NCBI RefSeq assembly: GCF_039822205.1
Contig: NZ_JBAGBW010000002.1
Coordinates: forward strand, 100,387-164,386
DNA length: 64,000 nt
Direction: 5' to 3'
From: Thermodesulfobium sp. 4217-1
Lineage (GTDB): Bacteria; Thermodesulfobiota; Thermodesulfobiia; Thermodesulfobiales; Thermodesulfobiaceae
Shown: in pieces, positions 1-64,000 of the stretch
Position numbering within the stretch: position 1 is the stretch's first letter
How the letters are laid out: each line of letters starts with the position of its first letter
Translations under genes and position numbers: made by a program
The notes under the pieces: generated by a model
Told to the model about the DNA's origin: nothing
Databases searched by the model: none
Seen by the model: the letters and a program-made list of their open reading frames with translations, nothing else

Positions 1-564
1 TTTAGATCGAGAGTTCAGTTAGATAAAATTGTTCTTGGAGAAGGATCTGACGCAAAAGAGCCTGAGCTAAATATTACGCTGTTTCAGTTTCTGCCAAAAG
101 GTGACAAATGCAGTGAGATAGTTCGTATGTGTACAGAGCTTGGTGTTAAGAAATTTGTTCTGGTATATGGTGAGAGAAATTCTTATGGAGAGGTGTCTCT
201 AAATAAGATAAAAAGATGGCAAAAGATTGCACAAGAAGCGGCTGAGCTCGCAGGCAGGGGAGTGGTTCCAGAAATTTTGGGGCCCTATAAACTCTTTAAG
301 ATACCGGATGCGCTTTTTACAGGCAAGATGCTGGTTTTTTGGGAAAATTCGAATCAATCAATTAAAGAGCTGTTTAAATCTGATATTTCTGGAGACTTAT
401 CGGTATTTATCGGTGCTGAAGGCGGGATTTCTTTGAGCGAGATAGAATACCTTCAGTCAAAGGGGGCATACGTTTCATCTTTGGGCGAAAGGATTCTGAG
501 GGTGCAGACGGCAAGCGTGGCTGCATGCAGTATTTTATTTTATCTGTCAAATGACATCAAATAA
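1..564 (+). CDS. rsmE: 16S rRNA m3U1498 methyltransferase RsmE (5' end outside window)
   Basis: The frame is open from base 1, so the true start lies upstream; about 187 C-terminal residues are present. RsmE-type SPOUT enzymes methylate N3 of U1498 in 16S rRNA in the cytoplasm, using S-adenosylmethionine. The visible part contains the family's FLPKGDK-like segment followed by TELGVKK, and the knot region with FIGAEGG, then a LGERILRVQTA segment, which form the cofactor-binding trefoil knot in this family. The 3' end overlaps the next gene by 14 nt, indicating translational coupling. Identification is by recognised motifs; the missing N-terminal PUA-like domain cannot be checked. Confidence 0.9.
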   Translation, partial: FRSRVQLDKIVLGEGSDAKEPELNITLFQFLPKGDKCSEIVRMCTELGVKKFVLVYGERNSYGEVSLNKIKRWQKIAQEAAELAGRGVVPEILGPYKLFKIPDALFTGKMLVFWENSNQSIKELFKSDISGDLSVFIGAEGGISLSEIEYLQSKGAYVSSLGERILRVQTASVAACSILFYLSNDIK

Positions 565-1747
565 AAAGGTTTTTTCTCTTGCATTAGGGTGTAAGGTAAG
601 CCAGGCAGATCTTTCCAAATTTAAAGATCTATTCTTTCCTGACTGTGTGGATGAACCATCAGCTAATTTATCCGATGTAATCATACTAAATAGCTGTGCG
701 GTGACAGAAAATGCTCAAAAAGATTCCGTTAGGATGCTGAAAAAATTTACTAAGCTTAATAAAGATATATATTTTCTTGGATGTGCTGCCTCAATATCTG
801 AGGATTTGAAGAAAATTTTTCCAGGAGTAAATTTCTTTGACAACAAAGAGTTAAGCGATTTATTGAGCAGAAACGTTCATAGTTCGAATTATCACGACAG
901 AAAGAGATATGTCCTTAAAGTTGGAGATGGATGTTGTAGGGAATGCTCTTACTGTATTATAAGATTTTTGCGCGGTCCATTGAAATCAAGACCCTTTGAA
1001 GATATAAGAAAAGAGATTTCTTTGATCCAGGATGTGAATGAAATAGTCTTGAGCGCAATTGAAGTAGCGTTGTGGGGATATGACTTTGGACTTGATATAG
1101 TTTGGCTTTTGAAAGAAATTATTAAATTAATCGAAAATAGAGATATCAAGATAAGACTTGGATCTATTTATCCAGCTCTACTTCTGAACAAAGAATTTGT
1201 AGACTTAATGGCTAACACAGGTAAATTACAGCCGCACCTTCATATTTCTCTACAGAGTGCAAGTCCTGATGTTCTGAGGTCTATGAGAAGATTTACAAAT
1301 TTAGATAAGATTTTAGGCAAAATCTTTGAGATTAAAGAAACAAGAAATGATTTTCTCGTTTCTACCGATATAATTGTAGGCTATCCTACTGAGAGCGATG
1401 AAGATTTTCAGATGACAGTCGACTTTCTTGAGAGGCTTCCTCTTGTAAGGGTTCACTCTTTCCCATTTTCCTCAAGGAAAGGAACTATAGCAGCAGATCT
1501 AAAACCGCTCGATAGAAAGATTCTTTTAGAAAGACAAAAGTTGATAACCGAAAGGTTCTCTCAGTCGAAGATATTAGAGGGATTTATAGGTGAGAGTATA
1601 TCAGATCCCTTATGGGAGAGCGAAGATGAGAACTGGTTGTACGGTCACAGCTCAAACTATATTCCCATCAAACTTAATAAGCGTTTATCAAGAACAGCTA
1701 TTTTAATGGGTAAATCAATAGATAAAAATCATCTGGTTTTAGAGTAA
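551..1747 (+). CDS. mtaB: tRNA methylthiotransferase, radical SAM (MtaB/MiaB family)
   Basis: Predicted to insert a methylthio group into a modified adenosine of tRNA; MtaB acts on t6A37 and MiaB on i6A37. The 398-residue protein has the N-terminal cluster cysteines C14, C49 and C78 (contexts LGCKVSQ, NSCAVTE, LGCAAS) and the radical-SAM CxxxCxxC motif at C128, C132 and C135. The C-terminus (about 350-398) is a degenerate TRAM-like segment with GHSSNYIPIKL. LGCK with a V-S-Q continuation and the short length favour MtaB over MiaB. It starts inside the end of rsmE (14-nt overlap) and ends 11 nt before a convergent gene. Subfamily assignment is by motif only. Confidence 0.85.
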   Translation: MTSNKKVFSLALGCKVSQADLSKFKDLFFPDCVDEPSANLSDVIILNSCAVTENAQKDSVRMLKKFTKLNKDIYFLGCAASISEDLKKIFPGVNFFDNKELSDLLSRNVHSSNYHDRKRYVLKVGDGCCRECSYCIIRFLRGPLKSRPFEDIRKEISLIQDVNEIVLSAIEVALWGYDFGLDIVWLLKEIIKLIENRDIKIRLGSIYPALLLNKEFVDLMANTGKLQPHLHISLQSASPDVLRSMRRFTNLDKILGKIFEIKETRNDFLVSTDIIVGYPTESDEDFQMTVDFLERLPLVRVHSFPFSSRKGTIAADLKPLDRKILLERQKLITERFSQSKILEGFIGESISDPLWESEDENWLYGHSSNYIPIKLNKRLSRTAILMGKSIDKNHLVLE

Positions 1748-1758
1748 GTATATTTACG

Positions 1759-2280
1759 CTATTTTGTTGGAAATCCTGGGATTATTATTGGCAATATTTT
1801 TCTCATAATTGATGCTGATGCCTCCTTCATAGCTCCTTCAAAGGGATTGTTTGTTCTGAAAATTGGAGTGGAGGAGCTACTTTCGCCGTATACAGAGTCG
1901 GTAATTATAACGTTTTCACCTTTCAAGAGGACAATTTTCGCCTTTATGAAAGACTTACCTCCCGATAGTCCGAAGCTAAATTGCGGAATTTTTTTTACAT
2001 CAGTTACCGTTACTATTAGATGGATATTGCTATTGGGATTGATGCCTACGTTATGAGAGTTGAAATCTGATTTTATTATATCGTAGAACTTGGAAAGGTC
2101 CTCGTCGCCCATAGATCTATCGGTAACTTTTCCCGTGCCCTTTGGCACATATATAGAGGAGTCTGCCTGGACATCAAGATTTATCTGCTGCAAATATGTA
2201 TTATTCATCTCTTCTGCGTGTGCTGAAGTTGATGCGGCAAAAAATAGCAAGAAAGCTGTTATAAAAATTAAAAATTTCAT
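1759..2280 (-). CDS. Secreted protein of unknown function
   Basis: I do not recognise a family. An upstream ATG at 2313 exists, but the start is placed at 2280 because GAGGTG lies about 8 nt upstream and this gives a clean signal peptide (MKFLIF, hydrophobic core, SAHA-EE cleavage region). The mature part of about 150 residues has a segment resembling small envelope proteins of beta/alpha type (IHLIVTVTDVKK, then a glycine/serine-rich strand region) and ends in IIIPGFPTK. It lies 20 nt downstream of the NlpC/P60 gene on the same strand and is probably co-transcribed, which suggests a periplasmic or cell-wall role by context only. Confidence 0.6.
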   Translation of the reverse strand: MKFLIFITAFLLFFAASTSAHAEEMNNTYLQQINLDVQADSSIYVPKGTGKVTDRSMGDEDLSKFYDIIKSDFNSHNVGINPNSNIHLIVTVTDVKKIPQFSFGLSGGKSFIKAKIVLLKGENVIITDSVYGESSSSTPIFRTNNPFEGAMKEASASIMRKILPIIIPGFPTK

Positions 2281-2299
2281 ATTTATCACCTCGTTAAAT

Positions 2300-3550
2300 T
2301 TATGGTATTTCAACTGCTGTAGTCAAAGACTCTAAAAAGCTTTTAGAGTTAGCCCTTCTTGTACTAATTATATCAGTAACTGCTACTTTATAGTCCCTTA
2401 CAAGATAGCCGTTTTGGTAATACGATGTGATGTCGTTAATTACATAGGCAGAATTATCAAAATATCCAAGATAGAGCATCACGTGATCGGGCATAAACAG
2501 AAGCGCTCCAGGTTTAAGTCTTTTTATGATATCCAATCTTTCATTATATTCAAGGTCCTTGAAAGAAAACCTGTTTCCAGGTAGCAGCTCTTGAATGTCT
2601 GCATTTCTTGGGAAGGTAAAACCAAAGGTTTTAAAGATATCTTGAACGAAAGATGAGCAATCGTGAAAACCATTTTCTCCACCCCAACCGTAAGGTTGAT
2701 TTAGCATTTTAAAGGCCTGGTCTATAATATCTTTTCTCGTATAAGGCAGATATTGAAAAACTGCATCAGAAGTTGGGATTTGTCCCGTTACAAAGCTAAC
2801 TATGCCTGATTTATCTCTTATAGGCACCTCTACCTTCCAATAGCCGTTTATTGGTGTCTTTTCCTGCAATATGAATTTGATTCCCATATTTACATCTTGA
2901 TATTCTCCCGTATCGAACGTCAATCTCGATTTCGAAGAAGTAGTCGTTATAAAATTAGCGTTTAGCGAACCTATGTAATTTGTAAAGTCTTTTTTATTCT
3001 GGAAAAATGCGACGTCCTTTTTTAAGATCCAGCCATTATAATTCTTGCCCTGAACGAATAGCCAGTATTGACTCTTGTCCTCAGTTAATACCAATATCGG
3101 TTCATTTATTTCAAAGGTTGTCTCTTGAAACTGATCGAAGCCAGAAGAATCGGAGTTATAGGTAGCTTTCAACAATGTCGGAAAGGTTCTTACGTTTACT
3201 CTTTTTAACGTAATTGCGTATCTTATGGTATTCATATCGTTTATAACGATATTGTTTGTGAAATATTGGTGTTCGTAATAGGTTGAATCTATGTATAGAG
3301 GAAAGTAGTCATCGTTTTGGAAGATGAGCTTTTCTAATTCTGTTTTTGAGATTTTATCTTTGAAGGTTCTAAGGGAAACGATGCCCTTAATCTTTTTATT
3401 GAAATTGTTGATTTCAATATTTGTCATTAATATATCGCTACTTAGTTCAGATCTGTAATTATCAATGCTAAAATCCGCATAACAAAGGCCGTTAGCCTGA
3501 AATAGCAGCAATATAAATATTATTAAGTTTAGCTTAAAGATTGTTTTCAC
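2300..3550 (-). CDS. Secreted NlpC/P60 peptidoglycan endopeptidase with SH3-like domains
   Basis: Predicted gamma-D-glutamyl-diamino-acid cysteine peptidase acting on cell-wall peptides in the periplasm. A GTG at 3550 is the preferred start since it gives a signal peptide beginning MKTIFKLNL with a long hydrophobic core; the frame stays open to 3610 but that extension is buried in the upstream gene. Numbered from the GTG, residues about 115-260 look like two SH3b domains and the C-terminal third is NlpC/P60, with catalytic Cys298 (HDCSSFV), His356 (PDHVMLYLG) and a third polar residue near 372. The architecture resembles YkfC-type cell-wall recycling hydrolases. The GTG overlaps the upstream PAS-GGDEF gene by 17 nt. 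Confidence 0.85.
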   Translation of the reverse strand: MKTIFKLNLIIFILLLFQANGLCYADFSIDNYRSELSSDILMTNIEINNFNKKIKGIVSLRTFKDKISKTELEKLIFQNDDYFPLYIDSTYYEHQYFTNNIVINDMNTIRYAITLKRVNVRTFPTLLKATYNSDSSGFDQFQETTFEINEPILVLTEDKSQYWLFVQGKNYNGWILKKDVAFFQNKKDFTNYIGSLNANFITTTSSKSRLTFDTGEYQDVNMGIKFILQEKTPINGYWKVEVPIRDKSGIVSFVTGQIPTSDAVFQYLPYTRKDIIDQAFKMLNQPYGWGGENGFHDCSSFVQDIFKTFGFTFPRNADIQELLPGNRFSFKDLEYNERLDIIKRLKPGALLFMPDHVMLYLGYFDNSAYVINDITSYYQNGYLVRDYKVAVTDIISTRRANSKSFLESLTTAVEIP

Positions 3551-5270
3551 AATGGAATAAAAACCTGTTGCCTCCTGAATTTTTTGCCTTGTACATTGCA
3601 GTATCTGCATTGGTTAGAAGCTCTTCGTAGCTTTTGGCATCGTATGGGTATGTGCTTATTCCTATGCTTATACCCAGCTTAAAAGAATGGCCGTTGACCG
3701 TAAATGGTTCTTCAAATAATTGGAGAATTCTTTCTGCTAATGGTCTTATTTCGCTTTTGTCTTTTAGATCTGGCACTAAAACTGCAAATTCGTCTCCACC
3801 CATCCTTGCTAATATGTCCGTTTCTCTAATTCTTTCCTGAAGCTTTGCGCTTACTATCTGCAGGAGATTGTCTCCTATTTGGTGCCCTTCAGAATCGTTT
3901 ACGTCTTTGAATCTGTCAAGATCTAAAAACATTACTCCTAAGTATGTTCCGTTCCTTTTTGCTCTTGAGATTTCATAGTGAACTCTGTCAGAAAAAAGCG
4001 TTCTGTTTGACAATCCTGTGAGGTGATCGTGAAAAGCAAGATAGTTTAGTTTATTTTCCAATAGTTTTTTCTCTGTGACGTTTCTGACTATTAGCAAAAC
4101 CATGTCCTGGTCTCCTATGTGGCATTTCTTTATGTCCATCTCCACACAGATGTTTTGGGAGCCCTTGCTAATTAACTCTGCCTGAACGCCATTGACATAC
4201 TCTCCTGAGGTTAACTTCTCAATAAGGGCCTCTTTTTCTTTGCCTGGGGTAATAATGTCCTCTATAGTTAGATTTAAAATTTCTTCTTTATTTCTATTTA
4301 AAAATGTGCAGGTGATATCGTTTACCTCTACAAGTTTTTCAAATTGTCCTCTTTTTGGAATGGGAAAGAGCAGAACTGCTTCGCTTATGCTGTTAAAGAG
4401 AACTCTGAAGCGTCTTTCCTTCTCTTCTAAATCTTTATTGATTTTTGAAATTTTAGATATATCTCTCAGGCTTAAAACGTATGCGGTTTTTTCTCCTACA
4501 ATCTTTGATATGCTTGCGCCTACTACAATTGGGCTATTTTTCTTGTTTTTTATTCTAAAGTCAATGTGTACATTTTTGACAATATTTGAAAAACTTGATA
4601 CTACCGATTCAAGGTCTTGGTCCTCTACGAATTCATAAAAGTAGTGGCCTATGATTTCATAATCGTGATATCCCAAGATCTTGTTTACCGATGGGGTTAC
4701 TGACAATACCCTAAAGTCATCTGAGAGCTCCATTATCGCGTCTGATATATTTTCCAGAATTTTTGCGTAATGGAGTTCTTTGCCTCTTATCTCAGCTTCT
4801 TTGGCAATCCTCTCACTAATGTCTCTGGCTATTATAATGTAATACCACTGAGAAGAAAACCTTTTTGATGTTATTGTAATTTCTACGGGAATTTTTCTAC
4901 CGTCTTTGCATATTAACTCGGTAACAATAGATTTTGTAAAGTCTTTTGAGACAACATAATCAAAAATTTCTAAGTATTCGCTTTCATTAATATTTATGAA
5001 TTCAAGAATTGACATCTTTTCTAACTCTTTTAAGCTAAAGCCCAAATTTTTTATTACGCTAAGGTTTGCGTCAATCAGCCTTTTGTTTGAGAAGTTTATA
5101 AGAAAGATCATATCTGTAGAGCTGTCAAGAAGAGCCCTGAAGCGCTCAAGATATTGAATTTTTTCTCTTAATTCGCCGTAATATGTTTTTTTTGAGGAAT
5201 CTTCTCCTAAACCTATTAGCTGTTTTCTAATGCTTTCAATAAATGATGGCTCTTTAGCTATTTCTCTCAA
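3534..5270 (-). CDS. Diguanylate cyclase with three PAS domains (PAS-PAS-PAS-GGDEF)
   Basis: Predicted to make cyclic-di-GMP from two GTP in response to a signal sensed by the PAS domains. There are PAS repeats at about residues 45-155, 165-275 and 290-400, then a GGDEF domain from 410. The catalytic motif GGDEF is at 491-495 and the product-inhibition I-site RETD at 482-485, five residues upstream. No transmembrane segment is seen, so it is probably cytoplasmic. The start is TTG at 5270, set by GGAGGTG at 5281-5287. It overlaps the end of the upstream alcohol dehydrogenase gene by 17 nt and the downstream hydrolase start by 17 nt, so all three are likely one transcript. Confidence 0.9.
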   Translation of the reverse strand: MREIAKEPSFIESIRKQLIGLGEDSSKKTYYGELREKIQYLERFRALLDSSTDMIFLINFSNKRLIDANLSVIKNLGFSLKELEKMSILEFININESEYLEIFDYVVSKDFTKSIVTELICKDGRKIPVEITITSKRFSSQWYYIIIARDISERIAKEAEIRGKELHYAKILENISDAIMELSDDFRVLSVTPSVNKILGYHDYEIIGHYFYEFVEDQDLESVVSSFSNIVKNVHIDFRIKNKKNSPIVVGASISKIVGEKTAYVLSLRDISKISKINKDLEEKERRFRVLFNSISEAVLLFPIPKRGQFEKLVEVNDITCTFLNRNKEEILNLTIEDIITPGKEKEALIEKLTSGEYVNGVQAELISKGSQNICVEMDIKKCHIGDQDMVLLIVRNVTEKKLLENKLNYLAFHDHLTGLSNRTLFSDRVHYEISRAKRNGTYLGVMFLDLDRFKDVNDSEGHQIGDNLLQIVSAKLQERIRETDILARMGGDEFAVLVPDLKDKSEIRPLAERILQLFEEPFTVNGHSFKLGISIGISTYPYDAKSYEELLTNADTAMYKAKNSGGNRFLFHCENNL

Positions 5271-6423
5271 TGAATTCTTTCACCTCCTTTAAAGTTGGCA
5301 TAACTGGATTTGTTAGCATACAAGGATCGTTTACTGCATGTCTTGAGATTATATCTATTTCACCCTTTTTTAGCTGTAAATCTTTTAATGTAATATTAAA
5401 CCCAATTTTGTTCTTTAAATCGATAACGCTCTCAATTAATAGTTTCTTTCTGTCTTCTTCTTTTAGATTTTTTAAGTCATACCCTAAGCTTTCACTAATT
5501 TTGTCGTATCTGTAAGCCGCATATGGGTAATTGAATCCTATTACGCTGTCTAAAAGTATGGCGTTGCAGGTTCCATGCCTGATATCTTTGTACCCTCCTA
5601 TGCTGTGCGCTATGGCATGAACCATTCCCAGACTGGCATTCGAGAAAGCCATTCCTGCCATAAGGCTTGCGAGCATTAGATCCTCTAAGTAATTGATATT
5701 TTTTGGATCTTTGGCTGCTTTTGGAAGGGTTTCAAAAATAAGATTTATGGCTTTTAGGGCAAACATATCGGTAATGGGAGATGAGCCCAATGATACGTAG
5801 GATTCAACTGCGTGCGTCAATGCATCAAGGGATGTGGCTATCAAAAGCTCTTTTGGCAAGGTTGTCATAGTTTTTGGATCTATTATTGATATGTCAGGAA
5901 TTAGCGACTTGCTGACTATCGCCATTTTGTATTTTTCATCAGTGTTCTTAATAATTGCAAATTGCGACACATCTGCTGAGCTGCCGCAGGTTGTAGGCAC
6001 GCAAATTATTGGAGGCATTGGATGCACGATCTTATCAATTCCCTCGTAGTCTCTTATAGAGCCCGGATTTGTACACATTATGCCTGCTGCCTTTGCAGCG
6101 TCTATTACGCTTCCGCCACCTACTGCAATTATAGAATCGCAATCACAATTTCTTATAACTTTTGCAATTTCTTCGACTTCGTAGTCCTTTGGATTTTCTG
6201 TGATATTCTCAAATATACAGTAATTTATATTAATTTCTTCTAGTTGCTTAAAAATATTTTTGGCCCAGCCAACTTTCAATACCCCTGAGTCAGTAATTAC
6301 AATGGGCGATGTGAGGGAAAAGTTCTTAATATATCTTTTTACATAATCTATAGAGTCAGTTCCAAATATGAATTCGGGAGCAACGAACTTTGAAATCCTA
6401 TACATTGGCTTCTCTATACTCAT
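5254..6423 (-). CDS. Iron-containing alcohol dehydrogenase
   Basis: A 389-residue group III (Fe-dependent) NAD(P) alcohol dehydrogenase, interconverting alcohols with aldehydes or ketones in the cytoplasm. The nucleotide-binding GGGSVIDAAK lies at about 102-111. The metal ligands expected from the family are present: Asp200 and His204 (DALTHAVESY), His269 (HAIAH) and His283 (DIRHGTCNA), with the same spacing as in FucO-type enzymes. Start ATG with GGGGAG upstream. It is first in a minus-strand cluster with the PAS-GGDEF and NlpC/P60 genes. The substrate cannot be told from sequence. Confidence 0.9.
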   Translation of the reverse strand: MSIEKPMYRISKFVAPEFIFGTDSIDYVKRYIKNFSLTSPIVITDSGVLKVGWAKNIFKQLEEININYCIFENITENPKDYEVEEIAKVIRNCDCDSIIAVGGGSVIDAAKAAGIMCTNPGSIRDYEGIDKIVHPMPPIICVPTTCGSSADVSQFAIIKNTDEKYKMAIVSKSLIPDISIIDPKTMTTLPKELLIATSLDALTHAVESYVSLGSSPITDMFALKAINLIFETLPKAAKDPKNINYLEDLMLASLMAGMAFSNASLGMVHAIAHSIGGYKDIRHGTCNAILLDSVIGFNYPYAAYRYDKISESLGYDLKNLKEEDRKKLLIESVIDLKNKIGFNITLKDLQLKKGEIDIISRHAVNDPCMLTNPVMPTLKEVKEFIERNS

Positions 6424-6467
6424 AACATTCTCCCCTAAAATGTGGCGTTATAAACAAATATATAAGC

Positions 6468-6496
6468 ATTATATAACTAATTAAAAGATTTTTCCA
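6468..6496 (-). promoter_or_regulatory. Candidate sigma-70 promoter for the alcohol dehydrogenase cluster
   Basis: On the minus strand a perfect TATAAT (rc of 6468-6473) is preceded by TGGAAA (rc of 6491-6496) with a 17-nt spacer. The -35 box is weak, the -10 box is consensus. It sits 45 nt upstream of the start codon in a 115-nt AT-rich gap. Confidence 0.4.
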
Positions 6497-6538
6497 CTGT
6501 ACATATATATAGAATTGTTAAAATTTCTTTTATAATTT

Positions 6539-7741
6539 TTATACCTCAAATTTTTTGAAAAACATATAAAAACATACAAGATAGAGTATTTGAAATGCTG
6601 CACCTATGATAAATGGGGTGGTATAGTCTTTGTGTGCAAAAAATATTCCAGTTATGAATGGCCCAATTGATAGTGACAATATTTGAGAGAAGTTGTTTAT
6701 GCTCAGTGCCAGGGTGGCCTTAGTTCTGGTAATATTAGCGACAAGAGCTTGTCTGGCGCCTATATTCCCTCTATTCAAAAAGGATCTGATCATATAAAAA
6801 AATCCTGCTAATAGTGAACTTGGAGACGCGATCATCAACAACAAAGACATAAGCCCGCCAAACCTCATAAAGGTAACAGTTTTTGCTGCGCCGAGTTTTT
6901 TGACAATATATATGGATAAGATGCTTGAAAGAGAAGTCATAAATAGTGAAATTGTAAATATTATTCCAAGATCAAATGCATTGCTGTTAAATTTGAGCTT
7001 AAACCAGTAGGGCAAAAGAGGCATTATAAAACCAAGAGAGAGACCGTTGAGCGAATTTATTGCAAAAAGCAGTATTAAGCTCCTGTTTTCTTTTTTATTA
7101 ATCTTTTTTTCTTCTTCAGAGTCTTTATCTATACTATTGTTTTGAGCTATAGGGTCGCTCTTTACTTTAGTGATAAGGTAAAAGCAAATTATGTTCCAGA
7201 ATATTATGGTAAGAAAGACTAGTCTAAATGCAAGGTCTGGAACAATAATTTTTGATAGAAATTCAGGAATAGTTGCAACCATTGTTCCTATGCCCATTCC
7301 ACAAAATATTAAAGAGTTATTCAGACTAAAAATCGCTGATTTCCTGCTGTATTTTATCAGGTCATTTAGCCAGGAGACCTCTATTATCGCAAATGGACCA
7401 GAACCGCCCATACCGCTTCTGCCAAAACCACCGATTATAGCTACGCCCCCAAGAAGTAGGTTGTTTGAGGTAAAAAGGGCAATTGTTGCACAGATTATAA
7501 GAACTATTTGGAATCCTAAGATGAACTTTTTCTTATCATATTTTCCTGCAGTTAAGCCAAAGAGAAATGATAGCATACCATTTATAAACAGGCTGGCACT
7601 AAAGAGGGCGCCTATAGAAACAGCACCCCAGCCTATCTGGTGTAAATATAGAGGAAAGTCAATTAGAAGTGTGCCCTGACCAATACTTCTTATTGCCCTT
7701 GCGTAAACTAAATATTTTTCTTCATCTAATATAGATCTAAT
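6539..7741 (-). CDS. MFS transporter, probable ATT start codon
   Basis: A major facilitator superfamily permease of the cytoplasmic membrane, substrate unknown. The first ATG in frame is at 7576 and would give 345 residues missing the first transmembrane helix. The frame is open and clearly coding upstream, encoding EEKYLVYARAIRSIGQG and PLYLHQIGWGAVSIG, typical MFS helix-1 sequence. No ATG, GTG or TTG occurs between 7576 and the in-frame stop. The only start with a ribosome site is ATT at 7741, 5 nt after AAGAAGGG (7747-7754). With it the protein is 400 residues, the normal MFS length of 12 helices. It starts 1 nt after the RND pump stop codon, so it is likely the third gene of the efflux operon. 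Confidence 0.8.
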   Translation of the reverse strand: MRSILDEEKYLVYARAIRSIGQGTLLIDFPLYLHQIGWGAVSIGALFSASLFINGMLSFLFGLTAGKYDKKKFILGFQIVLIICATIALFTSNNLLLGGVAIIGGFGRSGMGGSGPFAIIEVSWLNDLIKYSRKSAIFSLNNSLIFCGMGIGTMVATIPEFLSKIIVPDLAFRLVFLTIIFWNIICFYLITKVKSDPIAQNNSIDKDSEEEKKINKKENRSLILLFAINSLNGLSLGFIMPLLPYWFKLKFNSNAFDLGIIFTISLFMTSLSSILSIYIVKKLGAAKTVTFMRFGGLMSLLLMIASPSSLLAGFFYMIRSFLNRGNIGARQALVANITRTKATLALSINNFSQILSLSIGPFITGIFFAHKDYTTPFIIGAAFQILYLVCFYMFFKKFEV

Positions 7742-7742
7742 A

Positions 7743-10700
7743 TTAACCCTTCTTTGTCAAAAAATATGAGAAAAATGGAACATAAATAAGGCTTAAGAAC
7801 GTTCCAAAAATCAAGCCTCCAATGGCAACTACTGCAAGAGGCGATAGCCTCTCGAGCCCAATTGCCCACTGCATAGCTATTGGAATCATGCCAACTGCTG
7901 TTCCCAACGCGGTCATCATAACGGGTCTGGTTCTTATGTGGATACTTTGTAATACCGCTTCTTCTATACCATAACCATTGTCAAGATATGTTTTTATAAA
8001 ATCAATTATCAATATAGAATTCTTAACGATTATACCAGAAAGTAGAACAAAACCCATGATAGCTGGTAGACACATGGTTTTGTCAGCTATTAAGAGCGAC
8101 CATGCGCCTCCAATTATTGACAGAGGTATAGCTGCCATAATAGCAAGAGGATTGAGCCACGATCTAAATATTGGAACGAGTACCAGATAAAGAAGAATGA
8201 AGCCAACTAATATAGCTTTAAACATCCTTCCCATAGAGTCCATCATTGTGGTGATATCGCCAGTCTGTTTTAATTCTACATCAGAAGTTACTTTGCCCTT
8301 GTTATCTTTTATGGCTTTTTGGAGAGCTGGCGTAAAGCTTTCCATAATGTGGGTAACAGGAAAGGTAGAGCGATATCCCATTACGTCCTGAGTATACTTC
8401 ATTGCCTCCCTGGTAATAATCGTGGGTTCATAAATTGTGCTTAAAGTCCCAAAAGATTCAAGAGGGATAAAGCCCTTTGGAGTCTTTATCAAAAAACTCT
8501 TTAAACTGTTTACGTATTCTCTTGAAGATGTGGGCAGTATTACCTTTATCAAATATCCAGTTTCATTTGGAACGGTAAAGATTGATGCAGTGGCTCCCTG
8601 TATTCCAGCAGAGAGCTGAGATGCTACGTCATATGGAGTAGTTCCATAATATGCAGTTTTCAAGTGATCAATCTTAAATACGTATTCCAGGTTGTCCATA
8701 TCCCAGTTTTTTGAATAAGATTTTAAACCTTTGACGTTTTTCATGGCTTGCATAACGACATTGCCAGCTCTATTGACCGATTCTACACTGTCTCCATAGA
8801 TGGTAGTGTCCAGGGTGGCTTTTATAGACGATAAAGGGGTAGCGCCATAGTCAAACACGTCTGCATACTTTACATCTGGCAGGGTTCTAATATAATTTCT
8901 GATCTTATCTTCCAATTGCCAGATAGTTGCACTTCTTTTGAACCTGTTTACAAAGTGAATTGTCATAACGGCTACTTGAGGAGGGCCTGCTGAGACAGTC
9001 AGAACCCCTGGTTCTGAGCCTATGGCGTCTGACATCATTTCTACATCGCCAAGGGATTTTACGTATTTTTCTATTTTAAAAAGCGTTTGATTTACTTTTA
9101 AAATAGAAGTATTGCTGTCAAAGGTTACGTTCGCTTTTACAATGCCTGTATCCATTGGTGGCATAAGATCTCTGCCTATGGTAGGTATTATTATACCAAC
9201 GCTAAGCATTAAAAGAGGTATGAGAGGGAGGGTCAAGGGCATTCTCATTTTTTTGTTATCAATTAAAAATTTCACTGCGTTTACATAAAATTGTTTAAAT
9301 GGATTGAGCCAGTAGTCCATAATGTTATTAATTTTCGTCTCGAGTCTTGATTTTTTTGAGTTAGCTTTTAACATTTTTATGCTAAGAATTGGAATGAGCG
9401 TAATCGATACAAAATATGAAACTACTATTGCAATTAACAAAGTGCCCGCAAGGGGTATGAAGATCTGGGCAGGGTATCCACCTACAAACATTAGTGGCAA
9501 AAGCACCACGCTTGTGGCAAGGGTGCCCCCAAAGACTACAAGCATAACCTCTTTTGTACCATTTATAGCTGCGTCCAATGGAGATTCCTTCAGCTGGGTG
9601 AAATGTCTTTCGATATTTTCCAATATTACAATTGCGTCGTCTACCAGCATGCCAAGAGCTAAGATTACAGCAGTTAAGCTAACTGTGTTGAAGCCTATAT
9701 TTAGCACCCACATTATTGCTATGGTTGCAAGATATACAAACGGTATCGATATTGCGCTGATTAATGTAAGCCTTAAGTCGGCAAGAAATAAAAATATTAC
9801 AATTGCGGTGAATATTATCGCATCTCTTAATGCCTCTAACATGTTGTCATTGCTGAGCTGTACGAGCTCTTTTTGGGTGTCTGCTACTTGAATATTTAAT
9901 TGTGGAAATTGTGCTCTAAGCTTGGGCAATACGTCTTCCACCGCATTGATAGTCGTCATTACTGCTCCGCCATAAGGCCTTTGGACGGCAACAGCAATTG
10001 CCTGATGACCATCTCCGTGGTAGAAGGATGTAGGAGGAGAATAGTCATAATCTACGCTGGCTACGTCTTGTAACTTTACGCCAGGCGTTATTTGAAAATT
10101 TCTTATCATATCAAGATTGGTGGCTTCTGTAAGCACCTTAAAGGTATATTGTGAATTCGGGTTCATAATTATGCCAAGGGGGATATCTTTGTTTGATTTT
10201 TGTATAGTGTTTACGACATCTTGGACGCTGAGACCTAAGGATGCCAGCTTTGCATTGTCGAATCTTATCTCTATATTCTTTTCATACCCGCCGAAAACAT
10301 CAATGTTTGCTACCTTGCCAGTTCTTAATATTTCATCTTTTATCTGATTTTCGGCAATATATCTTACATCGGGCATTGACAGACTTGAACCCTCCTTTGG
10401 AGATATTGAGAGGGTAATTACAGGCTGAGAATAGGATGTAACTTCGTATATTTGTGGAGTTTGGATATCGTTTGGCAGTAGATTGGCTACCTTAGAAAGA
10501 CCGTTTTGGACGTCTGTCTTAGCTTCTCCGATATTTTTCCCATAGTTAAATTCTGCTGTGATAGTGCAAAATCCGTCGTTGGAGGTGGAGTATACCCTTC
10601 TGATGTTGCTAAGGGTATAGAGCTCTCTTTCTATAACTGCGCTTACGTGGTCTGCAACATACCTTGCAGAGGCTCCTGGCTCAACCACCACTACTGCTAT

Positions 10701-10826
10701 TTGAGGCCTATCAGCAGGCGGGAATAGATCTCTGGATATGTTAAAAAACCCTATCACGCCAAGAAGTGCGAATATTATAAGTATTGAAAATATAAAATGA
10801 GGTCTAGTAATATACCATTTCAGCAT
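7743..10826 (-). CDS. RND efflux pump inner-membrane subunit (AcrB/MdtB-like, HAE1 type)
   Basis: A 1027-residue proton-driven exporter of the resistance-nodulation-division superfamily, expected to work as a trimer with a periplasmic adaptor and an outer-membrane channel. It begins with helix 1 (HFIFSILIIFALLGVIGFF), followed by a large periplasmic loop to about 330, helices 2-6, a second periplasmic loop and helices 8-12. The proton-relay helix 4 carries LGMLVDDAIVILENIERH, with the adjacent aspartates typical of RND pumps. It lies 3 nt downstream of the adaptor gene. No TolC-type channel gene is in the window, so the outer-membrane partner must be elsewhere. Organic-substrate rather than metal efflux is inferred from general similarity. 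Confidence 0.92.
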   Translation of the reverse strand: MLKWYITRPHFIFSILIIFALLGVIGFFNISRDLFPPADRPQIAVVVVEPGASARYVADHVSAVIERELYTLSNIRRVYSTSNDGFCTITAEFNYGKNIGEAKTDVQNGLSKVANLLPNDIQTPQIYEVTSYSQPVITLSISPKEGSSLSMPDVRYIAENQIKDEILRTGKVANIDVFGGYEKNIEIRFDNAKLASLGLSVQDVVNTIQKSNKDIPLGIIMNPNSQYTFKVLTEATNLDMIRNFQITPGVKLQDVASVDYDYSPPTSFYHGDGHQAIAVAVQRPYGGAVMTTINAVEDVLPKLRAQFPQLNIQVADTQKELVQLSNDNMLEALRDAIIFTAIVIFLFLADLRLTLISAISIPFVYLATIAIMWVLNIGFNTVSLTAVILALGMLVDDAIVILENIERHFTQLKESPLDAAINGTKEVMLVVFGGTLATSVVLLPLMFVGGYPAQIFIPLAGTLLIAIVVSYFVSITLIPILSIKMLKANSKKSRLETKINNIMDYWLNPFKQFYVNAVKFLIDNKKMRMPLTLPLIPLLMLSVGIIIPTIGRDLMPPMDTGIVKANVTFDSNTSILKVNQTLFKIEKYVKSLGDVEMMSDAIGSEPGVLTVSAGPPQVAVMTIHFVNRFKRSATIWQLEDKIRNYIRTLPDVKYADVFDYGATPLSSIKATLDTTIYGDSVESVNRAGNVVMQAMKNVKGLKSYSKNWDMDNLEYVFKIDHLKTAYYGTTPYDVASQLSAGIQGATASIFTVPNETGYLIKVILPTSSREYVNSLKSFLIKTPKGFIPLESFGTLSTIYEPTIITREAMKYTQDVMGYRSTFPVTHIMESFTPALQKAIKDNKGKVTSDVELKQTGDITTMMDSMGRMFKAILVGFILLYLVLVPIFRSWLNPLAIMAAIPLSIIGGAWSLLIADKTMCLPAIMGFVLLSGIIVKNSILIIDFIKTYLDNGYGIEEAVLQSIHIRTRPVMMTALGTAVGMIPIAMQWAIGLERLSPLAVVAIGGLIFGTFLSLIYVPFFSYFLTKKG

Positions 10827-10829
10827 ATT

Positions 10830-12032
10830 CTACTCTTTTACCACTTCGAGAGGTTGGTTTTCATAGATTCTTAAGAGAAGTGAATTCTCTCCTGTGACCA
10901 CTTCTGAGTTGTCTGTAAGGGCGCCGTTTACACAACTTTCTTTATCGTTTTGGGCAAGTACATTTACGTCTACAAATTTCGCACGATTTTTGTCTGTGAT
11001 TACTATTACGTAGGTTCTCCCATTCGACTTTACAATTGAATCATTTGGCACTATAAAGCCTTGAGCGCTTCCTGTATAGATATATGTGTCAACCATTGTG
11101 TGGGCAGGAAGGTTGAATGGGTTGTTGTTTAGTTTAAGCTTTATCATATTAAGATTGTTGTCAGAGCTTGAGAGTATTGCATCTACTACTGCCTGAGCAG
11201 TTTTACCATTGTAGGATAGGGTTTCGGTATCGCCCGTCTTAACATTTCTTGAAATATCTACAGGTACATTTACGTATACCAGAGAGCTTTCTCCTCCAGT
11301 AATTTCTAATATAGGCTTCCCTTGTACTACAGTATCGCCTTCATTAAAATATTTTTTTACCAAAAAACCGTTGAAGGGCGAGGTAATTACGCTGTAAGTA
11401 AGGGAGTCTTCAAGAGATGAAATCTGGGAGTCGACACTTTTTATGCTTTCCTGGATACTCTGAAGGTGACTTACTGCAGTCTTTTGGTTAGCTTCGGCCG
11501 CTTTATAGTTATTTTCCATTGTTTCAAGCTCTACCTTTGGGACTGCTTCTACTTTATATAAATATTGATATCTTTCGAGGTTATTCTTTGCGTTTGCAAA
11601 CTGGGTGTTTGCAGCCTCTATTTCTGAATATGCACCACTTAATGTGCTCTCAAGAGATCTTTTGTTATATACAAGGGATTGGATATTTGATTGGATATCT
11701 TTTGAGTCTAATTTTGCAACTACCTGGCCAATTTTTACTGGAGTGCCCTCACTGGCTATGTAGTCGAGCTTTGCGCTTACTTTGGCAGTAACAAGAGCGT
11801 CGTTTTCTGGCCTAAAATCGCCAAGGTACTTTTGAGAAGCCTTCAGGGTGCCAGATTTTACTACGGCTACGTTCACAACAACAGAATATGGCTTTGCTGG
11901 AGGAGTGAGCATAACTTCTATTTTTTTCTTTACAAAGAAGAATAAGGCTATTAATACTACAATTAAAACGGTAAGGACAATCTTGCCTTTCTTGGTTTTT
12001 GGAAGCCTTTTTTTAATATCAATCTTATTCAT
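10830..12032 (-). CDS. RND efflux periplasmic adaptor (membrane fusion protein)
   Basis: A 400-residue HlyD/AcrA-type adaptor linking the RND pump to an outer-membrane channel. One N-terminal membrane anchor (IVLTVLIVVLIALFFFV) follows a basic cytoplasmic stretch. Then come a lipoyl/barrel-sandwich half (GTPVKIGQVVAKLDS), an alpha-helical hairpin rich in Ala, Gln and Asn at about 120-215, the second lipoyl half (SPFNGFLVKKYFNEGDTV) and a beta-barrel to the C-terminus. There is no lipobox Cys, so anchoring is by the helix. It is the first gene of the pump operon; a promoter candidate lies upstream. Confidence 0.9.
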   Translation of the reverse strand: MNKIDIKKRLPKTKKGKIVLTVLIVVLIALFFFVKKKIEVMLTPPAKPYSVVVNVAVVKSGTLKASQKYLGDFRPENDALVTAKVSAKLDYIASEGTPVKIGQVVAKLDSKDIQSNIQSLVYNKRSLESTLSGAYSEIEAANTQFANAKNNLERYQYLYKVEAVPKVELETMENNYKAAEANQKTAVSHLQSIQESIKSVDSQISSLEDSLTYSVITSPFNGFLVKKYFNEGDTVVQGKPILEITGGESSLVYVNVPVDISRNVKTGDTETLSYNGKTAQAVVDAILSSSDNNLNMIKLKLNNNPFNLPAHTMVDTYIYTGSAQGFIVPNDSIVKSNGRTYVIVITDKNRAKFVDVNVLAQNDKESCVNGALTDNSEVVTGENSLLLRIYENQPLEVVKE

Positions 12033-12081
12033 CCGTTTACTCCCTTAAAAGTTTATAAATTTATTTAAACATTATTAGGTA

Positions 12082-12110
12082 ATAATATCATATATTTATA
12101 TAAAATTCAA
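12082..12110 (-). promoter_or_regulatory. Candidate promoter of the RND efflux operon
   Basis: Minus strand: TTGAAT (rc of 12105-12110), 17-nt spacer, TATTAT (rc of 12082-12087), about 50 nt upstream of the adaptor start. Both boxes are near consensus, but the region is very AT-rich, so chance matches are possible. Confidence 0.4.
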
Positions 12111-12136
12111 AAAGCTTAACTAAAGATAAAGTTAAG
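12106..12136 (-). terminator. Rho-independent terminator after mscS
   Basis: Read on the minus strand: stem CTTAACT, 8-nt loop, AGTTAAG (12136-12115), followed by CTTTTTG. It lies about 75 nt after the mscS stop codon. The stem is short (7 bp) and AT-rich, so strength is uncertain. Confidence 0.5.
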
Positions 12137-12211
12137 AATCGTGACAAGGTTAAATTCTATTATAACAACAAAATAATAAGTTAGTCTTTTCAGAATAAAT
12201 TAAAAATAAAG

Positions 12212-13246
12212 CTAATTGTTGAGGTTCTTAGAATTTTCTAAGATAATATTTTGAATCGGATATGGTATTTCTATTCTATTTTCATTGTAGAACTTATGGA
12301 TTGACTTGATCAGTTTGTGTAATACTATAAATTGATCGGGATAAGATTCTACTCTGAGATATATGGAAAAAGTAATGCAAGAATTATCAAATTTTTGATA
12401 TCTTAGTATTGGGTCAACATCCTTAACACACCCATGTGTATTTTGAACAAAGTTTTTAAGAAAATTTATTGTTTTTTCTTCTGTGTCATCAAGATCGCTG
12501 TCATATGAAATGCCTATTTGCAAGCTAACGCTAAAATTTTCTTCTGGAAAAGAATAGTTTGTGATTATTGAGGTAGAAATTTTTGAATTTGGTATTATTA
12601 TCATATTATTATCAGGAGTTAAAAGAGTGGTATTTCTCCAATTTATATCTGTAACCTTGCCTCTTTGACCATTTTCAAGAATTATTGTATTTCCTGGCTG
12701 AATCTTTTTCGATGCCAGAATATGAATGCCTGCAAAAAAATTAGATAGAGTATCCTGAAGCGCAAGGGAAACCGCTAGGCCGCCCACTCCAAAAGTTGTG
12801 AGTATTGGCACGTCTGAAATTCCAATTCCTTCAAGGATTACCAATATGCCCAAGAATATGACAGCTATAAATATTACGTTCGATATAATGCTGGTAGCAG
12901 GCAAGACACTGTCGTTTTTAGAAAAATAGTGAACGATAATCTTTGAAGATGTTCTGGCTATGAACAGAAAAACTATAAATATTTCCAGTGAAGTAAAAAT
13001 TTTGTTTATTAGAAAAGAGTGTTGGTAGGTAAAAGGGTAATTATAAAGTGCTATATGCAAGCCTATAGCAATAAAAAATATTGAAAAAATCCAATTGAAA
13101 GATTTGATTGTAATTTTTAACAAATAGTTTTTAGCAAGTTTTGTCCTTAACAGTCTTACCAATATAACTTTTTCTGTAAGCAATCCAAATAGGGCAAAGA
13201 TAACAAAGAGAACAATTGGTTTAATTAGACTGCCAAAAAAGTTTAT
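12212..13246 (-). CDS. MscS-family small-conductance mechanosensitive channel, non-standard start
   Basis: Predicted tension-gated channel that releases solutes on osmotic downshock. The core MscS domain is clear: a pore-lining helix with GGLAVSLALQDTLSNFFAG and a beta domain with TVILENGQRGKVTDINWR-like sequence (here NTIILENGQRGKVTDINWR) at about 190-215. The first conventional start is TTG at 13183 and lacks a ribosome site. The frame continues upstream as a hydrophobic helix (KPIVLFVIFALFGLL), and AAAGGAGG at 13255-13262 is positioned for ATA at 13246 (gap 8 nt) or ATC at 13249 (gap 5 nt). The listed end uses ATA, giving 344 residues with the usual N-terminal helix. It is divergent from the TPR gene. 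Confidence 0.78.
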   Translation of the reverse strand: MNFFGSLIKPIVLFVIFALFGLLTEKVILVRLLRTKLAKNYLLKITIKSFNWIFSIFFIAIGLHIALYNYPFTYQHSFLINKIFTSLEIFIVFLFIARTSSKIIVHYFSKNDSVLPATSIISNVIFIAVIFLGILVILEGIGISDVPILTTFGVGGLAVSLALQDTLSNFFAGIHILASKKIQPGNTIILENGQRGKVTDINWRNTTLLTPDNNMIIIPNSKISTSIITNYSFPEENFSVSLQIGISYDSDLDDTEEKTINFLKNFVQNTHGCVKDVDPILRYQKFDNSCITFSIYLRVESYPDQFIVLHKLIKSIHKFYNENRIEIPYPIQNIILENSKNLNN

Positions 13247-13374
13247 GATAATTGCCTCCTTTTAAATTTTGTCTCAATTATATCAATTATCGCATTTGAG
13301 TGCCAACTGAATTGTTTTATTGTTTCTTGTTTTCAATTTCGTACTAAAAGGGCTCTTAATGTTATAAAATAAAT

Positions 13375-14415
13375 ATGATGATTATAAAAAAATTTCTAAT
13401 AATTTTATTTTTGCTGCTTATTACTGCAGTGTCTTATGCTGCTGGGTTAGATGAAGTTTATAATCAGGCAAAAGAAAAATTGCAGGCTAACGATGCATTG
13501 GGGTGTTCGATTGAGCTTACAAAGGCGCTTATGCAGATGGACGAAAACAACCCCTTACGCGACAAGTTTCTGACTTTGAGAGGAAAGTGTTTTTACGTTG
13601 ACGCAGATACGGCTGAGGCGTCAAAAGATTTCAATGAAGCCATCTTGTTAAACCCTAAAAATAGTGACGCTTATTATGGTTTGGCGAAGATTAAGGAAAA
13701 TTCTGGCGATATGGATGCTGCTATAGACCTTTATACGAAAGCAATAGAGGCAAATAATCAAGATTCACAAATATATTTTGGCAGGGCGATTGATTATTAT
13801 TTGGAGAAGAAATACGATCTGTCTTTGCAAGACGTTGATAGCGCCATTAAATTAGAACCAAAACTGGAATACTTTCTATTTAAGGCTTCATTGGAACAAA
13901 ATAGTGATAAAATTGATGATGCACTGTCTACTATCAATGTTGCCTATACATTGTTTCCTAATTCGATTCAAGTTCTTGAATTTAGATCAAGTCTTGAATT
14001 TGAGAAAGGAGATTATAAAAGTGCTCTGGCAGACGCCAACAAAGCATTAGAAACTGATAGCAAAAAGTCTGACCTTTATTTTCTTAAGGGAAATATACTC
14101 TATAGCTTAAACGATTTTCAAGGTTCTATGGAAGCCCTAAATCTTGCTATATCTCTCGATCCAAATCAGAGCGATTATTATGCTATGAGAGCAAAAGTTG
14201 AAGACTCTATGAAACAGCAGAAAAAGGCGTTAGATGATGTCGATATAGCTTTATCTATTTCACAAAACAAGTATTATTACTTTCAAAAGGCATACTATGA
14301 ATATGAGCTTAGCAGATATAAGGATGCAAAAAAGGATATTGACGCAGCTCTTTCGTTAGATCCAGACAACCAGTCTTTTAAGGGTTTGCAAGAGGCAATA
14401 ACAAAGAAATTGTAG
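13375..14415 (+). CDS. Secreted TPR-repeat protein
   Basis: A 346-residue protein with a signal peptide (MMIIKKFLIILFLLLITAVS, cleavage near SYA-A) and about eight to nine tetratricopeptide repeats filling the rest. Repeat landmarks are visible roughly every 34 residues: DFNEAILLNPKNSDAYYGLA, LYTKAIEANNQDSQIYFGRA and ALNLAISLDPNQSDYYAMRA. TPR arrays are protein-binding scaffolds; no catalytic domain is attached. It is followed 42 nt later by the MORN-repeat gene on the same strand, so the two may be co-expressed. Function beyond periplasmic protein interaction is not inferable. Confidence 0.85.
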   Translation: MMIIKKFLIILFLLLITAVSYAAGLDEVYNQAKEKLQANDALGCSIELTKALMQMDENNPLRDKFLTLRGKCFYVDADTAEASKDFNEAILLNPKNSDAYYGLAKIKENSGDMDAAIDLYTKAIEANNQDSQIYFGRAIDYYLEKKYDLSLQDVDSAIKLEPKLEYFLFKASLEQNSDKIDDALSTINVAYTLFPNSIQVLEFRSSLEFEKGDYKSALADANKALETDSKKSDLYFLKGNILYSLNDFQGSMEALNLAISLDPNQSDYYAMRAKVEDSMKQQKKALDDVDIALSISQNKYYYFQKAYYEYELSRYKDAKKDIDAALSLDPDNQSFKGLQEAITKKL

Positions 14416-14457
14416 ATAAAAATAATAATTATGAATCGCTTGTTATGGAGGTAAAAT

Positions 14458-15999
14458 GTGGGTATTTTTGATCCGATTGCCCGAGTCTTTAATAAAAAGA
14501 AAGATAAAATTGAAAACCAGGAAAAAATAGATCCTTGGAAGTATTTCGAGGATGGTTCAAAATATAAGGGAGACTTACTAAATAGCATACCTAATGGATT
14601 TGGCATTCTTATAGAGCCAAATGGCAATAGATATGAAGGTGAGTTCAAGGATGGAAAGATAAACGGTAAGGGGAGGGCCTTCTATGAAGGAGAGGGGTCA
14701 TATGAAGGCGAGTTCAAAGACGGCCTAAGAAATGGCAATGGTGTTTTCAGATTTTTGGACTCCAGTCCTTTGGCTGGCGTCAAGCTGGAAGGCAGATGGG
14801 AAGACGACGAAATGGTTCAAGGGAAAGAATTCTGGCTTGATGGTAGGACATATGAAGGTTCGTGGAAGCGTGGCAAAAAATTCGGTAGGGGAGTCTTTAG
14901 GTGGCCCAATGGGAGCATTTACGAAGGAGAATATAAAGACGACCATTTTTGCGGGAGGGGGATATATATATGGTCAAATGGCGATAAATATGAAGGAGAA
15001 TGGAAAGAAGACAAGTGGGAAGGTCAGGGAGTATTTACCTCATCGACTGGCGATAGGTATGAGGGGTATTTCAAAGATGGAATGAAAAATGGATATGGGA
15101 CTATGTACTACCATAATGCAACTAAATATGAAGGTTTATGGAAGAATGATTTATATGAAGGCAGGGGCAAGTTTTATTATAAAAATGGCGATAAATATGA
15201 AGGAGAGTGGAAAGAGAGCAAAAGATGCGGCGCGGGGAAGCTATTTTATTCGAGCGGCATTGTTTTTGAAGGACAATTTGACTCTGACAAGATTGTAGGT
15301 GGCGGCATTGTTTACTTTGATGGCAAAGCCTATGAGGTTGAATTTGTAAATGGTAGGTTTGTCGGTAAGGAGACAATTTTTTGGCCTGATGGAAGGGTTT
15401 ATTTCGGTGAGATAAAAGACAATATGATGCACGGTAAGGGTTCATTTCAGTGGACCAATAAGAGTAAATTTATTGGAGAATTTAGAGATGATCAATTTTA
15501 TGGCAAGGGAAAGATGATCTTATCCGATGGTTTAGAATGCGATGGCGAATGGAGGGATGGGAAGTTCTATAGTACTATAATTTTGAAAAATTTAGATGGA
15601 AGAAAATATGAAGGCGTATTCGAAGAAGGCGAGTTTAAAGGAAATGGTGTCCTAACATGGCCAAATGGGGATAGATATGAGGGCGAGTGTAAAGATGGTA
15701 AAAGGCACGGCAAAGGTAAGTTTGTAACCAATAGGGGAGATGTCTACGACGGAGAATGGAAATTCGATAAGAGACACGGTTTTGGAGAATTTTTTGCTAC
15801 TAACAAAAACCATTATGTAGGCGAATGGGACTCAGATTTTTGGCACGGCAAAGGTGTCTTAGAGCATTCAAACGGCGATAGATATGATGGCGAATGGGAC
15901 AAGTCAAAAAGACACGGTTTTGGTACAATGGTCTACGCTAATGGCAAAATTGATAAGGGATATTGGTTTGACGGAGTTTTTAAGGGTTCAAAAAAATAA
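14458..15999 (+). CDS. MORN-repeat protein with about 20 repeats
   Basis: Almost the whole 513-residue protein from about residue 38 is tandem MORN repeats of roughly 23 residues, with a YEGEWKDGKRHGKGxF-type consensus; I count about 20 plus a degenerate last one. Repeats near 270-320 and 370 are the most diverged. There is no signal peptide or membrane helix; the N-terminus (MGIFDPIARVFNKKKDK) is basic and amphipathic. Start GTG at 14458 with GGAGG 6 nt upstream. MORN arrays form elongated beta structures that bind membranes or proteins. Bacterial examples are common but rarely characterised, and no linked kinase or lipase domain is seen here. Confidence 0.88.
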   Translation: MGIFDPIARVFNKKKDKIENQEKIDPWKYFEDGSKYKGDLLNSIPNGFGILIEPNGNRYEGEFKDGKINGKGRAFYEGEGSYEGEFKDGLRNGNGVFRFLDSSPLAGVKLEGRWEDDEMVQGKEFWLDGRTYEGSWKRGKKFGRGVFRWPNGSIYEGEYKDDHFCGRGIYIWSNGDKYEGEWKEDKWEGQGVFTSSTGDRYEGYFKDGMKNGYGTMYYHNATKYEGLWKNDLYEGRGKFYYKNGDKYEGEWKESKRCGAGKLFYSSGIVFEGQFDSDKIVGGGIVYFDGKAYEVEFVNGRFVGKETIFWPDGRVYFGEIKDNMMHGKGSFQWTNKSKFIGEFRDDQFYGKGKMILSDGLECDGEWRDGKFYSTIILKNLDGRKYEGVFEEGEFKGNGVLTWPNGDRYEGECKDGKRHGKGKFVTNRGDVYDGEWKFDKRHGFGEFFATNKNHYVGEWDSDFWHGKGVLEHSNGDRYDGEWDKSKRHGFGTMVYANGKIDKGYWFDGVFKGSKK

Positions 16000-16115
16000 T
16001 TTAAAGTTGTCTAATATTAATTTCTGACTTAGCCAAAAGCATAGCGCAAGTTTTTAAATTTTGAGGGTTTAAAAATTTTGTTTTTTTTGTTATTATCTTA
16101 TAAGAGGTGATTTTA

Positions 16116-17315
16116 TTGAAAAAATTGTTTATTGCTCTTTCAATGTTATTTTTTATTTTCTCAACAAGTTGTTTTTCCTATGCAGATGAGAGTGCTATGG
16201 TCAAAGGCAATATAGATTTCGGAATAAATTTAATGAATGAGATAAGAACTCATGAATTCGATAACAACGTTATTTTTTCACCGACTGGTCTGGGCCAATC
16301 CCTAAGCGCTCTTTCGAATGGTGCTGCAGGTTCTACTCTTGATCAGATAAATCTTGTACAGGGGCTTAATGGATATAGTGAATCTGATATAAATTCCTTT
16401 TGGAAGAAGACTGTAAATCCAAAACCCTATGAATATAACAAAAAAATGTTTATCTATACCAGGTCTTCTCTTTGGGTTCAAAATGGCTATACCTTTAGTC
16501 CCGATTTTATGACAAAGATAACATCTTTCTACCCAGGTTTCGACCTTACTTATATAAATTTTTCTGACAAATATACACCATCTGCAATAAACGGTTGGGT
16601 TAAATCTACTACTGATCGCCAGGTTACAAACATCATTAGCAAAAAGGATGTCGACAAAGACACCATAATGGATTTGATAAACGTTACTTACGCAAAGCTT
16701 GCCTGGAAAAATGAATTCCCAAAAAATCTTACTAAAAAGGGTGATTTTTATCTCTCGAACGGTAAGACCACTAAGGCTCTTTATATGAAGACATCTGGCA
16801 ATTTTGACTACTATGAGAATAATTTCTTTCAAGCTGTAAAAGTCGATTTGGCAGATCCTAATTTGGAAGCGGTATTTTTCCTTCCAAAGGGCACCAAGAC
16901 TCTTATGAACATCTACAGGAATATGAACGGTGAAAATTATTTTGATTGGTCTTCGAAATTCCAGAAAAAATCATTAGATCTTATTCTACCAAAAATGGAT
17001 CTTGAATATAAGAAATCCTTTATAACAGAATTCAAGGGAATTGGTGTCGGCTCACCTTTCAACCAAAATGATGCTGACTTTAAGAGAATGTTTAACGTTG
17101 CTAACTTTTCTTTTGTGTCAAACGAAATTTCTGACAACTTTCTAAAAGTTGATGAAAACGGCATAAATAAAACTGTTTTTGACAAAAGTATTAAAGACAA
17201 CGTGAATTTTGATCACCCGTTTCTGATGGTCATAGTGGACAAAACTACAAATGCCTGGATATTGGTAGCTTCTATTGAGAATCCCCATCCTGATGAATGG
17301 CTTGAAATTTTATAG
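16116..17315 (+). CDS. Secreted serpin with atypical reactive-centre loop
   Basis: A serpin-fold protein of about 399 residues. TTG at 16116 is preferred over GTG at 16107 because the GTG lies inside the GAGGTG ribosome site; it gives a signal peptide starting MKKLFIALSMLFF and ending near SYA-DE. Serpin hallmarks are NVIFSPTGLGQSLSALSNGAAGSTLDQI-type helix B-C sequence (shortened here), VTYAKLAWKNEF, KVDENGINKT before the loop and FDHPFLMVIVD after it, and a C-terminal VASIENPH. The loop between the E-N-G hinge and FDHPF is about six residues shorter than in alpha-1-antitrypsin. The hinge after Gly is INKTVFD instead of small residues, so classical suicide inhibition is doubtful. Confidence 0.88.
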   Translation: MKKLFIALSMLFFIFSTSCFSYADESAMVKGNIDFGINLMNEIRTHEFDNNVIFSPTGLGQSLSALSNGAAGSTLDQINLVQGLNGYSESDINSFWKKTVNPKPYEYNKKMFIYTRSSLWVQNGYTFSPDFMTKITSFYPGFDLTYINFSDKYTPSAINGWVKSTTDRQVTNIISKKDVDKDTIMDLINVTYAKLAWKNEFPKNLTKKGDFYLSNGKTTKALYMKTSGNFDYYENNFFQAVKVDLADPNLEAVFFLPKGTKTLMNIYRNMNGENYFDWSSKFQKKSLDLILPKMDLEYKKSFITEFKGIGVGSPFNQNDADFKRMFNVANFSFVSNEISDNFLKVDENGINKTVFDKSIKDNVNFDHPFLMVIVDKTTNAWILVASIENPHPDEWLEIL

Positions 17316-17317
17316 TA

Positions 17318-17346
17318 TTTACAATAATTTATTTTTATGTTAGTAT
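17318..17346 (+). promoter_or_regulatory. Promoter of tRNA-Val
   Basis: TTTACA at 17318-17323, 17-nt spacer, TAGTAT at 17341-17346. The predicted transcription start is about 12 nt before the tRNA, in a 50-nt gap after the serpin stop. Confidence 0.55.
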
Positions 17347-17365
17347 TCACTTTTGCACTTTTTTT

Positions 17366-17440
17366 GGGCGGATAGCTCAGAGGTAGAGCACTTGCTTCAC
17401 ACGCAAGGGGTCGTAGGTTCGATTCCTACTTCGCCCACCA
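17366..17440 (+). tRNA. tRNA-Val (anticodon CAC)
   Basis: A 75-nt gene folding as a cloverleaf. The acceptor stem GGGCGGA pairs with TTCGCCC (one G-U). The D arm contains AGCTCAGAGGTAGAGCA. The anticodon stem CTTGC/GCAAG encloses the loop TTCACAC with anticodon CAC, reading GTG. The T arm has the GTTCGATTC loop. The 3' CCA is encoded. Confidence 0.97.
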
Positions 17441-17556
17441 CTCTTTAATCTTATAGGAGGGATATACATAGAGCCTCAAAAATTAATTAAAATTTGCTAT
17501 TTTTTATTGGATTTTCTTTTTAAAGAATGATGGCTTGGTTGGAGTCTACTCCTTGC

Positions 17557-17724
17557 TTATTTGATCTCTTTGGTTATATCAATCTGATCTTTGATTTCTT
17601 GTGTTTCTTTTTTGAAATTTCCAAGAGATCTACCGAATTCTTGTGTAATTTTTGGAAGCTTTTTTGGTCCAAGGATTATCAAAAGAATTGCTATTATCAT
17701 TCCAGTTTGCTGCCAACTTATCAT
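17557..17724 (-). CDS. tatA: TatA-family Sec-independent translocase subunit
   Basis: A 55-residue protein not obvious by length alone. After a short periplasmic N-terminus (MISWQQTG) there is one transmembrane helix (MIIAILLIILGP), the hinge GPKKLPKI diagnostic of TatA/TatB, an amphipathic helix (TQEFGRSLGNFKKE) and a charged tail. TatA oligomerises to let folded proteins cross the cytoplasmic membrane with TatC, which is not in this window. AGGAAAGGA lies upstream of the ATG and a good promoter further upstream (17791-17819). It is divergent from rpoB. At 55 residues it is short for TatA, and TatA versus TatB/E cannot be settled. Confidence 0.85.
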   Translation of the reverse strand: MISWQQTGMIIAILLIILGPKKLPKITQEFGRSLGNFKKETQEIKDQIDITKEIK

Positions 17725-17790
17725 TTTTTTGATTCCTTTCCTTGTTTTTGGGATTTCATTTTTTTAAAGTGCTATTTTTAATTGGTTTAT

Positions 17791-17819
17791 ATTTTATCTT
17801 TTTTCTTCCTGTGATGCAA
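17791..17819 (-). promoter_or_regulatory. Promoter of tatA
   Basis: Minus strand: TTGCAT (rc of 17814-17819), 17-nt spacer, TAAAAT (rc of 17791-17796), about 65 nt upstream of the tatA ATG. I do not see an equally good plus-strand promoter for rpoB in the same 119-nt gap. Confidence 0.5.
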
Positions 17820-17843
17820 GAACTTGTCTTGTGAGGTGTATTT

Positions 17844-20800
17844 ATGAGAGACGTATTAGTTAAGCCCCGCATAAAATATGCGGGTGAAAGATCAAATGAA
17901 ACACAAAGGATCGAAGCTCCTGTACCAAATCTTTTAGATCTTCAAAAGAAATCTTATGAGAGATTTCTTCAGTTTGGAATTGAAGAAGAATTGAGTTCTT
18001 ACTTCCCAATTGTGGATGCAGGTGACAGGTATGAATTAACATTTGTTTCCTGCCGTTTGGAAGAACCAAAATTTTCTGAAGAGGAGGCCCGAATCAAGGA
18101 CAAGACTTATGAAGCCCAGATCAAGGTTAAGTTAAGACTACTTGACAAACAAAGCCAAGAAGTGATCGAATCTGAGGTTTTATTGGGTGAAGTGCCAGTA
18201 ATGACAAAAAGGGCAACTTTTGTCGTGAATGGATCAGAAAGGGTAATAGTAAACCAGCTTACAAGGTCTCCTGGCGTTTATTTTAAAGAAGACAAAGACC
18301 TTATGGACAGGAAAACGTTTTTAGGTACAGTAATACCTGTTAAGGGAAATTGGATAAATTTTGAGGCGCCTTCAAATGGTTCTGTATGGATTAGAATAGA
18401 AAAGTCAAGGAAATTGCCCGTATCTATCTTTCTAAAAGCTTGCGGAATTGACCAATCAAGAATTGAAGAGGCCCTTGTAGATGACAAATTTAGAAAGGCC
18501 ACTTTCGCTCAGGATGGCACACAAAACAGAGAAGAGGCCCTTCAAGAGTTTTATAAGAAAATTAGACCTGGAGAAGCACCAAATCCTGAGGCAGCTAAGG
18601 GCATTATAAACAATAGATTTTTTGACAAAAGAAGATTCGATCTTGGTGAGGTTGGACGTCTAAAAATAAATGAAAAATTGGGTCTAATGGATGTAGTTCC
18701 ATTAGATTGTTTGGTTTTACATAAAGAGGATATGCTTGCAATTGTTAAGTATCTTGTAAACCTTCATTATGGAGATGGCACGCTGGATGATATCGATCAT
18801 CTTGAGAACAGAAGAGTAAGACTGGTAGGCGAGTTGGTAAGACAGAAATTTAGAGAAGGTCTTTATAGGATGGAACATGCGATTCACGAAAGAATGTCTT
18901 TGTACAAGGGTACCACAAAGCTAAAAATTAGCAATGTTATAAATAGCGGTCCGCTTACAGTAGCCTTGCGCGAGTTTTTCTGTACCGGTCAATTATCGCA
19001 ATATATGGATCAAACAAATCCTCTTGCAGAGCTTACTCACAAGAGAAGGATCTCAGTTCTCGGACCTGGCGGGTTAACAAGAGAGAGAGCTGGTTTCGAA
19101 GTAAGAGATATTCACCCTTCTTACTATGGCAGATTTTGCCCGATTGAGACTCCTGAAGGCCCCAATGTCGGATTGATTAGCTCACCGACTATTTATGCTG
19201 TGGTCAATGACTATGGATTTTTAGAGACGCCGTATAGAAAGGTCAAAAACGGTAAGTTGACTGATATTATCGAAAGCTTTACCGCTAGCAAGGAGAGAAA
19301 CCTATATATTGCTTCTGCAGACGTAAACGTTGAAAATCAAAAGATTAAAGGCGACACTGTTGTAGCAAGGTATAACGGTGAATTCATGCAGGTTTCACCT
19401 GATAAGATTGACTATATTGGAGTTTCTCCCAAGCAGATGTTAAGCTTGAGCTCCTCCTTAATTCCTTTCGTAGAACATAACGATGCAAACCGTGCTTTGA
19501 TGGGCTGTAACATGCAGCGTCAGGCTGTACCTCTTGCTATTGAGGAGGCGCCATGGGTTGGCACGGGTATGGAGATGGTAGCAGCAATTGATTCCGGTAT
19601 GGTTCACATTGCTGATAAGGATGGGACGGTAAGGACTGCCGCTGGTGGAAAAATACTTATAGATTTTAATGATGGTACATCAAAAGAATATAGATTAATG
19701 AAATTTGTTAGATCAAACAACGCAACGTGCTTTAACCAAAAATCTCTTGTAAGGGCTGGAGACAAGGTCAAGAAGGGTCAAATTCTAACTTCTGGCTGTG
19801 CAACCGATAAAGGTGAATTGGCACTTGGCAAAAATGTTTTGGTAGCATTTATGCCATTTGGCGGATATAACTTTGAAGATGCAATATTGATCAACAATAG
19901 ACTTGTAAGAGAGGATGTTTTTACCTCTATACACATTGAGAGCTATGAAGTTGAGGCCAGATCTACTAAATTGGGCGATGAGGAAATAACGAGAGAAATC
20001 CCGAATGTCTCTGAAGAAGCAAGGAGAAATCTTGATGAACAGGGCATTATTGTGGTTGGCACAGAAGTCAATGCTGGAGATTATCTTGTGGGAAAGCTTA
20101 CGCCAAAGGGTGATGTGGAGCCTCCTTCTGAAGAAAGATTATTAAGGGCAATTTTTGGAGATAAATTAAGGGATATGAGAGATACCTCTCTAAAGCTTCC
20201 TCATGGTGAAAAAGGCAAAGTAATAGATGTTAGGATTTTTTCTAGGAACAATGGCGACGATCTGCTCCCGGGAGTGACTACAAAGGTTAGAATAACGGTT
20301 GCGCAGATGAGAAAGATATCTGTGGGCGACAAGATGACAGGTAGACACGGTAATAAAGGTGTCATATCCAAGATCTTGCCTGAGGCTGATATGCCTTATT
20401 TGCCAGACGGAACTCCAGTTGACGTCGTTTTGAACCCATTGGGCGTACCTTCAAGAATGAATGTAGGTCAGATACTTGAAGAACAATTGGGACTTGCGGC
20501 TGGAATACTTAACAATTTTGGCAAGGATAAAGAAGTCAAATATAAATTTGAAGCAACGCCTTTTGACGAGTCATTTGGAGAAAGGGCATCTGAGAGATTT
20601 ATCCAGCAATATTTGGACAAAGCCAGAGAGATTAAGCCCTTTGTTGGGAAAAACGGAAAGGTTACTCTGTATGATGGTAGAACTGGCGATCCGTTTTTGT
20701 CTCCTGTCACAGTGGGATATATGTACTTGCTAAAACTCATCCACCTTGTTGATGACAAGATCCATGCAAGATCAACTGGTCCATACTCGCTAATAACTCA

Positions 20801-21143
20801 ACAGCCTCTTGGAGGAAAAGCTCAGTTCGGAGGTCAGAGGTTTGGTGAGATGGAAGTGTGGGCGCTGGAGGCTTATGGCGCTGCAAATGTGCTGCAAGAG
20901 ATACTGACTATCAAATCTGATGACATAACTGGCAGAACAAAGGCAATGGAGGCAATTATAAAGGGTAAAAATCTGGGAACTCCAGGTTTGCCAGAGTCTT
21001 TTAAAGTGCTTGTCAGAGAGCTTCAGGGATTAGCGCTTGACATAACCCTTATGCATCAAGATGGCAATTTTATTGATTTGGAACATATGGATGATGACGA
21101 TAATATGCTTCCGCTTTTAAAGACTGTAAACATTGAATATTAA
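17844..21143 (+). CDS. rpoB: DNA-directed RNA polymerase beta subunit
   Basis: Beta subunit of the core RNA polymerase, forming one side of the catalytic cleft and the rifampicin pocket. At 1099 residues it is a compact version without the large lineage inserts of the enterobacterial protein. Recognised blocks are the N-terminal LLDLQKKSYERFL, the rifampicin region (GQLSQYMDQTNPLAELTHKR then ISVLGPGGLTRERAG), PTPKGDVEPP-like KLTPKGDVEPP, KMTGRHGNKG and the C-terminal GGQRFGEMEVWALEAYGA. ATG with GAGGTG upstream. The usual rplK-rplA-rplJ-rplL genes are not upstream; instead there are tatA and tRNA-Val. rpoC follows after 56 nt. Confidence 0.98.
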   Translation: MRDVLVKPRIKYAGERSNETQRIEAPVPNLLDLQKKSYERFLQFGIEEELSSYFPIVDAGDRYELTFVSCRLEEPKFSEEEARIKDKTYEAQIKVKLRLLDKQSQEVIESEVLLGEVPVMTKRATFVVNGSERVIVNQLTRSPGVYFKEDKDLMDRKTFLGTVIPVKGNWINFEAPSNGSVWIRIEKSRKLPVSIFLKACGIDQSRIEEALVDDKFRKATFAQDGTQNREEALQEFYKKIRPGEAPNPEAAKGIINNRFFDKRRFDLGEVGRLKINEKLGLMDVVPLDCLVLHKEDMLAIVKYLVNLHYGDGTLDDIDHLENRRVRLVGELVRQKFREGLYRMEHAIHERMSLYKGTTKLKISNVINSGPLTVALREFFCTGQLSQYMDQTNPLAELTHKRRISVLGPGGLTRERAGFEVRDIHPSYYGRFCPIETPEGPNVGLISSPTIYAVVNDYGFLETPYRKVKNGKLTDIIESFTASKERNLYIASADVNVENQKIKGDTVVARYNGEFMQVSPDKIDYIGVSPKQMLSLSSSLIPFVEHNDANRALMGCNMQRQAVPLAIEEAPWVGTGMEMVAAIDSGMVHIADKDGTVRTAAGGKILIDFNDGTSKEYRLMKFVRSNNATCFNQKSLVRAGDKVKKGQILTSGCATDKGELALGKNVLVAFMPFGGYNFEDAILINNRLVREDVFTSIHIESYEVEARSTKLGDEEITREIPNVSEEARRNLDEQGIIVVGTEVNAGDYLVGKLTPKGDVEPPSEERLLRAIFGDKLRDMRDTSLKLPHGEKGKVIDVRIFSRNNGDDLLPGVTTKVRITVAQMRKISVGDKMTGRHGNKGVISKILPEADMPYLPDGTPVDVVLNPLGVPSRMNVGQILEEQLGLAAGILNNFGKDKEVKYKFEATPFDESFGERASERFIQQYLDKAREIKPFVGKNGKVTLYDGRTGDPFLSPVTVGYMYLLKLIHLVDDKIHARSTGPYSLITQQPLGGKAQFGGQRFGEMEVWALEAYGAANVLQEILTIKSDDITGRTKAMEAIIKGKNLGTPGLPESFKVLVRELQGLALDITLMHQDGNFIDLEHMDDDDNMLPLLKTVNIEY

Positions 21144-21199
21144 TATAAAAAATGTTTACTACAGGTTTGATCGATTAAATTTGAAAGGGAGGAAACAGA

Positions 21200-24100
21200 T
21201 TGGAACCCTTTGTTGAAATTGATGATAATAAAAGACAAATTAAAGAGAAGACATCTTCCAAGCTTGTTGGTATTAAGATTGGACTTGCTTCTAGTGAGAA
21301 AATAAGAGAGTGGTCAAAAGGAGAAGTAAAAAAGCCTGAAACCATTAACTATAGAACTCTGAGGCCCGAAAGAGGCGGCCTCTTTTGTGAAAAAATCTTT
21401 GGTCCTACCAAAGATTATGAGTGTTATTGCGGCAAGTACAAAAGGCCAAGATATAAGGGCACAATTTGTGATAGATGCGGAGTAGAGGTTACCACATCAA
21501 AGGTAAGAAGATTGAGAATGGGGCACATTGACCTGGCAGCCCCTGTTGCTCATATTTGGTATTTTAAAGGCACTACGAGCTATATTGCATCTGTTTTGGA
21601 GCTTTCAAACAAGGAAGTTGAAGAAGTAATATATTTTTCAAGGTATCTAATTTTAGACCCTAAGGATAGTGACTTACAAAAGTTTAAGACTCTATCGGAA
21701 GATGAATACGAATATTGGTTGAAACAACTTGGTAGGTCTGCAATTGAGGTAGAGTATTTAAATGATGGAAATTATCAGGTTACCGATCCAAAAAATACCT
21801 TACTGCAAGCTGGCAGAATTCTTACTTCAGATGAATACGAATATTATACTTATAGTTTCGGTCAGGATTATTTTGTTGCAAAGATGGGTGCTGAAGCTAT
21901 TAAAGAGGCGCTGGAGTCTATTAACGTAGTAGAATTAAGCCAGCAAATTAAAGAGGATATGGTCTCTACATCTTCTCAAAGTCCAAAAAGACTTAAGATG
22001 ATAAAAAGATTTAGAGTTCTTGAATTTTTTAGAAAATCTGGTGCCAATCCTGCATGGATGGTTTTAGAAGCCATACCTGTTATCCCGCCTGACTTAAGAC
22101 CAATGGTTCAGTTAGATGGAGGCAGGTTTGCCACTTCTGACCTAAACGATCTTTATAGAAGGGTTATCAATAGAAACAATAGGTTAAAAAAACTTCTTGA
22201 TATGGGCGCTCCTGAAATAATAGTCAGAAATGAAAAAAGGATGCTCCAGGAGGCTGTGGATGCGCTTTTTGACAACGAGAGAAGGATAAAACCTGTTACT
22301 GGGACTCACGATAGACCTCTTAGATCTCTTTCAGATATCATTGAGGGAAAACAAGGGCGATTCAGACAGAATTTGTTGGGAAAAAGAGTCGACTATTCTG
22401 GGCGTTCGGTAATTGTGGTAGGTCCTACGCTTAAGCTTCATCAATGTGGATTGCCGAAAGAAATGGCTCTTGAGCTTTTCAAGCCATTTGTAATTCATGA
22501 ACTGATTGAGAGAGGTTTGACTGGGAACGTAAAAGGCGCAAAGAGAAAGCTGGAGAGAGGTGAAAGTGTAATCTGGGATATCCTTGCCGAGGTTATACAA
22601 GGACACCCTGTATTTCTTAACCGTGCTCCTACGCTTCATAGACTGGGCATTCAGGCATTTGAGCCAGTTTTGATTGAAGGAAAAGCTATTCATCTTCATC
22701 CTTTAGTTTGTACGGCATTCAATGCGGACTTTGACGGAGATCAAATGGCAGTTCACGTTCCTCTATCTCTTGAGGCCCAGGCTGAAGCAAGAATATTGAT
22801 GCTGGCAAGTCACAACCTTTTGTCCCCTGCCAATGGTCAGCCGTTGGTTACGCCATCTCAAGATATGGTCTTGGGCCTTCACTATCTGACAAGTTTTGAT
22901 AAAAATTCTAACTTTAGAAGTGAAGAAGACGCAATGGACGCCTTTAAGAAGGGTGAGATTGAAGAGACCCAAAAGATTGACGTTTTTTGTGAAAAAGCTA
23001 ATGGGTACCTGACTACCTGTATTAGTAAAATAAAGATTGGAAAGCCTTTTTTGTTCTTTGTAGACAAAGAGGACGCTATTACAAGATATCAAATAAATAG
23101 TGTAAATCCTGATGAATTTTCCCTTAGCATTATTGACAGAATTGCAGTTAAAATTAATAATGAATTCTTGTCAACGAGCATAGGTCAAATATTTTTTAAT
23201 GAAGCTCTTCCAGACAATTGGCCTTATTATAGAGAACCTCTTACCAAGAAAAAGGTTGCAAATATTGTAAGGAAATGTTACGAGGATATCGGGCTTACCA
23301 GAACGGTAAAGCTGGTTGACGATTTAAAGGATATGGGATTTAAGTATGCAAAAGAGTCGGGGATATCTATTTCAATCGACGATCTCGTCGTCCCTGATGA
23401 GAAAAAAGATATTGTTAAGAAGGCAGAAGAAGAAGTAAAAAAATACGAAGATTTTGTTTTTGAGGGCGTTATGACTCAAGAGGAAAAGGATTCAAAAGTA
23501 AGAGAAAAATGGAACATGGTTACTGACGAGATTAAAGACAGAATGAACACGAGTATGGGTGAAAGAAATCCTGTGTTTATGATGGCAAATTCTGGCGCCA
23601 GAGGCAACATAGATCAGGTAAGGCAGCTGGCTGCAATGAGAGGTCTTATGTCAGACCCACATGGGAGAATCATCCCTATACCTATAAAAGCAAACCTTAA
23701 AGAAGGCATGAATATGATGGAATATTTTATTTCAACATACGGTGCAAGAAAGGGTTTGGTTGATACTGCATTGAGAACTTCTAACTCAGGATATCTTACC
23801 AGGAGATTGGTTGACGTCGCTCAGGAAATAATCGTGAGAGAAGAGGATTGCGGTAGTGAAGAAAGCTTAATAGTCTCTGATATGTTTGAAGGGCCAAAAG
23901 TAATTTTGGAATTAAGAGACAGGATTATTGGTAGATTTAGCGCTGAAGACATATATGATGCTGATGGTAAGCTAATAGTAAATAGAAATTCGCTCATAAC
24001 TCCTCCTATCGCTGACAAGATTGTAGATGCTGGAATAAAAGAGGTGGCTGTAAGGTCTCCTTTGACTTGTAAAACTCCTCATGGAGTATGTCAAAAATGT

Positions 24101-25648
24101 TATGGCTGGAGCTTGGCTACCAGAAATATTGTTGAGATTGGCGAGGCTGTGGGCATTATTGCTGCTCAATCCATAGGAGAACCTGGCACTCAGCTCACTA
24201 TGAGAACATTTCACACTGGCGGGGTCGCACTCCATAGGAGTAAGAACATAGAGAGATCAAAGACCAATGGAACGGTAAAATTCGATGGCCTAAAGACATT
24301 TTCGTTCTTAAATGACAACGAAGAAACGACAATTGCCATTTCGGATGGGCATATATCTGTAAAGGGTGAGTCCAATTTTAAATCTTTTGTAAACAGAGGC
24401 ATGCTTATACGCGTTAAAGATGGCGCAGTTGTAAAAGAAAACGATCTTTTAGCTGAGGAAGATGAAGAAAACGAATATTTGATATCAGGCAAGGGCATAA
24501 GTGTTTATTTCACAATGCCTCTTGAGGAAAGAAAAATGTCTGAGGATAATGTTATTACCTTTGCATCTCAAAATGGTGAGGTTTTATATACAAAAGAGAA
24601 ACCAATATTGATAAAGGTAAACGCTAACCTGGATATAAAAATAAAAGATAGAGAAAAAGTTGTGGTAGGTAAAGAAATCGCAGAAGGCATTACCAGCCCA
24701 GTTTTGGGTATGGCTATTATTCCTAAGTTCGAACCTGTTTTAGACTCTGAAACGGGCGAGATGGTTACCAATATATATATTTATCAAGGTGAATTTTTCC
24801 CTTGTAATAAGAATTCAAGATTGTTTATAAAAGATGGCGCCAAGTTGACTAACACTACTTTAGTAGCAATTTCTCCTATTTTAAGGGAGAGCGCAATGAA
24901 GACAAAAGATATTATCCAGGGTCTGCCAAGGGTAGAGGAGCTTTTTGAAGCAAGAAGACCAAAAAATGCTGCAATCCTCTCAGAAATTGATGGAATTGTT
25001 CATATCTTTGAAAACAATGATCCAGATCCAATTAAAATAATAATTGAAGGATTGGATGAGACGAAAGAGATTATAGCCCCTGCAAGTACGCAGCTCAAGA
25101 TGTCTGAGGGTGCGTTTATTAAAAAAGGCTATCCTTTGACAGAGGGTCAGTTCTACCCACAGGAGATTTTAAAGACCAGAGGGATTGATGCGGTCAAGCA
25201 GTATATCGTTGACGAAATACAAAAAGTATATAAGGACCAAAGCGTTTCAATACACGATAAGCACATTGAAATTATTGTCAGACAGATGACTAAGAGGGTG
25301 AAGATAAGAATCGACGGTGATTCTGATTGGCTGCCAGGCGAATACGTCGATAGAGGCGAATTTGAAAAGGTGGTCAAAGACCTTATACTCCAAGGCAAAG
25401 TTCCGCCTGAGGCCGATGATGCAGTACTCGGGATCACAAAATCGTCTTTGAACACCTCATCCTTCATTGCTGCTGCCTCTTTCCAGGAAACTACCAGGAT
25501 ATTGACCGAGGCATCCATTAGAGGAAAGGTAGACCATCTTAGAGGATTGAAGGAGAATGTGGTAATAGGGAGACTGATCCCTGCTGGCACAGGATATGAT
25601 CTATATGAAAAGGTTGATTATAGTAAGGATGGCGATAAACAAGATTAG
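21200..25648 (+). CDS. rpoC: DNA-directed RNA polymerase beta' subunit
   Basis: Beta' subunit of core RNA polymerase, 1482 residues. The N-terminal zinc site is seen as [20 protein letters not shown], the catalytic magnesium-binding [12 protein letters not shown] at about residues 511-522, the trigger-loop/bridge region with MANSGARGN and the second zinc site [11 protein letters not shown]. The C-terminal region has [12 protein letters not shown] and the [15 protein letters not shown] block. Start TTG at 21200 with AAAGGGAGG upstream. It follows rpoB and precedes an htrA gene by 81 nt, with no clear terminator between. Confidence 0.98.
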
Positions 25649-25729
25649 TTTTAAATAATTATAATATTTTTCTAATATATAACATTTAAAATATTTTCTA
25701 TTTTCAGAATATCCAAAAGGGAGGTTTTT

Positions 25730-26854
25730 ATGTACGAGCAAAAAGGAAATAAATTTAGAGAAATGCTTGCAAAGTCTATCTTCTTTTTTGTTGCAGCGTG
25801 TTTTGGAGGTATGCTTGTCCTTGGTGCTATATGGGCTTTTCCAGCATTTAGACCGCCTGTAAAGGTATCACCCTCTACAGCGGTGGCAGCTATCGATATG
25901 TCAACTGACTCTCCTGTTGTAGAGGCTGTTAAAAAGGTTATGCCAAGCGTTGTACAGATAAACACCCTAATGTATGTAAAGAATCCAATATCTGACTTTT
26001 TTGGGATTCCAATGAAACCTATCCCTGAGGAAGGTCTTGGATCTGGTGTTATTATTAGGAGCGATGGTTTGATTCTCACCAATAACCATGTAATTGCAAA
26101 CGCTACCAAAGTGAAGGTGACTCTTTCTGATGGTAGGAAATTTGATGGAGAGGTTTTAGGAGCCGATCCTGTTACAGATTTGGCTGTGGTTAAAGTAAAT
26201 GCCACCGGGCTTCCTGCTGCACAGCTGGGGTCTTCTTCTGACCTCCAATTAGGACAGTGGGCTATTGCAATAGGTAACCCCTATGGCTTTTCGGGCACAG
26301 TGACTCTTGGAATTGTTAGCGCTCTTGATAGAAAGGTTCAAACATCTACTTACAGCGCTGGTCCATTTATCCAGACAGATGCCGCAATTAATCCAGGAAA
26401 CTCTGGAGGGCCTCTGGTAGACATAAATGGAAGGGTAATAGGCATTAATACTGCTATAATTCCTTATGCGCAGGGTATAGGCTTTGCAATTCCAATTGAT
26501 ACTGCGAAGAATATTTTGGATCAGCTAATAACCAATCATCAGGTGACACATCCTTATTTGGGTATTGATATGCTGCCAGTAGATCAATATCAGCTAAGCC
26601 AGATGGGCATTAAACAAAATGCAGCCGTATATGTGGCAAAGGTTATGCCTGGCTCTCCTGCAGAGCATGCTGGAATACTTCCAGGAGATGTGATTTTGAA
26701 GATTGATAATACTGAGGTTGATGTCTATTCTTTGCCAAATATCATTCTTACGCACAAGGTTGGAGACGTGGTTCATATTACCCTGTTTAGATCGGGCAAG
26801 ATTATCGATGTGCCTGTGACCCTGGAACCGAGACCTGAGAATATGAAATATTGA
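25730..26854 (+). CDS. HtrA/DegP-family serine protease with one PDZ domain
   Basis: A 374-residue membrane-anchored periplasmic protease for envelope protein quality control. One N-terminal transmembrane helix (about 14-38) is followed by a trypsin-like S1C domain with the catalytic triad His120 (TNNHVI), Asp150 (TDLAVVKV) and Ser225 (NPGNSGGPL). A single PDZ domain covers about 275-370 (YLGIDMLPV, then GSPAEHAGILPGDVI). A single PDZ and an uncleaved anchor fit DegS/HhoA-like members. ATG with GGGAGG upstream. It is co-directional with rpoBC but probably separately regulated. Confidence 0.93.
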   Translation: MYEQKGNKFREMLAKSIFFFVAACFGGMLVLGAIWAFPAFRPPVKVSPSTAVAAIDMSTDSPVVEAVKKVMPSVVQINTLMYVKNPISDFFGIPMKPIPEEGLGSGVIIRSDGLILTNNHVIANATKVKVTLSDGRKFDGEVLGADPVTDLAVVKVNATGLPAAQLGSSSDLQLGQWAIAIGNPYGFSGTVTLGIVSALDRKVQTSTYSAGPFIQTDAAINPGNSGGPLVDINGRVIGINTAIIPYAQGIGFAIPIDTAKNILDQLITNHQVTHPYLGIDMLPVDQYQLSQMGIKQNAAVYVAKVMPGSPAEHAGILPGDVILKIDNTEVDVYSLPNIILTHKVGDVVHITLFRSGKIIDVPVTLEPRPENMKY

Positions 26855-26939
26855 TCCAATGTTTAATTTTGTGATTGATTGATGCTGGATTGCAATTCAA
26901 GAGATATTTATATTTTCAATGCGTGATCTTAAATAAATT

Positions 26940-28046
26940 ATGAAGGTTTTACATCTATTAAACGAAGGCGAGCTAAGCTGGCAGAAAACTTTCGCAAAAT
27001 TTGTGTCTGGCTTGTCAAAGTTTGGAATAGAAAGTATTGTAGCTATGCCGAATGCTGGTTATACGTATGACTTTCTAAATGATTACAGAATTGGGCTGGC
27101 TGAAAAGCCAGCCTTTAACATTATTCCTATTAAGTTTAAAGGTTTTTTTGATCCATTTTCGTATTTTAAGCTTATCAATATTATAAAGAGCAATAAGATA
27201 GATATCGTTCACTCTCAGCTTTCAAGAGCTGCCCTTTATGCAGGAATGGCAAAAAAACATTCCAATGTAAGGGTTGTTTCGAGCGCGCAAAAGGTAAGTT
27301 CTATAAAGTATTTTTTAAATTCGGACGTCGTAGTGGCATGTTCGAAATCTGTTCAGGAAGACTTGGTAAAAAAAGGGTTTTCTGGAAATATTTGCCAAAT
27401 TTACAACGGGATTAACTTTGATGATTATTTTGTTAAAAGAATTGAAAAAGATCAGGCCAAATCAAGACTTGGCATTAGCCCCGAAACATTTTGTGTAGGT
27501 ATTGTTGCAAGGTTGTCGGCAATGAAGGGGCACAAGATCCTTTTTGAATCTTTTAAGAAAATTAAAGAAGATTTTAAAGATAGAGCTATCTCTCTTGTGG
27601 TAGTGGGAGATGGAGAGCTGTTTACTGAGCTTAAATCTTTGGCAAGAGATTTGGCAATTGAAAGTGATGTGATCTTTCTTGGCAGGAGAGACGATTTGGT
27701 TGAGCTGTTGTGCTCTTTTGATCTTTATGTTTCTTCTTCGATCGAAAAGGAAGGTTTGCCAACAGTTTTAATTGAAGCACTCTTGATGGAGGTTCCTGTA
27801 ATTGCAACTGATATCGCTGGAACAAGAGAGATAATTATCAACAACAAAACGGGATTTCTAATTAATCCTGACTCTCAGTCAATATACTCTTCTATGAAAG
27901 AATTTTTTCTTAGGTTTTACAGTAAGGATGAAGGTATAATTAAGTTAGTCGAGAATGGGAAAAATCACGTTATTGAAAATTTCTCGCTTGATAAAATGTT
28001 AAGTTCATATTTTGATATATATAAATCGTTATTAAATAGAGAGTAA
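26940..28046 (+). CDS. Glycosyltransferase family 4 (GT-B fold)
   Basis: Predicted retaining glycosyltransferase of 368 residues, probably in lipopolysaccharide or surface glycan synthesis. An N-terminal Rossmann-like acceptor domain has IDIVHSQLSRAALYAG. The C-terminal donor domain has VGIVARLSAMKGHKIL, VVGDGELF and the E-x7-E motif within EKEGLPTVLIEAL, typical of GT4. No signal peptide, so cytoplasmic or peripheral. It starts the group glycosyltransferase, DegT aminotransferase, heptose kinase, heptose adenylyltransferase, which supports an LPS-core role by context. The donor sugar is unknown. No strong ribosome site is visible. Confidence 0.88.
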   Translation: MKVLHLLNEGELSWQKTFAKFVSGLSKFGIESIVAMPNAGYTYDFLNDYRIGLAEKPAFNIIPIKFKGFFDPFSYFKLINIIKSNKIDIVHSQLSRAALYAGMAKKHSNVRVVSSAQKVSSIKYFLNSDVVVACSKSVQEDLVKKGFSGNICQIYNGINFDDYFVKRIEKDQAKSRLGISPETFCVGIVARLSAMKGHKILFESFKKIKEDFKDRAISLVVVGDGELFTELKSLARDLAIESDVIFLGRRDDLVELLCSFDLYVSSSIEKEGLPTVLIEALLMEVPVIATDIAGTREIIINNKTGFLINPDSQSIYSSMKEFFLRFYSKDEGIIKLVENGKNHVIENFSLDKMLSSYFDIYKSLLNRE

Positions 28047-28093
28047 ATAATCTATTTCTTATCGGATTTCTATAGAAAAATTAGGAGGAATGT

Positions 28094-29293
28094 TTGAATA
28101 AGATTGCATTGGAAGGCGGAAAACCACAAAGAGAGAGTTTTTTAGTTTTTGGTAAGCCAAGAATTGAAGAAGATGAAATTGCTGAGGTTGTCGACGCTTT
28201 AAGATCTGGCTGGATATCGACTGGCCCAAGGGTAAAAAAGTTTGAGGAGAGTTTTTCCGAATATATTGGTTCAAAAAATTGCATTGCTTTAAATTCTTGT
28301 ACAGCAGGTCTTTCTCTTTCTCTTGCGCTTGCTGGAGTTGGGAAGGGCGATGAGGTCATCACAACTACTCTAACCTTTGCGTCAAGCGCAAATGTTATTG
28401 AACATTGTGGTGCAAAACCTGTTTTTGTCGACATAAAAGAGTCAGATCTCAATTTTGACGAAGATCTAATTGAATCAAAAATAAATGATAACACTAAGGC
28501 AATAATATCTGTTCATATGGCTGGCAATTCTTGTAATATTGAAAAAATTAATAGAATTGTGAAAAAACACAGTTTAATTTGGATTAACGATACTGCTCAC
28601 GCTATTGAAACAGAATGGGATGGTGAAAAAATTTCTCATTATGGCGATTTTTCCAGTTATAGCTTTTACGCCACCAAGAATATAACTACTGCTGAAGGTG
28701 GGATGCTTGTAGTAAAAGACGACAAATTTTATGAAAGAGGAAGAATTCTCTCTCTTCATGGAATATCGAGGGACGCCTGGAAGAGATACTCTTCTGAAGG
28801 TTTTAAGCACTATGAGGTAATCGAGCCTGGTTTTAAGTATAATATGACCGATATTCAAGCGGCCTTGGGCATAAAACAATTAGAAAAGATAGAGAAATAT
28901 TGGAAAATTAGAGATGAAGTTGCAAATATGTATATTAAAAGGTTTTCAGAAATTGACGAAATAGAACCTATTGAGTACTCATTCGATAGGAGAAGACCAT
29001 CCTATCACCTCTTTATCTTAAAACTAGTCGATGAAGGCATTTCAAGAGATTTTATGATGGATGCCTTAAAGCACGAAAATATTGGAACGGGAATTCATTA
29101 TCTGCCTCTTCATCAGCAAAGATATTATAAAGATAAGTACTCTTTGAAAGAGGCTGATTTTCCAATTGCAACAAAGGTTGGTAGACAAATTTTCTCTATT
29201 CCGATGGGAGCAAATATTACCGAAAAAGACGTAGAAGATGTAGTTAGCGCTATCAAAAAGATTATCTTATTTGTCAAGAAAAAAGCTTATTAA
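28094..29293 (+). CDS. DegT/DnrJ/EryC1/StrS-family aminotransferase (sugar aminotransferase)
   Basis: A PLP-dependent enzyme of 399 residues that typically transfers an amino group to a nucleotide-linked keto sugar. Lys195 in YSFYATKNITTAEGG is the expected PLP lysine. GWISTGPRVKKFE and the NDTAHAIE segment (family Asp/His/Ala region) also match the ArnB/PglE-like group. Start TTG at 28094 after AGGAGG; an ATG at 28090 is out of frame and closes at once. The neighbours (GT4 upstream, heptose genes downstream) suggest an amino sugar in the surface glycan. The substrate is not predictable. Confidence 0.9.
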   Translation: MNKIALEGGKPQRESFLVFGKPRIEEDEIAEVVDALRSGWISTGPRVKKFEESFSEYIGSKNCIALNSCTAGLSLSLALAGVGKGDEVITTTLTFASSANVIEHCGAKPVFVDIKESDLNFDEDLIESKINDNTKAIISVHMAGNSCNIEKINRIVKKHSLIWINDTAHAIETEWDGEKISHYGDFSSYSFYATKNITTAEGGMLVVKDDKFYERGRILSLHGISRDAWKRYSSEGFKHYEVIEPGFKYNMTDIQAALGIKQLEKIEKYWKIRDEVANMYIKRFSEIDEIEPIEYSFDRRRPSYHLFILKLVDEGISRDFMMDALKHENIGTGIHYLPLHQQRYYKDKYSLKEADFPIATKVGRQIFSIPMGANITEKDVEDVVSAIKKIILFVKKKAY

Positions 29294-29324
29294 TTAATAT
29301 TTAAATATCAGAGAGGTTATTTTA

Positions 29325-30341
29325 ATGATTCCCGAAATTAGCACTTTCCCTTTGAAATTTAATACGTCGAAGAAGATTTTAGTAATTGGCGATATTATGC
29401 TGGATGAGTATTGGTTTGGAGATATGGAACGAATTTCTCCTGAGGCTCCTGTTCCGGTATTAAAATACCTTAGCAGCGAATATAGACTTGGCGGAGCTGC
29501 AAACGTGGCAAGAAACTTGACATCCTTAGGCGCAAACGTTTCCATTGTAGGTCTTGTTGGCGATGATTTTGAGGCTAAAAAGCTAAAAAAACTCTTATCA
29601 GATTCAAATATAGACACTTCTGGTATCGTCATATCTAAAAGAAGACCTACAACAAGAAAACTTAGATTGATTGCCAGAAAACAACAGGTTCTCAGAGTTG
29701 ACAACGAAGACTCAGATCATATAGATGATACTGAATTGCAGGATGTAATTAGCTCATTGAAGCAGCAAATACCCGACTGCGGAGCAATAGTAGTTTCTGA
29801 CTATAGAAAAGGAATAATTACAAAAGAAGTGATAGAATTTTTAGTAAGCTCAATCGATAATAGAGTTTGTGTGGCTGACTCAAAAGCAAAAAATTATCTT
29901 CTGTTTAAAGGTTTTACGACGGTTGCTCCAAACCTTAAAGAGGTTGAGACTATTTTTGATAGAAAATTAACAAATGAAGAAGATATCGTTCAATCTGGTC
30001 ATGAACTCTTGAAACTATTGGGCAGCAAAGCTGTTCATATTACAAGGGGTGCAGATGGAATTTCTCTTTTTACTGATGAGGTGACTATTAACTTTCCAGC
30101 ATTTTCAAGCGAGGTATACGATGTAACTGGTGCGGGAGATACCGTAACTGCTGTATTATCCTTGTCATTGATGTCTGGATTTGATATGATTCATTCAACT
30201 TTTTTAGCAAATGTGGCAGCTGCAATAGTGGTTAGAAAGGTTGGTACTTCAACTACAAGCGTTCATGAAATTGAAAGATATCTTAGAGAAGAAGAAATTA
30301 TAGATCTCTATAAAAAAATTGTTTCTAACTCTAAAAGTTAA
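29325..30341 (+). CDS. rfaE1: D-glycero-beta-D-manno-heptose-7-phosphate kinase
   Basis: A PfkB/ribokinase-family kinase of 338 residues corresponding to the N-terminal half of HldE. It phosphorylates heptose 7-phosphate at C1 in ADP-heptose synthesis for LPS inner core. Landmarks are VIGDIMLDEYWFGDMERISPEAPVP-type N-terminus (shortened here: LDEYWFGD, ERISPEAPVP), RLGGAANVARNL and the catalytic-base/anion-hole motif DVTGAGDTVTA near residue 265. It lies 44 nt before the separate adenylyltransferase gene, so the bifunctional HldE is split into two genes here. Confidence 0.93.
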   Translation: MIPEISTFPLKFNTSKKILVIGDIMLDEYWFGDMERISPEAPVPVLKYLSSEYRLGGAANVARNLTSLGANVSIVGLVGDDFEAKKLKKLLSDSNIDTSGIVISKRRPTTRKLRLIARKQQVLRVDNEDSDHIDDTELQDVISSLKQQIPDCGAIVVSDYRKGIITKEVIEFLVSSIDNRVCVADSKAKNYLLFKGFTTVAPNLKEVETIFDRKLTNEEDIVQSGHELLKLLGSKAVHITRGADGISLFTDEVTINFPAFSSEVYDVTGAGDTVTAVLSLSLMSGFDMIHSTFLANVAAAIVVRKVGTSTTSVHEIERYLREEEIIDLYKKIVSNSKS

Positions 30342-30385
30342 AATTGTTAATTAAATCTTTTTCAATTTAGAGGAAGGTTGGCATA

Positions 30386-30853
30386 TTGAAAAAAATATCT
30401 GATGTATATAAAACTTTAGATGAAATTGTCTCGGCCGTAGAGGGCTGCAAGATTGTTTTTACCAATGGCTGTTTTGACGTAATTCATGAGGGACATATTA
30501 GACTTTTTGAATTTGCAAAATCCTTAGGGGATTACTTGATAGTTGGTATAAATTCTGATAGTTCTGTTAGGGCCCTGAAGGGCGATTCGAGGCCTATAAA
30601 CAGTCAAGAGCAAAGAGCTTCTATAGTGGCAGGCATTAGATTTGTAGATTATTGCTTTATCTTTGATGACAGCACTCCTATCCCATCTATTAAAAAATTA
30701 AAGCCTTCTATTCACGTTAAAGGTGGAGATTATAAAGTGGAAGATTTGCCAGAAACTGAGGTTATACGCCAATATGGCGGTGAAGTTGTAATATTTCCAT
30801 TCTACAAAGATTTTTCTACTACAAACATTTTGGATAAGATAAAAAGGCTCTAA
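30386..30853 (+). CDS. rfaE2: D-glycero-beta-D-manno-heptose 1-phosphate adenylyltransferase
   Basis: A 155-residue nucleotidyltransferase equivalent to the C-terminal half of HldE; it transfers AMP from ATP to heptose 1-phosphate to give ADP-heptose. The HxGH-type motif is in TNGCFDVIHEGHIRL, and the C-terminal TTNILDKI segment matches the family's (S/T)T motif. Start TTG with AGGAAGG upstream. It pairs with the kinase gene immediately before it; no GmhB phosphatase gene is in the window. Confidence 0.93.
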   Translation: MKKISDVYKTLDEIVSAVEGCKIVFTNGCFDVIHEGHIRLFEFAKSLGDYLIVGINSDSSVRALKGDSRPINSQEQRASIVAGIRFVDYCFIFDDSTPIPSIKKLKPSIHVKGGDYKVEDLPETEVIRQYGGEVVIFPFYKDFSTTNILDKIKRL

Positions 30854-30935
30854 GAAGACTAAATTTAGTTTAACTTATTTGCAATTATTCTTTAAATTTT
30901 TTAATATAGAATAATAAATTTTATCTGAGGTGAGA

Positions 30936-31760
30936 ATGAAAGTATTAATTTTTGGAGGCACTGGATTTATTGGAAAAAAAGTTTTAGACGCTCTTATTGC
31001 AAATGGCCATAGCGTCGTGGTCTTCTCTCATAAAAGAAAAATTTCAGATGAAGAGGGCATTGATTATGTGAAAGGCGATATATTGGATTCAAATTCTGTT
31101 AAAGAAGCTCTGAAATCTAAGCCCGATGTTGTAATTAACCTTGTAGGGATAATAAAAGAAATACCTGATAGAGGCATTACCTTTAAAGCTATGCATTATG
31201 ACGCAGCAATTAACTTGATAGAAGCTATTAGGGATTTCGATAAAAATATTCCTCTAATACAAATGAGCGCAAATGGAGTAGAATTAGGCAAAGATATTAC
31301 CGACTACTTTAGATATAAATATATGACTGAAGAAAAACTTCAATCAAGTGGTTTAAAATACGCAATTATAAGGCCATCAATAGTGGTTGGGAAAGATGAA
31401 GGAATTGTGAGAGATCTTTCTTTTCCGTTGAGTTTGGGAATATTTCCAATACCAAATATAGATGTAAGGTTTTCTCCAGTTAAGGTTGAGGTTGTTGCAG
31501 CGAAAATTGTGGAAGCTGCTGAAAATGTTCTAAACAATAAATCAAAGTCAAGCATTATAAAAATATGTGGTGAGGAAGAAATGAGCTTTAAGGAGCTTAT
31601 AAAATATATAGCAAAGATTATTGGAAAAAATGTATTGTTTATTCCTGCTCCGTTGTTTTTGTTTAAAATGGCTGCTTTTTTGGGAGATAGGTTTAATTTC
31701 GTGCCACTAAACACTGTCACGTTGAAAATGCTACTTCAGGGAAATGTTTGCTCAAAATAG
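30936..31760 (+). CDS. NAD(P)-binding epimerase-like protein (atypical SDR, NDUFA9-like)
   Basis: A 274-residue Rossmann-fold protein. FGGTGFIGKKV at the N-terminus is the nucleotide-binding glycine motif; VINLVGI and a YFRYKYMTEEKLQSS segment follow the atypical SDR pattern where the usual YxxxK is altered. Members of this group include NDUFA9-like subunits and quinone- or ubiquinone-linked NAD-binding proteins; the reaction here is unknown. ATG at 30936 is chosen over GTG at 30930 because the GTG is inside the GAGGTG ribosome site. At 274 residues it is a little short, and the C-terminus ends abruptly (LLQGNVCSK). Confidence 0.75.
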   Translation: MKVLIFGGTGFIGKKVLDALIANGHSVVVFSHKRKISDEEGIDYVKGDILDSNSVKEALKSKPDVVINLVGIIKEIPDRGITFKAMHYDAAINLIEAIRDFDKNIPLIQMSANGVELGKDITDYFRYKYMTEEKLQSSGLKYAIIRPSIVVGKDEGIVRDLSFPLSLGIFPIPNIDVRFSPVKVEVVAAKIVEAAENVLNNKSKSSIIKICGEEEMSFKELIKYIAKIIGKNVLFIPAPLFLFKMAAFLGDRFNFVPLNTVTLKMLLQGNVCSK

Positions 31761-31813
31761 ATAAATTATGTAAGATATTAAAAAACTTAATCTCGGTTGA
31801 GGAGGAATTCTAA

Positions 31814-32971
31814 GTGGAAGAAATTTCGAAGTTTAAGGTTACCCGAAGAGGATATGGTATTGACGAAATTGCTTTGAGGCCAACAGAAAGAACTATCGAT
31901 CCAGAAGATGTAGATATATCTGTAAAGATTGGTTGTTATGAATTTGGTATTCCTGTTGTAGCATCTGCAATGGACTCAGTTGTTAACCCATTTATAGCGG
32001 CAGAACTTTCAAGACATGGGGCTTTAGGAGTGTTAAATCTTCAAGGTATTCAAACGAGATATGACGATCCCCTTCCTGTTCTTGAAGAAATTGCCGCAGC
32101 GTCTACAGATGATTTTGTGACAGTTATGCAAAGACTTTATGAAGAGCCAATTAAACCAGATCTGATAGTGAAAAGAATCCAAGAAATAAAGTCTCATGGT
32201 GCCATAGCTGCAGTTTCATCTGTTCCACAGACTGCCGCCGAGTTTGGGCCGATTGCAAAGGACGCTGGCGCAGACATATTTGTTCTCCAGGCGACCGTAA
32301 TTGCGCCAAAACATATAAGCAGTAAGGGTAATATTTTAGACATAAAAGATTTTTGTTCTATGATGGAAATTCCGGTAATTGTAGGAAATACAGTAGGGTT
32401 TTCTTCAACTATCGGTCTTATGAGACAGGGAGCGAGCGCTGTCTTGATAGGAGTTGGCCCAGGCGCTGCCTGTACTACAAGAGGGGTTTTAGGCATTGGA
32501 GTGCCTCAGGCTACCGCTATAAGTGAAGCTGCTGCAGCAAGGGAAATGTACTTTAATGAAACTGGAAGATATGTACCGATAATAGCTGATGGAGGTATGG
32601 TAAATTCTGGCGATATGATCAAGGCCCTTGCGGTTGGTGCTGATGCTGTTATGATAGGTTCACCTATAGCGAGAGCACAAGAGGCCCCAGGTATGGGATT
32701 CCACTGGGGAATGGCCACACCGAATGGAGTGTTGCCAAGAGGAACAAGAATAAGAGTGGGAACAGTGGGAACCCTTAAAGAAATTCTTGTGGGTCCTGCT
32801 AGATTTGATTATGGATGTCACAATATAGCGGGTGCTATGGTCTTATCCTTGTCAACGCTTGGAGTAAGGACCATTAAAGAGCTACACAATGTGGAAGTAA
32901 TAGTTGCACCATCTCTCCTTACTGAAGGAAAAGTTTATCAAAAAGCCCAAAAGCTTGGGATGGGCAAATAA
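31814..32971 (+). CDS. guaB3: GuaB3-type IMP dehydrogenase family protein
   Basis: A 385-residue TIM-barrel protein of the IMP dehydrogenase/GMP reductase superfamily without the CBS (Bateman) module of classical GuaB. The catalytic loop is intact, with Cys220 in [13 protein letters not shown] followed by GVPQATAI, and the phosphate-binding IADGGMV. The N-terminus ([16 protein letters not shown]) matches the GuaB3 group of actinobacteria and cyanobacteria. IMP dehydrogenase oxidises IMP to XMP with NAD. Its stop overlaps the guaA start by 1 nt (TAATG), and guaA consumes XMP, so an IMP dehydrogenase role is likely. Start GTG with GAGGAGG upstream. Confidence 0.88.
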
Positions 32972-34518
32972 TGTTTTCAGATAATGATTTTATAGCAGTA
33001 ATAGATTTTGGTTCACAATATAGTCAACTTATAGCAAGAAGGATAAGGGAGTGCTCTGTATATTCAGAGCTATTTCCACCAACCATAAGTGCTCAAGAGC
33101 TTAAGAAGCTAAACCCTAAAGGTATTGTTCTATCAGGAGGGCCCAATTCTGTTTATGATGAGGACGCCCCAAGGATGGACCCAGAGATATTGAATATAGG
33201 CATACCGATTTTAGGTATATGCTATGGAATGCAGCTAATTTCGCATCAGCTTGGCGGTCAAGTAGAGCAGGGTTTGAAACATGAATATGGCAGAACAAAA
33301 ATAAAGTTTGAAGATGACAATTTACTTTTTAAAAATATAACAAATGAAATTAATGTATGGATGAGTCACGGAGACGAAGTAAAAGTTCTTCCAGAGGGTT
33401 TTAGCTGTTCGGCCTTGACTGAAAACAAAAAGTTTGCGAGCGTTTGTTCGCGTGAGAAGGGCATTTATGCTGTGCAATTTCATCCTGAGGTAGCTCATAC
33501 CGAACAGGGTCAGATAATTATAAGAAATTTTGTCTTTAATATATGTAAGGCAAAGCCCACATGGTCTATGGCGACATTTGTCCAAGATTCCATCTCTAAA
33601 ATTAAAGAGTTGGTGGGCGACCAAAAGGTGATTTGCGCATTGTCCGGCGGAGTAGACTCAAGTGCCGCGGCGGTTCTTGTGCATAAGGCTATTGGCGAAA
33701 ATTTAACATGTTTTTACGTTGACACAGGGCTTATGAGAAAGAATGAAAATAAAGATATAAAAAGAATATTTGGTGAAGAATTTCGCTTAAATGTGAAATT
33801 TATTGATGCAAGAGAAAGATTTTTGTCAAAGTTAGAAGGCGTCTCTGAACCAGAGCATAAAAGAAAAATAATTGGCGAAGAGTTTATAAGAACTTTTGAA
33901 GATGCGATAAAGGGACTTGGAGAATTTGGATGGTTAGTCCAGGGAACTCTTTATCCTGACGTAATTGAGAGCGCTGTAAGTGTCGGAGGTAAGGCTGTAA
34001 GAATAAAGTCTCACCATAACGTAGCAGGCCTCCCTGATGATATGAAATTCAAGCTTCTGGAGCCATTTAGACACCTTTTTAAAGATGAAGTAAGGACCCT
34101 TGCATTAGAGCTGGGATTACCAGATGAAGTAGTTTATAGACACCCTTTCCCTGGTCCAGGTCTTGCAATAAGAATGATAGGGGAAATAACCAGGAAAAAA
34201 TTAAGGATACTTAGGGATGCGGATGCAATTGTAAGAGAGGAAATATTTAACGCAGGTTTGTATAGAGATGTATGGCAGGCATTTGCAGTCTTGTTGCCAA
34301 TAAAGAGCGTGGGAGTTATGGGCGATAAGCGAACATATTCTTATCCTGTGGTTCTTAGAATTGTTTCGAGCGATGACGCAATGACTGCTGATTGGGCGAG
34401 AATTCCATACGACTTGCTTGACAGGATCTCTAGAAGGATTGTAAATGAAGTGGATGAAGTGAACAGAGTGGTATATGATATTTCTTCAAAACCGCCTGCA
34501 ACAATTGAGTGGGAATAA
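32971..34518 (+). CDS. guaA: GMP synthase (glutamine-hydrolysing)
   Basis: Converts XMP to GMP using glutamine and ATP. The 515-residue bifunctional form is present: an N-terminal class-I glutamine amidotransferase with the nucleophile in LGICYGMQL and the His-Glu pair in FHPEV, then an ATP-pyrophosphatase domain with the PP-loop [10 protein letters not shown], and the dimerisation domain ending KPPATIEWE, the canonical GuaA C-terminus. Translationally coupled to the upstream guaB3-type gene. Confidence 0.97.
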
Positions 34519-34701
34519 ATAGTTTCAGGGTGAAATATAACTATATCATCAAAAAATTGATTATCTAAAATATGATAGAATTATTCTGATGATTTTTCTG
34601 TTTAATAATTATCTTTTTGATAAAAAATAATGTATAATATTAACATATTTTTATATAGGGAGTAAGAAAATTATGGAAAGTTTTATGGGTTTTTAGAAAA
34701 T
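34519..34701 (+). promoter_or_regulatory. Intergenic leader with -10 box and a 7-codon mini-ORF (34673-34696)
   Basis: A 183-nt AT-rich gap. TATAAT occurs at 34633-34638 without a convincing -35 box. AGGGAG at 34657-34662 sits 10 nt before ATG at 34673, opening a mini-ORF that encodes MESFMGF and stops at 34696, 5 nt before the ATG of the next gene. The next gene has no ribosome site of its own, so it may depend on re-initiation after the mini-ORF. Confidence 0.4.
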
Positions 34702-35319
34702 ATGAAAAGAACTTTTTTTATTTTTATTTTGTTATTGTTAATGATGCCGTATGCCTTTGCTCAAAATGAGACGCCAGTGGGTGCTTCAAAAATATTGGAT
34801 GCAAACATAAGCGTAGCTAAGGACTTAAAGATTGTAGTTGATGGCAAGGAAGTAAAGAGCGATGTCCCTCCCGTGGTCAGATACGGTTTGGTTTATGTCC
34901 CCGTTAGATTTGTATCTGAGGCAATGAATGCAACTGTGACCTGGGATGAGCAGCATAGAATTGTTAAGGTTTCCTTAGATGGCAAAAGCATAGAATTTTT
35001 CATAGAAAGCTCTCTTGTAAATGTTAATAGTAAAGACGAAAAGATGCTTGCTCCTGCATTTATCTACCAAGACAGAACTATGGTGCCGCTAGAGCTAACT
35101 GCACTAAATTTAGGTGCAAGCGTCGAAAAGGGTAACGGTACAATAAACATTGGCTTAAGTAAAAATCAACAAGCTCAAACAAAGACTCCAAGCGGCGTGT
35201 CCCTTAATATGCCTAACCCTCCAGTAATCGAGTACGGGATTCCGTTACTTTGGTTTATTGGATTGTTGTTTTTATTTTTTACGATGTTCAAAGAATGGTT
35301 AAAAAATAAAAATTCTTAA
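34702..35319 (+). CDS. Membrane-anchored protein with copper-amine-oxidase N-terminal (stalk) domain
   Basis: A 205-residue protein. A signal peptide (MKRTFFIFILLLLMMPYAFA) leads to a copper amine oxidase N-terminal-like fold, recognised by the repeated pattern VDGKEVKSDVPPVVRYGLVY, VPVRFVSEAMNATVTWD and TMVPLELTALNLGAS. This small domain binds cell-wall or protein partners and is not catalytic. A single transmembrane helix near the end (IPLLWFIGLLFLFFTMF) and a basic tail (KEWLKNKNS) give periplasmic domain plus C-terminal anchor. It heads a gene set with ExbB/ExbD-like proteins. Specific function unknown. Confidence 0.75.
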   Translation: MKRTFFIFILLLLMMPYAFAQNETPVGASKILDANISVAKDLKIVVDGKEVKSDVPPVVRYGLVYVPVRFVSEAMNATVTWDEQHRIVKVSLDGKSIEFFIESSLVNVNSKDEKMLAPAFIYQDRTMVPLELTALNLGASVEKGNGTINIGLSKNQQAQTKTPSGVSLNMPNPPVIEYGIPLLWFIGLLFLFFTMFKEWLKNKNS

Positions 35320-35395
35320 AAATATTAATTTATCGTTGTTTTCTGTTAAAATTTTAATATTATAAAATTAATTGATGAAAGGTGAAATTCAAAGA

Positions 35396-35797
35396 ATGAA
35401 AGAAGGAAGCTTAAACGCCAAGAGGTCGGGCTTGACAGATTTTATTGAGGCAAGAATCGATCTGGTAATGATATTGTTTTTGCTTTTAATTGTGGCCCCG
35501 TTAGTTTATTTTGTGGCAAGAAGTACTGTTTGGGCTGCGATTGTTCCTGTGGGGGCTGCTTGGGCGGGTCTTATCTCTAAAGAAATTCCGCAGGAAAAAC
35601 TTATTACAATGGGCGGAGTAGCTCAAGGCTTAGGTCTTGTTGTAACTCTTTTTGGTTTGGGTCAGGTTATTGGTCCTGCTATTGCTGCTCACAATGTTGA
35701 GATGGTAGGTTATGGCGTTTCTATCAAGATTGAGGCGACAATTACTGGTCTTTTGATATCGGTAATTTTGTCGGCTGTTTCGGCAAGACTTTCATAA
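35396..35797 (+). CDS. Minimal ExbB/TolQ/MotA-like membrane protein (putative ion channel subunit)
   Basis: About 133 residues with three predicted membrane helices. Helix 1 is LVMILFLLLIVAPLVYFVA. The second (GLGLVVTLFGLGQVIG) and third (IKIEATITGLLISVILSAVSA) match the ExbB/TolQ/MotA pattern of a Gly/Thr-rich helix (GLxxTxxGL) followed by a helix with T-x-x-G-L, which line the proton or sodium path in stator complexes. The large cytoplasmic domain of ExbB and MotA is absent. ATG at 35396 is preferred (AAAGGTG 10 nt upstream) over TTG 35372. It is 1 nt from the ExbD-like gene. The homology is inferred from pattern and neighbour. Confidence 0.6.
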   Translation: MKEGSLNAKRSGLTDFIEARIDLVMILFLLLIVAPLVYFVARSTVWAAIVPVGAAWAGLISKEIPQEKLITMGGVAQGLGLVVTLFGLGQVIGPAIAAHNVEMVGYGVSIKIEATITGLLISVILSAVSARLS

Positions 35798-35798
35798 A

Positions 35799-36191
35799 AT
35801 GGCTTCTCCAAAGAGGCGCATCACCTTTCTTATGCCATTTATTGACTTTGCGTTTATGTTGGTAATTGTATTTGTAGCCCTGTTGTCTATTGCGTATTTT
35901 AAACCGCAGGAAGTTTCGTCAAATAATCTTGAACAGCAGCTCCAACAAAGTCAGGCAATGGTTTCTGAGCTAGTAAAAGAAAATAATGTACTTAGAAGTA
36001 AGTTACCAGCAAATGAACAAAATGTTTCTCAGAATCAAAATCAGCTTTCGCAAAATGAAAGACAAGGGCTTTTATCGCAGATTTCTCAGTTACAAGGAAG
36101 GGTTTCTGAGCTTCAAGCTAAAAATGAGGCTCTTCAAAAAGAACTGAAGGGAAAATTTGGATCAAGTGAATATATTGACATTAGAAAATAA
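35799..36191 (+). CDS. ExbD/TolR/MotB-like protein with coiled-coil periplasmic region
   Basis: A 130-residue protein: a short basic cytoplasmic N-terminus (MASPKRRITF), one transmembrane helix (PFIDFAFMLVIVFVALLSIA) and about 95 periplasmic residues. The helix starts with F-I-D, matching the ExbD/TolR signature in which the Asp carries the translocated proton. The periplasmic part is not the ExbD/TolR fold; it is rich in Gln, Asn, Leu and Glu with heptad spacing (two stretches, about 42-65 and 88-117), predicting coiled coil. It follows the ExbB-like gene directly, as in exbBD and motAB pairs. Confidence 0.62.
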   Translation: MASPKRRITFLMPFIDFAFMLVIVFVALLSIAYFKPQEVSSNNLEQQLQQSQAMVSELVKENNVLRSKLPANEQNVSQNQNQLSQNERQGLLSQISQLQGRVSELQAKNEALQKELKGKFGSSEYIDIRK

Positions 36192-36263
36192 CTATTTTGG
36201 GGAGTATAAGATATCTTAAAGTGTAAAGGGTTTAAAAATAACAAAATATGTCAAATTAATAGT

Positions 36264-36941
36264 TTGCTAATTTTTAGAAAGATTTTCTTTCTTTTATTTT
36301 TTGCTAACTTTTTATTTGTTTCTTTGTCATTAGTTAATTTTCTACCCTTTCACAGAGCAGCATATGCTGATGTTGTAAACTTATCACAAGAAATTGTCCA
36401 GATCTGGGACGCAAAAGCAAACGACCTTTCATATAAGTATTTTTATACATTTGCAAGGGGTAACCTGCCTAAACTGAAGTCACTTTCTGAAGAAGACTCT
36501 GTAAAGGCTATGTACATTCTGGGACACGCGCAGGATGTGCCAAATGAGCTTTTTTCCGCATATACTAACGCAGAGCATAGACTGAAGGATGAATCACTTC
36601 CTATTGATAATCCAGACTTTGAAAAGGCTTTGAACGACAAAGTTGATAAAAGAATGCTTCACTTTCTCGATATTAGGGATGCATTAGAAAGGGTAACATA
36701 TTTTCCAGATCTTTATAACGTTAAAGAGACGAGTATCTATGGCTTAGATTTTTTGCCGCTACAGGTTAGGATGATAAGATTAGCGTATTCACAGATAGAA
36801 AAAATGAATATGGGCGTAGATCAGGCTCAGCAGTATTATCTCTTGACCCTTTTAGATCAAGATCCACCACCGGATTTCGAATCTTATAAGACCTTTATCG
36901 ATAATTTTTTTAAAAAACTTAGTAAGGTATATTTGATGTGA
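36264..36941 (+). CDS. Secreted alpha-helical protein of unknown family
   Basis: No family recognised. From TTG at 36264 the protein has 225 residues and a strong signal peptide (MLIFRKIFFLLFFANFLF, cleavage near AYA-DV). The mature part is charged and mainly helical, with no cysteines. The TTG has no ribosome site. GGGGAG at 36199-36204 is instead spaced 8 nt from an in-frame ATC at 36213, which would add 17 residues to the signal-peptide n-region; the true start is unresolved. It ends in a GTGA overlap with the next gene, so it belongs to the ExbB/ExbD-like cluster. Confidence 0.6.
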   Translation: MLIFRKIFFLLFFANFLFVSLSLVNFLPFHRAAYADVVNLSQEIVQIWDAKANDLSYKYFYTFARGNLPKLKSLSEEDSVKAMYILGHAQDVPNELFSAYTNAEHRLKDESLPIDNPDFEKALNDKVDKRMLHFLDIRDALERVTYFPDLYNVKETSIYGLDFLPLQVRMIRLAYSQIEKMNMGVDQAQQYYLLTLLDQDPPPDFESYKTFIDNFFKKLSKVYLM

Positions 36942-37477
36942 ATATAAACTTGATGGATTTTGAAAAATTCAATATTAAGATTTTTGGCATATTGCTTTTT
37001 TTAACTCTAATATGTTTTACTTTGATCCCACAAAACTTTGCAAATGCAGATCCAGAAGACAACGTGGTCTTTAGGACACAAAGCGGTATAGTAGTAGTTT
37101 TTGGTACTGCTAAAGAATTGTATTCTTTGGAGGATGCTTACAAGAATGATTCTGTAAAGATTGACAACGTTTATGACTGGATCAAAAAGAATTATCCAGG
37201 ACTTAGGTTGGAGAGATATAACTTATTTATGTCATATAAATTTGGTAAGTGGGGCTTGGATTTAAGGCTCAGAGAGGCTGAGGTAATGGGGATAATTCCA
37301 ACTATTGAGGGACTTTCTATCAGCGATTCGAAGACTGTCCTGGAAAAATCTGGTTTTGAATTATTAAATAGCCTGGAGCAAATTCCAGTAAAAAAACGGG
37401 CTGTGTTTCTTGAGGGGACATCATCTAACGACAATGTACACATTTTCTTTGAAGGGTTTATTTATCAGGAGCCGTGA
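36938..37477 (+). CDS. Secreted protein of unknown family
   Basis: A 179-residue protein that I cannot assign. A signal sequence follows a short n-region (FNIKIFGILLFLTLICFTLI, cleavage near ANA-DP). The mature domain of about 135 residues is of mixed alpha/beta character, with VVFRTQSGIVVVFGTAKEL and LRLREAEVMGIIP. It begins and ends with GTGA overlaps, so its translation is coupled to both neighbours. Context (stator-like pair upstream, beta-barrel downstream) places it in the periplasm of the same system. Confidence 0.6.
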   Translation: MNINLMDFEKFNIKIFGILLFLTLICFTLIPQNFANADPEDNVVFRTQSGIVVVFGTAKELYSLEDAYKNDSVKIDNVYDWIKKNYPGLRLERYNLFMSYKFGKWGLDLRLREAEVMGIIPTIEGLSISDSKTVLEKSGFELLNSLEQIPVKKRAVFLEGTSSNDNVHIFFEGFIYQEP

Positions 37478-39342
37478 AATTTAATATAAATCTTAATAAA
37501 AAAATAATTTGTAAAAACACAAACAATAATATTTTTGATTTTGTAGTTTTTAAAGAGAGACTGTATCAACTGCGTTTATTTTTGTCAAATAATAGGGAAA
37601 GCATCTTAAAATCGTTTTCTTTATCAAAATCGAAAATTTTTACTTCTAAAAAGAGTATTTTTACATGTGCTCTTTTCTTCCTTGCTATCAGCGCTTGTAT
37701 CTCGAGCAACTTTTCTTATGCCAATGAAAGTATGGTTATGGATACAAACAGCGCAAAAAGTGGTCAAATTCTTATGATTGATGGAAAAGTTTTTACATAT
37801 CAAGATAAAGATGCCAAATCAAATATTACGAAAACTGTAAAAATTGGAAATGAGACAATTGATATAACCTATAAGGATATGCAAAAGCCAGGCAAGAGCT
37901 TTATGGTACCAGTTGGAGTTACAGATAAAGCGCTTGCAGAAGGTGCAAAAGTTCCTGTCTTAATGGCTGATGGAAAAATTGAATATGTAAATATTCCAAA
38001 ACAAAAGGATACATTGTTTCCAAATACTATATATATTCCTGTTGCAGGGGCAGGACAGATTGGCAGCACGCCCGGCAAGCTGGTCTTAGGAGTTGTCCCT
38101 ATAATTACTAAAAGGTTAAATATTACCTGGTCTGATACTGCAGATCAAGGTCTGGTAATTAATTATGACTATTCTGGACAGGTTGGTGGTTCGATATATG
38201 ACACCACGAATAGACTTCACAAACAAGACTATTCTTTTTGGGCAAACTTTAACAATACGCATATAAGCGATCAATACGTTCTTGGAAAGGCCGATCCCAC
38301 TGTGGGATATATTGAACAGCATGTCCCAATCAAGTCTTATAAGGGAGATCTTTCTAAGATAGGCAATGATGTGATTACAAATATTTCTTCTGATATTAGG
38401 TTGGACTATAGCAAATCGAGAGACAGAAGAGGTTTGATTGGGGCCAACTTAGATTGGGATACGAAGAATGCTCATTATGAATGGGGCTACTTTGATAGCA
38501 TTATGTTCACAAAGCCTCACTTTGCATGGCGATGGGATCTTTATAAGTCAACAGATTTGTACAACCCTGAATATCTCGGTTTTTATGGAAGGTTGGATAA
38601 CTTCGACTTTACTTCACAAAGAGGAAGTGTGAGCAGTTTTTCTTCAAATACAGGGTCTTTTACCGGCGGTTTTGAAAAAATAGGTGCAATGGTAGAAATG
38701 GATAACTTTATAAAGAATACATATTTAAGAATTGGCAGCATTCACCTGGATCCAAACGACGACTTTTATATGAGGGCAGATAGACATCTTAATACCAATC
38801 TTGAATATGAAACGACTATAGGTAGGCCAGTAATACTCGGAGTTAGCTCAAATAGGTTTGGCGGCTATGCATACTCTTCATACTATACTGTGGGCAGAAA
38901 CTCGTGGATTAATTTGAGACTGGATCTAGATTATTATATTGGGAATAATTGGATGATTCACTTTAGGGGTCTTGATGACAATCTGAGAACTGGAGGTCAG
39001 ACTGTCAACGCTTTTTGGGATACGAGAAATATTTATCTTGTAAAGTATGCCGATGCTCTAAACAAAAAAGATATCATTAACAGACTGGGAGTTGACTATA
39101 TTTTTTCAGAGATAGAATTTTCAAGGAGTGAGTCTGGGGCTCCTTATGACACAAAGTATTACTTTGGATTTTCAAAAACTATTCCAATACCTTATCCATG
39201 GATAAGGATGAGTGAAGGTTTTAGATTTACAATTGGTATGGCATCTACCCCAATAGAGTTTTATATTATTAATCAAAAAAATGATAATGGTAATGGTAGA
39301 AGTTGGTCATTTGGGGCAACGCTGAGCATATTGTCCTTTTAA
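37474..39342 (+). CDS. Outer-membrane beta-barrel protein
   Basis: A 622-residue protein. An unusually long basic n-region of about 60 residues precedes the hydrophobic signal core (IFTCALFFLAISACISS, cleavage near SYA-NE). Residues about 85-210 form a soluble beta-rich N-terminal domain. From about 215 to the end there are alternating aromatic beta-strands typical of a large barrel, and the last residues LSILSF end in Phe, the usual BAM-recognition C-terminus. GTG start overlaps the preceding stop (GTGA), and the stop overlaps coaE (TAATG). Ligand or transport substrate unknown. Confidence 0.72.
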   Translation: MKFNINLNKKIICKNTNNNIFDFVVFKERLYQLRLFLSNNRESILKSFSLSKSKIFTSKKSIFTCALFFLAISACISSNFSYANESMVMDTNSAKSGQILMIDGKVFTYQDKDAKSNITKTVKIGNETIDITYKDMQKPGKSFMVPVGVTDKALAEGAKVPVLMADGKIEYVNIPKQKDTLFPNTIYIPVAGAGQIGSTPGKLVLGVVPIITKRLNITWSDTADQGLVINYDYSGQVGGSIYDTTNRLHKQDYSFWANFNNTHISDQYVLGKADPTVGYIEQHVPIKSYKGDLSKIGNDVITNISSDIRLDYSKSRDRRGLIGANLDWDTKNAHYEWGYFDSIMFTKPHFAWRWDLYKSTDLYNPEYLGFYGRLDNFDFTSQRGSVSSFSSNTGSFTGGFEKIGAMVEMDNFIKNTYLRIGSIHLDPNDDFYMRADRHLNTNLEYETTIGRPVILGVSSNRFGGYAYSSYYTVGRNSWINLRLDLDYYIGNNWMIHFRGLDDNLRTGGQTVNAFWDTRNIYLVKYADALNKKDIINRLGVDYIFSEIEFSRSESGAPYDTKYYFGFSKTIPIPYPWIRMSEGFRFTIGMASTPIEFYIINQKNDNGNGRSWSFGATLSILSF

Positions 39343-39953
39343 TGATTAATGATGTGCTTATGAAAAATAAAAGATGTTTGGTAGCAATTACTGGTTCTCA
39401 GGGAGCGGGGAAAAGTGAAGTATTAAAGTTTTTGAGAGAATTAGGTTATGATGCTTATTCTGCTGACGAAATATCCAAAGAGATTTTTAATGAAAATTTT
39501 CAAGAGATTTATAAAATGTTCAAGGACTATTCTATAGAAAATACGAATTTTGATATTCCAAGGCTTAGGCGACAGATTGCTCTGGTCATCTCAAGAGATA
39601 AATCAATGAAGAAAAAACTTGAAGATTTTATATGGCCCAAGGTGAAAGAACGCTTAGATGAAATATCAAATAATAGCGTGGCAGTATTCGTAGAGATTCC
39701 TTTACTATTCGAGGCAAATATGGAAGATAATTTCGATAAAATATGGATTGTAGATGCTCCTTTTGAGGTTAGATTAAATAGATTGATAAAAACCAGGGGC
39801 TATACTGAGGAGGAGGCAAGAATTCGAATGAATCTTCAGTGGCCACCATCAAAGCCCATAGATCAGTGCAAGGTTCCAATTCAATACATTGACGGCGGCC
39901 AGGATATAGAGGATGTAAAAAAAAGGGTAATAGAGCTCTTAGACTCTTTTTAA
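39342..39953 (+). CDS. coaE: Dephospho-CoA kinase
   Basis: Last step of coenzyme A synthesis: ATP-dependent phosphorylation of the 3'-OH of dephospho-CoA. The P-loop is in AITGSQGAGKSEV; DAYSADEISKEIF matches the substrate-binding D(A/S)D region of CoaE and VFVEIPLLFEANME the conserved PLLFE core. ATG at 39342 overlaps the barrel gene stop (TAATG) and gives 203 residues, normal for CoaE; a second ATG at 39360 is possible. The 3' end overlaps the convergent panB by 15 nt. Confidence 0.92.
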   Translation: MINDVLMKNKRCLVAITGSQGAGKSEVLKFLRELGYDAYSADEISKEIFNENFQEIYKMFKDYSIENTNFDIPRLRRQIALVISRDKSMKKKLEDFIWPKVKERLDEISNNSVAVFVEIPLLFEANMEDNFDKIWIVDAPFEVRLNRLIKTRGYTEEEARIRMNLQWPPSKPIDQCKVPIQYIDGGQDIEDVKKRVIELLDSF

Positions 39954-40751
39954 ATGATGAGCTTCATCATACGATGGAAAGGTTGAATTTATGATATCGA
40001 AATGATATCTGTTTAAGGACTCGATTATAGTATCCTTTATATTTGCATAACTTCTAACGAACTTCGGAACTCTGTTTGGATTTATCCCTAAGACGTCTTG
40101 CCAAACTAACACCTGACCATCTACAAATTTTCCTGCACCTATGCCAATAGTAGGCACTCTTAATTCTTTTGAAACTATTTCTGAGACCTCTTCTGGGATA
40201 GCTTCTAAGAGAATGCAAAATGCACCGCAATCTTCAAGCTCTTTGCTAGCGCTAATAATTCTGTCTGCATCTTCTTTTGTGTTACCTTGAGTTTTAAAGC
40301 CTCCAAATTTTAGAACATGCTGGGGAGTTAACCCAAGATGACTTATAACAGGTATGCCTATGCTACTCAATCTCTTGGTAACCTCAGGTATTGGATATTC
40401 AAAGCCTTCTATTTTTACTGCATCAGCGCCTGCTTTTATAAGCTTACCTGCATTTTCTATAGCATCTTTTATATCAATTTGGTATGAAAGAAATGGCATG
40501 TCGGCGACGATCATTTTGTTCGGAGCGCCCCTTTTTACAGCTTTAAGGAAAATTAGCATCTCATCTATTGTTATGCTAAGAGTGTTCTCGTGGCCAAGCA
40601 TTAACATAGCAAGAGAATCTCCAACAAGTAGGGTATCAATATCGGTCATGGAAACTAAAAGAGCGCTAGTATAATCGTATACAGTAACCATCGAAAATTT
40701 CCTAACGCCCTTTAGCTTAACTATGTCAGGTGCATAAAGTTTTTTCTCCAT
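39939..40751 (-). CDS. panB: 3-methyl-2-oxobutanoate hydroxymethyltransferase
   Basis: First committed step of pantothenate synthesis: transfer of a hydroxymethyl group from 5,10-methylene-THF to 2-oxoisovalerate, giving ketopantoate. The 270-residue TIM-barrel protein has TVYDYTSALLVS, LLVGDSLAMLMLGHENTL (Asp/Mg site), GADAVKIEG and HLGLTPQHVLKFGGFKTQG, all standard PanB motifs. Its start overlaps the tautomerase stop (TAATG) in a three-gene minus-strand operon with a Fur-family regulator. panC and panD are not in the window. Confidence 0.95.
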   Translation of the reverse strand: MEKKLYAPDIVKLKGVRKFSMVTVYDYTSALLVSMTDIDTLLVGDSLAMLMLGHENTLSITIDEMLIFLKAVKRGAPNKMIVADMPFLSYQIDIKDAIENAGKLIKAGADAVKIEGFEYPIPEVTKRLSSIGIPVISHLGLTPQHVLKFGGFKTQGNTKEDADRIISASKELEDCGAFCILLEAIPEEVSEIVSKELRVPTIGIGAGKFVDGQVLVWQDVLGINPNRVPKFVRSYANIKDTIIESLNRYHFDIINSTFPSYDEAHHLKRV

Positions 40752-40936
40752 TATTTCTCTGATAAAAGCTTTCCACCCTTTGCAATATCATCAGTCGTTA
40801 GATCGTGAAACAATATTGTAATGGCTTCAGGCTTTGCGTTTCCATTTTTTACAATTGTTTCAGTTATTTCTTTTGCAATCTGCTTTTTTTGTTCTTTTGT
40901 TCTTCCTTCTAACAATTCTATAGTTACTATGGGCAT
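40751..40936 (-). CDS. 4-oxalocrotonate tautomerase family protein
   Basis: A 61-residue subunit of the tautomerase superfamily. The catalytic N-terminal proline (MPIVTIELLEGRTKEQK) is present, with the typical beta-alpha-beta layout and a RTKEQKKQ helix start. These enzymes form hexamers and catalyse keto-enol tautomerisation; the natural substrate is often unknown outside aromatic degradation. It lies 1 nt after the Fur-family gene and overlaps panB, an unusual partnership. Confidence 0.88.
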   Translation of the reverse strand: MPIVTIELLEGRTKEQKKQIAKEITETIVKNGNAKPEAITILFHDLTTDDIAKGGKLLSEK

Positions 40937-40937
40937 T

Positions 40938-41318
40938 CTAGTTTACCTCCTTTTTTAATTGACAATCAGGACAAATACCTACAATATCCAGATTTACAGA
41001 TTCAACTTTAAACCCCTTTAGATCAAGGCTATTAACGTCAAAGTCGTAACTTTCGCTAATATCGACTATTTTTCCGCATTTTGAGCAAAGAAGGTGCGGA
41101 TGAATGTGAATATTTGCATCGTAGTGAGCAATTCCCTTGAAGTCAATTCTCTTTATTTCTCCCTCTCTTTCAAGCTGGTCTAATGTCCTGTATACAGTCC
41201 CAAGACCCATCCTGGGTATCTTCTTTGTGGCGTTTTGGTAAATCCAAAGCGCATCTGGATGTGATTTCGTGCCCTTTAATATGTCTATTATAACCTTCCT
41301 TTGTGGCGTCATCCTCAT
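40938..41318 (-). CDS. Fur-family transcriptional regulator (PerR-like)
   Basis: A 126-residue metal-dependent DNA-binding protein. The N-terminal winged helix contains MTPQRKVIIDILKG and MGLGTVYRTLDQLEREG, the recognition helix of Fur/PerR. The C-terminal domain has the His-rich HIHPHLLCSKCG and GICPDCQ, providing the two CxxC pairs of the structural zinc site. Whether it senses iron, zinc or peroxide is not certain; the gene for a rubredoxin-like protein just upstream favours a redox role. ATG with AAGGAG upstream. A long inverted repeat at 41368-41406 lies upstream. Confidence 0.9.
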   Translation of the reverse strand: MRMTPQRKVIIDILKGTKSHPDALWIYQNATKKIPRMGLGTVYRTLDQLEREGEIKRIDFKGIAHYDANIHIHPHLLCSKCGKIVDISESYDFDVNSLDLKGFKVESVNLDIVGICPDCQLKKEVN

Positions 41319-41367
41319 CTTATGTCTCCTTATAAATTTAATACTTTTCTAAGTTTTGACTAACAAA

Positions 41368-41406
41368 CATAAGTAAACTTTCTTAATTTAAAAGAGTCTA
41401 CTTATG
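41368..41406. promoter_or_regulatory. 39-bp inverted repeat upstream of the Fur-family gene
   Basis: CATAAGTA at 41368-41375 is mirrored by TACTTATG at 41399-41406, and the inner arms (AACTTTCTT / AAAGAGTC region) are partly complementary, giving an extended imperfect dyad. It lies 50 nt upstream of the Fur-family start and 34 nt after the rubredoxin-like gene's stop. It could be an operator for autoregulation or an intercistronic hairpin; no T-run of normal length follows. Confidence 0.45.
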
Positions 41407-41439
41407 GAAAGATTTTAACATAATTTTAACAAGTTAAAA

Positions 41440-41565
41440 TTATTGCTTATCTTTATCAAGTTCTACTTTCTCGAAAGAATTTTCTTCTTTGCACTCAGGA
41501 CATTTTTTTGGCTTGCATCGACCTTCTTTTGTATAGCCGCATTTCTTACATTTAAAAATCGACAT
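41440..41565 (-). CDS. RCKP-type rubredoxin-like small protein
   Basis: A 41-residue protein below usual ORF cut-offs. CKKCG at residues 6-10 and CPEC at 22-25 form a four-cysteine metal site, and GRCKPKKCPEC is the RCKP signature of a rubredoxin-like family. Such sites hold one iron or zinc. ATG with AAGGAG upstream. It lies 121 nt upstream of the Fur-family gene on the same strand, so a redox or metal-handling role is likely; electron transfer is inferred, not shown. Confidence 0.8.
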   Translation of the reverse strand: MSIFKCKKCGYTKEGRCKPKKCPECKEENSFEKVELDKDKQ

Positions 41566-41815
41566 TTTTCTTAGCTCCTTTTGTTAATTTTAATAATCAC
41601 TTATATTATATCATTTTGATAAACTATTTATATTAAAATACAATTAAAAATCTTTATATATTTATAAATAAAGTTTAGTCAATATTTTTTCCTTGGATTG
41701 ATAATCTGATATCTTTTTCTCTTAAAAGGTTTTAACCTTTCACATGTTTTTGTTTAAGACGGCTTTAAGCTTAAAAATCTATAATATAAAAAGTTGAATA
41801 GAATTGAGGTGAAAT
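41566..41815 (+). promoter_or_regulatory. Divergent intergenic region before mgtC
   Basis: Between the divergent rubredoxin-like gene and mgtC. It contains a 7-2-7 dyad, AAAGGTT TT AACCTTT, at about 41725-41740, a TTTAAGCTTAAA palindrome at about 41764-41775 and a consensus TATAAT at 41780-41785 about 30 nt before the mgtC ATG. No good -35 box is seen, so activator-dependent transcription is possible. Confidence 0.35.
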
Positions 41816-42517
41816 ATGGATCAGACAATGGGTTTGGGACAGACATTTTTCGGGTTATTTCTTGCGTTTGTGCTTGGCACGCTTATAGGTGTAGAGCGTC
41901 AATGGCGACAACATCCTGCTGGTTTGAGGACCAATACCCTTGTCGCTCTTGGGGCTGCCATATTTGTCGACCTTGGACTTCGTATGGGTGGGAGAGTCGA
42001 TGATATAAGGGTGGTTGCTTATGTAGTTTCTGGAGTAGGATTTTTAGGAGCTGGGGCTATTATGAAAGAAGGCATAAATATAAGGGGTATAAATACTGCT
42101 GCTACTCTTTGGTGCTCTGCGGCAGTAGGCGCCTGTTCTGGAGCTCAACAATGGATGCCGGCAGCTATGGCTACTATCTTTATCTTGCTTACCAACACGC
42201 TTCTGAGGACAATGGTCGGTGCTGTAAATAATTTACCTATATTAACAGCAAATGATTTTATTATTTCTGTATGTGCAGGGGTAGAGCACAATAATGAGGA
42301 TAAGGTTTTCAACGTAACAAGAAAACTTTTGAGGCAATTGGGCTATCCTGTGAAAAATATGAGAATAGAATCGTCAAAAGAGGGTGAAAGTAAAATAATA
42401 TTTAATATTTTATCAGGCGACATAAATGAAGAAGATCTAAAGGATCTTCTGGAAAGGCTCAAACATACAAGTTATGTAAAATATGTAAATTGGAGCCAGG
42501 GGGCTAAAGATCATTAG
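41816..42517 (+). CDS. MgtC/SapB-family membrane protein
   Basis: A 233-residue inner-membrane protein. The N-terminal about 140 residues have four to five hydrophobic helices with the family signatures [46 protein letters not shown] and [14 protein letters not shown]. The C-terminal about 80 residues form a soluble ACT-like domain. MgtC proteins are linked to growth under low magnesium and to control of ATP synthase in pathogens; the role here is unknown. ATG with GAGGTG upstream. Convergent with the ABC transporter operon, 7 nt apart. Confidence 0.9.
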
Positions 42518-42524
42518 AGATTGT

Positions 42525-43613
42525 TTACTCTTTTATGATGTGAATAGATTCAGGATCAATATGTACGTTTACTTTCTCGCCTATTTTAATTTTATACTTT
42601 TTGATAGTATCTTTTAAAGATACTGCTTTTAGAGAGATATCGCCTCGTAAAAAAATTTTATAAAAGAAATCAATCTGAACAACGTTTACAACTTCAAGGC
42701 TTATAATATTTTTTAAGTTGTGGTTTTCTTTTTCTGATTCGTCTAAAAAGGTCACATCTTCGGGCCTTATGCAAAGAATCACACTTTCTTTGACTGAAGT
42801 TCTCTCTTTTGAGTGTATCTCAAAATCAAGTTGGTTGAATTTTGCCTTTATAAGAAAAAGATCAGAGGATATATTTTCTACAAATTGGATTTTTGCTGAA
42901 AATAAATTTTCTATTCCTACAAAATTTGCGACAAATTTAGAATTTGGCCTTCTAAATATTTGATTTTTTTCTCCAACTTGAATTAGATTTCCATCTTTAA
43001 TGATTCCTACAAGGTCTCCCAAAGTGAACGCCTCGACGTGATCGTGAGTTACATAGATTGCACTTAAAGAGAGCTTTTTCAAGATCTGCAAAAGCTCTTC
43101 TCTGAGCTCTTCTCTTGTGCGAGCATCAAGTGCTGACATAGGCTCATCGAACAAAAACATCTTAGGATTCGTAATTAAAGACCTTGCTAGGGCGACTCTT
43201 TGTTTTTCTCCACCGCTTAAATTAGATGGATATCTGTCTAAAAGGCTTTCTATGTGAAGCATTTTTATTATCTCTTCTGGATCAAGATTTGTTTTCTTGT
43301 ATTTTTTTGCGAATTTGATAGGTGAGAGTATGTTCTCTTTGACTGTCCAATGCGGAAAAAGCGCAAAATCTTGAAACATAAATCCCATCTCTCTCTTTTC
43401 TACTGGCAGTTTAGAAATGTTCTGGCCGTCAAGATAAATCTGGCCGCTATTTGGAATATAAAAGCCTGCAATAGTTTCTAATAAAAGCGTTTTACCTGCG
43501 CCACTAGGTCCTAAAATTGCTAATATCTGGCCTTTTTTTAATTCAAAAGAGATATTTTTTAATAGAAATTTTTCAACCTTTACTTGAATATCTGAGACCT
43601 TAAGAAAACTCAC
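42525..43613 (-). CDS. wtpC: Tungstate/molybdate ABC transporter ATP-binding protein
   Basis: ATPase subunit of the oxyanion importer encoded with the two genes upstream. Walker A is GPSGAGKTLLLE, the signature LSGGEKQRVALARSL, Walker B FLFDEPMSALD and the H-loop THDHVEAF. Residues about 235-362 form a TOBE-like regulatory domain, which in ModC/WtpC binds oxyanion. 362 residues is normal for this group. GTG start. It is the last gene of the operon. Whether tungstate, molybdate or both is carried is not decidable from the ATPase. Confidence 0.88.
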   Translation of the reverse strand: MSFLKVSDIQVKVEKFLLKNISFELKKGQILAILGPSGAGKTLLLETIAGFYIPNSGQIYLDGQNISKLPVEKREMGFMFQDFALFPHWTVKENILSPIKFAKKYKKTNLDPEEIIKMLHIESLLDRYPSNLSGGEKQRVALARSLITNPKMFLFDEPMSALDARTREELREELLQILKKLSLSAIYVTHDHVEAFTLGDLVGIIKDGNLIQVGEKNQIFRRPNSKFVANFVGIENLFSAKIQFVENISSDLFLIKAKFNQLDFEIHSKERTSVKESVILCIRPEDVTFLDESEKENHNLKNIISLEVVNVVQIDFFYKIFLRGDISLKAVSLKDTIKKYKIKIGEKVNVHIDPESIHIIKE

Positions 43614-43620
43614 TGTATGT

Positions 43621-44451
43621 CTATGCCCTCGATTTGTTGAAATTGGTTAAGTAGCGAAACAATATAAAGGTTGAAATAGTAACAATTAATAGTAATACTG
43701 CAGCAGCAGAGGACTGCTTTAAGCCCCCTGTGAGAAAGAGCTCATAGATTTTTACGGGAGCCGTCTCTGGATGATATGCTAATATTATAACTGCTCCGAA
43801 TTCGGCAATTGATCTTGCGTAGGTAAGGACTATTCCGCTTAGAATAGATCTAAAGGCAAGCGGGAGGGATATGTGAAAGAAAACCTGGCTATTTGTAGCG
43901 CCCAAGGTTCTTGCAGCCTTTTCTATTCTGATATCGACGTTTTCAAAGCCCAATCTTGCAGAATTTACCATGTATGGCAAGCTTACAAAGAGCATTCCAA
44001 CTATTATTCCAAATATGGTCCCCCAAAAACTAATCCCAAAAGATTGTGTTATGCGACCTATTGGGCCTGTTCTGCCAAAAACAAATAACAGCGCTATGCC
44101 TGCAACTGTATGAGGAACAGCAAGAGGAAGATTTACTATGGCCTCAACCAATGATTTATAGGGGAATTGGCCCCTTGCAAGAATATATGATAGAGGAGTT
44201 CCGAAGATAGCGGCTATAATTGCAGTAATAAACGAGGCCTCTAAACTCAACATTATTGAGTTAGTAACGTCGGGCATTTGAGCTACTTTTAAGATGAGAC
44301 CAATCGGTTGCTCGAATAACATCTCTAAAAGCGGTAACAATATAAATCCTAAGATTATCATTGCGAACAACCAAAAGCTTAAAAACAACCAATTAAAATG
44401 TATCCTCTTGCTGTTCAACATATTTTTCATTTTACTATTTTGGCCACTCAC
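43621..44451 (-). CDS. wtpB: Tungstate/molybdate ABC transporter permease
   Basis: A 276-residue permease with six predicted helices. The conserved cytoplasmic EAA-loop appears as EKAARTLGATNSQVFFHISLP, contacting the ATPase. PLAVPHTVAGIALLFVFGRTGPIG is typical of the ModB/WtpB group. The GTG at 44451 overlaps the binding-protein gene by 17 nt; ATG at 44430, just after that gene's TAG, is an alternative start that removes seven residues. Confidence 0.88.
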   Translation of the reverse strand: MSGQNSKMKNMLNSKRIHFNWLFLSFWLFAMIILGFILLPLLEMLFEQPIGLILKVAQMPDVTNSIMLSLEASFITAIIAAIFGTPLSYILARGQFPYKSLVEAIVNLPLAVPHTVAGIALLFVFGRTGPIGRITQSFGISFWGTIFGIIVGMLFVSLPYMVNSARLGFENVDIRIEKAARTLGATNSQVFFHISLPLAFRSILSGIVLTYARSIAEFGAVIILAYHPETAPVKIYELFLTGGLKQSSAAAVLLLIVTISTFILFRYLTNFNKSRA

Positions 44452-45418
44452 TTACAAATTGCTTTAGTTCTGCTGGAACCTTAGTAGTATCATTTGCATA
44501 TGGTTTTTCTATAACTCCAAATCCGCTCTTCTTCATTACTGCCTGACCCTCTGGACCAAGCAAAAATTCAACGTATTTTATGGCCCATTCAGTATTTTTA
44601 GAGTTATTTGGAATAGTTATAGCATATATTATCGGCTTTCCTGGGAGCTCTCCATTTTTCGTATCTACCAATGCCTCTTTATAGATACTTGAGTATTTTG
44701 GATCGCTAAGATTGATTTGTGTTGGTAAATCTAAGTATTTTAGATGATGCTGAAGTGCATCAGATTTATAAATAGCAAGATAGTCAATCTGACCAGCTTC
44801 AAGTGAGCTCAGTAACTCTGTTTCTGTGTCTCTAATATTTTTTTCTGGCGCATTTGCAAGAACTTTTTCGTAAATTGATGGATCTTTGTAATAGCTATCT
44901 GCAAGTTTTAACATTTGAAGTGTTTGGTAGCCAGATGGGTCAGTATTTGGATTTGATCTGCCAATCTGAACGCCCTTTTCTGACAATATTTTATACCAGT
45001 TGTCCGAGTTTATTTCGTTGGCATATTTACTTTTATCTGTATAGACAAAAGTAATCGAGTTGTTTACGAAGCCGATATACCAATCGGTATATTTTGTTTG
45101 GTTGTTTTCTCCAAACATATACTTAGGGATAACATTGTAGTCAGCAACTGCAATAATATCACCTGGTTGATGTAGATCGGTGACCTGTTTTACCATTTTT
45201 ACGCTTCCACCAAATTGAGATTTTATGGAAACATTCGGATATTTTTTTTCAAAGGCTGCATCAATTTCTTTAAATGGCTTGGCTAAAGTTCCAGCCCCAT
45301 AAAGGTATAAATTTACTTTTTCTGTTTGCTGATTTGCCCCCTTATTAGAGGTTGCACATCCTGCGATAAATACTCCAGCTAATAACAAAATTACGATTGC
45401 TACAATACCCTTTTTCAA
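44435..45418 (-). CDS. wtpA: Tungstate/molybdate-binding lipoprotein
   Basis: Extracytoplasmic solute-binding protein of 327 residues that delivers oxyanion to the permease. The lipoprotein signal (MKKGIVAIVILLLAGVFIAGC) has its lipobox cysteine at residue 21. LYLYGAGTLAKPFKEIDAAFEKKYP-like start (here YLYGAGTLAKPF) and DPSGYQTLQMLKL are typical of the WtpA/ModA-like group. TTG start at 45418 with AAAGGAGTG upstream. A Moco-type riboswitch lies in the 5' leader, supporting molybdenum or tungsten as the transported metal. Confidence 0.88.
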   Translation of the reverse strand: MKKGIVAIVILLLAGVFIAGCATSNKGANQQTEKVNLYLYGAGTLAKPFKEIDAAFEKKYPNVSIKSQFGGSVKMVKQVTDLHQPGDIIAVADYNVIPKYMFGENNQTKYTDWYIGFVNNSITFVYTDKSKYANEINSDNWYKILSEKGVQIGRSNPNTDPSGYQTLQMLKLADSYYKDPSIYEKVLANAPEKNIRDTETELLSSLEAGQIDYLAIYKSDALQHHLKYLDLPTQINLSDPKYSSIYKEALVDTKNGELPGKPIIYAITIPNNSKNTEWAIKYVEFLLGPEGQAVMKKSGFGVIEKPYANDTTKVPAELKQFVSEWPK

Positions 45419-45610
45419 ATTAAGTTCACTCCTTTTTATCTAAGATTTTAAACTGATACTATTTTTCTATCCCCCCTTCTATAGAAAATATTTTGATCCT
45501 GTAGGATTTGGGGCATAAATGATATAGGCTTGAGGCTGTGAGATAAAAAAGGAGGCAAACAACTCTGGCATAGAGTCACTAAAAGAAATAAGTCGCGCAT
45601 AATAAAAAAT
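45419..45610 (-). promoter_or_regulatory. Expression platform/leader between riboswitch and wtpA
   Basis: About 190 nt of leader. CTCCTTTTTT (minus strand, about 45545-45555) can pair with the AAAGGAG at the 3' end of the riboswitch aptamer, so it could form a terminator that competes with the aptamer. A short open frame (45479-45571 from ATG, open further upstream) reads MPELFASFFISQPQAYIIYA and continues about ten residues; it has no clear ribosome site. CCCCCC near 45471 is a G-run in the transcript. Confidence 0.4.
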
Positions 45611-45710
45611 TGTCTCCTTTCCAATAGGGGGCTGCTCGGTTTCCCAAACAACCGTTAAGTGGTTCTTTGCCTTAGCCCAAGGCCTTAGGTCAAAAGAACT
45701 CGGAGTTTAG
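45611..45710 (-). ncRNA. Moco (molybdenum/tungsten cofactor) riboswitch
   Basis: Reading the minus strand from 45710, the leader contains ACTCCGAG, a GTTCTTT/AAAGAAC stem, GGTTGTTTGGGAAACCGAGC and TATTGGAAAGGAGAC. The outer CTCC/GGAG pairing closes the aptamer. The CTCCGAG and GGGAAACCGAGC segments match the conserved core of the Moco RNA motif as I remember it, and this motif is known upstream of molybdate transporters and cofactor genes. The downstream genes are an oxyanion importer. Identification is by eye; a covariance-model search would settle it. Confidence 0.7.
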
Positions 45711-45745
45711 ATAATTCTATAATAAAATTGGTTCTTTGTAAAACC

Positions 45746-47896
45746 TTATGTGCAGTATTTCTTGAACTTTATGCAGTTTCTTCCAGAATTCTTTGCATCG
45801 TATAGCAAATCGTCTACATTTTTTATTAGAGAATCAACTGTATCTGATTGACAGGCGTCGATAACGCCGATGCTTACAGTAAATCTAATGCTATTTAGAT
45901 CAATGCCTTCCACTAACACTCTTAATTCTTCGGATAGTTTTGCGGCCTTTTCTATTTTCGTATTTGGCAAGATCAACATAAATTCTTCTCCGCCAAACCG
46001 TGCAAATGTGTCAATCTTTCGTAGTCTATTTTTTATGGTATTGCAGAATTCAACTAATACTCTGTCTCCCATATCGTGACCATATATATCGTTAATTTTT
46101 TTAAAGTGATCGATATCTAACATTGCTAAGGAAAAAGTTACGCCTGACCTCTTGTATCTTTCTGTCTCGTCTTGAAGCCTTTCTATGAAATACCTTCTGT
46201 TAGGTAGTCCTGTGAGATAATCTGTATTTGAGAGGTCTTTTAAATCTTTTTCCATAACCTTATATTTTGTAACGTCTATTATATAGTGTAACGATAAATC
46301 AACATCTACTGGCACCCACCATATTTCAAAAAACCTGCCGCCAAAATCAACTATGCAATTTTTTGCAACTCCTTCACTATGAGCTGAATTTAATAGGCAA
46401 AAATTGCAAGACGTATCATGATCTGTGCTATCTGGATTGTGCAAAGCATCTATTTGATTGGTTGAAACAAATTTACTTTTGTATATTTCATTCCAATAAT
46501 ATCCGCCCAAACGAGATTGAAAGAGGTCTTTTGCTGCCTGGTTTTGATAAATTATTTTATAGTTTTTTATAAGCCATGCTGGGTTTGGCAAACCATTTAT
46601 CATAAGGTTTAACTGATTTTGCCGTCTTTTGTCTTCTTCTTCTAACTTTACCAATTCAGTTATGTCTCTTCCAAGCGATATAAAGTATTCTATTTCGTTG
46701 TTTTCTATTATAGGCGATATTATTGCGTCTAAGAAAAAGATATGACCATCCTTTGCTTTGTCTATAAACCTATATTTAAAAGTTTTTTTGTTGCGCAATA
46801 TATTCCACATACCTTCATAGACTTCATTTTCTATGAGCCCAGACTTGAAAATATTTGGATTTTTTCTAATCAGTTCTTCTTTCTTATAACCAGAGATTTT
46901 GAGGACGGTATCGTTTATAAATACTATATTTGCATTTTTATCTGTAATTATGACCCATTCGTGAGTTTGATCCATTGCAAATTTCATTACGTCTAAGAGT
47001 CTATCTTTTTCAAATTTCTCGAACGTATAGGATAGATCTCTTTTTAGCTCTTCTATTAGTTTTATGTTTTCAAGTGAGAATGAGCCTTTGAAATTGTCAA
47101 GAATCAGGATTACGTATTCAACTTTTTTATTTCTAACTATGGGTATAGCGCAAAGAGAATCAATGTTGTGTTTTTTGTAAAAGTCTATCCAATAGGAATG
47201 GTTTGGATTACTTAGCACATCTACTCTTAATGAGATATCTTTTGTATGGTATGCTTCAGAAATTGCGCCTCTTCCATATATGGCATTTGTGTCTACGCTG
47301 ATTTTGTGGTTTTTTAAAAACATATCAAGAGATTTTCTTATATTTTTGTCTTTTGTCTTTATAGAAATAGGCTTGAACAGCATATTTTTATCTATGTTGC
47401 CAAAAATAGCAATAAAATATCCAATTTCTTCTACGAGAACTTTGCAGACGTTTTCGATGAGAGATTCTTTGTTTCTTTCATTTTGGATAAGCTGGTTTAT
47501 CTTTAAGAGGGCAGTTAATAATTTTTTATAAGACTCTTCAGAAGATTTGTCAATTATTATAACAAGACCTGATTTCTTTCCTTGAAAGTCAATTGTGTAT
47601 GATGTTACATAAGTACTTATTAGGGCTTTGTCTTTTCTTAAAAAATTAACTTCTGAGAGTTCTTTTATAAAATTTTCTCCTGAAAGCCTTTTCGCAATAA
47701 CTTTTTCTGATTCTAATCTTTCTTTCTTGTTCTGAAATATGAACTCAAAAAATGTCTTGCCAATTATCTCATCAAGGTCTCTGTCTATTAGATTCGAAAA
47801 AGAGCGGTTTGCATATACTATTTTGCCAGATTCTTGGTAAATAAAAAGGGATATTAAAGATGAATCTTGTAATAAATCTAATAAATTTATATCCAA
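45746..47896 (-). CDS. Diguanylate cyclase with PAS and GAF domains
   Basis: A 716-residue soluble sensor-cyclase. Domain order: PAS at about 10-125, GAF-like at about 145-300 (LCAIPIVRNKKVEYVILILD), PAS at about 305-420, a further PAS-like region at 430-540 containing a CNFCLLNSAHSEGVAKNC-type cysteine/histidine segment, then GGDEF from 550. The catalytic motif is GGEEF at 635-639 with the I-site RKID at 626-629. No membrane helix. The start is TTG at 47896 with no clear ribosome site, so it is provisional. It lies downstream of eno, separated by a terminator. Confidence 0.88.
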   Translation of the reverse strand: MDINLLDLLQDSSLISLFIYQESGKIVYANRSFSNLIDRDLDEIIGKTFFEFIFQNKKERLESEKVIAKRLSGENFIKELSEVNFLRKDKALISTYVTSYTIDFQGKKSGLVIIIDKSSEESYKKLLTALLKINQLIQNERNKESLIENVCKVLVEEIGYFIAIFGNIDKNMLFKPISIKTKDKNIRKSLDMFLKNHKISVDTNAIYGRGAISEAYHTKDISLRVDVLSNPNHSYWIDFYKKHNIDSLCAIPIVRNKKVEYVILILDNFKGSFSLENIKLIEELKRDLSYTFEKFEKDRLLDVMKFAMDQTHEWVIITDKNANIVFINDTVLKISGYKKEELIRKNPNIFKSGLIENEVYEGMWNILRNKKTFKYRFIDKAKDGHIFFLDAIISPIIENNEIEYFISLGRDITELVKLEEEDKRRQNQLNLMINGLPNPAWLIKNYKIIYQNQAAKDLFQSRLGGYYWNEIYKSKFVSTNQIDALHNPDSTDHDTSCNFCLLNSAHSEGVAKNCIVDFGGRFFEIWWVPVDVDLSLHYIIDVTKYKVMEKDLKDLSNTDYLTGLPNRRYFIERLQDETERYKRSGVTFSLAMLDIDHFKKINDIYGHDMGDRVLVEFCNTIKNRLRKIDTFARFGGEEFMLILPNTKIEKAAKLSEELRVLVEGIDLNSIRFTVSIGVIDACQSDTVDSLIKNVDDLLYDAKNSGRNCIKFKKYCT

Positions 47897-47947
47897 TTTA
47901 AGTTTCGGTATGTATATTAATTATATTTATCATAATATTTATGATAT

Positions 47948-47990
47948 CAAAAAAAAAGAAATCCTACCACAAAATTATGATAGGATTTCT
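47948..47990 (-). terminator. Rho-independent terminator of eno
   Basis: Minus strand: stem AGAAATCCTA, 14-nt loop, TAGGATTTCT (47990-47957), followed by nine T residues. A 10-bp perfect stem directly after the enolase stop codon (48007). Confidence 0.85.
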
Positions 47991-48006
47991 AAATTTAGGA
48001 TAAATT

Positions 48007-49302
48007 TTAGAAATTTATGGGTCTAATAAAAGCACTCTTGCCAGCATATCTTGCAGACTTCCCAAGCTCTTCTTCGATTCTCAGCAACTGGTTGTATTTT
48101 TCTACTCTTTCGCCCCTAGCAGGTGCGCCTGTCTTTAGATGTCCAGCGCAAGTTGCCACAGTAAAATCAGCGATAAAGCTATCGGTAGTTTCCCCGCTTC
48201 TGTGAGAGATGAACGTTCCCCACTTTGAGTTCTGGGCATATCTTACTGTATCAAAGGTCTCTGAAAGAGTGCCTATCTGATTTAATTTAATCAAGACTGA
48301 GTTTGCAATATTTTCAGAAATGCCTCTCTTTACTATTTCTATATTTGTTACGAATATGTCGTCTCCAACTAACTCGATTTTGTCTCCTAGGACCTTGTTC
48401 AATAGTTTCCATGATTCCCAGTCGTATTCGGCAAGACCATCTTCTAATAACACAAGTGGGAAATTGTTTACGATTTTTTCATAGTATTTTACCATTTTAG
48501 CTGGTTCTAATTCTTTTTTCTCGCGCCTTAAAATGTATTTTCCCTCTTTGTAAAATTCGCTTGAGGCTGGATCAAGGGCAAAACCCACTTCTTCTCCAAC
48601 TTTTAGCCCCGCATTTTCTATTGCTTTGCTCATCAATTCAAAAGGTTCCTCGTTTGATTTTACGAGCGGAGCGAAGCCGCCTTCGTCTCCTACTCCCACG
48701 CTGTAGCCCTTTTCTTTTAAGAGACTTTTAAGAGATTGATAAATTTCGCTGCACCACTCATAGGCTTCTCTGAAAGTATTGGCTCCGTAAGGTGCAATCA
48801 TAAATTCCTGAAAATCTGCTCCTTGCCAATTTGCGTGAACTCCGCCATTCATAATGTTCATGCATGGAACAGGCAATAAATTTGCATTTGGGCCTCCTAA
48901 GTACTGGTAGAGCGGGAGGTCTGAGAAATAACTTGCTGCTCTTGCTACTGCAAGAGATACGCCGAGTATGGCGTTTGCGCCTAACTTGGCCTTATTAGTA
49001 GTTCCGTCGAGTTCTATCATAAGAGAATCAATTTGTCTTTGTTTGGTGGCATCTAAGCCAATTAATTTTGGAGCAATTATTTCGTTTACGTTGCTGACGG
49101 CTTTTAGTACGCCCTTGCCAAAAAATCTTTTTTTATCGTTATCTCTTAGCTCTATTGCTTCCTTAGAACCGGTAGATGCCCCTGATGGAACTCCTGCACG
49201 AGCTGTTATACCGCATTCTAATAAGCAATCAACCTCTACAGTAGGGTTGCCTCTGGAATCTAATATTTCTCTTGCCTTGATCGATGCTATCCCCTGTTGC
49301 AT
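48007..49302 (-). CDS. eno: Enolase
   Basis: Glycolytic enzyme converting 2-phosphoglycerate to phosphoenolpyruvate; 431 residues, the normal length. Family features are the N-terminal [42 protein letters not shown], the metal-binding [10 protein letters not shown], the catalytic Lys in [12 protein letters not shown] and [18 protein letters not shown] with AGGAGGG upstream, own promoter and terminator, so monocistronic. Confidence 0.98.
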
Positions 49303-49332
49303 TTTATCCCTCCTAAAAAGATATTTTTTATT

Positions 49333-49361
49333 AGTATGAAACTATAAAATTTTAATGTCAA
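49333..49361 (-). promoter_or_regulatory. Promoter of eno
   Basis: Minus strand: perfect TTGACA (rc of 49356-49361), 17-nt spacer, CATACT (rc of 49333-49338), about 30 nt before the start codon. Confidence 0.6.
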
Positions 49362-49463
49362 GTCAGATTGAGCAGTCCTTGCTTTACGGTTGGTATTTAT
49401 TAAAGATTATCAAATTATATGTTTAAAAATTTTATACAATATTTTGTAATAAATAAAAATTAT

Positions 49464-49492
49464 TTGACAAATGCGATCTGTTGTAATAAAAT
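49464..49492 (+). promoter_or_regulatory. Promoter of the amino-acid catabolic gene cluster
   Basis: TTGACA at 49464-49469, 17-nt spacer, TAAAAT at 49487-49492, 50 nt before the threonine ammonia-lyase ATG. Near-consensus sigma-70 promoter. Confidence 0.7.
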
Positions 49493-49542
49493 TTTTTGTA
49501 ATATGAAGATATTTTTAATTACAAAGGTAAAAAGGAGAGTTT

Positions 49543-50751
49543 ATGGATATTTCTAAAAAAGAAATAGAAGCTGCTCGTGAAACCCTAAAAAATGTAGCAT
49601 ATAAAACAGAACTCGCTTACAGCAACACGCTCTCTGGTATGACAGGAAATAGAGTCTATCTAAAAATGGAAAATTATCAGCGTACCGGTTCATTTAAGCT
49701 TAGAGGCGCATACAATAAAATTTTTAATTTATCTGAAAAAGAAAAGAGATTAGGCGTAGTAGCATCTTCTGCAGGAAATCACGCACAGGGAGTCGCACTG
49801 AGCGCTACCTTGTTAAACGTAAAATCATTTATAGTAATGCCATCAAAGGCTTCTATTGTTAAAGTTAAGGCCACAAAGAGTTATGGAGCGAACGTAATAT
49901 TGCAAGGCGACAGTTTTGATGAGGCAAATGAAGCTGCCAGGAAATTACAGGAAGAAAAAAATTTGGTTTTTGTTCACCCCTACAACGATCTTGACGTTAT
50001 TGCAGGTCAGGGCACTATAGGTTTGGAAATATTAGAGGATATGCCAGATGTGGATGTAATAGTCGTCCCTGTGGGGGGTGGAGGCCTTATTTCTGGAATA
50101 GCTATCGCAGCCAAACAGATAAAACCCAGTGTAAAGATTATTGGCGTAGAGGCTAAGAATATGCCATCTATGAAGGAAGCTCTTTTATCAGGGGTGCCAT
50201 CTTTTTATAGAGGATCTCCCACTATTGCTGATGGCATAGCTGTTGGAAAGCCTGGAGAAATAACTTTTGAGATAATTAAAAAATATGTTGACGATATAGT
50301 TCTTGTAGATGAGGATGAAATTGCTGATGCTATTCTTGTCTTGATGGAACGAATCAAGACGATTTCTGAGGGTGCAGGCGCAACATCTGTGGCTGCTTTG
50401 TTGTATAGGCTAAAAGATTATTCTAATAAAAAAATTGCTGTTGTTATAAGCGGAGGGAATATAGATATAAATATGGTATCTCGCATTATAAATAAGGGGC
50501 TTGTGAAGTCTTTTAGAAAAGCAAGCTTCAAGGTAGTCCTTTCAGATAGACCGGGGTCGTTGTGGAAACTTCTTCAATTGGTGGCTGATTCTGGAGCGAA
50601 TGTTTTATCCGTCTTTCATAACCGAGAAAGAGGGGATATTAATTTAGGCAGTGCTGAAGTGATTATCGATCTTGAGGTATTTGATAGAGAACATATATAT
50701 AAAATTAAGACTCTCTTAGAAAATCAGCTATACGAAGTTAAATTAATTTAA
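49543..50751 (+). CDS. tdcB: Threonine ammonia-lyase with ACT domain (IlvA/TdcB family)
   Basis: PLP enzyme deaminating threonine to 2-oxobutanoate (and serine to pyruvate). 402 residues: a catalytic domain with PLP lysine Lys52 in QRTGSFKLRGAYNK, ASSAGNHAQGVALSA and the glycine loop VVPVGGGGLISG, then a C-terminal ACT-like domain from about 325 (VVLSDRPGSLWKLLQLV). One ACT domain and the ASSAGNHAQGVA motif suit the short biodegradative/TdcB-type rather than the long IlvA. Position upstream of serine dehydratase and RidA supports a catabolic role. Confidence 0.9.
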   Translation: MDISKKEIEAARETLKNVAYKTELAYSNTLSGMTGNRVYLKMENYQRTGSFKLRGAYNKIFNLSEKEKRLGVVASSAGNHAQGVALSATLLNVKSFIVMPSKASIVKVKATKSYGANVILQGDSFDEANEAARKLQEEKNLVFVHPYNDLDVIAGQGTIGLEILEDMPDVDVIVVPVGGGGLISGIAIAAKQIKPSVKIIGVEAKNMPSMKEALLSGVPSFYRGSPTIADGIAVGKPGEITFEIIKKYVDDIVLVDEDEIADAILVLMERIKTISEGAGATSVAALLYRLKDYSNKKIAVVISGGNIDINMVSRIINKGLVKSFRKASFKVVLSDRPGSLWKLLQLVADSGANVLSVFHNRERGDINLGSAEVIIDLEVFDREHIYKIKTLLENQLYEVKLI

Positions 50752-50879
50752 AGTTAAGCTTGAAGTTTGTATTTTGGAAAAGTTTATTTTGGGAATAAAA
50801 ATGATTTTAGTTGGAACTGATTTTCTTTGGCCTGATAAGGCTTAAGAATAATTTTCGAATAAACACTTAGGAGATGGCT

Positions 50880-51542
50880 ATGGAAAGCATATTCGACATC
50901 ATAGGACCAATTATGATTGGGCCGTCAAGCTCTCATACTGCAGGGGCGCTGAAGCTGGCTAATATGGCAAGGGCTATTTTGGGATGTACTCCAGCTGAAG
51001 TTAAAGTAAATCTATATGGGTCTTTTGCAAAAACTTACAAAGGGCATGGGAGCGATAGGGCTATTGCTGCTGGTTTTTTGGGTTTTTCTACAGAAGACGA
51101 AAGAATTCCTGGAGCTATAAGCATAGCGGCTAAGACGGGTGTAAAGATTAACTTTGTGCCATCTAATATTCCTGTGGATCATCCAAATACACTTGAATTT
51201 GAGATGACAGATGCGTCGGGCTTAAAAATAATAGTACGGGGCATATCTATTGGCGGAGGTAATGTAATAATTAAAAAGATTGATAATTATGAAGTTAATT
51301 TAACTGGCAATTATGAGGCCTTGATTGTTGGTCACAAGGACTATCCAGGTATAATAGCCAAAATTACGCAGATAATTTCTAGTAAAAATATAAACATAGC
51401 ATATATGTATGTCTCACGATTAGAAAGAGGTAAAGACGCTATGATGACAATTGAAACTGATGACTACATTGGCTCAGATATTTACAGTATTTTATCAAGT
51501 TTGCCCGATTTAAATCTTGTTAAGATAATTCATAGGTCTTAA
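50880..51542 (+). CDS. sdaAB: L-serine dehydratase, iron-sulfur-dependent, beta subunit
   Basis: Beta subunit of the two-subunit [4Fe-4S] L-serine deaminase that makes pyruvate and ammonia. 220 residues: an N-terminal domain with IIGPIMIGPSSSHTAGALK (substrate-site SSSHT) and a C-terminal ACT domain (VGHKDYPGIIAKITQII). An ATG at 50874 abuts the AGGAG ribosome site, so ATG 50880 (spacing 6) is preferred. It is followed 13 nt later by the alpha subunit gene. Confidence 0.93.
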   Translation: MESIFDIIGPIMIGPSSSHTAGALKLANMARAILGCTPAEVKVNLYGSFAKTYKGHGSDRAIAAGFLGFSTEDERIPGAISIAAKTGVKINFVPSNIPVDHPNTLEFEMTDASGLKIIVRGISIGGGNVIIKKIDNYEVNLTGNYEALIVGHKDYPGIIAKITQIISSKNINIAYMYVSRLERGKDAMMTIETDDYIGSDIYSILSSLPDLNLVKIIHRS

Positions 51543-51555
51543 AGGGGTGATTATA

Positions 51556-52428
51556 GTGAACTCTTTTTCTACAGTACATGAGCTTATTTCGAAGGCTAAA
51601 GAAAATCATTCTAATATATCTGAGATAGTTTTGTCCTCTGAATCTCAAAAAATGCAAAAGGCTAAAGATGAAATAATTGAAGTTATGAGTCAGAGATTGA
51701 CTGTGATGAGAAATTCAGTTGAAAAGGGTAGAAAAAATTATAATTATTCAATTAGTAAGATGGTGGGCACGAATGCATCAAAGTTTGATAGCTTTATTAG
51801 CAAAAATACTTATTTAGGGGGAATGGTAGAAAAAGCAATTTGTTATGCTCTGTCAGTTAGTGAGGTTAATGCCTGTATGGGTTTAGTAGTAGCCTGTCCT
51901 ACTGCTGGCTCTTGCGGCATCTTACCTGGTGCTGTTTTATCTGTGTCAGAGGAAATGAATTTGCCCGATGAAAAAATCGTTTTAAGCATGTTCACTGCTG
52001 CGGGTATCGGCATGGTAATAGGTAACAACGCTGCATTAGCAGGAGCTGTGGGAGGCTGTCAGGCAGAATGCGGTTCTGCTTCGGCTATGGCTGCTGCTGC
52101 TGTTTTGGAGTTAATGGGAGGCAGCCCAGATCAGATTGGTCATGCGGTTGCTTTAGCTTTGAAGAACTGCCTTGGGTTGGTTTGCGACCCTGTGGCAGGC
52201 TTAGTGGAGGTGCCTTGCGTCAAGAGGAATGCCTTTGGCGCTGTTCACGCACTGGTCGCTGCTGAGCTAGCACTGGCCGGCATTGAAAGCGTTATCCCCC
52301 CTGACGAGGTGATATCGGCTTCTTATGAGATTGGGCGTTTGATGCCAAAAAGTCTAAAAGAGACTTCTGAAGCAGGTTTAGCCAAGACTCCAACTGGTAA
52401 GAAGATAGAATCTATGATGAATAGCTAA
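51556..52428 (+). CDS. sdaAA: L-serine dehydratase, iron-sulfur-dependent, alpha subunit
   Basis: Catalytic subunit binding the [4Fe-4S] cluster with cysteines in CPTAGSCGILPG, in CGSASAMAAAAVLELMGG (mid-domain) and in CDPVAGLVEVPCVKRN. About 290 residues. GTG at 51556 is preferred because the alternative GTG at 51547 overlaps the GGGGTG ribosome site. The cluster is oxygen-sensitive, consistent with an anaerobe. Pairs with sdaAB. Confidence 0.93.
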   Translation: MNSFSTVHELISKAKENHSNISEIVLSSESQKMQKAKDEIIEVMSQRLTVMRNSVEKGRKNYNYSISKMVGTNASKFDSFISKNTYLGGMVEKAICYALSVSEVNACMGLVVACPTAGSCGILPGAVLSVSEEMNLPDEKIVLSMFTAAGIGMVIGNNAALAGAVGGCQAECGSASAMAAAAVLELMGGSPDQIGHAVALALKNCLGLVCDPVAGLVEVPCVKRNAFGAVHALVAAELALAGIESVIPPDEVISASYEIGRLMPKSLKETSEAGLAKTPTGKKIESMMNS

Positions 52429-52511
52429 AAAAATTATCTATTTTCTTAGTTTGAATTTCTAATCTTAAGTTTATTTAATTTAACTATTATAATTTTAAGG
52501 AGATGAAGATT

Positions 52512-52895
52512 TTGTCAAAATTAAAGGTGATATCTACAAAGAGCGCTCCAGCTGCAGTAGGGTCATATTCTCAAGCTATAATGGCTAATGGTTTTGTTTT
52601 CGTGTCTGGTCAGCTGGGGATAGATCCAAAGACAGGAAATTTCGCAGGTGAAGATACAAGATCTCAGTTTGATCAGGCCTTGCAAAACTTAAAGTCGATA
52701 TTGAGCTCTGAAAATTTGAACTTCGATAACGTAGTTAAAACAACAGTATTTTTGACCGACATGAGCGAATTTTCTTTGATAAACGAAATATATGCCAACT
52801 ATTTTCAAACCACTTTGCCTGCAAGATCAGCTATAGAGATTTCAAAATTGCCAAAGGGAGCTCGAGTTGAGATAGAGGCCATAGCAAGTATATAA
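52512..52895 (+). CDS. ridA: RidA-family enamine/imine deaminase
   Basis: Hydrolyses reactive 2-aminoacrylate and similar enamines released by PLP-dependent serine and threonine dehydratases. 127 residues from TTG at 52512, giving MSKLKVISTKSAPAAVGSYS, the usual RidA N-terminus; ATG at 52503 lies within the GGAGATG ribosome site. Signature residues include VSGQLGIDPKTG and the catalytic Arg in LPARSAIEISKLPKGARVEIE-type C-terminus (shortened here). Its place directly after the dehydratase genes matches its known protective function. Confidence 0.93.
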   Translation: MSKLKVISTKSAPAAVGSYSQAIMANGFVFVSGQLGIDPKTGNFAGEDTRSQFDQALQNLKSILSSENLNFDNVVKTTVFLTDMSEFSLINEIYANYFQTTLPARSAIEISKLPKGARVEIEAIASI

Positions 52896-53018
52896 TTTTA
52901 TAATAACATGTTATAAAGAGTTGCGATCAAAAATTTTTAAATATTTTAATTTGGTTCAATGGCTAAACAAGATTTACATTAAAAAATTTTAATGTAAACA
53001 ATATGAAAGGAGTAAAAC

Positions 53019-56000
53019 ATGTCAACTCAAAATTTTTCAAATTGGCAACAAGAGTATGAAAAATTGTCAAAAGGCAACAAAATAGCTTCATCATACACTT
53101 CTTTTTTTAGTGACGATTACAGGTTAAGCGTATCGCCAGCGGAGGCAATAGTAGATAGTGAAGCTTTTGATGCTCTTCTCAAGCAAGATCAAAAACAAGT
53201 GAGGATTATAAAGCAAGATGAAGGTGTGTTCTTTAAGATCTATTCATGTTGCAAAATACCCTTGTATGAGGTATTGCCTATTTTAAGAAATTTAGGTTTA
53301 AATGCTGTTTACGGGAATTTCTCTGAGGTAAGCGTAGGCGATAAAAAAATACTTATTCAAAGCTATAGCATAGAAAATGTAAAATTTGATATTGAAAAAA
53401 GCGCATCAGTTATTCAGGATAATTTTATTGCGATAATAAACAATGTGGTAGAAAACGATGAATTAAACGCACTTGCCGCTAAGGAATTTCTTGACTATAA
53501 AACGATTGACCTATTAAGAACTTTTGGCAGTTACCTAATGCAGGTAGATTTTAGCTTAAAAAGAAAATCTGTGTTTACAACCTTGGTAAAGTATTCACAA
53601 ATATCAAAATTATTTATTGACCTATTTGAACAAAAATTTAAACCATCTATTGAAAAGGGCGCAAGAAAGACAAGCGAGGTATTCAGTCAAATAACAGCTA
53701 TGCTCGAAGAAGTAAACAACATACAAGATTACAAGATCTTAAATGCAATTTTAAACGTGGTCGATTCTACTATTAGAACAAACTTTTATAGAGACAGATC
53801 GTATCATTATATTTCTCTTAAGATCGACTCTTCCAAGATACTTAGAATGCCATTGCCAAGGCCTATGTATGAAATATACGTTCACTCTTACCTGATGGAG
53901 GGTTGTCACTTACGTGGAGGCAAGGTGGCTAGGGGCGGTATTAGGTGGAGCGACCGAAAAGATGATTTTAGGCTTGAGATATTGGAACTTATGAAGACCC
54001 AAATGGTAAAAAATGCAGTAATCGTGCCTGTTGGTTCAAAGGGCGGATTTATAATAAAGCAGTCTAACGGTGATGCACAAGAGAAAGCTATAGAATCTTA
54101 TAAGACTCTAATTAGAGGTATGTTAGATATTACAGATAATTATTCTGTTTCAAAACAGCAAATAAGACCACAAAATGTGGTTTGCTATGATGACTTTGAC
54201 CCATATTTGGTAGTGGCAGCAGACAAGGGTACAGCGAAATTTTCTGATATTGCAAATGAAATTGTTCAAGATGAATATAATTTTTGGCTTAAGGACGCAT
54301 TTGCTTCAGGTGGCAAGTTTGGATATGATCACAAAGAATTAGGTATTACTTCCAAGGGCGCTCTGGTGTGTACAAAGAGACACTTTAGAGAATTAGGGGT
54401 AAATTTAGACAACACTCTTATAACAGTAGCAGGCGTTGGCGATATGAGTGGCGATGTATTTGGTAATGGTCTAATAGAGTTAAAAAATGTTCAGTTAAAA
54501 GCTGCTCTTAATGGTAAAGAAATATTTATCGATCCAAATCCAGATATAGAAATTTCTTATAAAGAAAGAAAAAGGCTCTATGATAATGCTCTTACGTGGA
54601 CTCATTATAATAAAGAGCTGCTTTCAAAGGGCGGCTTTATATGCAGAAGAGATGAGCGTTCTATACCATTGAACGAAGATGTAAAGGCATTTCTGGGTAC
54701 TGAAAAAGATAGCGTTTCTTCAGATGAATTAGTTAGACTGATACTTGGCGCAAAGGTTGATTTGTTTTGGATGGGCGGTATTGGCACCTATGTAAAGGCG
54801 ACCAGCGAGACGCATGAAGAGGCAGGAGATAAGACAAATGACATCGTAAGAATAAATGCCAATGAAGTGAGGGCCAAGGTCGTAGGAGAGGGCGCTAACT
54901 TAGGCTTTACACAAAAAGCAAGGGTTGAATATGCCCTTCTTGGTGGCAAGATAAATACTGATTCTCTGGATAACTCTGCAGGTGTGGACATGTCTGACCA
55001 GGAAGTAAACCTTAAAATCTTACTTAACGATTTATTGGAGTCGAAAGTTGTTAAAGATTTAAATGAACGAAACAAGATTTTAAAAAAGCTTACCCCTGAG
55101 GTCGTTCAAAGGGTGCTCGATCACAATTATATGCAAAGTTTAGCCATATCCTTAGATGAAATTAGGTCTAAAAATGAACCAGAGGTATTTTTCGAACTGA
55201 TAGAATTCTTCCAAAATCAAAAGTTATTTAGCGAAACAGAGTATAGTTTCCCGAGCAAAAAGGCTCTTGCTGCAAGATTTGATTCGAATATAGGATATAC
55301 AAAACCAGAGCTTTCTATAATGCTATCTTCTTTGAAGATGTTTGTATACACGAGCCTTCTAAAAGAGGTAAACTTTGATAAGCATTTGATTGACAAATAT
55401 GCGCTTTTATATTTTGCACCTTCCACAAGGCAAGTATATAAAGAATTTATAGAGAGACATTTATTAAAAAAGGAAATAGCGTCGACATACATCACAAACC
55501 TGATCGTAAATAGCAACGGCGTTGGCGCAATCGCTAAGATAAACATGCTAACTGGATATCCTTATACAAGCATTATTAAAACTCTAATCTTTATATACGA
55601 CTTGCTTGATGTTCAAGATATCAGAAATGAAATTTTCTCATATGAGAACAAGGTAGACCAAAGCTTTATCTATCAAACAATTATTGATATGTTTTATGCT
55701 ATTGAGAGATTCGCCACAAATCAAATTTATCTTTTTGGCGACTCTGTAATAGAATATGTCTACAAACAAGAAATGTTAAACTATATCGAATATTATAAAG
55801 AAAATGCAATAAGAGACGGCATATTTAAGTCAAAATTTGAAAACAAAGTCAAAGAGCTATCGAAATATTTTAGCAAAGACCTTTCAGAAAGGATTGCTTA
55901 TAATTATTTTATAGACGATTTTATATTAGCTTACTATATTACAAGAAAAACTGATAAGAACTTCATATTGACAATCGAAACTATTGAAAAGATAAACGAA

Positions 56001-56285
56001 AAGTTTGGTATTCAAAAGACAATTGATTACATTAATTCTATTAGAGTGGTGAATGAATGGGATAGATTTGCACAATTTTCTATGATAAAGAAATATGTAT
56101 TCTTTATCGTAAAATTGACAATGAAAGTTCTTAGCGATTTTAATGGTAACGTAGATGCTCTTGTTGCTGCAAAGAAGCAAATATTTGAGGATTATACTGG
56201 CAGGCTGAATACTACATCCAAGCTTTCCGCCAACAACTTGCATCCAGTTTTACTCTTGTATGACAAGTTAGAAGAGCTATTGTAA
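53019..56285 (+). CDS. gdh: Large NAD-dependent glutamate dehydrogenase
   Basis: Oxidatively deaminates glutamate to 2-oxoglutarate with NAD. The 1088-residue protein belongs to the large-subunit GDH class; it is close to the 115-kDa type and shorter than the 180-kDa (about 1600-residue) bacterial type. The catalytic core includes LRGGKVARGGIRWSDRKDDF, KTQMVKNAVIVPVGSKGGF (active-site Lys) and VAGVGDMSGDVFGNGL near residue 480. The N-terminal 250 and C-terminal 350 residues are mainly helical. ATG with GAAAGGAG upstream. It collects amino nitrogen as glutamate in the same catabolic block. Confidence 0.9.
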   Translation: MSTQNFSNWQQEYEKLSKGNKIASSYTSFFSDDYRLSVSPAEAIVDSEAFDALLKQDQKQVRIIKQDEGVFFKIYSCCKIPLYEVLPILRNLGLNAVYGNFSEVSVGDKKILIQSYSIENVKFDIEKSASVIQDNFIAIINNVVENDELNALAAKEFLDYKTIDLLRTFGSYLMQVDFSLKRKSVFTTLVKYSQISKLFIDLFEQKFKPSIEKGARKTSEVFSQITAMLEEVNNIQDYKILNAILNVVDSTIRTNFYRDRSYHYISLKIDSSKILRMPLPRPMYEIYVHSYLMEGCHLRGGKVARGGIRWSDRKDDFRLEILELMKTQMVKNAVIVPVGSKGGFIIKQSNGDAQEKAIESYKTLIRGMLDITDNYSVSKQQIRPQNVVCYDDFDPYLVVAADKGTAKFSDIANEIVQDEYNFWLKDAFASGGKFGYDHKELGITSKGALVCTKRHFRELGVNLDNTLITVAGVGDMSGDVFGNGLIELKNVQLKAALNGKEIFIDPNPDIEISYKERKRLYDNALTWTHYNKELLSKGGFICRRDERSIPLNEDVKAFLGTEKDSVSSDELVRLILGAKVDLFWMGGIGTYVKATSETHEEAGDKTNDIVRINANEVRAKVVGEGANLGFTQKARVEYALLGGKINTDSLDNSAGVDMSDQEVNLKILLNDLLESKVVKDLNERNKILKKLTPEVVQRVLDHNYMQSLAISLDEIRSKNEPEVFFELIEFFQNQKLFSETEYSFPSKKALAARFDSNIGYTKPELSIMLSSLKMFVYTSLLKEVNFDKHLIDKYALLYFAPSTRQVYKEFIERHLLKKEIASTYITNLIVNSNGVGAIAKINMLTGYPYTSIIKTLIFIYDLLDVQDIRNEIFSYENKVDQSFIYQTIIDMFYAIERFATNQIYLFGDSVIEYVYKQEMLNYIEYYKENAIRDGIFKSKFENKVKELSKYFSKDLSERIAYNYFIDDFILAYYITRKTDKNFILTIETIEKINEKFGIQKTIDYINSIRVVNEWDRFAQFSMIKKYVFFIVKLTMKVLSDFNGNVDALVAAKKQIFEDYTGRLNTTSKLSANNLHPVLLLYDKLEELL

Positions 56286-56605
56286 GGCTTTAGAGTTTTT
56301 GTAGCAGGAAATATTAAGGCATTATCGCTTTAGGTTTAAATGAAATGGCATTTTGGGATGAATCCTTGTGATTCATGGGGGGGGTAATATTATCTTGGAA
56401 TATTTTTTCAAACAAAAGAAAAATAGATTTATAATTAATTCTCCATAGGCGTGTGGCAAAAATTCAAACAAATTATTTTTGTAAATAAAATAATTTTGAC
56501 AAAAAAATTTAATGATATAAAATATTTTGTAAAGTTAATTTTACTATCTTGATATTTAATAGTATGTGGGTTATATAAATTTAAACTTATATTGAGAGGG
56601 CTAAA
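56286..56605 (+). promoter_or_regulatory. 320-bp intergenic region before the cysteine desulfidase gene
   Basis: Contains a hairpin with 7-bp arms (ATGAATC, 5-nt loop, GATTCAT) at about 56359-56377 followed at once by a run of eight G, odd in an AT-rich genome. A promoter follows at 56496-56523. No ORF of convincing coding character is seen on either strand. Confidence 0.4.
56496..56523 (+). promoter_or_regulatory. Promoter of the cysteine desulfidase-family gene
   Basis: TTGACA at 56496-56501, 16-nt spacer, TAAAAT at 56518-56523, about 80 nt upstream of the ATG. Confidence 0.65.
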
Positions 56606-57877
56606 ATGATAAATAAGGATATAATTTTACAAATTCTAAAAGATTCTGTTAAACCAGCATTGGGCTGTACAGAGCCTGGGGCAGTGGCATATGCTGTTTC
56701 GAGGGCAAAAGAAATACTTGATGAAGATATTTCTAAATTAACTATATCTGTAGACAAAAACATTTTAAAAAATGGTATGTTCGTTATCATCCCTGGAACG
56801 AAAGAAAAGGGTATTATCTTTGCTGCTGCACTGTCTATGGTGTGCGGCAGATCTGAGTATGGCTTAGAGGCCTTAAAGGATGTTAATAATTCAGATGTAG
56901 AGAAAGCTAAAGAAATCATAAAAAATAACGTTATTCATTTAGAACTAAAAAAAGATATTGAGGGACTTTATATAAAAATTGAAGCAGAAAGCTATTCTCA
57001 CAAATCAGTAGTGGTCATAAAGAGCAAGCATGACAATATTGTTTTCGAGAGCAAGGACGATCTTGTCATAAAGTCAGATAAAGCAAATGATGAAGTTGTA
57101 AATAATCATATCGATTTAAATAAGATAAAAGAGTTCTCTATATATGATCTTATTGATTTTGTTAACGATATTGAAATTGAAAAGATTGAATTTATAAATG
57201 ATGGAATTGAAATGAATAAAAAAATTGCATATGCTGGCCTGGAAGATAATATTGGGGTTGGAATGGGCAAATTTATTAGAGCAAAAGTCGTTGATACTGA
57301 ATCTTTGGCTGTTGCTTTGACAGTGTCGGCATCAGAAGCAAGGATGTCTGGATATCCTCTACCTGTTATGAGTAGCGCTGGTTCAGGAAATCACGGTCTG
57401 GTGGCAATAATACCCATATCGATCATTGGCGAGAAAAGTGGATTTAATAAAGAAGAAGTTATCAGGGCTGTGGCACTAAGTCATTTACTTACTTCTTACG
57501 TAAAATCTTATACAGGCGTGCTCTCTCCCTTGTGTGGCTGCGGGATAGCTGCTGGTGTGGGCTGCAGTTCAGGGCTTACCTATATGAGAGAAAGAAATAA
57601 AGAAAAGATCGAGAATTCGATTAAAAATGTCTTGGCAGGGCTATCGGGAATGATATGTGATGGTGCTAAGATTGGGTGTGCTTACAAGCTCTATCTTTCT
57701 GCGATGTCTGCGATTGAAGCTTCAAATATGGCTTTAAACGACATTGTAATACCTTATGATAATGGAATTTTGGCAGAGAGTGCTCAAGATTGCATAAGAA
57801 ATCTTGGTAGAGTTTCGGTGGAAGGAATGAAAGATACAGATAACACTATACTGGATATAATGATAAAGAAGCAATAA
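56606..57877 (+). CDS. cyuA: L-cysteine desulfidase family protein (CyuA/YhaM, UPF0597)
   Basis: A 423-residue [4Fe-4S] lyase-like protein. The N-terminal VKPALGCTEPGAVAYAVS is the family signature (PALGCTEP), and the C-terminal PLCGCGIAAGVGCSSG supplies further cluster cysteines. Characterised members (E. coli CyuA, archaeal desulfidase) break L-cysteine to pyruvate, sulfide and ammonia, and the fold is related to serine dehydratase alpha. The location after serine and threonine deaminases supports amino-acid fermentation. It has its own promoter and is followed by a YheO-like regulator. Confidence 0.88.
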   Translation: MINKDIILQILKDSVKPALGCTEPGAVAYAVSRAKEILDEDISKLTISVDKNILKNGMFVIIPGTKEKGIIFAAALSMVCGRSEYGLEALKDVNNSDVEKAKEIIKNNVIHLELKKDIEGLYIKIEAESYSHKSVVVIKSKHDNIVFESKDDLVIKSDKANDEVVNNHIDLNKIKEFSIYDLIDFVNDIEIEKIEFINDGIEMNKKIAYAGLEDNIGVGMGKFIRAKVVDTESLAVALTVSASEARMSGYPLPVMSSAGSGNHGLVAIIPISIIGEKSGFNKEEVIRAVALSHLLTSYVKSYTGVLSPLCGCGIAAGVGCSSGLTYMRERNKEKIENSIKNVLAGLSGMICDGAKIGCAYKLYLSAMSAIEASNMALNDIVIPYDNGILAESAQDCIRNLGRVSVEGMKDTDNTILDIMIKKQ

Positions 57878-57956
57878 TATTTTTTCTTGAGTTGTGGTAT
57901 ATTTATAAATTTTGAAATATAATATTTTATATTATTAATAAAAAATTGGAGGCTCG

Positions 57957-58616
57957 ATGACTGCTGACGAGAGAAAAGCTATTTTTGACAATTTAATAAG
58001 CATAGCTGATGCTGTGAGTGAGATGTTTGGCAGGAATTGCGAGGTAGCTGTTCACGATCTGAGGACCCCCGAAAAATCTTTGATTCATATTGCTGGAGAT
58101 ATTACTCACAGAAAGAGCGGTGCCCCTATAACCGATCTTGTTTTGAATGCATTAAAAAAATACAAAGATGATGCAAAAAATATGATTGGTTATAGGAGCA
58201 TGACGAAAGATGGAAGGATACTTCGATCTACTACTAGCTTTGTAAGAGATAAGAAGGGTAAAATCATCGGAGCGTTTTGTGTAAACTTTGATATTACTGA
58301 GTTTATAGGCACCTATAATGTCTTTAAAGATCTTTTGGAAAAGGGTTCTGAGTTTGATAAGAATGAAACCTTCGCAAAGAATCTAAATGAGACAATTGAG
58401 ACGCTTACTCAGGAAGCCATTCTTGCTTTTGGCAAGCAGCCATCAAGTTTTACTTCTGAAGAGAAAATAAAATTTGTTTCTTATCTTGATGAAAAGGGGG
58501 CTTTTCTGATAAAGGGTTCAGTTGAATATGTAGCATCTATTCTTGGACTATCTAAATTTACAGTATATAGCTATTTGCAAAAAGTTCGTAACAATTCTAA
58601 TTCCAATGATGACTAA
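57957..58616 (+). CDS. YheO-like PAS domain transcriptional regulator (DauR-like)
   Basis: A 219-residue DNA-binding regulator. An N-terminal YheO-type PAS-like domain (about 1-120) carries FGRNCEVAVHDLRTPEKSLIHIA and GAFCVNFDIT, and a C-terminal helix-turn-helix (about 160-215) has GSVEYVASILGLSKFTVYSYL. The family controls amino-acid catabolic genes, for example dauR with D-arginine. It lies 79 nt after cyuA and is likely to regulate that gene or the cluster. ATG with GGAGG upstream. Confidence 0.87.
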   Translation: MTADERKAIFDNLISIADAVSEMFGRNCEVAVHDLRTPEKSLIHIAGDITHRKSGAPITDLVLNALKKYKDDAKNMIGYRSMTKDGRILRSTTSFVRDKKGKIIGAFCVNFDITEFIGTYNVFKDLLEKGSEFDKNETFAKNLNETIETLTQEAILAFGKQPSSFTSEEKIKFVSYLDEKGAFLIKGSVEYVASILGLSKFTVYSYLQKVRNNSNSNDD

Positions 58617-58627
58617 ATTCTATTTTT

Positions 58628-59641
58628 ATGGAATTTAATTTAGAAGATATTTATAAAAAAATTCAATATAACGAAATAGATTTAAAAAGGGCTTTAAACT
58701 ATTTTGACATCCAAGAGAAAGATTTAGACACATTAAGAAATGCTTTAGGCATAATAAAAGATGTGCCTGTTGAATTTTTCGATCAATTTTATGATCACCT
58801 GTTGCAGTTTCCTGAAACGGCCAAAATTTTGAATAAGGATAAGGATTTAATAGAGAATTTAAAGCTAAAGCAGAAATTTTATTTTACCAATATGTTGAGA
58901 GCAAATTTTGACATAAATTATATAAAAGAAAAGATTAAAATAGGTATGGTTCACTATTCGTTGGGGGTTAAAGAAGATTATTATATTGGTGCATATTCAG
59001 AATATTTTTATTCACTAAAGAAGTATGTGAATCAATTTTTGGATAGGCAGCTTAATATAGAGTTTAATCACTCTCTGGCAAAGGTTATGCTATTAGATAT
59101 AAATTTGACAATAAAATTTTATTTTTTCATAAAGGAAGAACAGGAAATATTCTTTAGGAACCTTTCCGAAAAAGATCCTTTAACTGGAATATATAACAAA
59201 AGGAAATTTCAAGAGATTTGTGGTCAAAGTATTTCTGAGTCTGATAGGTATAAAAAAGAGCTTTCTTTTATATTTTTCGATATAGACAATTTTAAAAAGG
59301 TAAACGACACATTTGGACATGACATAGGGGATGTTGTCCTAAAAGAGATTGCAAATATTGTTAAGCGTGAAATTAGAAAATCTGATTATTTTGCAAGATG
59401 GGGCGGAGAAGAGTTTATATTGATCCTCCCTGAGACAAATATCAATAGTGCGCTCGCGGTTGCTGAGAAAATTAGAAAGTCAATCGAGGTCTATGAATTT
59501 CCTGTAGTAGGACGTGTCACAGTTAGTATAGGCGTTACAAGCCGCAAGTTTAGCGAAGACTACTCAGACCTCTTTAAAAGGCTTGATGATGCAGTATATA
59601 GAGCAAAGTCTCTGGGGAAGAATACAGTTGTAGCTAATTAG
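58628..59641 (+). CDS. Globin-coupled diguanylate cyclase
   Basis: A 337-residue protein with an N-terminal protoglobin/globin-coupled-sensor domain (about 10-165) and a GGDEF domain from 180. The proximal heme ligand is predicted to be His109 in IGMVHYSLGV, followed by the typical DYYIGAYSEYF. The catalytic motif is GGEEF at 259-263, with the I-site RKSD at 250-253. Oxygen or another gas bound at heme would control cyclic-di-GMP synthesis, as in DosC/HemDGC-type proteins. It starts 11 nt after the YheO-like gene with no clear ribosome site. Confidence 0.87.
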   Translation: MEFNLEDIYKKIQYNEIDLKRALNYFDIQEKDLDTLRNALGIIKDVPVEFFDQFYDHLLQFPETAKILNKDKDLIENLKLKQKFYFTNMLRANFDINYIKEKIKIGMVHYSLGVKEDYYIGAYSEYFYSLKKYVNQFLDRQLNIEFNHSLAKVMLLDINLTIKFYFFIKEEQEIFFRNLSEKDPLTGIYNKRKFQEICGQSISESDRYKKELSFIFFDIDNFKKVNDTFGHDIGDVVLKEIANIVKREIRKSDYFARWGGEEFILILPETNINSALAVAEKIRKSIEVYEFPVVGRVTVSIGVTSRKFSEDYSDLFKRLDDAVYRAKSLGKNTVVAN

Positions 59642-59781
59642 CTCTAAGAAATTCTTAATAGGACAAGTTTAAAATTTCAAAAAGATTTTTGTGGAAGCTA
59701 TTTTTAAAATTTCAAAAATCTGATATATTTAAAATCTATGTTAATTAAAACTGTAAATTTTAGAAAACTGAGGTTGTTTTG

Positions 59782-61509
59782 ATGAAGCAATTTAACAAAG
59801 AGTTTCTTAGAGATACCTGGGATATAATTAAGCCATACTGGCAATCAGAAGAAAAAAAGATTGCTTGGTTTCTTTTAATTGTAATAATATTTTTAAATCT
59901 GTTTTTGGTTTTTATAAACGTTCTTATAAATCTTTGGTACAACGAGTTTTATAATGCCCTTCAAGAGCTGAACGCTCAAGCCTTCTGGGTGGCTATTCTT
60001 CAATTCTGCGGCTTGGCGTTTTTTTATATAGTGGCTGCAGTATATTCACTGTATTTAAATCAAATGCTTCAGATTAAGTGGAGAAAGTGGCTTACAGATA
60101 AATTCTTGAAAAAATGGTTGGATAAAAAGATTTATTATCATCTTCAAGTTTTTAATAATTCTACTGACAACCCAGATCAGCGTATTAGCGAGGACCTGAA
60201 CCTTTTTGTGTCTCAAACACTGAGCCTGTCGCTGGGACTGCTTAGCTCAGTAGTAACCCTTGCCTCATTTGTAGGGATTTTGTGGACGATATCTGGTTCA
60301 ATTTCATTTGCATTATTCGGAAATCAAATTACAATACCTGGTTATATGGTTTGGGCAGCTATCTTTTATGCTATTGCTGGAACATGGATTACTGCTGTTA
60401 TCGGAAAGCCTCTGATAAATCTAAACTTCAACCAACAGATGTATGAGGCGAATTTCAGATTTAACATGGTTCGAATTCGTGAGAACAGCGAGAGCGTGGC
60501 CCTTTATGGGGGCGAAAAGAAAGAGCACAAACATCTTATGACAAACTTTGTAGACGTCTTTGAGAACTACTGGAAGATAATGGTTAGGCAGAAAATGCTT
60601 AGTTGGTTTACTTCTGGATATAATCAGATAGCAATAATCTTTCCCATACTTGTAGCATCTCCCAGGTTTTTTGCAAGACAAATTCAATTGGGTGGTCTTA
60701 TGCAGATTGCACAAGCCTTTGGTCAGGTACAGTCCTCTTTATCATATATAGTAAATAGCTACCCATCACTGGCAAGCTGGCATGCGGTAGCCGATAGATT
60801 GAGAACTTTTGAGCACAATATCAGCTTTATTGAGAGGCTTCAGCAGGACAATAATAAGATATTAATAAATCGGGCTGAAAATTTAAAAGTGGAAGGTCTT
60901 TATATACTTTTACCAGATAACAAGACTCCGATAATAAGTGATTTGAATATGTCTCTTAACAAGTCTGAGAGACTTCTGATTGTAGGGACTTCTGGTATAG
61001 GAAAGAGTACTCTAATAAGAACTCTTGCTGGTCTATGGCCCTTTGGGGAAGGTAGAATTTTTCTGCCACCAAAAGATAAAATTCTTTTTTTGCCTCAAAA
61101 ACCTTATCTGCCGGTAGGATCTTTGAGGGACGTCTTGGTGTACCCAAATGGCGATCCAAATGTAAGCGATGATGTTTTAAAGGATTTATTAGTCAGTCTA
61201 AATCTAAAGCACTTGGTGAATAACATTTCTGAAGTAAATATGTGGTCGCAAATTCTCTCGCTAGGAGAGCAGCAATATTTGGCCTTTGGAAGGATTTTTC
61301 TGCAAAAACCGCAATGGATTTTTATGGATGAGGCTACGAGCGCTCTTGATGAGAGATCTGAGAGACTATTGTACGAGAGGTTAAAAAATGCTTTGCCAGA
61401 TAGCGCTGTGATAAGCGTAGGTCATAGGTCAAGCTTGATATCATATCACGAAGCTAAATTGACAATTTTAGGAGAAGGAAATTGGAATTTGGAAAGAATA
61501 AACTTATAG
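59782..61509 (+). CDS. SbmA/YddA-type ABC transporter (fused permease-ATPase)
   Basis: A 575-residue half-transporter of the ABCD/YddA group: an N-terminal membrane domain with about six helices (helix 1 near 28-50) including the SbmA_BacA-like DNPDQRISEDLNLF motif, then an ATPase domain. Walker A is VGTSGIGKSTLIRTLAG, the signature is the divergent LSLGEQQYLAFGR and Walker B WIFMDEATSALDE. Relatives move peptides, vitamin B12 or acyl compounds. ATG at 59782 with GAGG 8 nt upstream; a TTG just before is less likely. Substrate and direction unknown. Confidence 0.87.
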   Translation: MKQFNKEFLRDTWDIIKPYWQSEEKKIAWFLLIVIIFLNLFLVFINVLINLWYNEFYNALQELNAQAFWVAILQFCGLAFFYIVAAVYSLYLNQMLQIKWRKWLTDKFLKKWLDKKIYYHLQVFNNSTDNPDQRISEDLNLFVSQTLSLSLGLLSSVVTLASFVGILWTISGSISFALFGNQITIPGYMVWAAIFYAIAGTWITAVIGKPLINLNFNQQMYEANFRFNMVRIRENSESVALYGGEKKEHKHLMTNFVDVFENYWKIMVRQKMLSWFTSGYNQIAIIFPILVASPRFFARQIQLGGLMQIAQAFGQVQSSLSYIVNSYPSLASWHAVADRLRTFEHNISFIERLQQDNNKILINRAENLKVEGLYILLPDNKTPIISDLNMSLNKSERLLIVGTSGIGKSTLIRTLAGLWPFGEGRIFLPPKDKILFLPQKPYLPVGSLRDVLVYPNGDPNVSDDVLKDLLVSLNLKHLVNNISEVNMWSQILSLGEQQYLAFGRIFLQKPQWIFMDEATSALDERSERLLYERLKNALPDSAVISVGHRSSLISYHEAKLTILGEGNWNLERINL

Positions 61510-61536
61510 ACACTGATAATCTCAGCCTATAAGTTT
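61500..61536 (+). terminator. Stem-loop at the 3' end of the YddA-type gene
   Basis: AAACTTATAG (61500-61509, includes the stop codon) pairs perfectly with CTATAAGTTT (61527-61536), loop 17 nt. There is no long T-run after it, so termination strength is uncertain. Confidence 0.45.
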
Positions 61537-61583
61537 AGATTTATAATAAGAAATATTTTTAATGCGAGCTTAATTTTTTGATT

Positions 61584-62063
61584 TTATTTATTTTTGTACT
61601 TTCCCTCTATTTCCAAGTATTCTGGAAGCCCAATAAGGGAATTGAACTCTTCAAAAGAGGACATTTTGTCTGATATATTTTTAGTTGAGCCGTCTTTTCT
61701 TATAGTTTCAAAAACTGCTGTAAATGTTTTTGCAGCAGAATATATGGCGCAAACGGGAAAGGCTACAGCAGCAAATCCCATATCTTGAAGCTCTTTTGAC
61801 GTTAGAAGAGGTGTCTTGCCTTTTTCTATCATATTTGCAAGAAGTGGCTTGCCCAAAGGTTTTAGAGAACTAACAATATAATTCATTTCTTCTATAGATT
61901 GAGGGGCTTCAACAAAGAGCATATCGGCACCTGCCTTTGCATATTCTGTAGCCCTATATACAGCGTCTTCAAGACCACTGACAGCTCTTGCGTCGGTTCT
62001 TGCCATTATTACCAGGTCTGGATCTCTCTTTGATTCGGATGCAGCTTTAACCTCTTGTGGCAA
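61584..62063 (-). pseudogene. PEP mutase/isocitrate lyase family gene, 5' truncated by insertion
   Basis: About 160 C-terminal residues of a PrpB/oxaloacetate-decarboxylase-like TIM-barrel lyase: DPDLVIMARTDARAVSG, YAKAGADMLFVEAP and GKPLLANMIEKGKTP are family motifs. Members are normally about 290 residues; the first about 130, including the metal site and the KKCGH-type catalytic loop, are missing. Just upstream, at 62065-62100, begins a foreign hairpin and stop codon in frame, so the gene was cut by a mobile element. The remnant begins LPQEVKAASESK with no good ribosome site and is probably inactive. The 5' part may lie beyond 64000. Confidence 0.8.
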
Positions 62064-62064
62064 G

Positions 62065-62335
62065 AAGTCTCCTACCTCTTAGGTGGGGGATGAATTGCCA
62101 TAGCTTACTTATTATGATCTTATTATGATAGAATATAAATGTGTCAACGTATAGACAAATGGTCGGAATAACAAATAACTGACCAGTAATGTGCCTGTAT
62201 TCCGTAAAGTCAAGCTGGTGCACTGGCAGGACACAGTAGGGCAGGGACTGCCCGATTGCAAGCCTGTGGAGATGCCATACGTCATCTGAGAAGCAGGAAG
62301 CTCACACCTCTTAGGTGGTGAGTAGTTCACTACAA
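62065..62335 (+). mobile_element. IS200/IS605-type remnant with probable omega-RNA end, no tnpA/tnpB
   Basis: The left part has a hairpin CTACCTCTTAGGTGGGGG (about 62071-62090) and a short promoter-like stretch. The right part resembles the 3' end of a tnpB gene and its overlapping guide RNA: a frame reading GLPDCKPVEMPYVI then stop, followed by GAAGCAGGAAGCTCACACCT and a hairpin CTCACACCT CTT AGGTGGTGAG ending GTAGTTCAC (about 62312-62330), the usual IS605 right-end form. The transposase and most of tnpB are deleted. Boundaries are approximate; identification is by recalled sequence pattern. Confidence 0.6.
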
Positions 62336-62469
62336 ATGCCATTTCGGTAAGAGGTGACATACTCCCACCACCTACGCTAACACTTAGAGGTGGAGGCTTC
62401 TTGGGACGTACCAGCTAACGCCAGTATAATTACCAAGCTATCCCCGTTTGCCCAACGGTTCTATATTAC
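62336..62469 (-). mobile_element. Right end of a second IS605/IS1341-type element, minus strand
   Basis: Read on the minus strand, the sequence contains GGGATAGCTTGG, GTTAGCTGGTACGTCCCAAG, AAGCCTCCACCT and a hairpin closed by AGGTGGTGGGAG, ending GTATGTCACC at about 62352. This matches the guide-RNA/right-end layout of tnpB-bearing IS605-family elements. Its inner part is interrupted by the IS1634-like element at 62470 and resumes at 63968, running out of the window. The assignment rests on pattern recognition only. Confidence 0.5.
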
Positions 62470-63960
62470 CTAACTTTTCCCACTATTTTATACACTACAC
62501 CCTAAAAGTTTAAGAATTAATTTTTGTTGATTTTTTAAAGTAACGGTTTTTGTCCAGTTTAGATTATGCTTTTCAGATCTGAGATTAACAATGTAACAAG
62601 ATTGTAGAGTTTCAAGCACGTCTACAGGTGAAATTCCAAGAGATTTTGTCTTCTGTTTTATATAAGTTAAAATTGCAAATGCAATGTAACAAATCTTTAT
62701 ATGAGCTTTGATGTGATCCATTCTGTATTTTCTTATTGGGTGTAAATCTATTGAGCTTTTTAATTCTTTAAATGCTTTCTCAACAATATCTCTTTCATAA
62801 TAAAGCCTTACTACCTCTTGGCTTGACATATCTGTGTTGTGGTAAACAAGACTATAACCAAAATACTTAGCCTTATCAATATCAAATTCGTCAGTTTCTA
62901 TAGCGAAGTTTCTCTTAGCAATTTCTATTTCTGGATTATAAATTGCAATAAGCTTGCCATTAAAGAATGAAAAATCTTTAACATAAACTGATGTGTTTTT
63001 TAATTTGACCCTGTTTATCGGTTGAAATATTTCATCTCTATCTATATTGCTTAGATAATCTGATTGTATCTTTTTGTTCATTCTAAAACCACATATGGTT
63101 TTTTGATTTAGATTGTTGAGTTCTGTTATGTTCTCAAAACTACTCATTCCTCTATCAATCAATACTAAACTAAATTGTTTCATTCTTGCTTCTAACAAGA
63201 AATCCTGAAAAATCTTTACATTATTAATATTGCCTTCATAAACCTTATGCATTATTGGTATGCCTTCTTCTTTTGTTACAGCAAGAGCTATTTGGATCAA
63301 TTTACCTACTTTGCCATCTTTACCTCTTCTTGACTTGTAATCTACTTTTGAGCCTGAGAAGTATGCATCTGTTATATCTATAATAAGTGCATCTTTATCT
63401 TTTGAATTTGAAAATAATTTATTAAAGATTAGATTTTCTATTTCAGAAAAAGACAACTCTTCTAAATCATCTAAGGCTTTATATATATTTTTGTCAATTA
63501 ACTTACCAATGCCAAGCAGTTCTTTCAAATATGTTTCTTCTATATATTCTGGTAATTTGTACAATGGTTTGTGTTCAATCAGTTGAGTATAGACAAGTAA
63601 CAGAATATACTTTGCTTTTTTCCCTAATTTATCTTTTAAACCAAGCTCATTAGAAATACAGTCAAGTAAATAATAATCTAAGTACCTTTTACAAGAAGTT
63701 ATTTCAATATCATCAGTATTAACACTTCTTACAACCCTACCATCTACTTCTTTGCCTACATATCGAATTACCCTTTGTTTTACTTTTCCTTCTTCTCTGT
63801 AACTCTCTACTTCGGCTAAATAGACAGAATTTTTCTTTTTAATTTTTCTAATAAATGACATAGTGTATATATTATACACTACAAATAATATTTAGTCAAC
63901 AGAAATCAAGGCATTTAAGCCATTTTAATTGTAGTGTATAATTTTTAGGGGAAAGTTAAG
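62470..63960 (-). mobile_element. Intact IS1634-like insertion sequence, 1491 bp
   Basis: Imperfect terminal inverted repeats of about 30 bp: left end 62470-62499 (CTAACTTTTCCC, then TTATACACTACA) and right end 63930-63960 whose complement reads CTTAACTTTTCCC, then TTATACACTACA. The element is flanked by a 7-bp direct repeat ATATTAC at 62463-62469 and 63961-63967, the target-site duplication. It carries one full-length transposase gene. Matched ends, the duplication and an unbroken gene suggest recent insertion into the second IS605-type element. Confidence 0.85.
62488..63861 (-). CDS. DDE transposase, IS1634/IS4-like
   Basis: A 457-residue transposase from ATG at 63861 (MSFIRKIKKKNSVYLAE); an upstream ATG at 63879 lies in the inverted repeat region. 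The DDE catalytic residues fit IIDITDAYFSG (first Asp), LVLIDRGMSS (second Asp) and YYERDIVEKAFKELKSS (Glu, with the Y-x2-R-x3-E pattern of the IS4 superfamily). The N-terminus (YLAEVESYREEGKVKQRVIRYVG) is typical of IS1634 members. The stop codon sits inside the left inverted repeat. No frameshift or internal stop, so probably active. Confidence 0.88.
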   Translation of the reverse strand: MSFIRKIKKKNSVYLAEVESYREEGKVKQRVIRYVGKEVDGRVVRSVNTDDIEITSCKRYLDYYLLDCISNELGLKDKLGKKAKYILLLVYTQLIEHKPLYKLPEYIEETYLKELLGIGKLIDKNIYKALDDLEELSFSEIENLIFNKLFSNSKDKDALIIDITDAYFSGSKVDYKSRRGKDGKVGKLIQIALAVTKEEGIPIMHKVYEGNINNVKIFQDFLLEARMKQFSLVLIDRGMSSFENITELNNLNQKTICGFRMNKKIQSDYLSNIDRDEIFQPINRVKLKNTSVYVKDFSFFNGKLIAIYNPEIEIAKRNFAIETDEFDIDKAKYFGYSLVYHNTDMSSQEVVRLYYERDIVEKAFKELKSSIDLHPIRKYRMDHIKAHIKICYIAFAILTYIKQKTKSLGISPVDVLETLQSCYIVNLRSEKHNLNWTKTVTLKNQQKLILKLLGCSV

Positions 63961-64000
63961 ATATTACTGTTAGGATATGCCAAGCAGGCGACAGCCTTCG

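Follow-up and report, generated by a model that had tools for sequence, protein, structure and literature searches.

What is the task of the six genes, designated A to F here, that lie on the forward strand between guaA and coaE in Thermodesulfobium sp. 4217-1, and could they encode a machine that works on the outer membrane? A preliminary description of the window (the whole 64,000-nt stretch of DNA analysed) read them as an ion-driven machine acting on or through an outer-membrane beta-barrel. Weak but specific profile similarities of B and C, together with gene co-occurrence, speak for that reading, while the ion drive and the action via F are what we infer; an ion-driven machine working through F is plausible.

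Organization and conservation of the gene run

All six open reading frames of the preliminary description are present. The tight packing ascribed to them holds for B and C, which are 1 nt apart, for the GTGA overlaps of D with E and of E with F, and for the TAATG junction of F and coaE, but A and B are separated by 76 nt, and C and D by 72 nt. The order of the run between guaA and coaE is identical in the four genomes of the genus (the window genome, G001, G002 and G003), in G002 as far as the contig can be read, since it ends inside F. The six proteins share 70-98% amino-acid identity with those of the three other genomes. The host genome is 2.0 Mb in size, and the genus, covered by the four genomes compared, is isolated, with no closer relatives among the genomes searched.

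As described earlier, the run contains no TonB, Tol, Pal or flagellar gene. Ton and flagellar systems are encoded elsewhere in the genome, where the flagellar MotA gene adjoins fliM and a canonical ExbB-ExbD-TonB set is found near a TonB-receptor-like ORF. Besides these two motors, B and C would therefore represent a third, divergent pair. Upstream of the run, the window carries genes for a PfkB-family kinase, a cytidylyltransferase-like protein, a glycosyltransferase and a DegT aminotransferase, and we read the first two as putative halves of hldE. LptA- and LptF/G-like genes are also present in the genome; at one locus (L070, 5366-8204, reverse strand), the gene next after LptA-like and LptF/G genes encodes a coiled-coil membrane protein, which we take to resemble DUF3084. 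In another part of the window, two genes adjoin rpoB/rpoC: positions 14458-15999 encode a protein with MORN repeats, and positions 16107-17315 a homologue of serpins (Pfam E=9e-66).

Putative motor proteins A, B and C

Gene A (34702..35319) encodes a protein with a signal peptide, a periplasmic Cu_amine_oxidN1 domain at residues 45-148 and a C-terminal transmembrane (TM) segment at about residues 177-197, as judged from Pfam and hydropathy. The domain (E=6.6e-28) and the C-terminal hydrophobic segment bear out its earlier description as a C-terminally anchored copper-amine-oxidase-like protein, and the score of 97.2 bits exceeds the curated cut-off of PF07833.

Gene B (35396..35797) encodes a protein of 133 aa that appears to be a divergent channel subunit of the MotA/TolQ/ExbB kind. 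In agreement with the relationship proposed earlier, its best Pfam match is MotA_ExbB (E=0.064, below the cut-off). No B homologue matches another Pfam family better than this one, and all stay below the cut-off: E values are 0.019-0.064 for the four members in the genus, one of which also matches Ndc1_Nup (E=0.2), and 9e-4 for the best homologue, obtained with the complete A-B fusion protein of G259. In bits, B scores 13.5 and the best homologue 19.4 against the curated PF01618 cut-off of 22.9, which is thus not reached. By profile comparison with hhalign against a set of TolQ, ExbB and MotA sequences, those of E. coli included, residues 63-133 of B align with TM2-TM3 of TolQ over 71 columns, in which T84 and T115 of B fall on T145 and T178 of TolQ. 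The latter are pore threonines that matter in TolQ/ExbB, and their counterparts in B are invariant in seven homologues from both phyla in which B was found. The alignment scores 29.2, compared with 14.3 +/- 2.9 for segment-wise column shuffles (0/400 reach the score), and the reversed B profile still scores 25 versus 29; with a four-sequence profile, one of 300 shuffles reaches the score.

The cytoplasmic domain of PF01618 is absent from B of the window, which has a loop of about eight residues in its place and almost no C-terminal tail. In the hydropathy profile the first two helices are merged into one stretch (residues 13-56). From hydropathy and charge, we read B as a protein whose four TM helices follow the topology of MotA, with a cytoplasmic loop of eight residues. 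A sequence-based PDB search with B yielded nothing useful, and AF2 models built from two-sequence alignments were poor (pLDDT 52 for B and 46 for E).

Gene C (35799..36191) encodes a putative axle of the ExbD/MotB kind, in which below-cut-off Pfam matches, alignment and heptad contrast suggest a TM helix with P-F-I-D16, a periplasmic coiled coil and a C-terminal Y-[IL]-D-[IL]-R motif. The first 45 residues match ExbD (E=0.036) and MotB_plug (E=0.082), both below the cut-off and among the four families listed for this segment; this supports the earlier view of C as ExbD-like, at a PF02472 score of 14.6 bits versus a curated cut-off of 25.4 bits, which is not reached. The F-I-D noticed earlier at the start of the helix was confirmed as well, P-F-I-D being the same as in E. 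coli ExbD, and the TM aspartate D16 is invariant in seven homologues. However, the score stems from the TM region, and the periplasmic fold of ExbD/TolR is absent from C, the remainder of which is heptad-like. Beyond the TM helix, two stretches show heptad periodicity, one at p=0.03 and one at p=0.003, with p=0.08 overall, and the best PDB profile matches of C are coiled coils. The C-terminal motif is kept across both phyla.

Taken on the sequence evidence, the identity of B and C as a motor is well supported, B being a very divergent MotA/TolQ/ExbB member, and it is very likely that A, B and C together form a motor of this superfamily. They would then constitute an inner-membrane, ion-driven motor of the 5:2 kind known from MotAB, ExbBD and TolQR, with B as the channel ring and C as the central axle carrying the membrane aspartate D16. 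A would be part of the ring, which, if B is pentameric, would bear five periplasmic Cu-amine-oxidase-N1 (CuAO-N1) domains, and the C dimer may form an extended coiled coil that presents its conserved C-terminal Y-I-D-I-R peptide. The output of such a motor would be periplasmic because B is almost devoid of a cytoplasmic part. The 5:2 stoichiometry, the ion flow, the contact of C with D-E-F and the cargo of the machine are what we infer.

Proteins D, E and F and their counterparts in a second phylum

The preliminary description regarded D and E as unrecognised secreted proteins, and indeed both have signal-like N-termini and belong to no Pfam family. D (36264..36941) is predicted to be exported or N-terminally anchored, and its start codon is uncertain. 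In G001, no ATG, GTG or TTG start is found upstream of the signal-like region of D (L010, 6301-7020, reverse strand), where the start codon may be atypical. E (36938..37477) is predicted to be exported and carries a conserved motif, G-[IL]-I-P-x-[IVL]-E-G-L...L...G-F.

F (37474..39342) encodes a protein of 622 aa, predicted to be an outer-membrane beta-barrel, in which a long N-terminal extension precedes the signal peptide. The barrel is suggested by modest amphipathic-strand statistics, with 7/500 shuffles reaching the value, and by the C-terminal Phe reported earlier, which is present. The extension ahead of the signal peptide comprises about 60 residues (37474-37720) and is partly conserved in the genus. 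F matched no Pfam family, and sequence-based PDB searches with E and F gave nothing useful. LptD was considered as an identity for F, in which no OstA-like domain was matched; the LptD barrel domain PF04453 gave no match to F or to any other protein of the genus, but this model also misses most control diderms. The sharing of one gene run by a motor and a predicted barrel might be seen as a sign of Ton-like import, in which A-B-C would open F as an energised channel for uptake. This is quite improbable, considering that the Pfam search matched neither TonB_dep_Rec nor a plug in F, that the run lacks a TonB gene and that the genome has its own ExbB-ExbD-TonB-receptor locus elsewhere.

Outside the genus, only one other small phylum, of which seven genomes were compared, was found to have clear homologues of five of the proteins (A, B, C, E and F), and the similarity of D is marginal. 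A profile search of 290 genomes with F returned two distant homologues, both in this phylum. E is homologous to the E of the other phylum (hhalign E=7e-7; 0/200 shuffles), and D has a counterpart by position before E (score 21 versus 13.4 +/- 2.4; one of 200 shuffles). The order at the second-phylum F locus is an LptD/LptC-like gene, D, E, F, E2, an ELM1-like gene and a PorV-like gene, with further glycosyltransferases in several genomes; the gene adjoining E-F is LptC/LptD_N-like, and the PorV, GT and ICMT labels are our own readings, to be taken as putative. E2, downstream of F, is another protein resembling E and carries an ILEI domain (L024, 8069-9094; L025, 8219-9283).

The B homologues of this phylum, found by a B profile search, are encoded at a locus apart from E-F. 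In six genomes, B is the C-terminal part of a protein beginning with CuAO-N1, i.e. an A-B fusion (65-73 bits, above the PF07833 cut-off), and the CuAO-N1 domain is therefore tied to the channel ring. C lies directly 3' of the fusion in all five genomes with readable downstream sequence. F is present in 8/385 genomes by profile search, and B (E<=0.001) in all of these and no others apart from five weak matches; these counts, made without a control gene family, represent two lineages and not eight independent events. Weak B matches in G364, G278, G339 and G251 are MFS transporters by ORF reading, and those in G129, G078, G354 and G178 were not resolved to a gene.

The co-occurrence of the six genes in relatives, which had been proposed as a check, thus takes two forms: A-F stand together in the genus, and in the second phylum they are two unlinked modules. 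Judged from gene order and co-occurrence, A-B-C probably works with D-E-F. It is unlikely that the two modules are independent, with A-B-C serving as a motor, channel or sensor that has nothing to do with D-E-F, and that shared ancestry or joint transfer accounts for their linkage and co-occurrence. Such independence would agree with the lack of linkage in the second phylum and with the restriction to two lineages, but A-B-C adjoins D-E-F in each of the four genus members, and a second-phylum genome (G290, 78% complete) lacks both B and F.

Possible role and comparison with known motors

Motors of the 5:2 kind are known to drive flagella, the Ton and Tol systems, gliding and T9SS. B and C share with ExbBD/TolQR the TM2-TM3 pattern with both pore threonines, the P-F-I-D axle helix and an adjacent gene pair. 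However, B has no large cytoplasmic domain, the coiled coil of C replaces the ExbD periplasmic fold, the ring subunit bears a periplasmic CuAO-N1 domain, and TonB and TolA are missing from the run. The hydropathy of B, which fits four TM helices as in MotA, and the axle aspartate and weak MotB_plug match of C recall the MotAB stator; in contrast to the latter, B lacks the torque-generating cytoplasmic domain and C the OmpA-like peptidoglycan-binding domain, and the MotA of the genome itself lies beside fliM. Compared from the literature, Agl-Glt/Nfs of Myxococcus (PMC3858216) also has a stator-like motor that works together with proteins of the envelope on a carbohydrate polymer of the cell surface, with a gene set different from A-F. 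GldLM of Bacteroidota (PMC9389320) has, by analogy only, a long periplasmic axle and a proposed ring-side anchoring, but its partners differ, as it works with T9SS. In the collection of papers searched, none mentions both CuAO-N1 and ExbB.

The motor might also be a Tol-Pal-like device, in which A-B-C pulls an outer-membrane complex of F with D/E and thereby holds or constricts the outer membrane, without cargo transport. A canonical TolQ was not found, as the matches of a MotA_ExbB search of the genome were limited to B and the flagellar and Ton motors, and Tol-Pal has been reported from Gracilicutes only (PMC12204202), both of which speak for such a device. We nevertheless regard it as unlikely, since no Pal-, TolB- or TolA-like gene is in the run and D-E-F lies near glycan/LPS genes in both groups.

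We favour a motor that drives a D-E-F outer-membrane complex, the most likely task of which would be to assemble or export a glycan or glycolipid of the envelope. The glycan/LPS role, suggested by gene context in both groups, is the weakest step and is put forward tentatively, and the cargo is a guess. For the full reading, a complete A-B-C motor acting on D-E-F in envelope glycan/LPS biogenesis, we consider the chances to be even. That A-F represents an undescribed class of trans-envelope machine in two phyla, with a nearly cytoplasm-less 5:2 motor, a crown of five CuAO-N1 domains, a coiled-coil drive shaft and a dedicated outer-membrane barrel complex for surface glycan/LPS assembly, is possible and rather doubtful.

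The A-F set may be a hitherto undescribed means of driving processes at the outer membrane. If so, it could explain how the outer membrane is energised in a diderm whose genome yielded no canonical TolQ, and the question of ring-versus-axle anchoring would become testable. A motor whose ring bears periplasmic domains, with hardly any cytoplasmic part and with an outer-membrane barrel of its own, would then be a new architecture among 5:2 motors.
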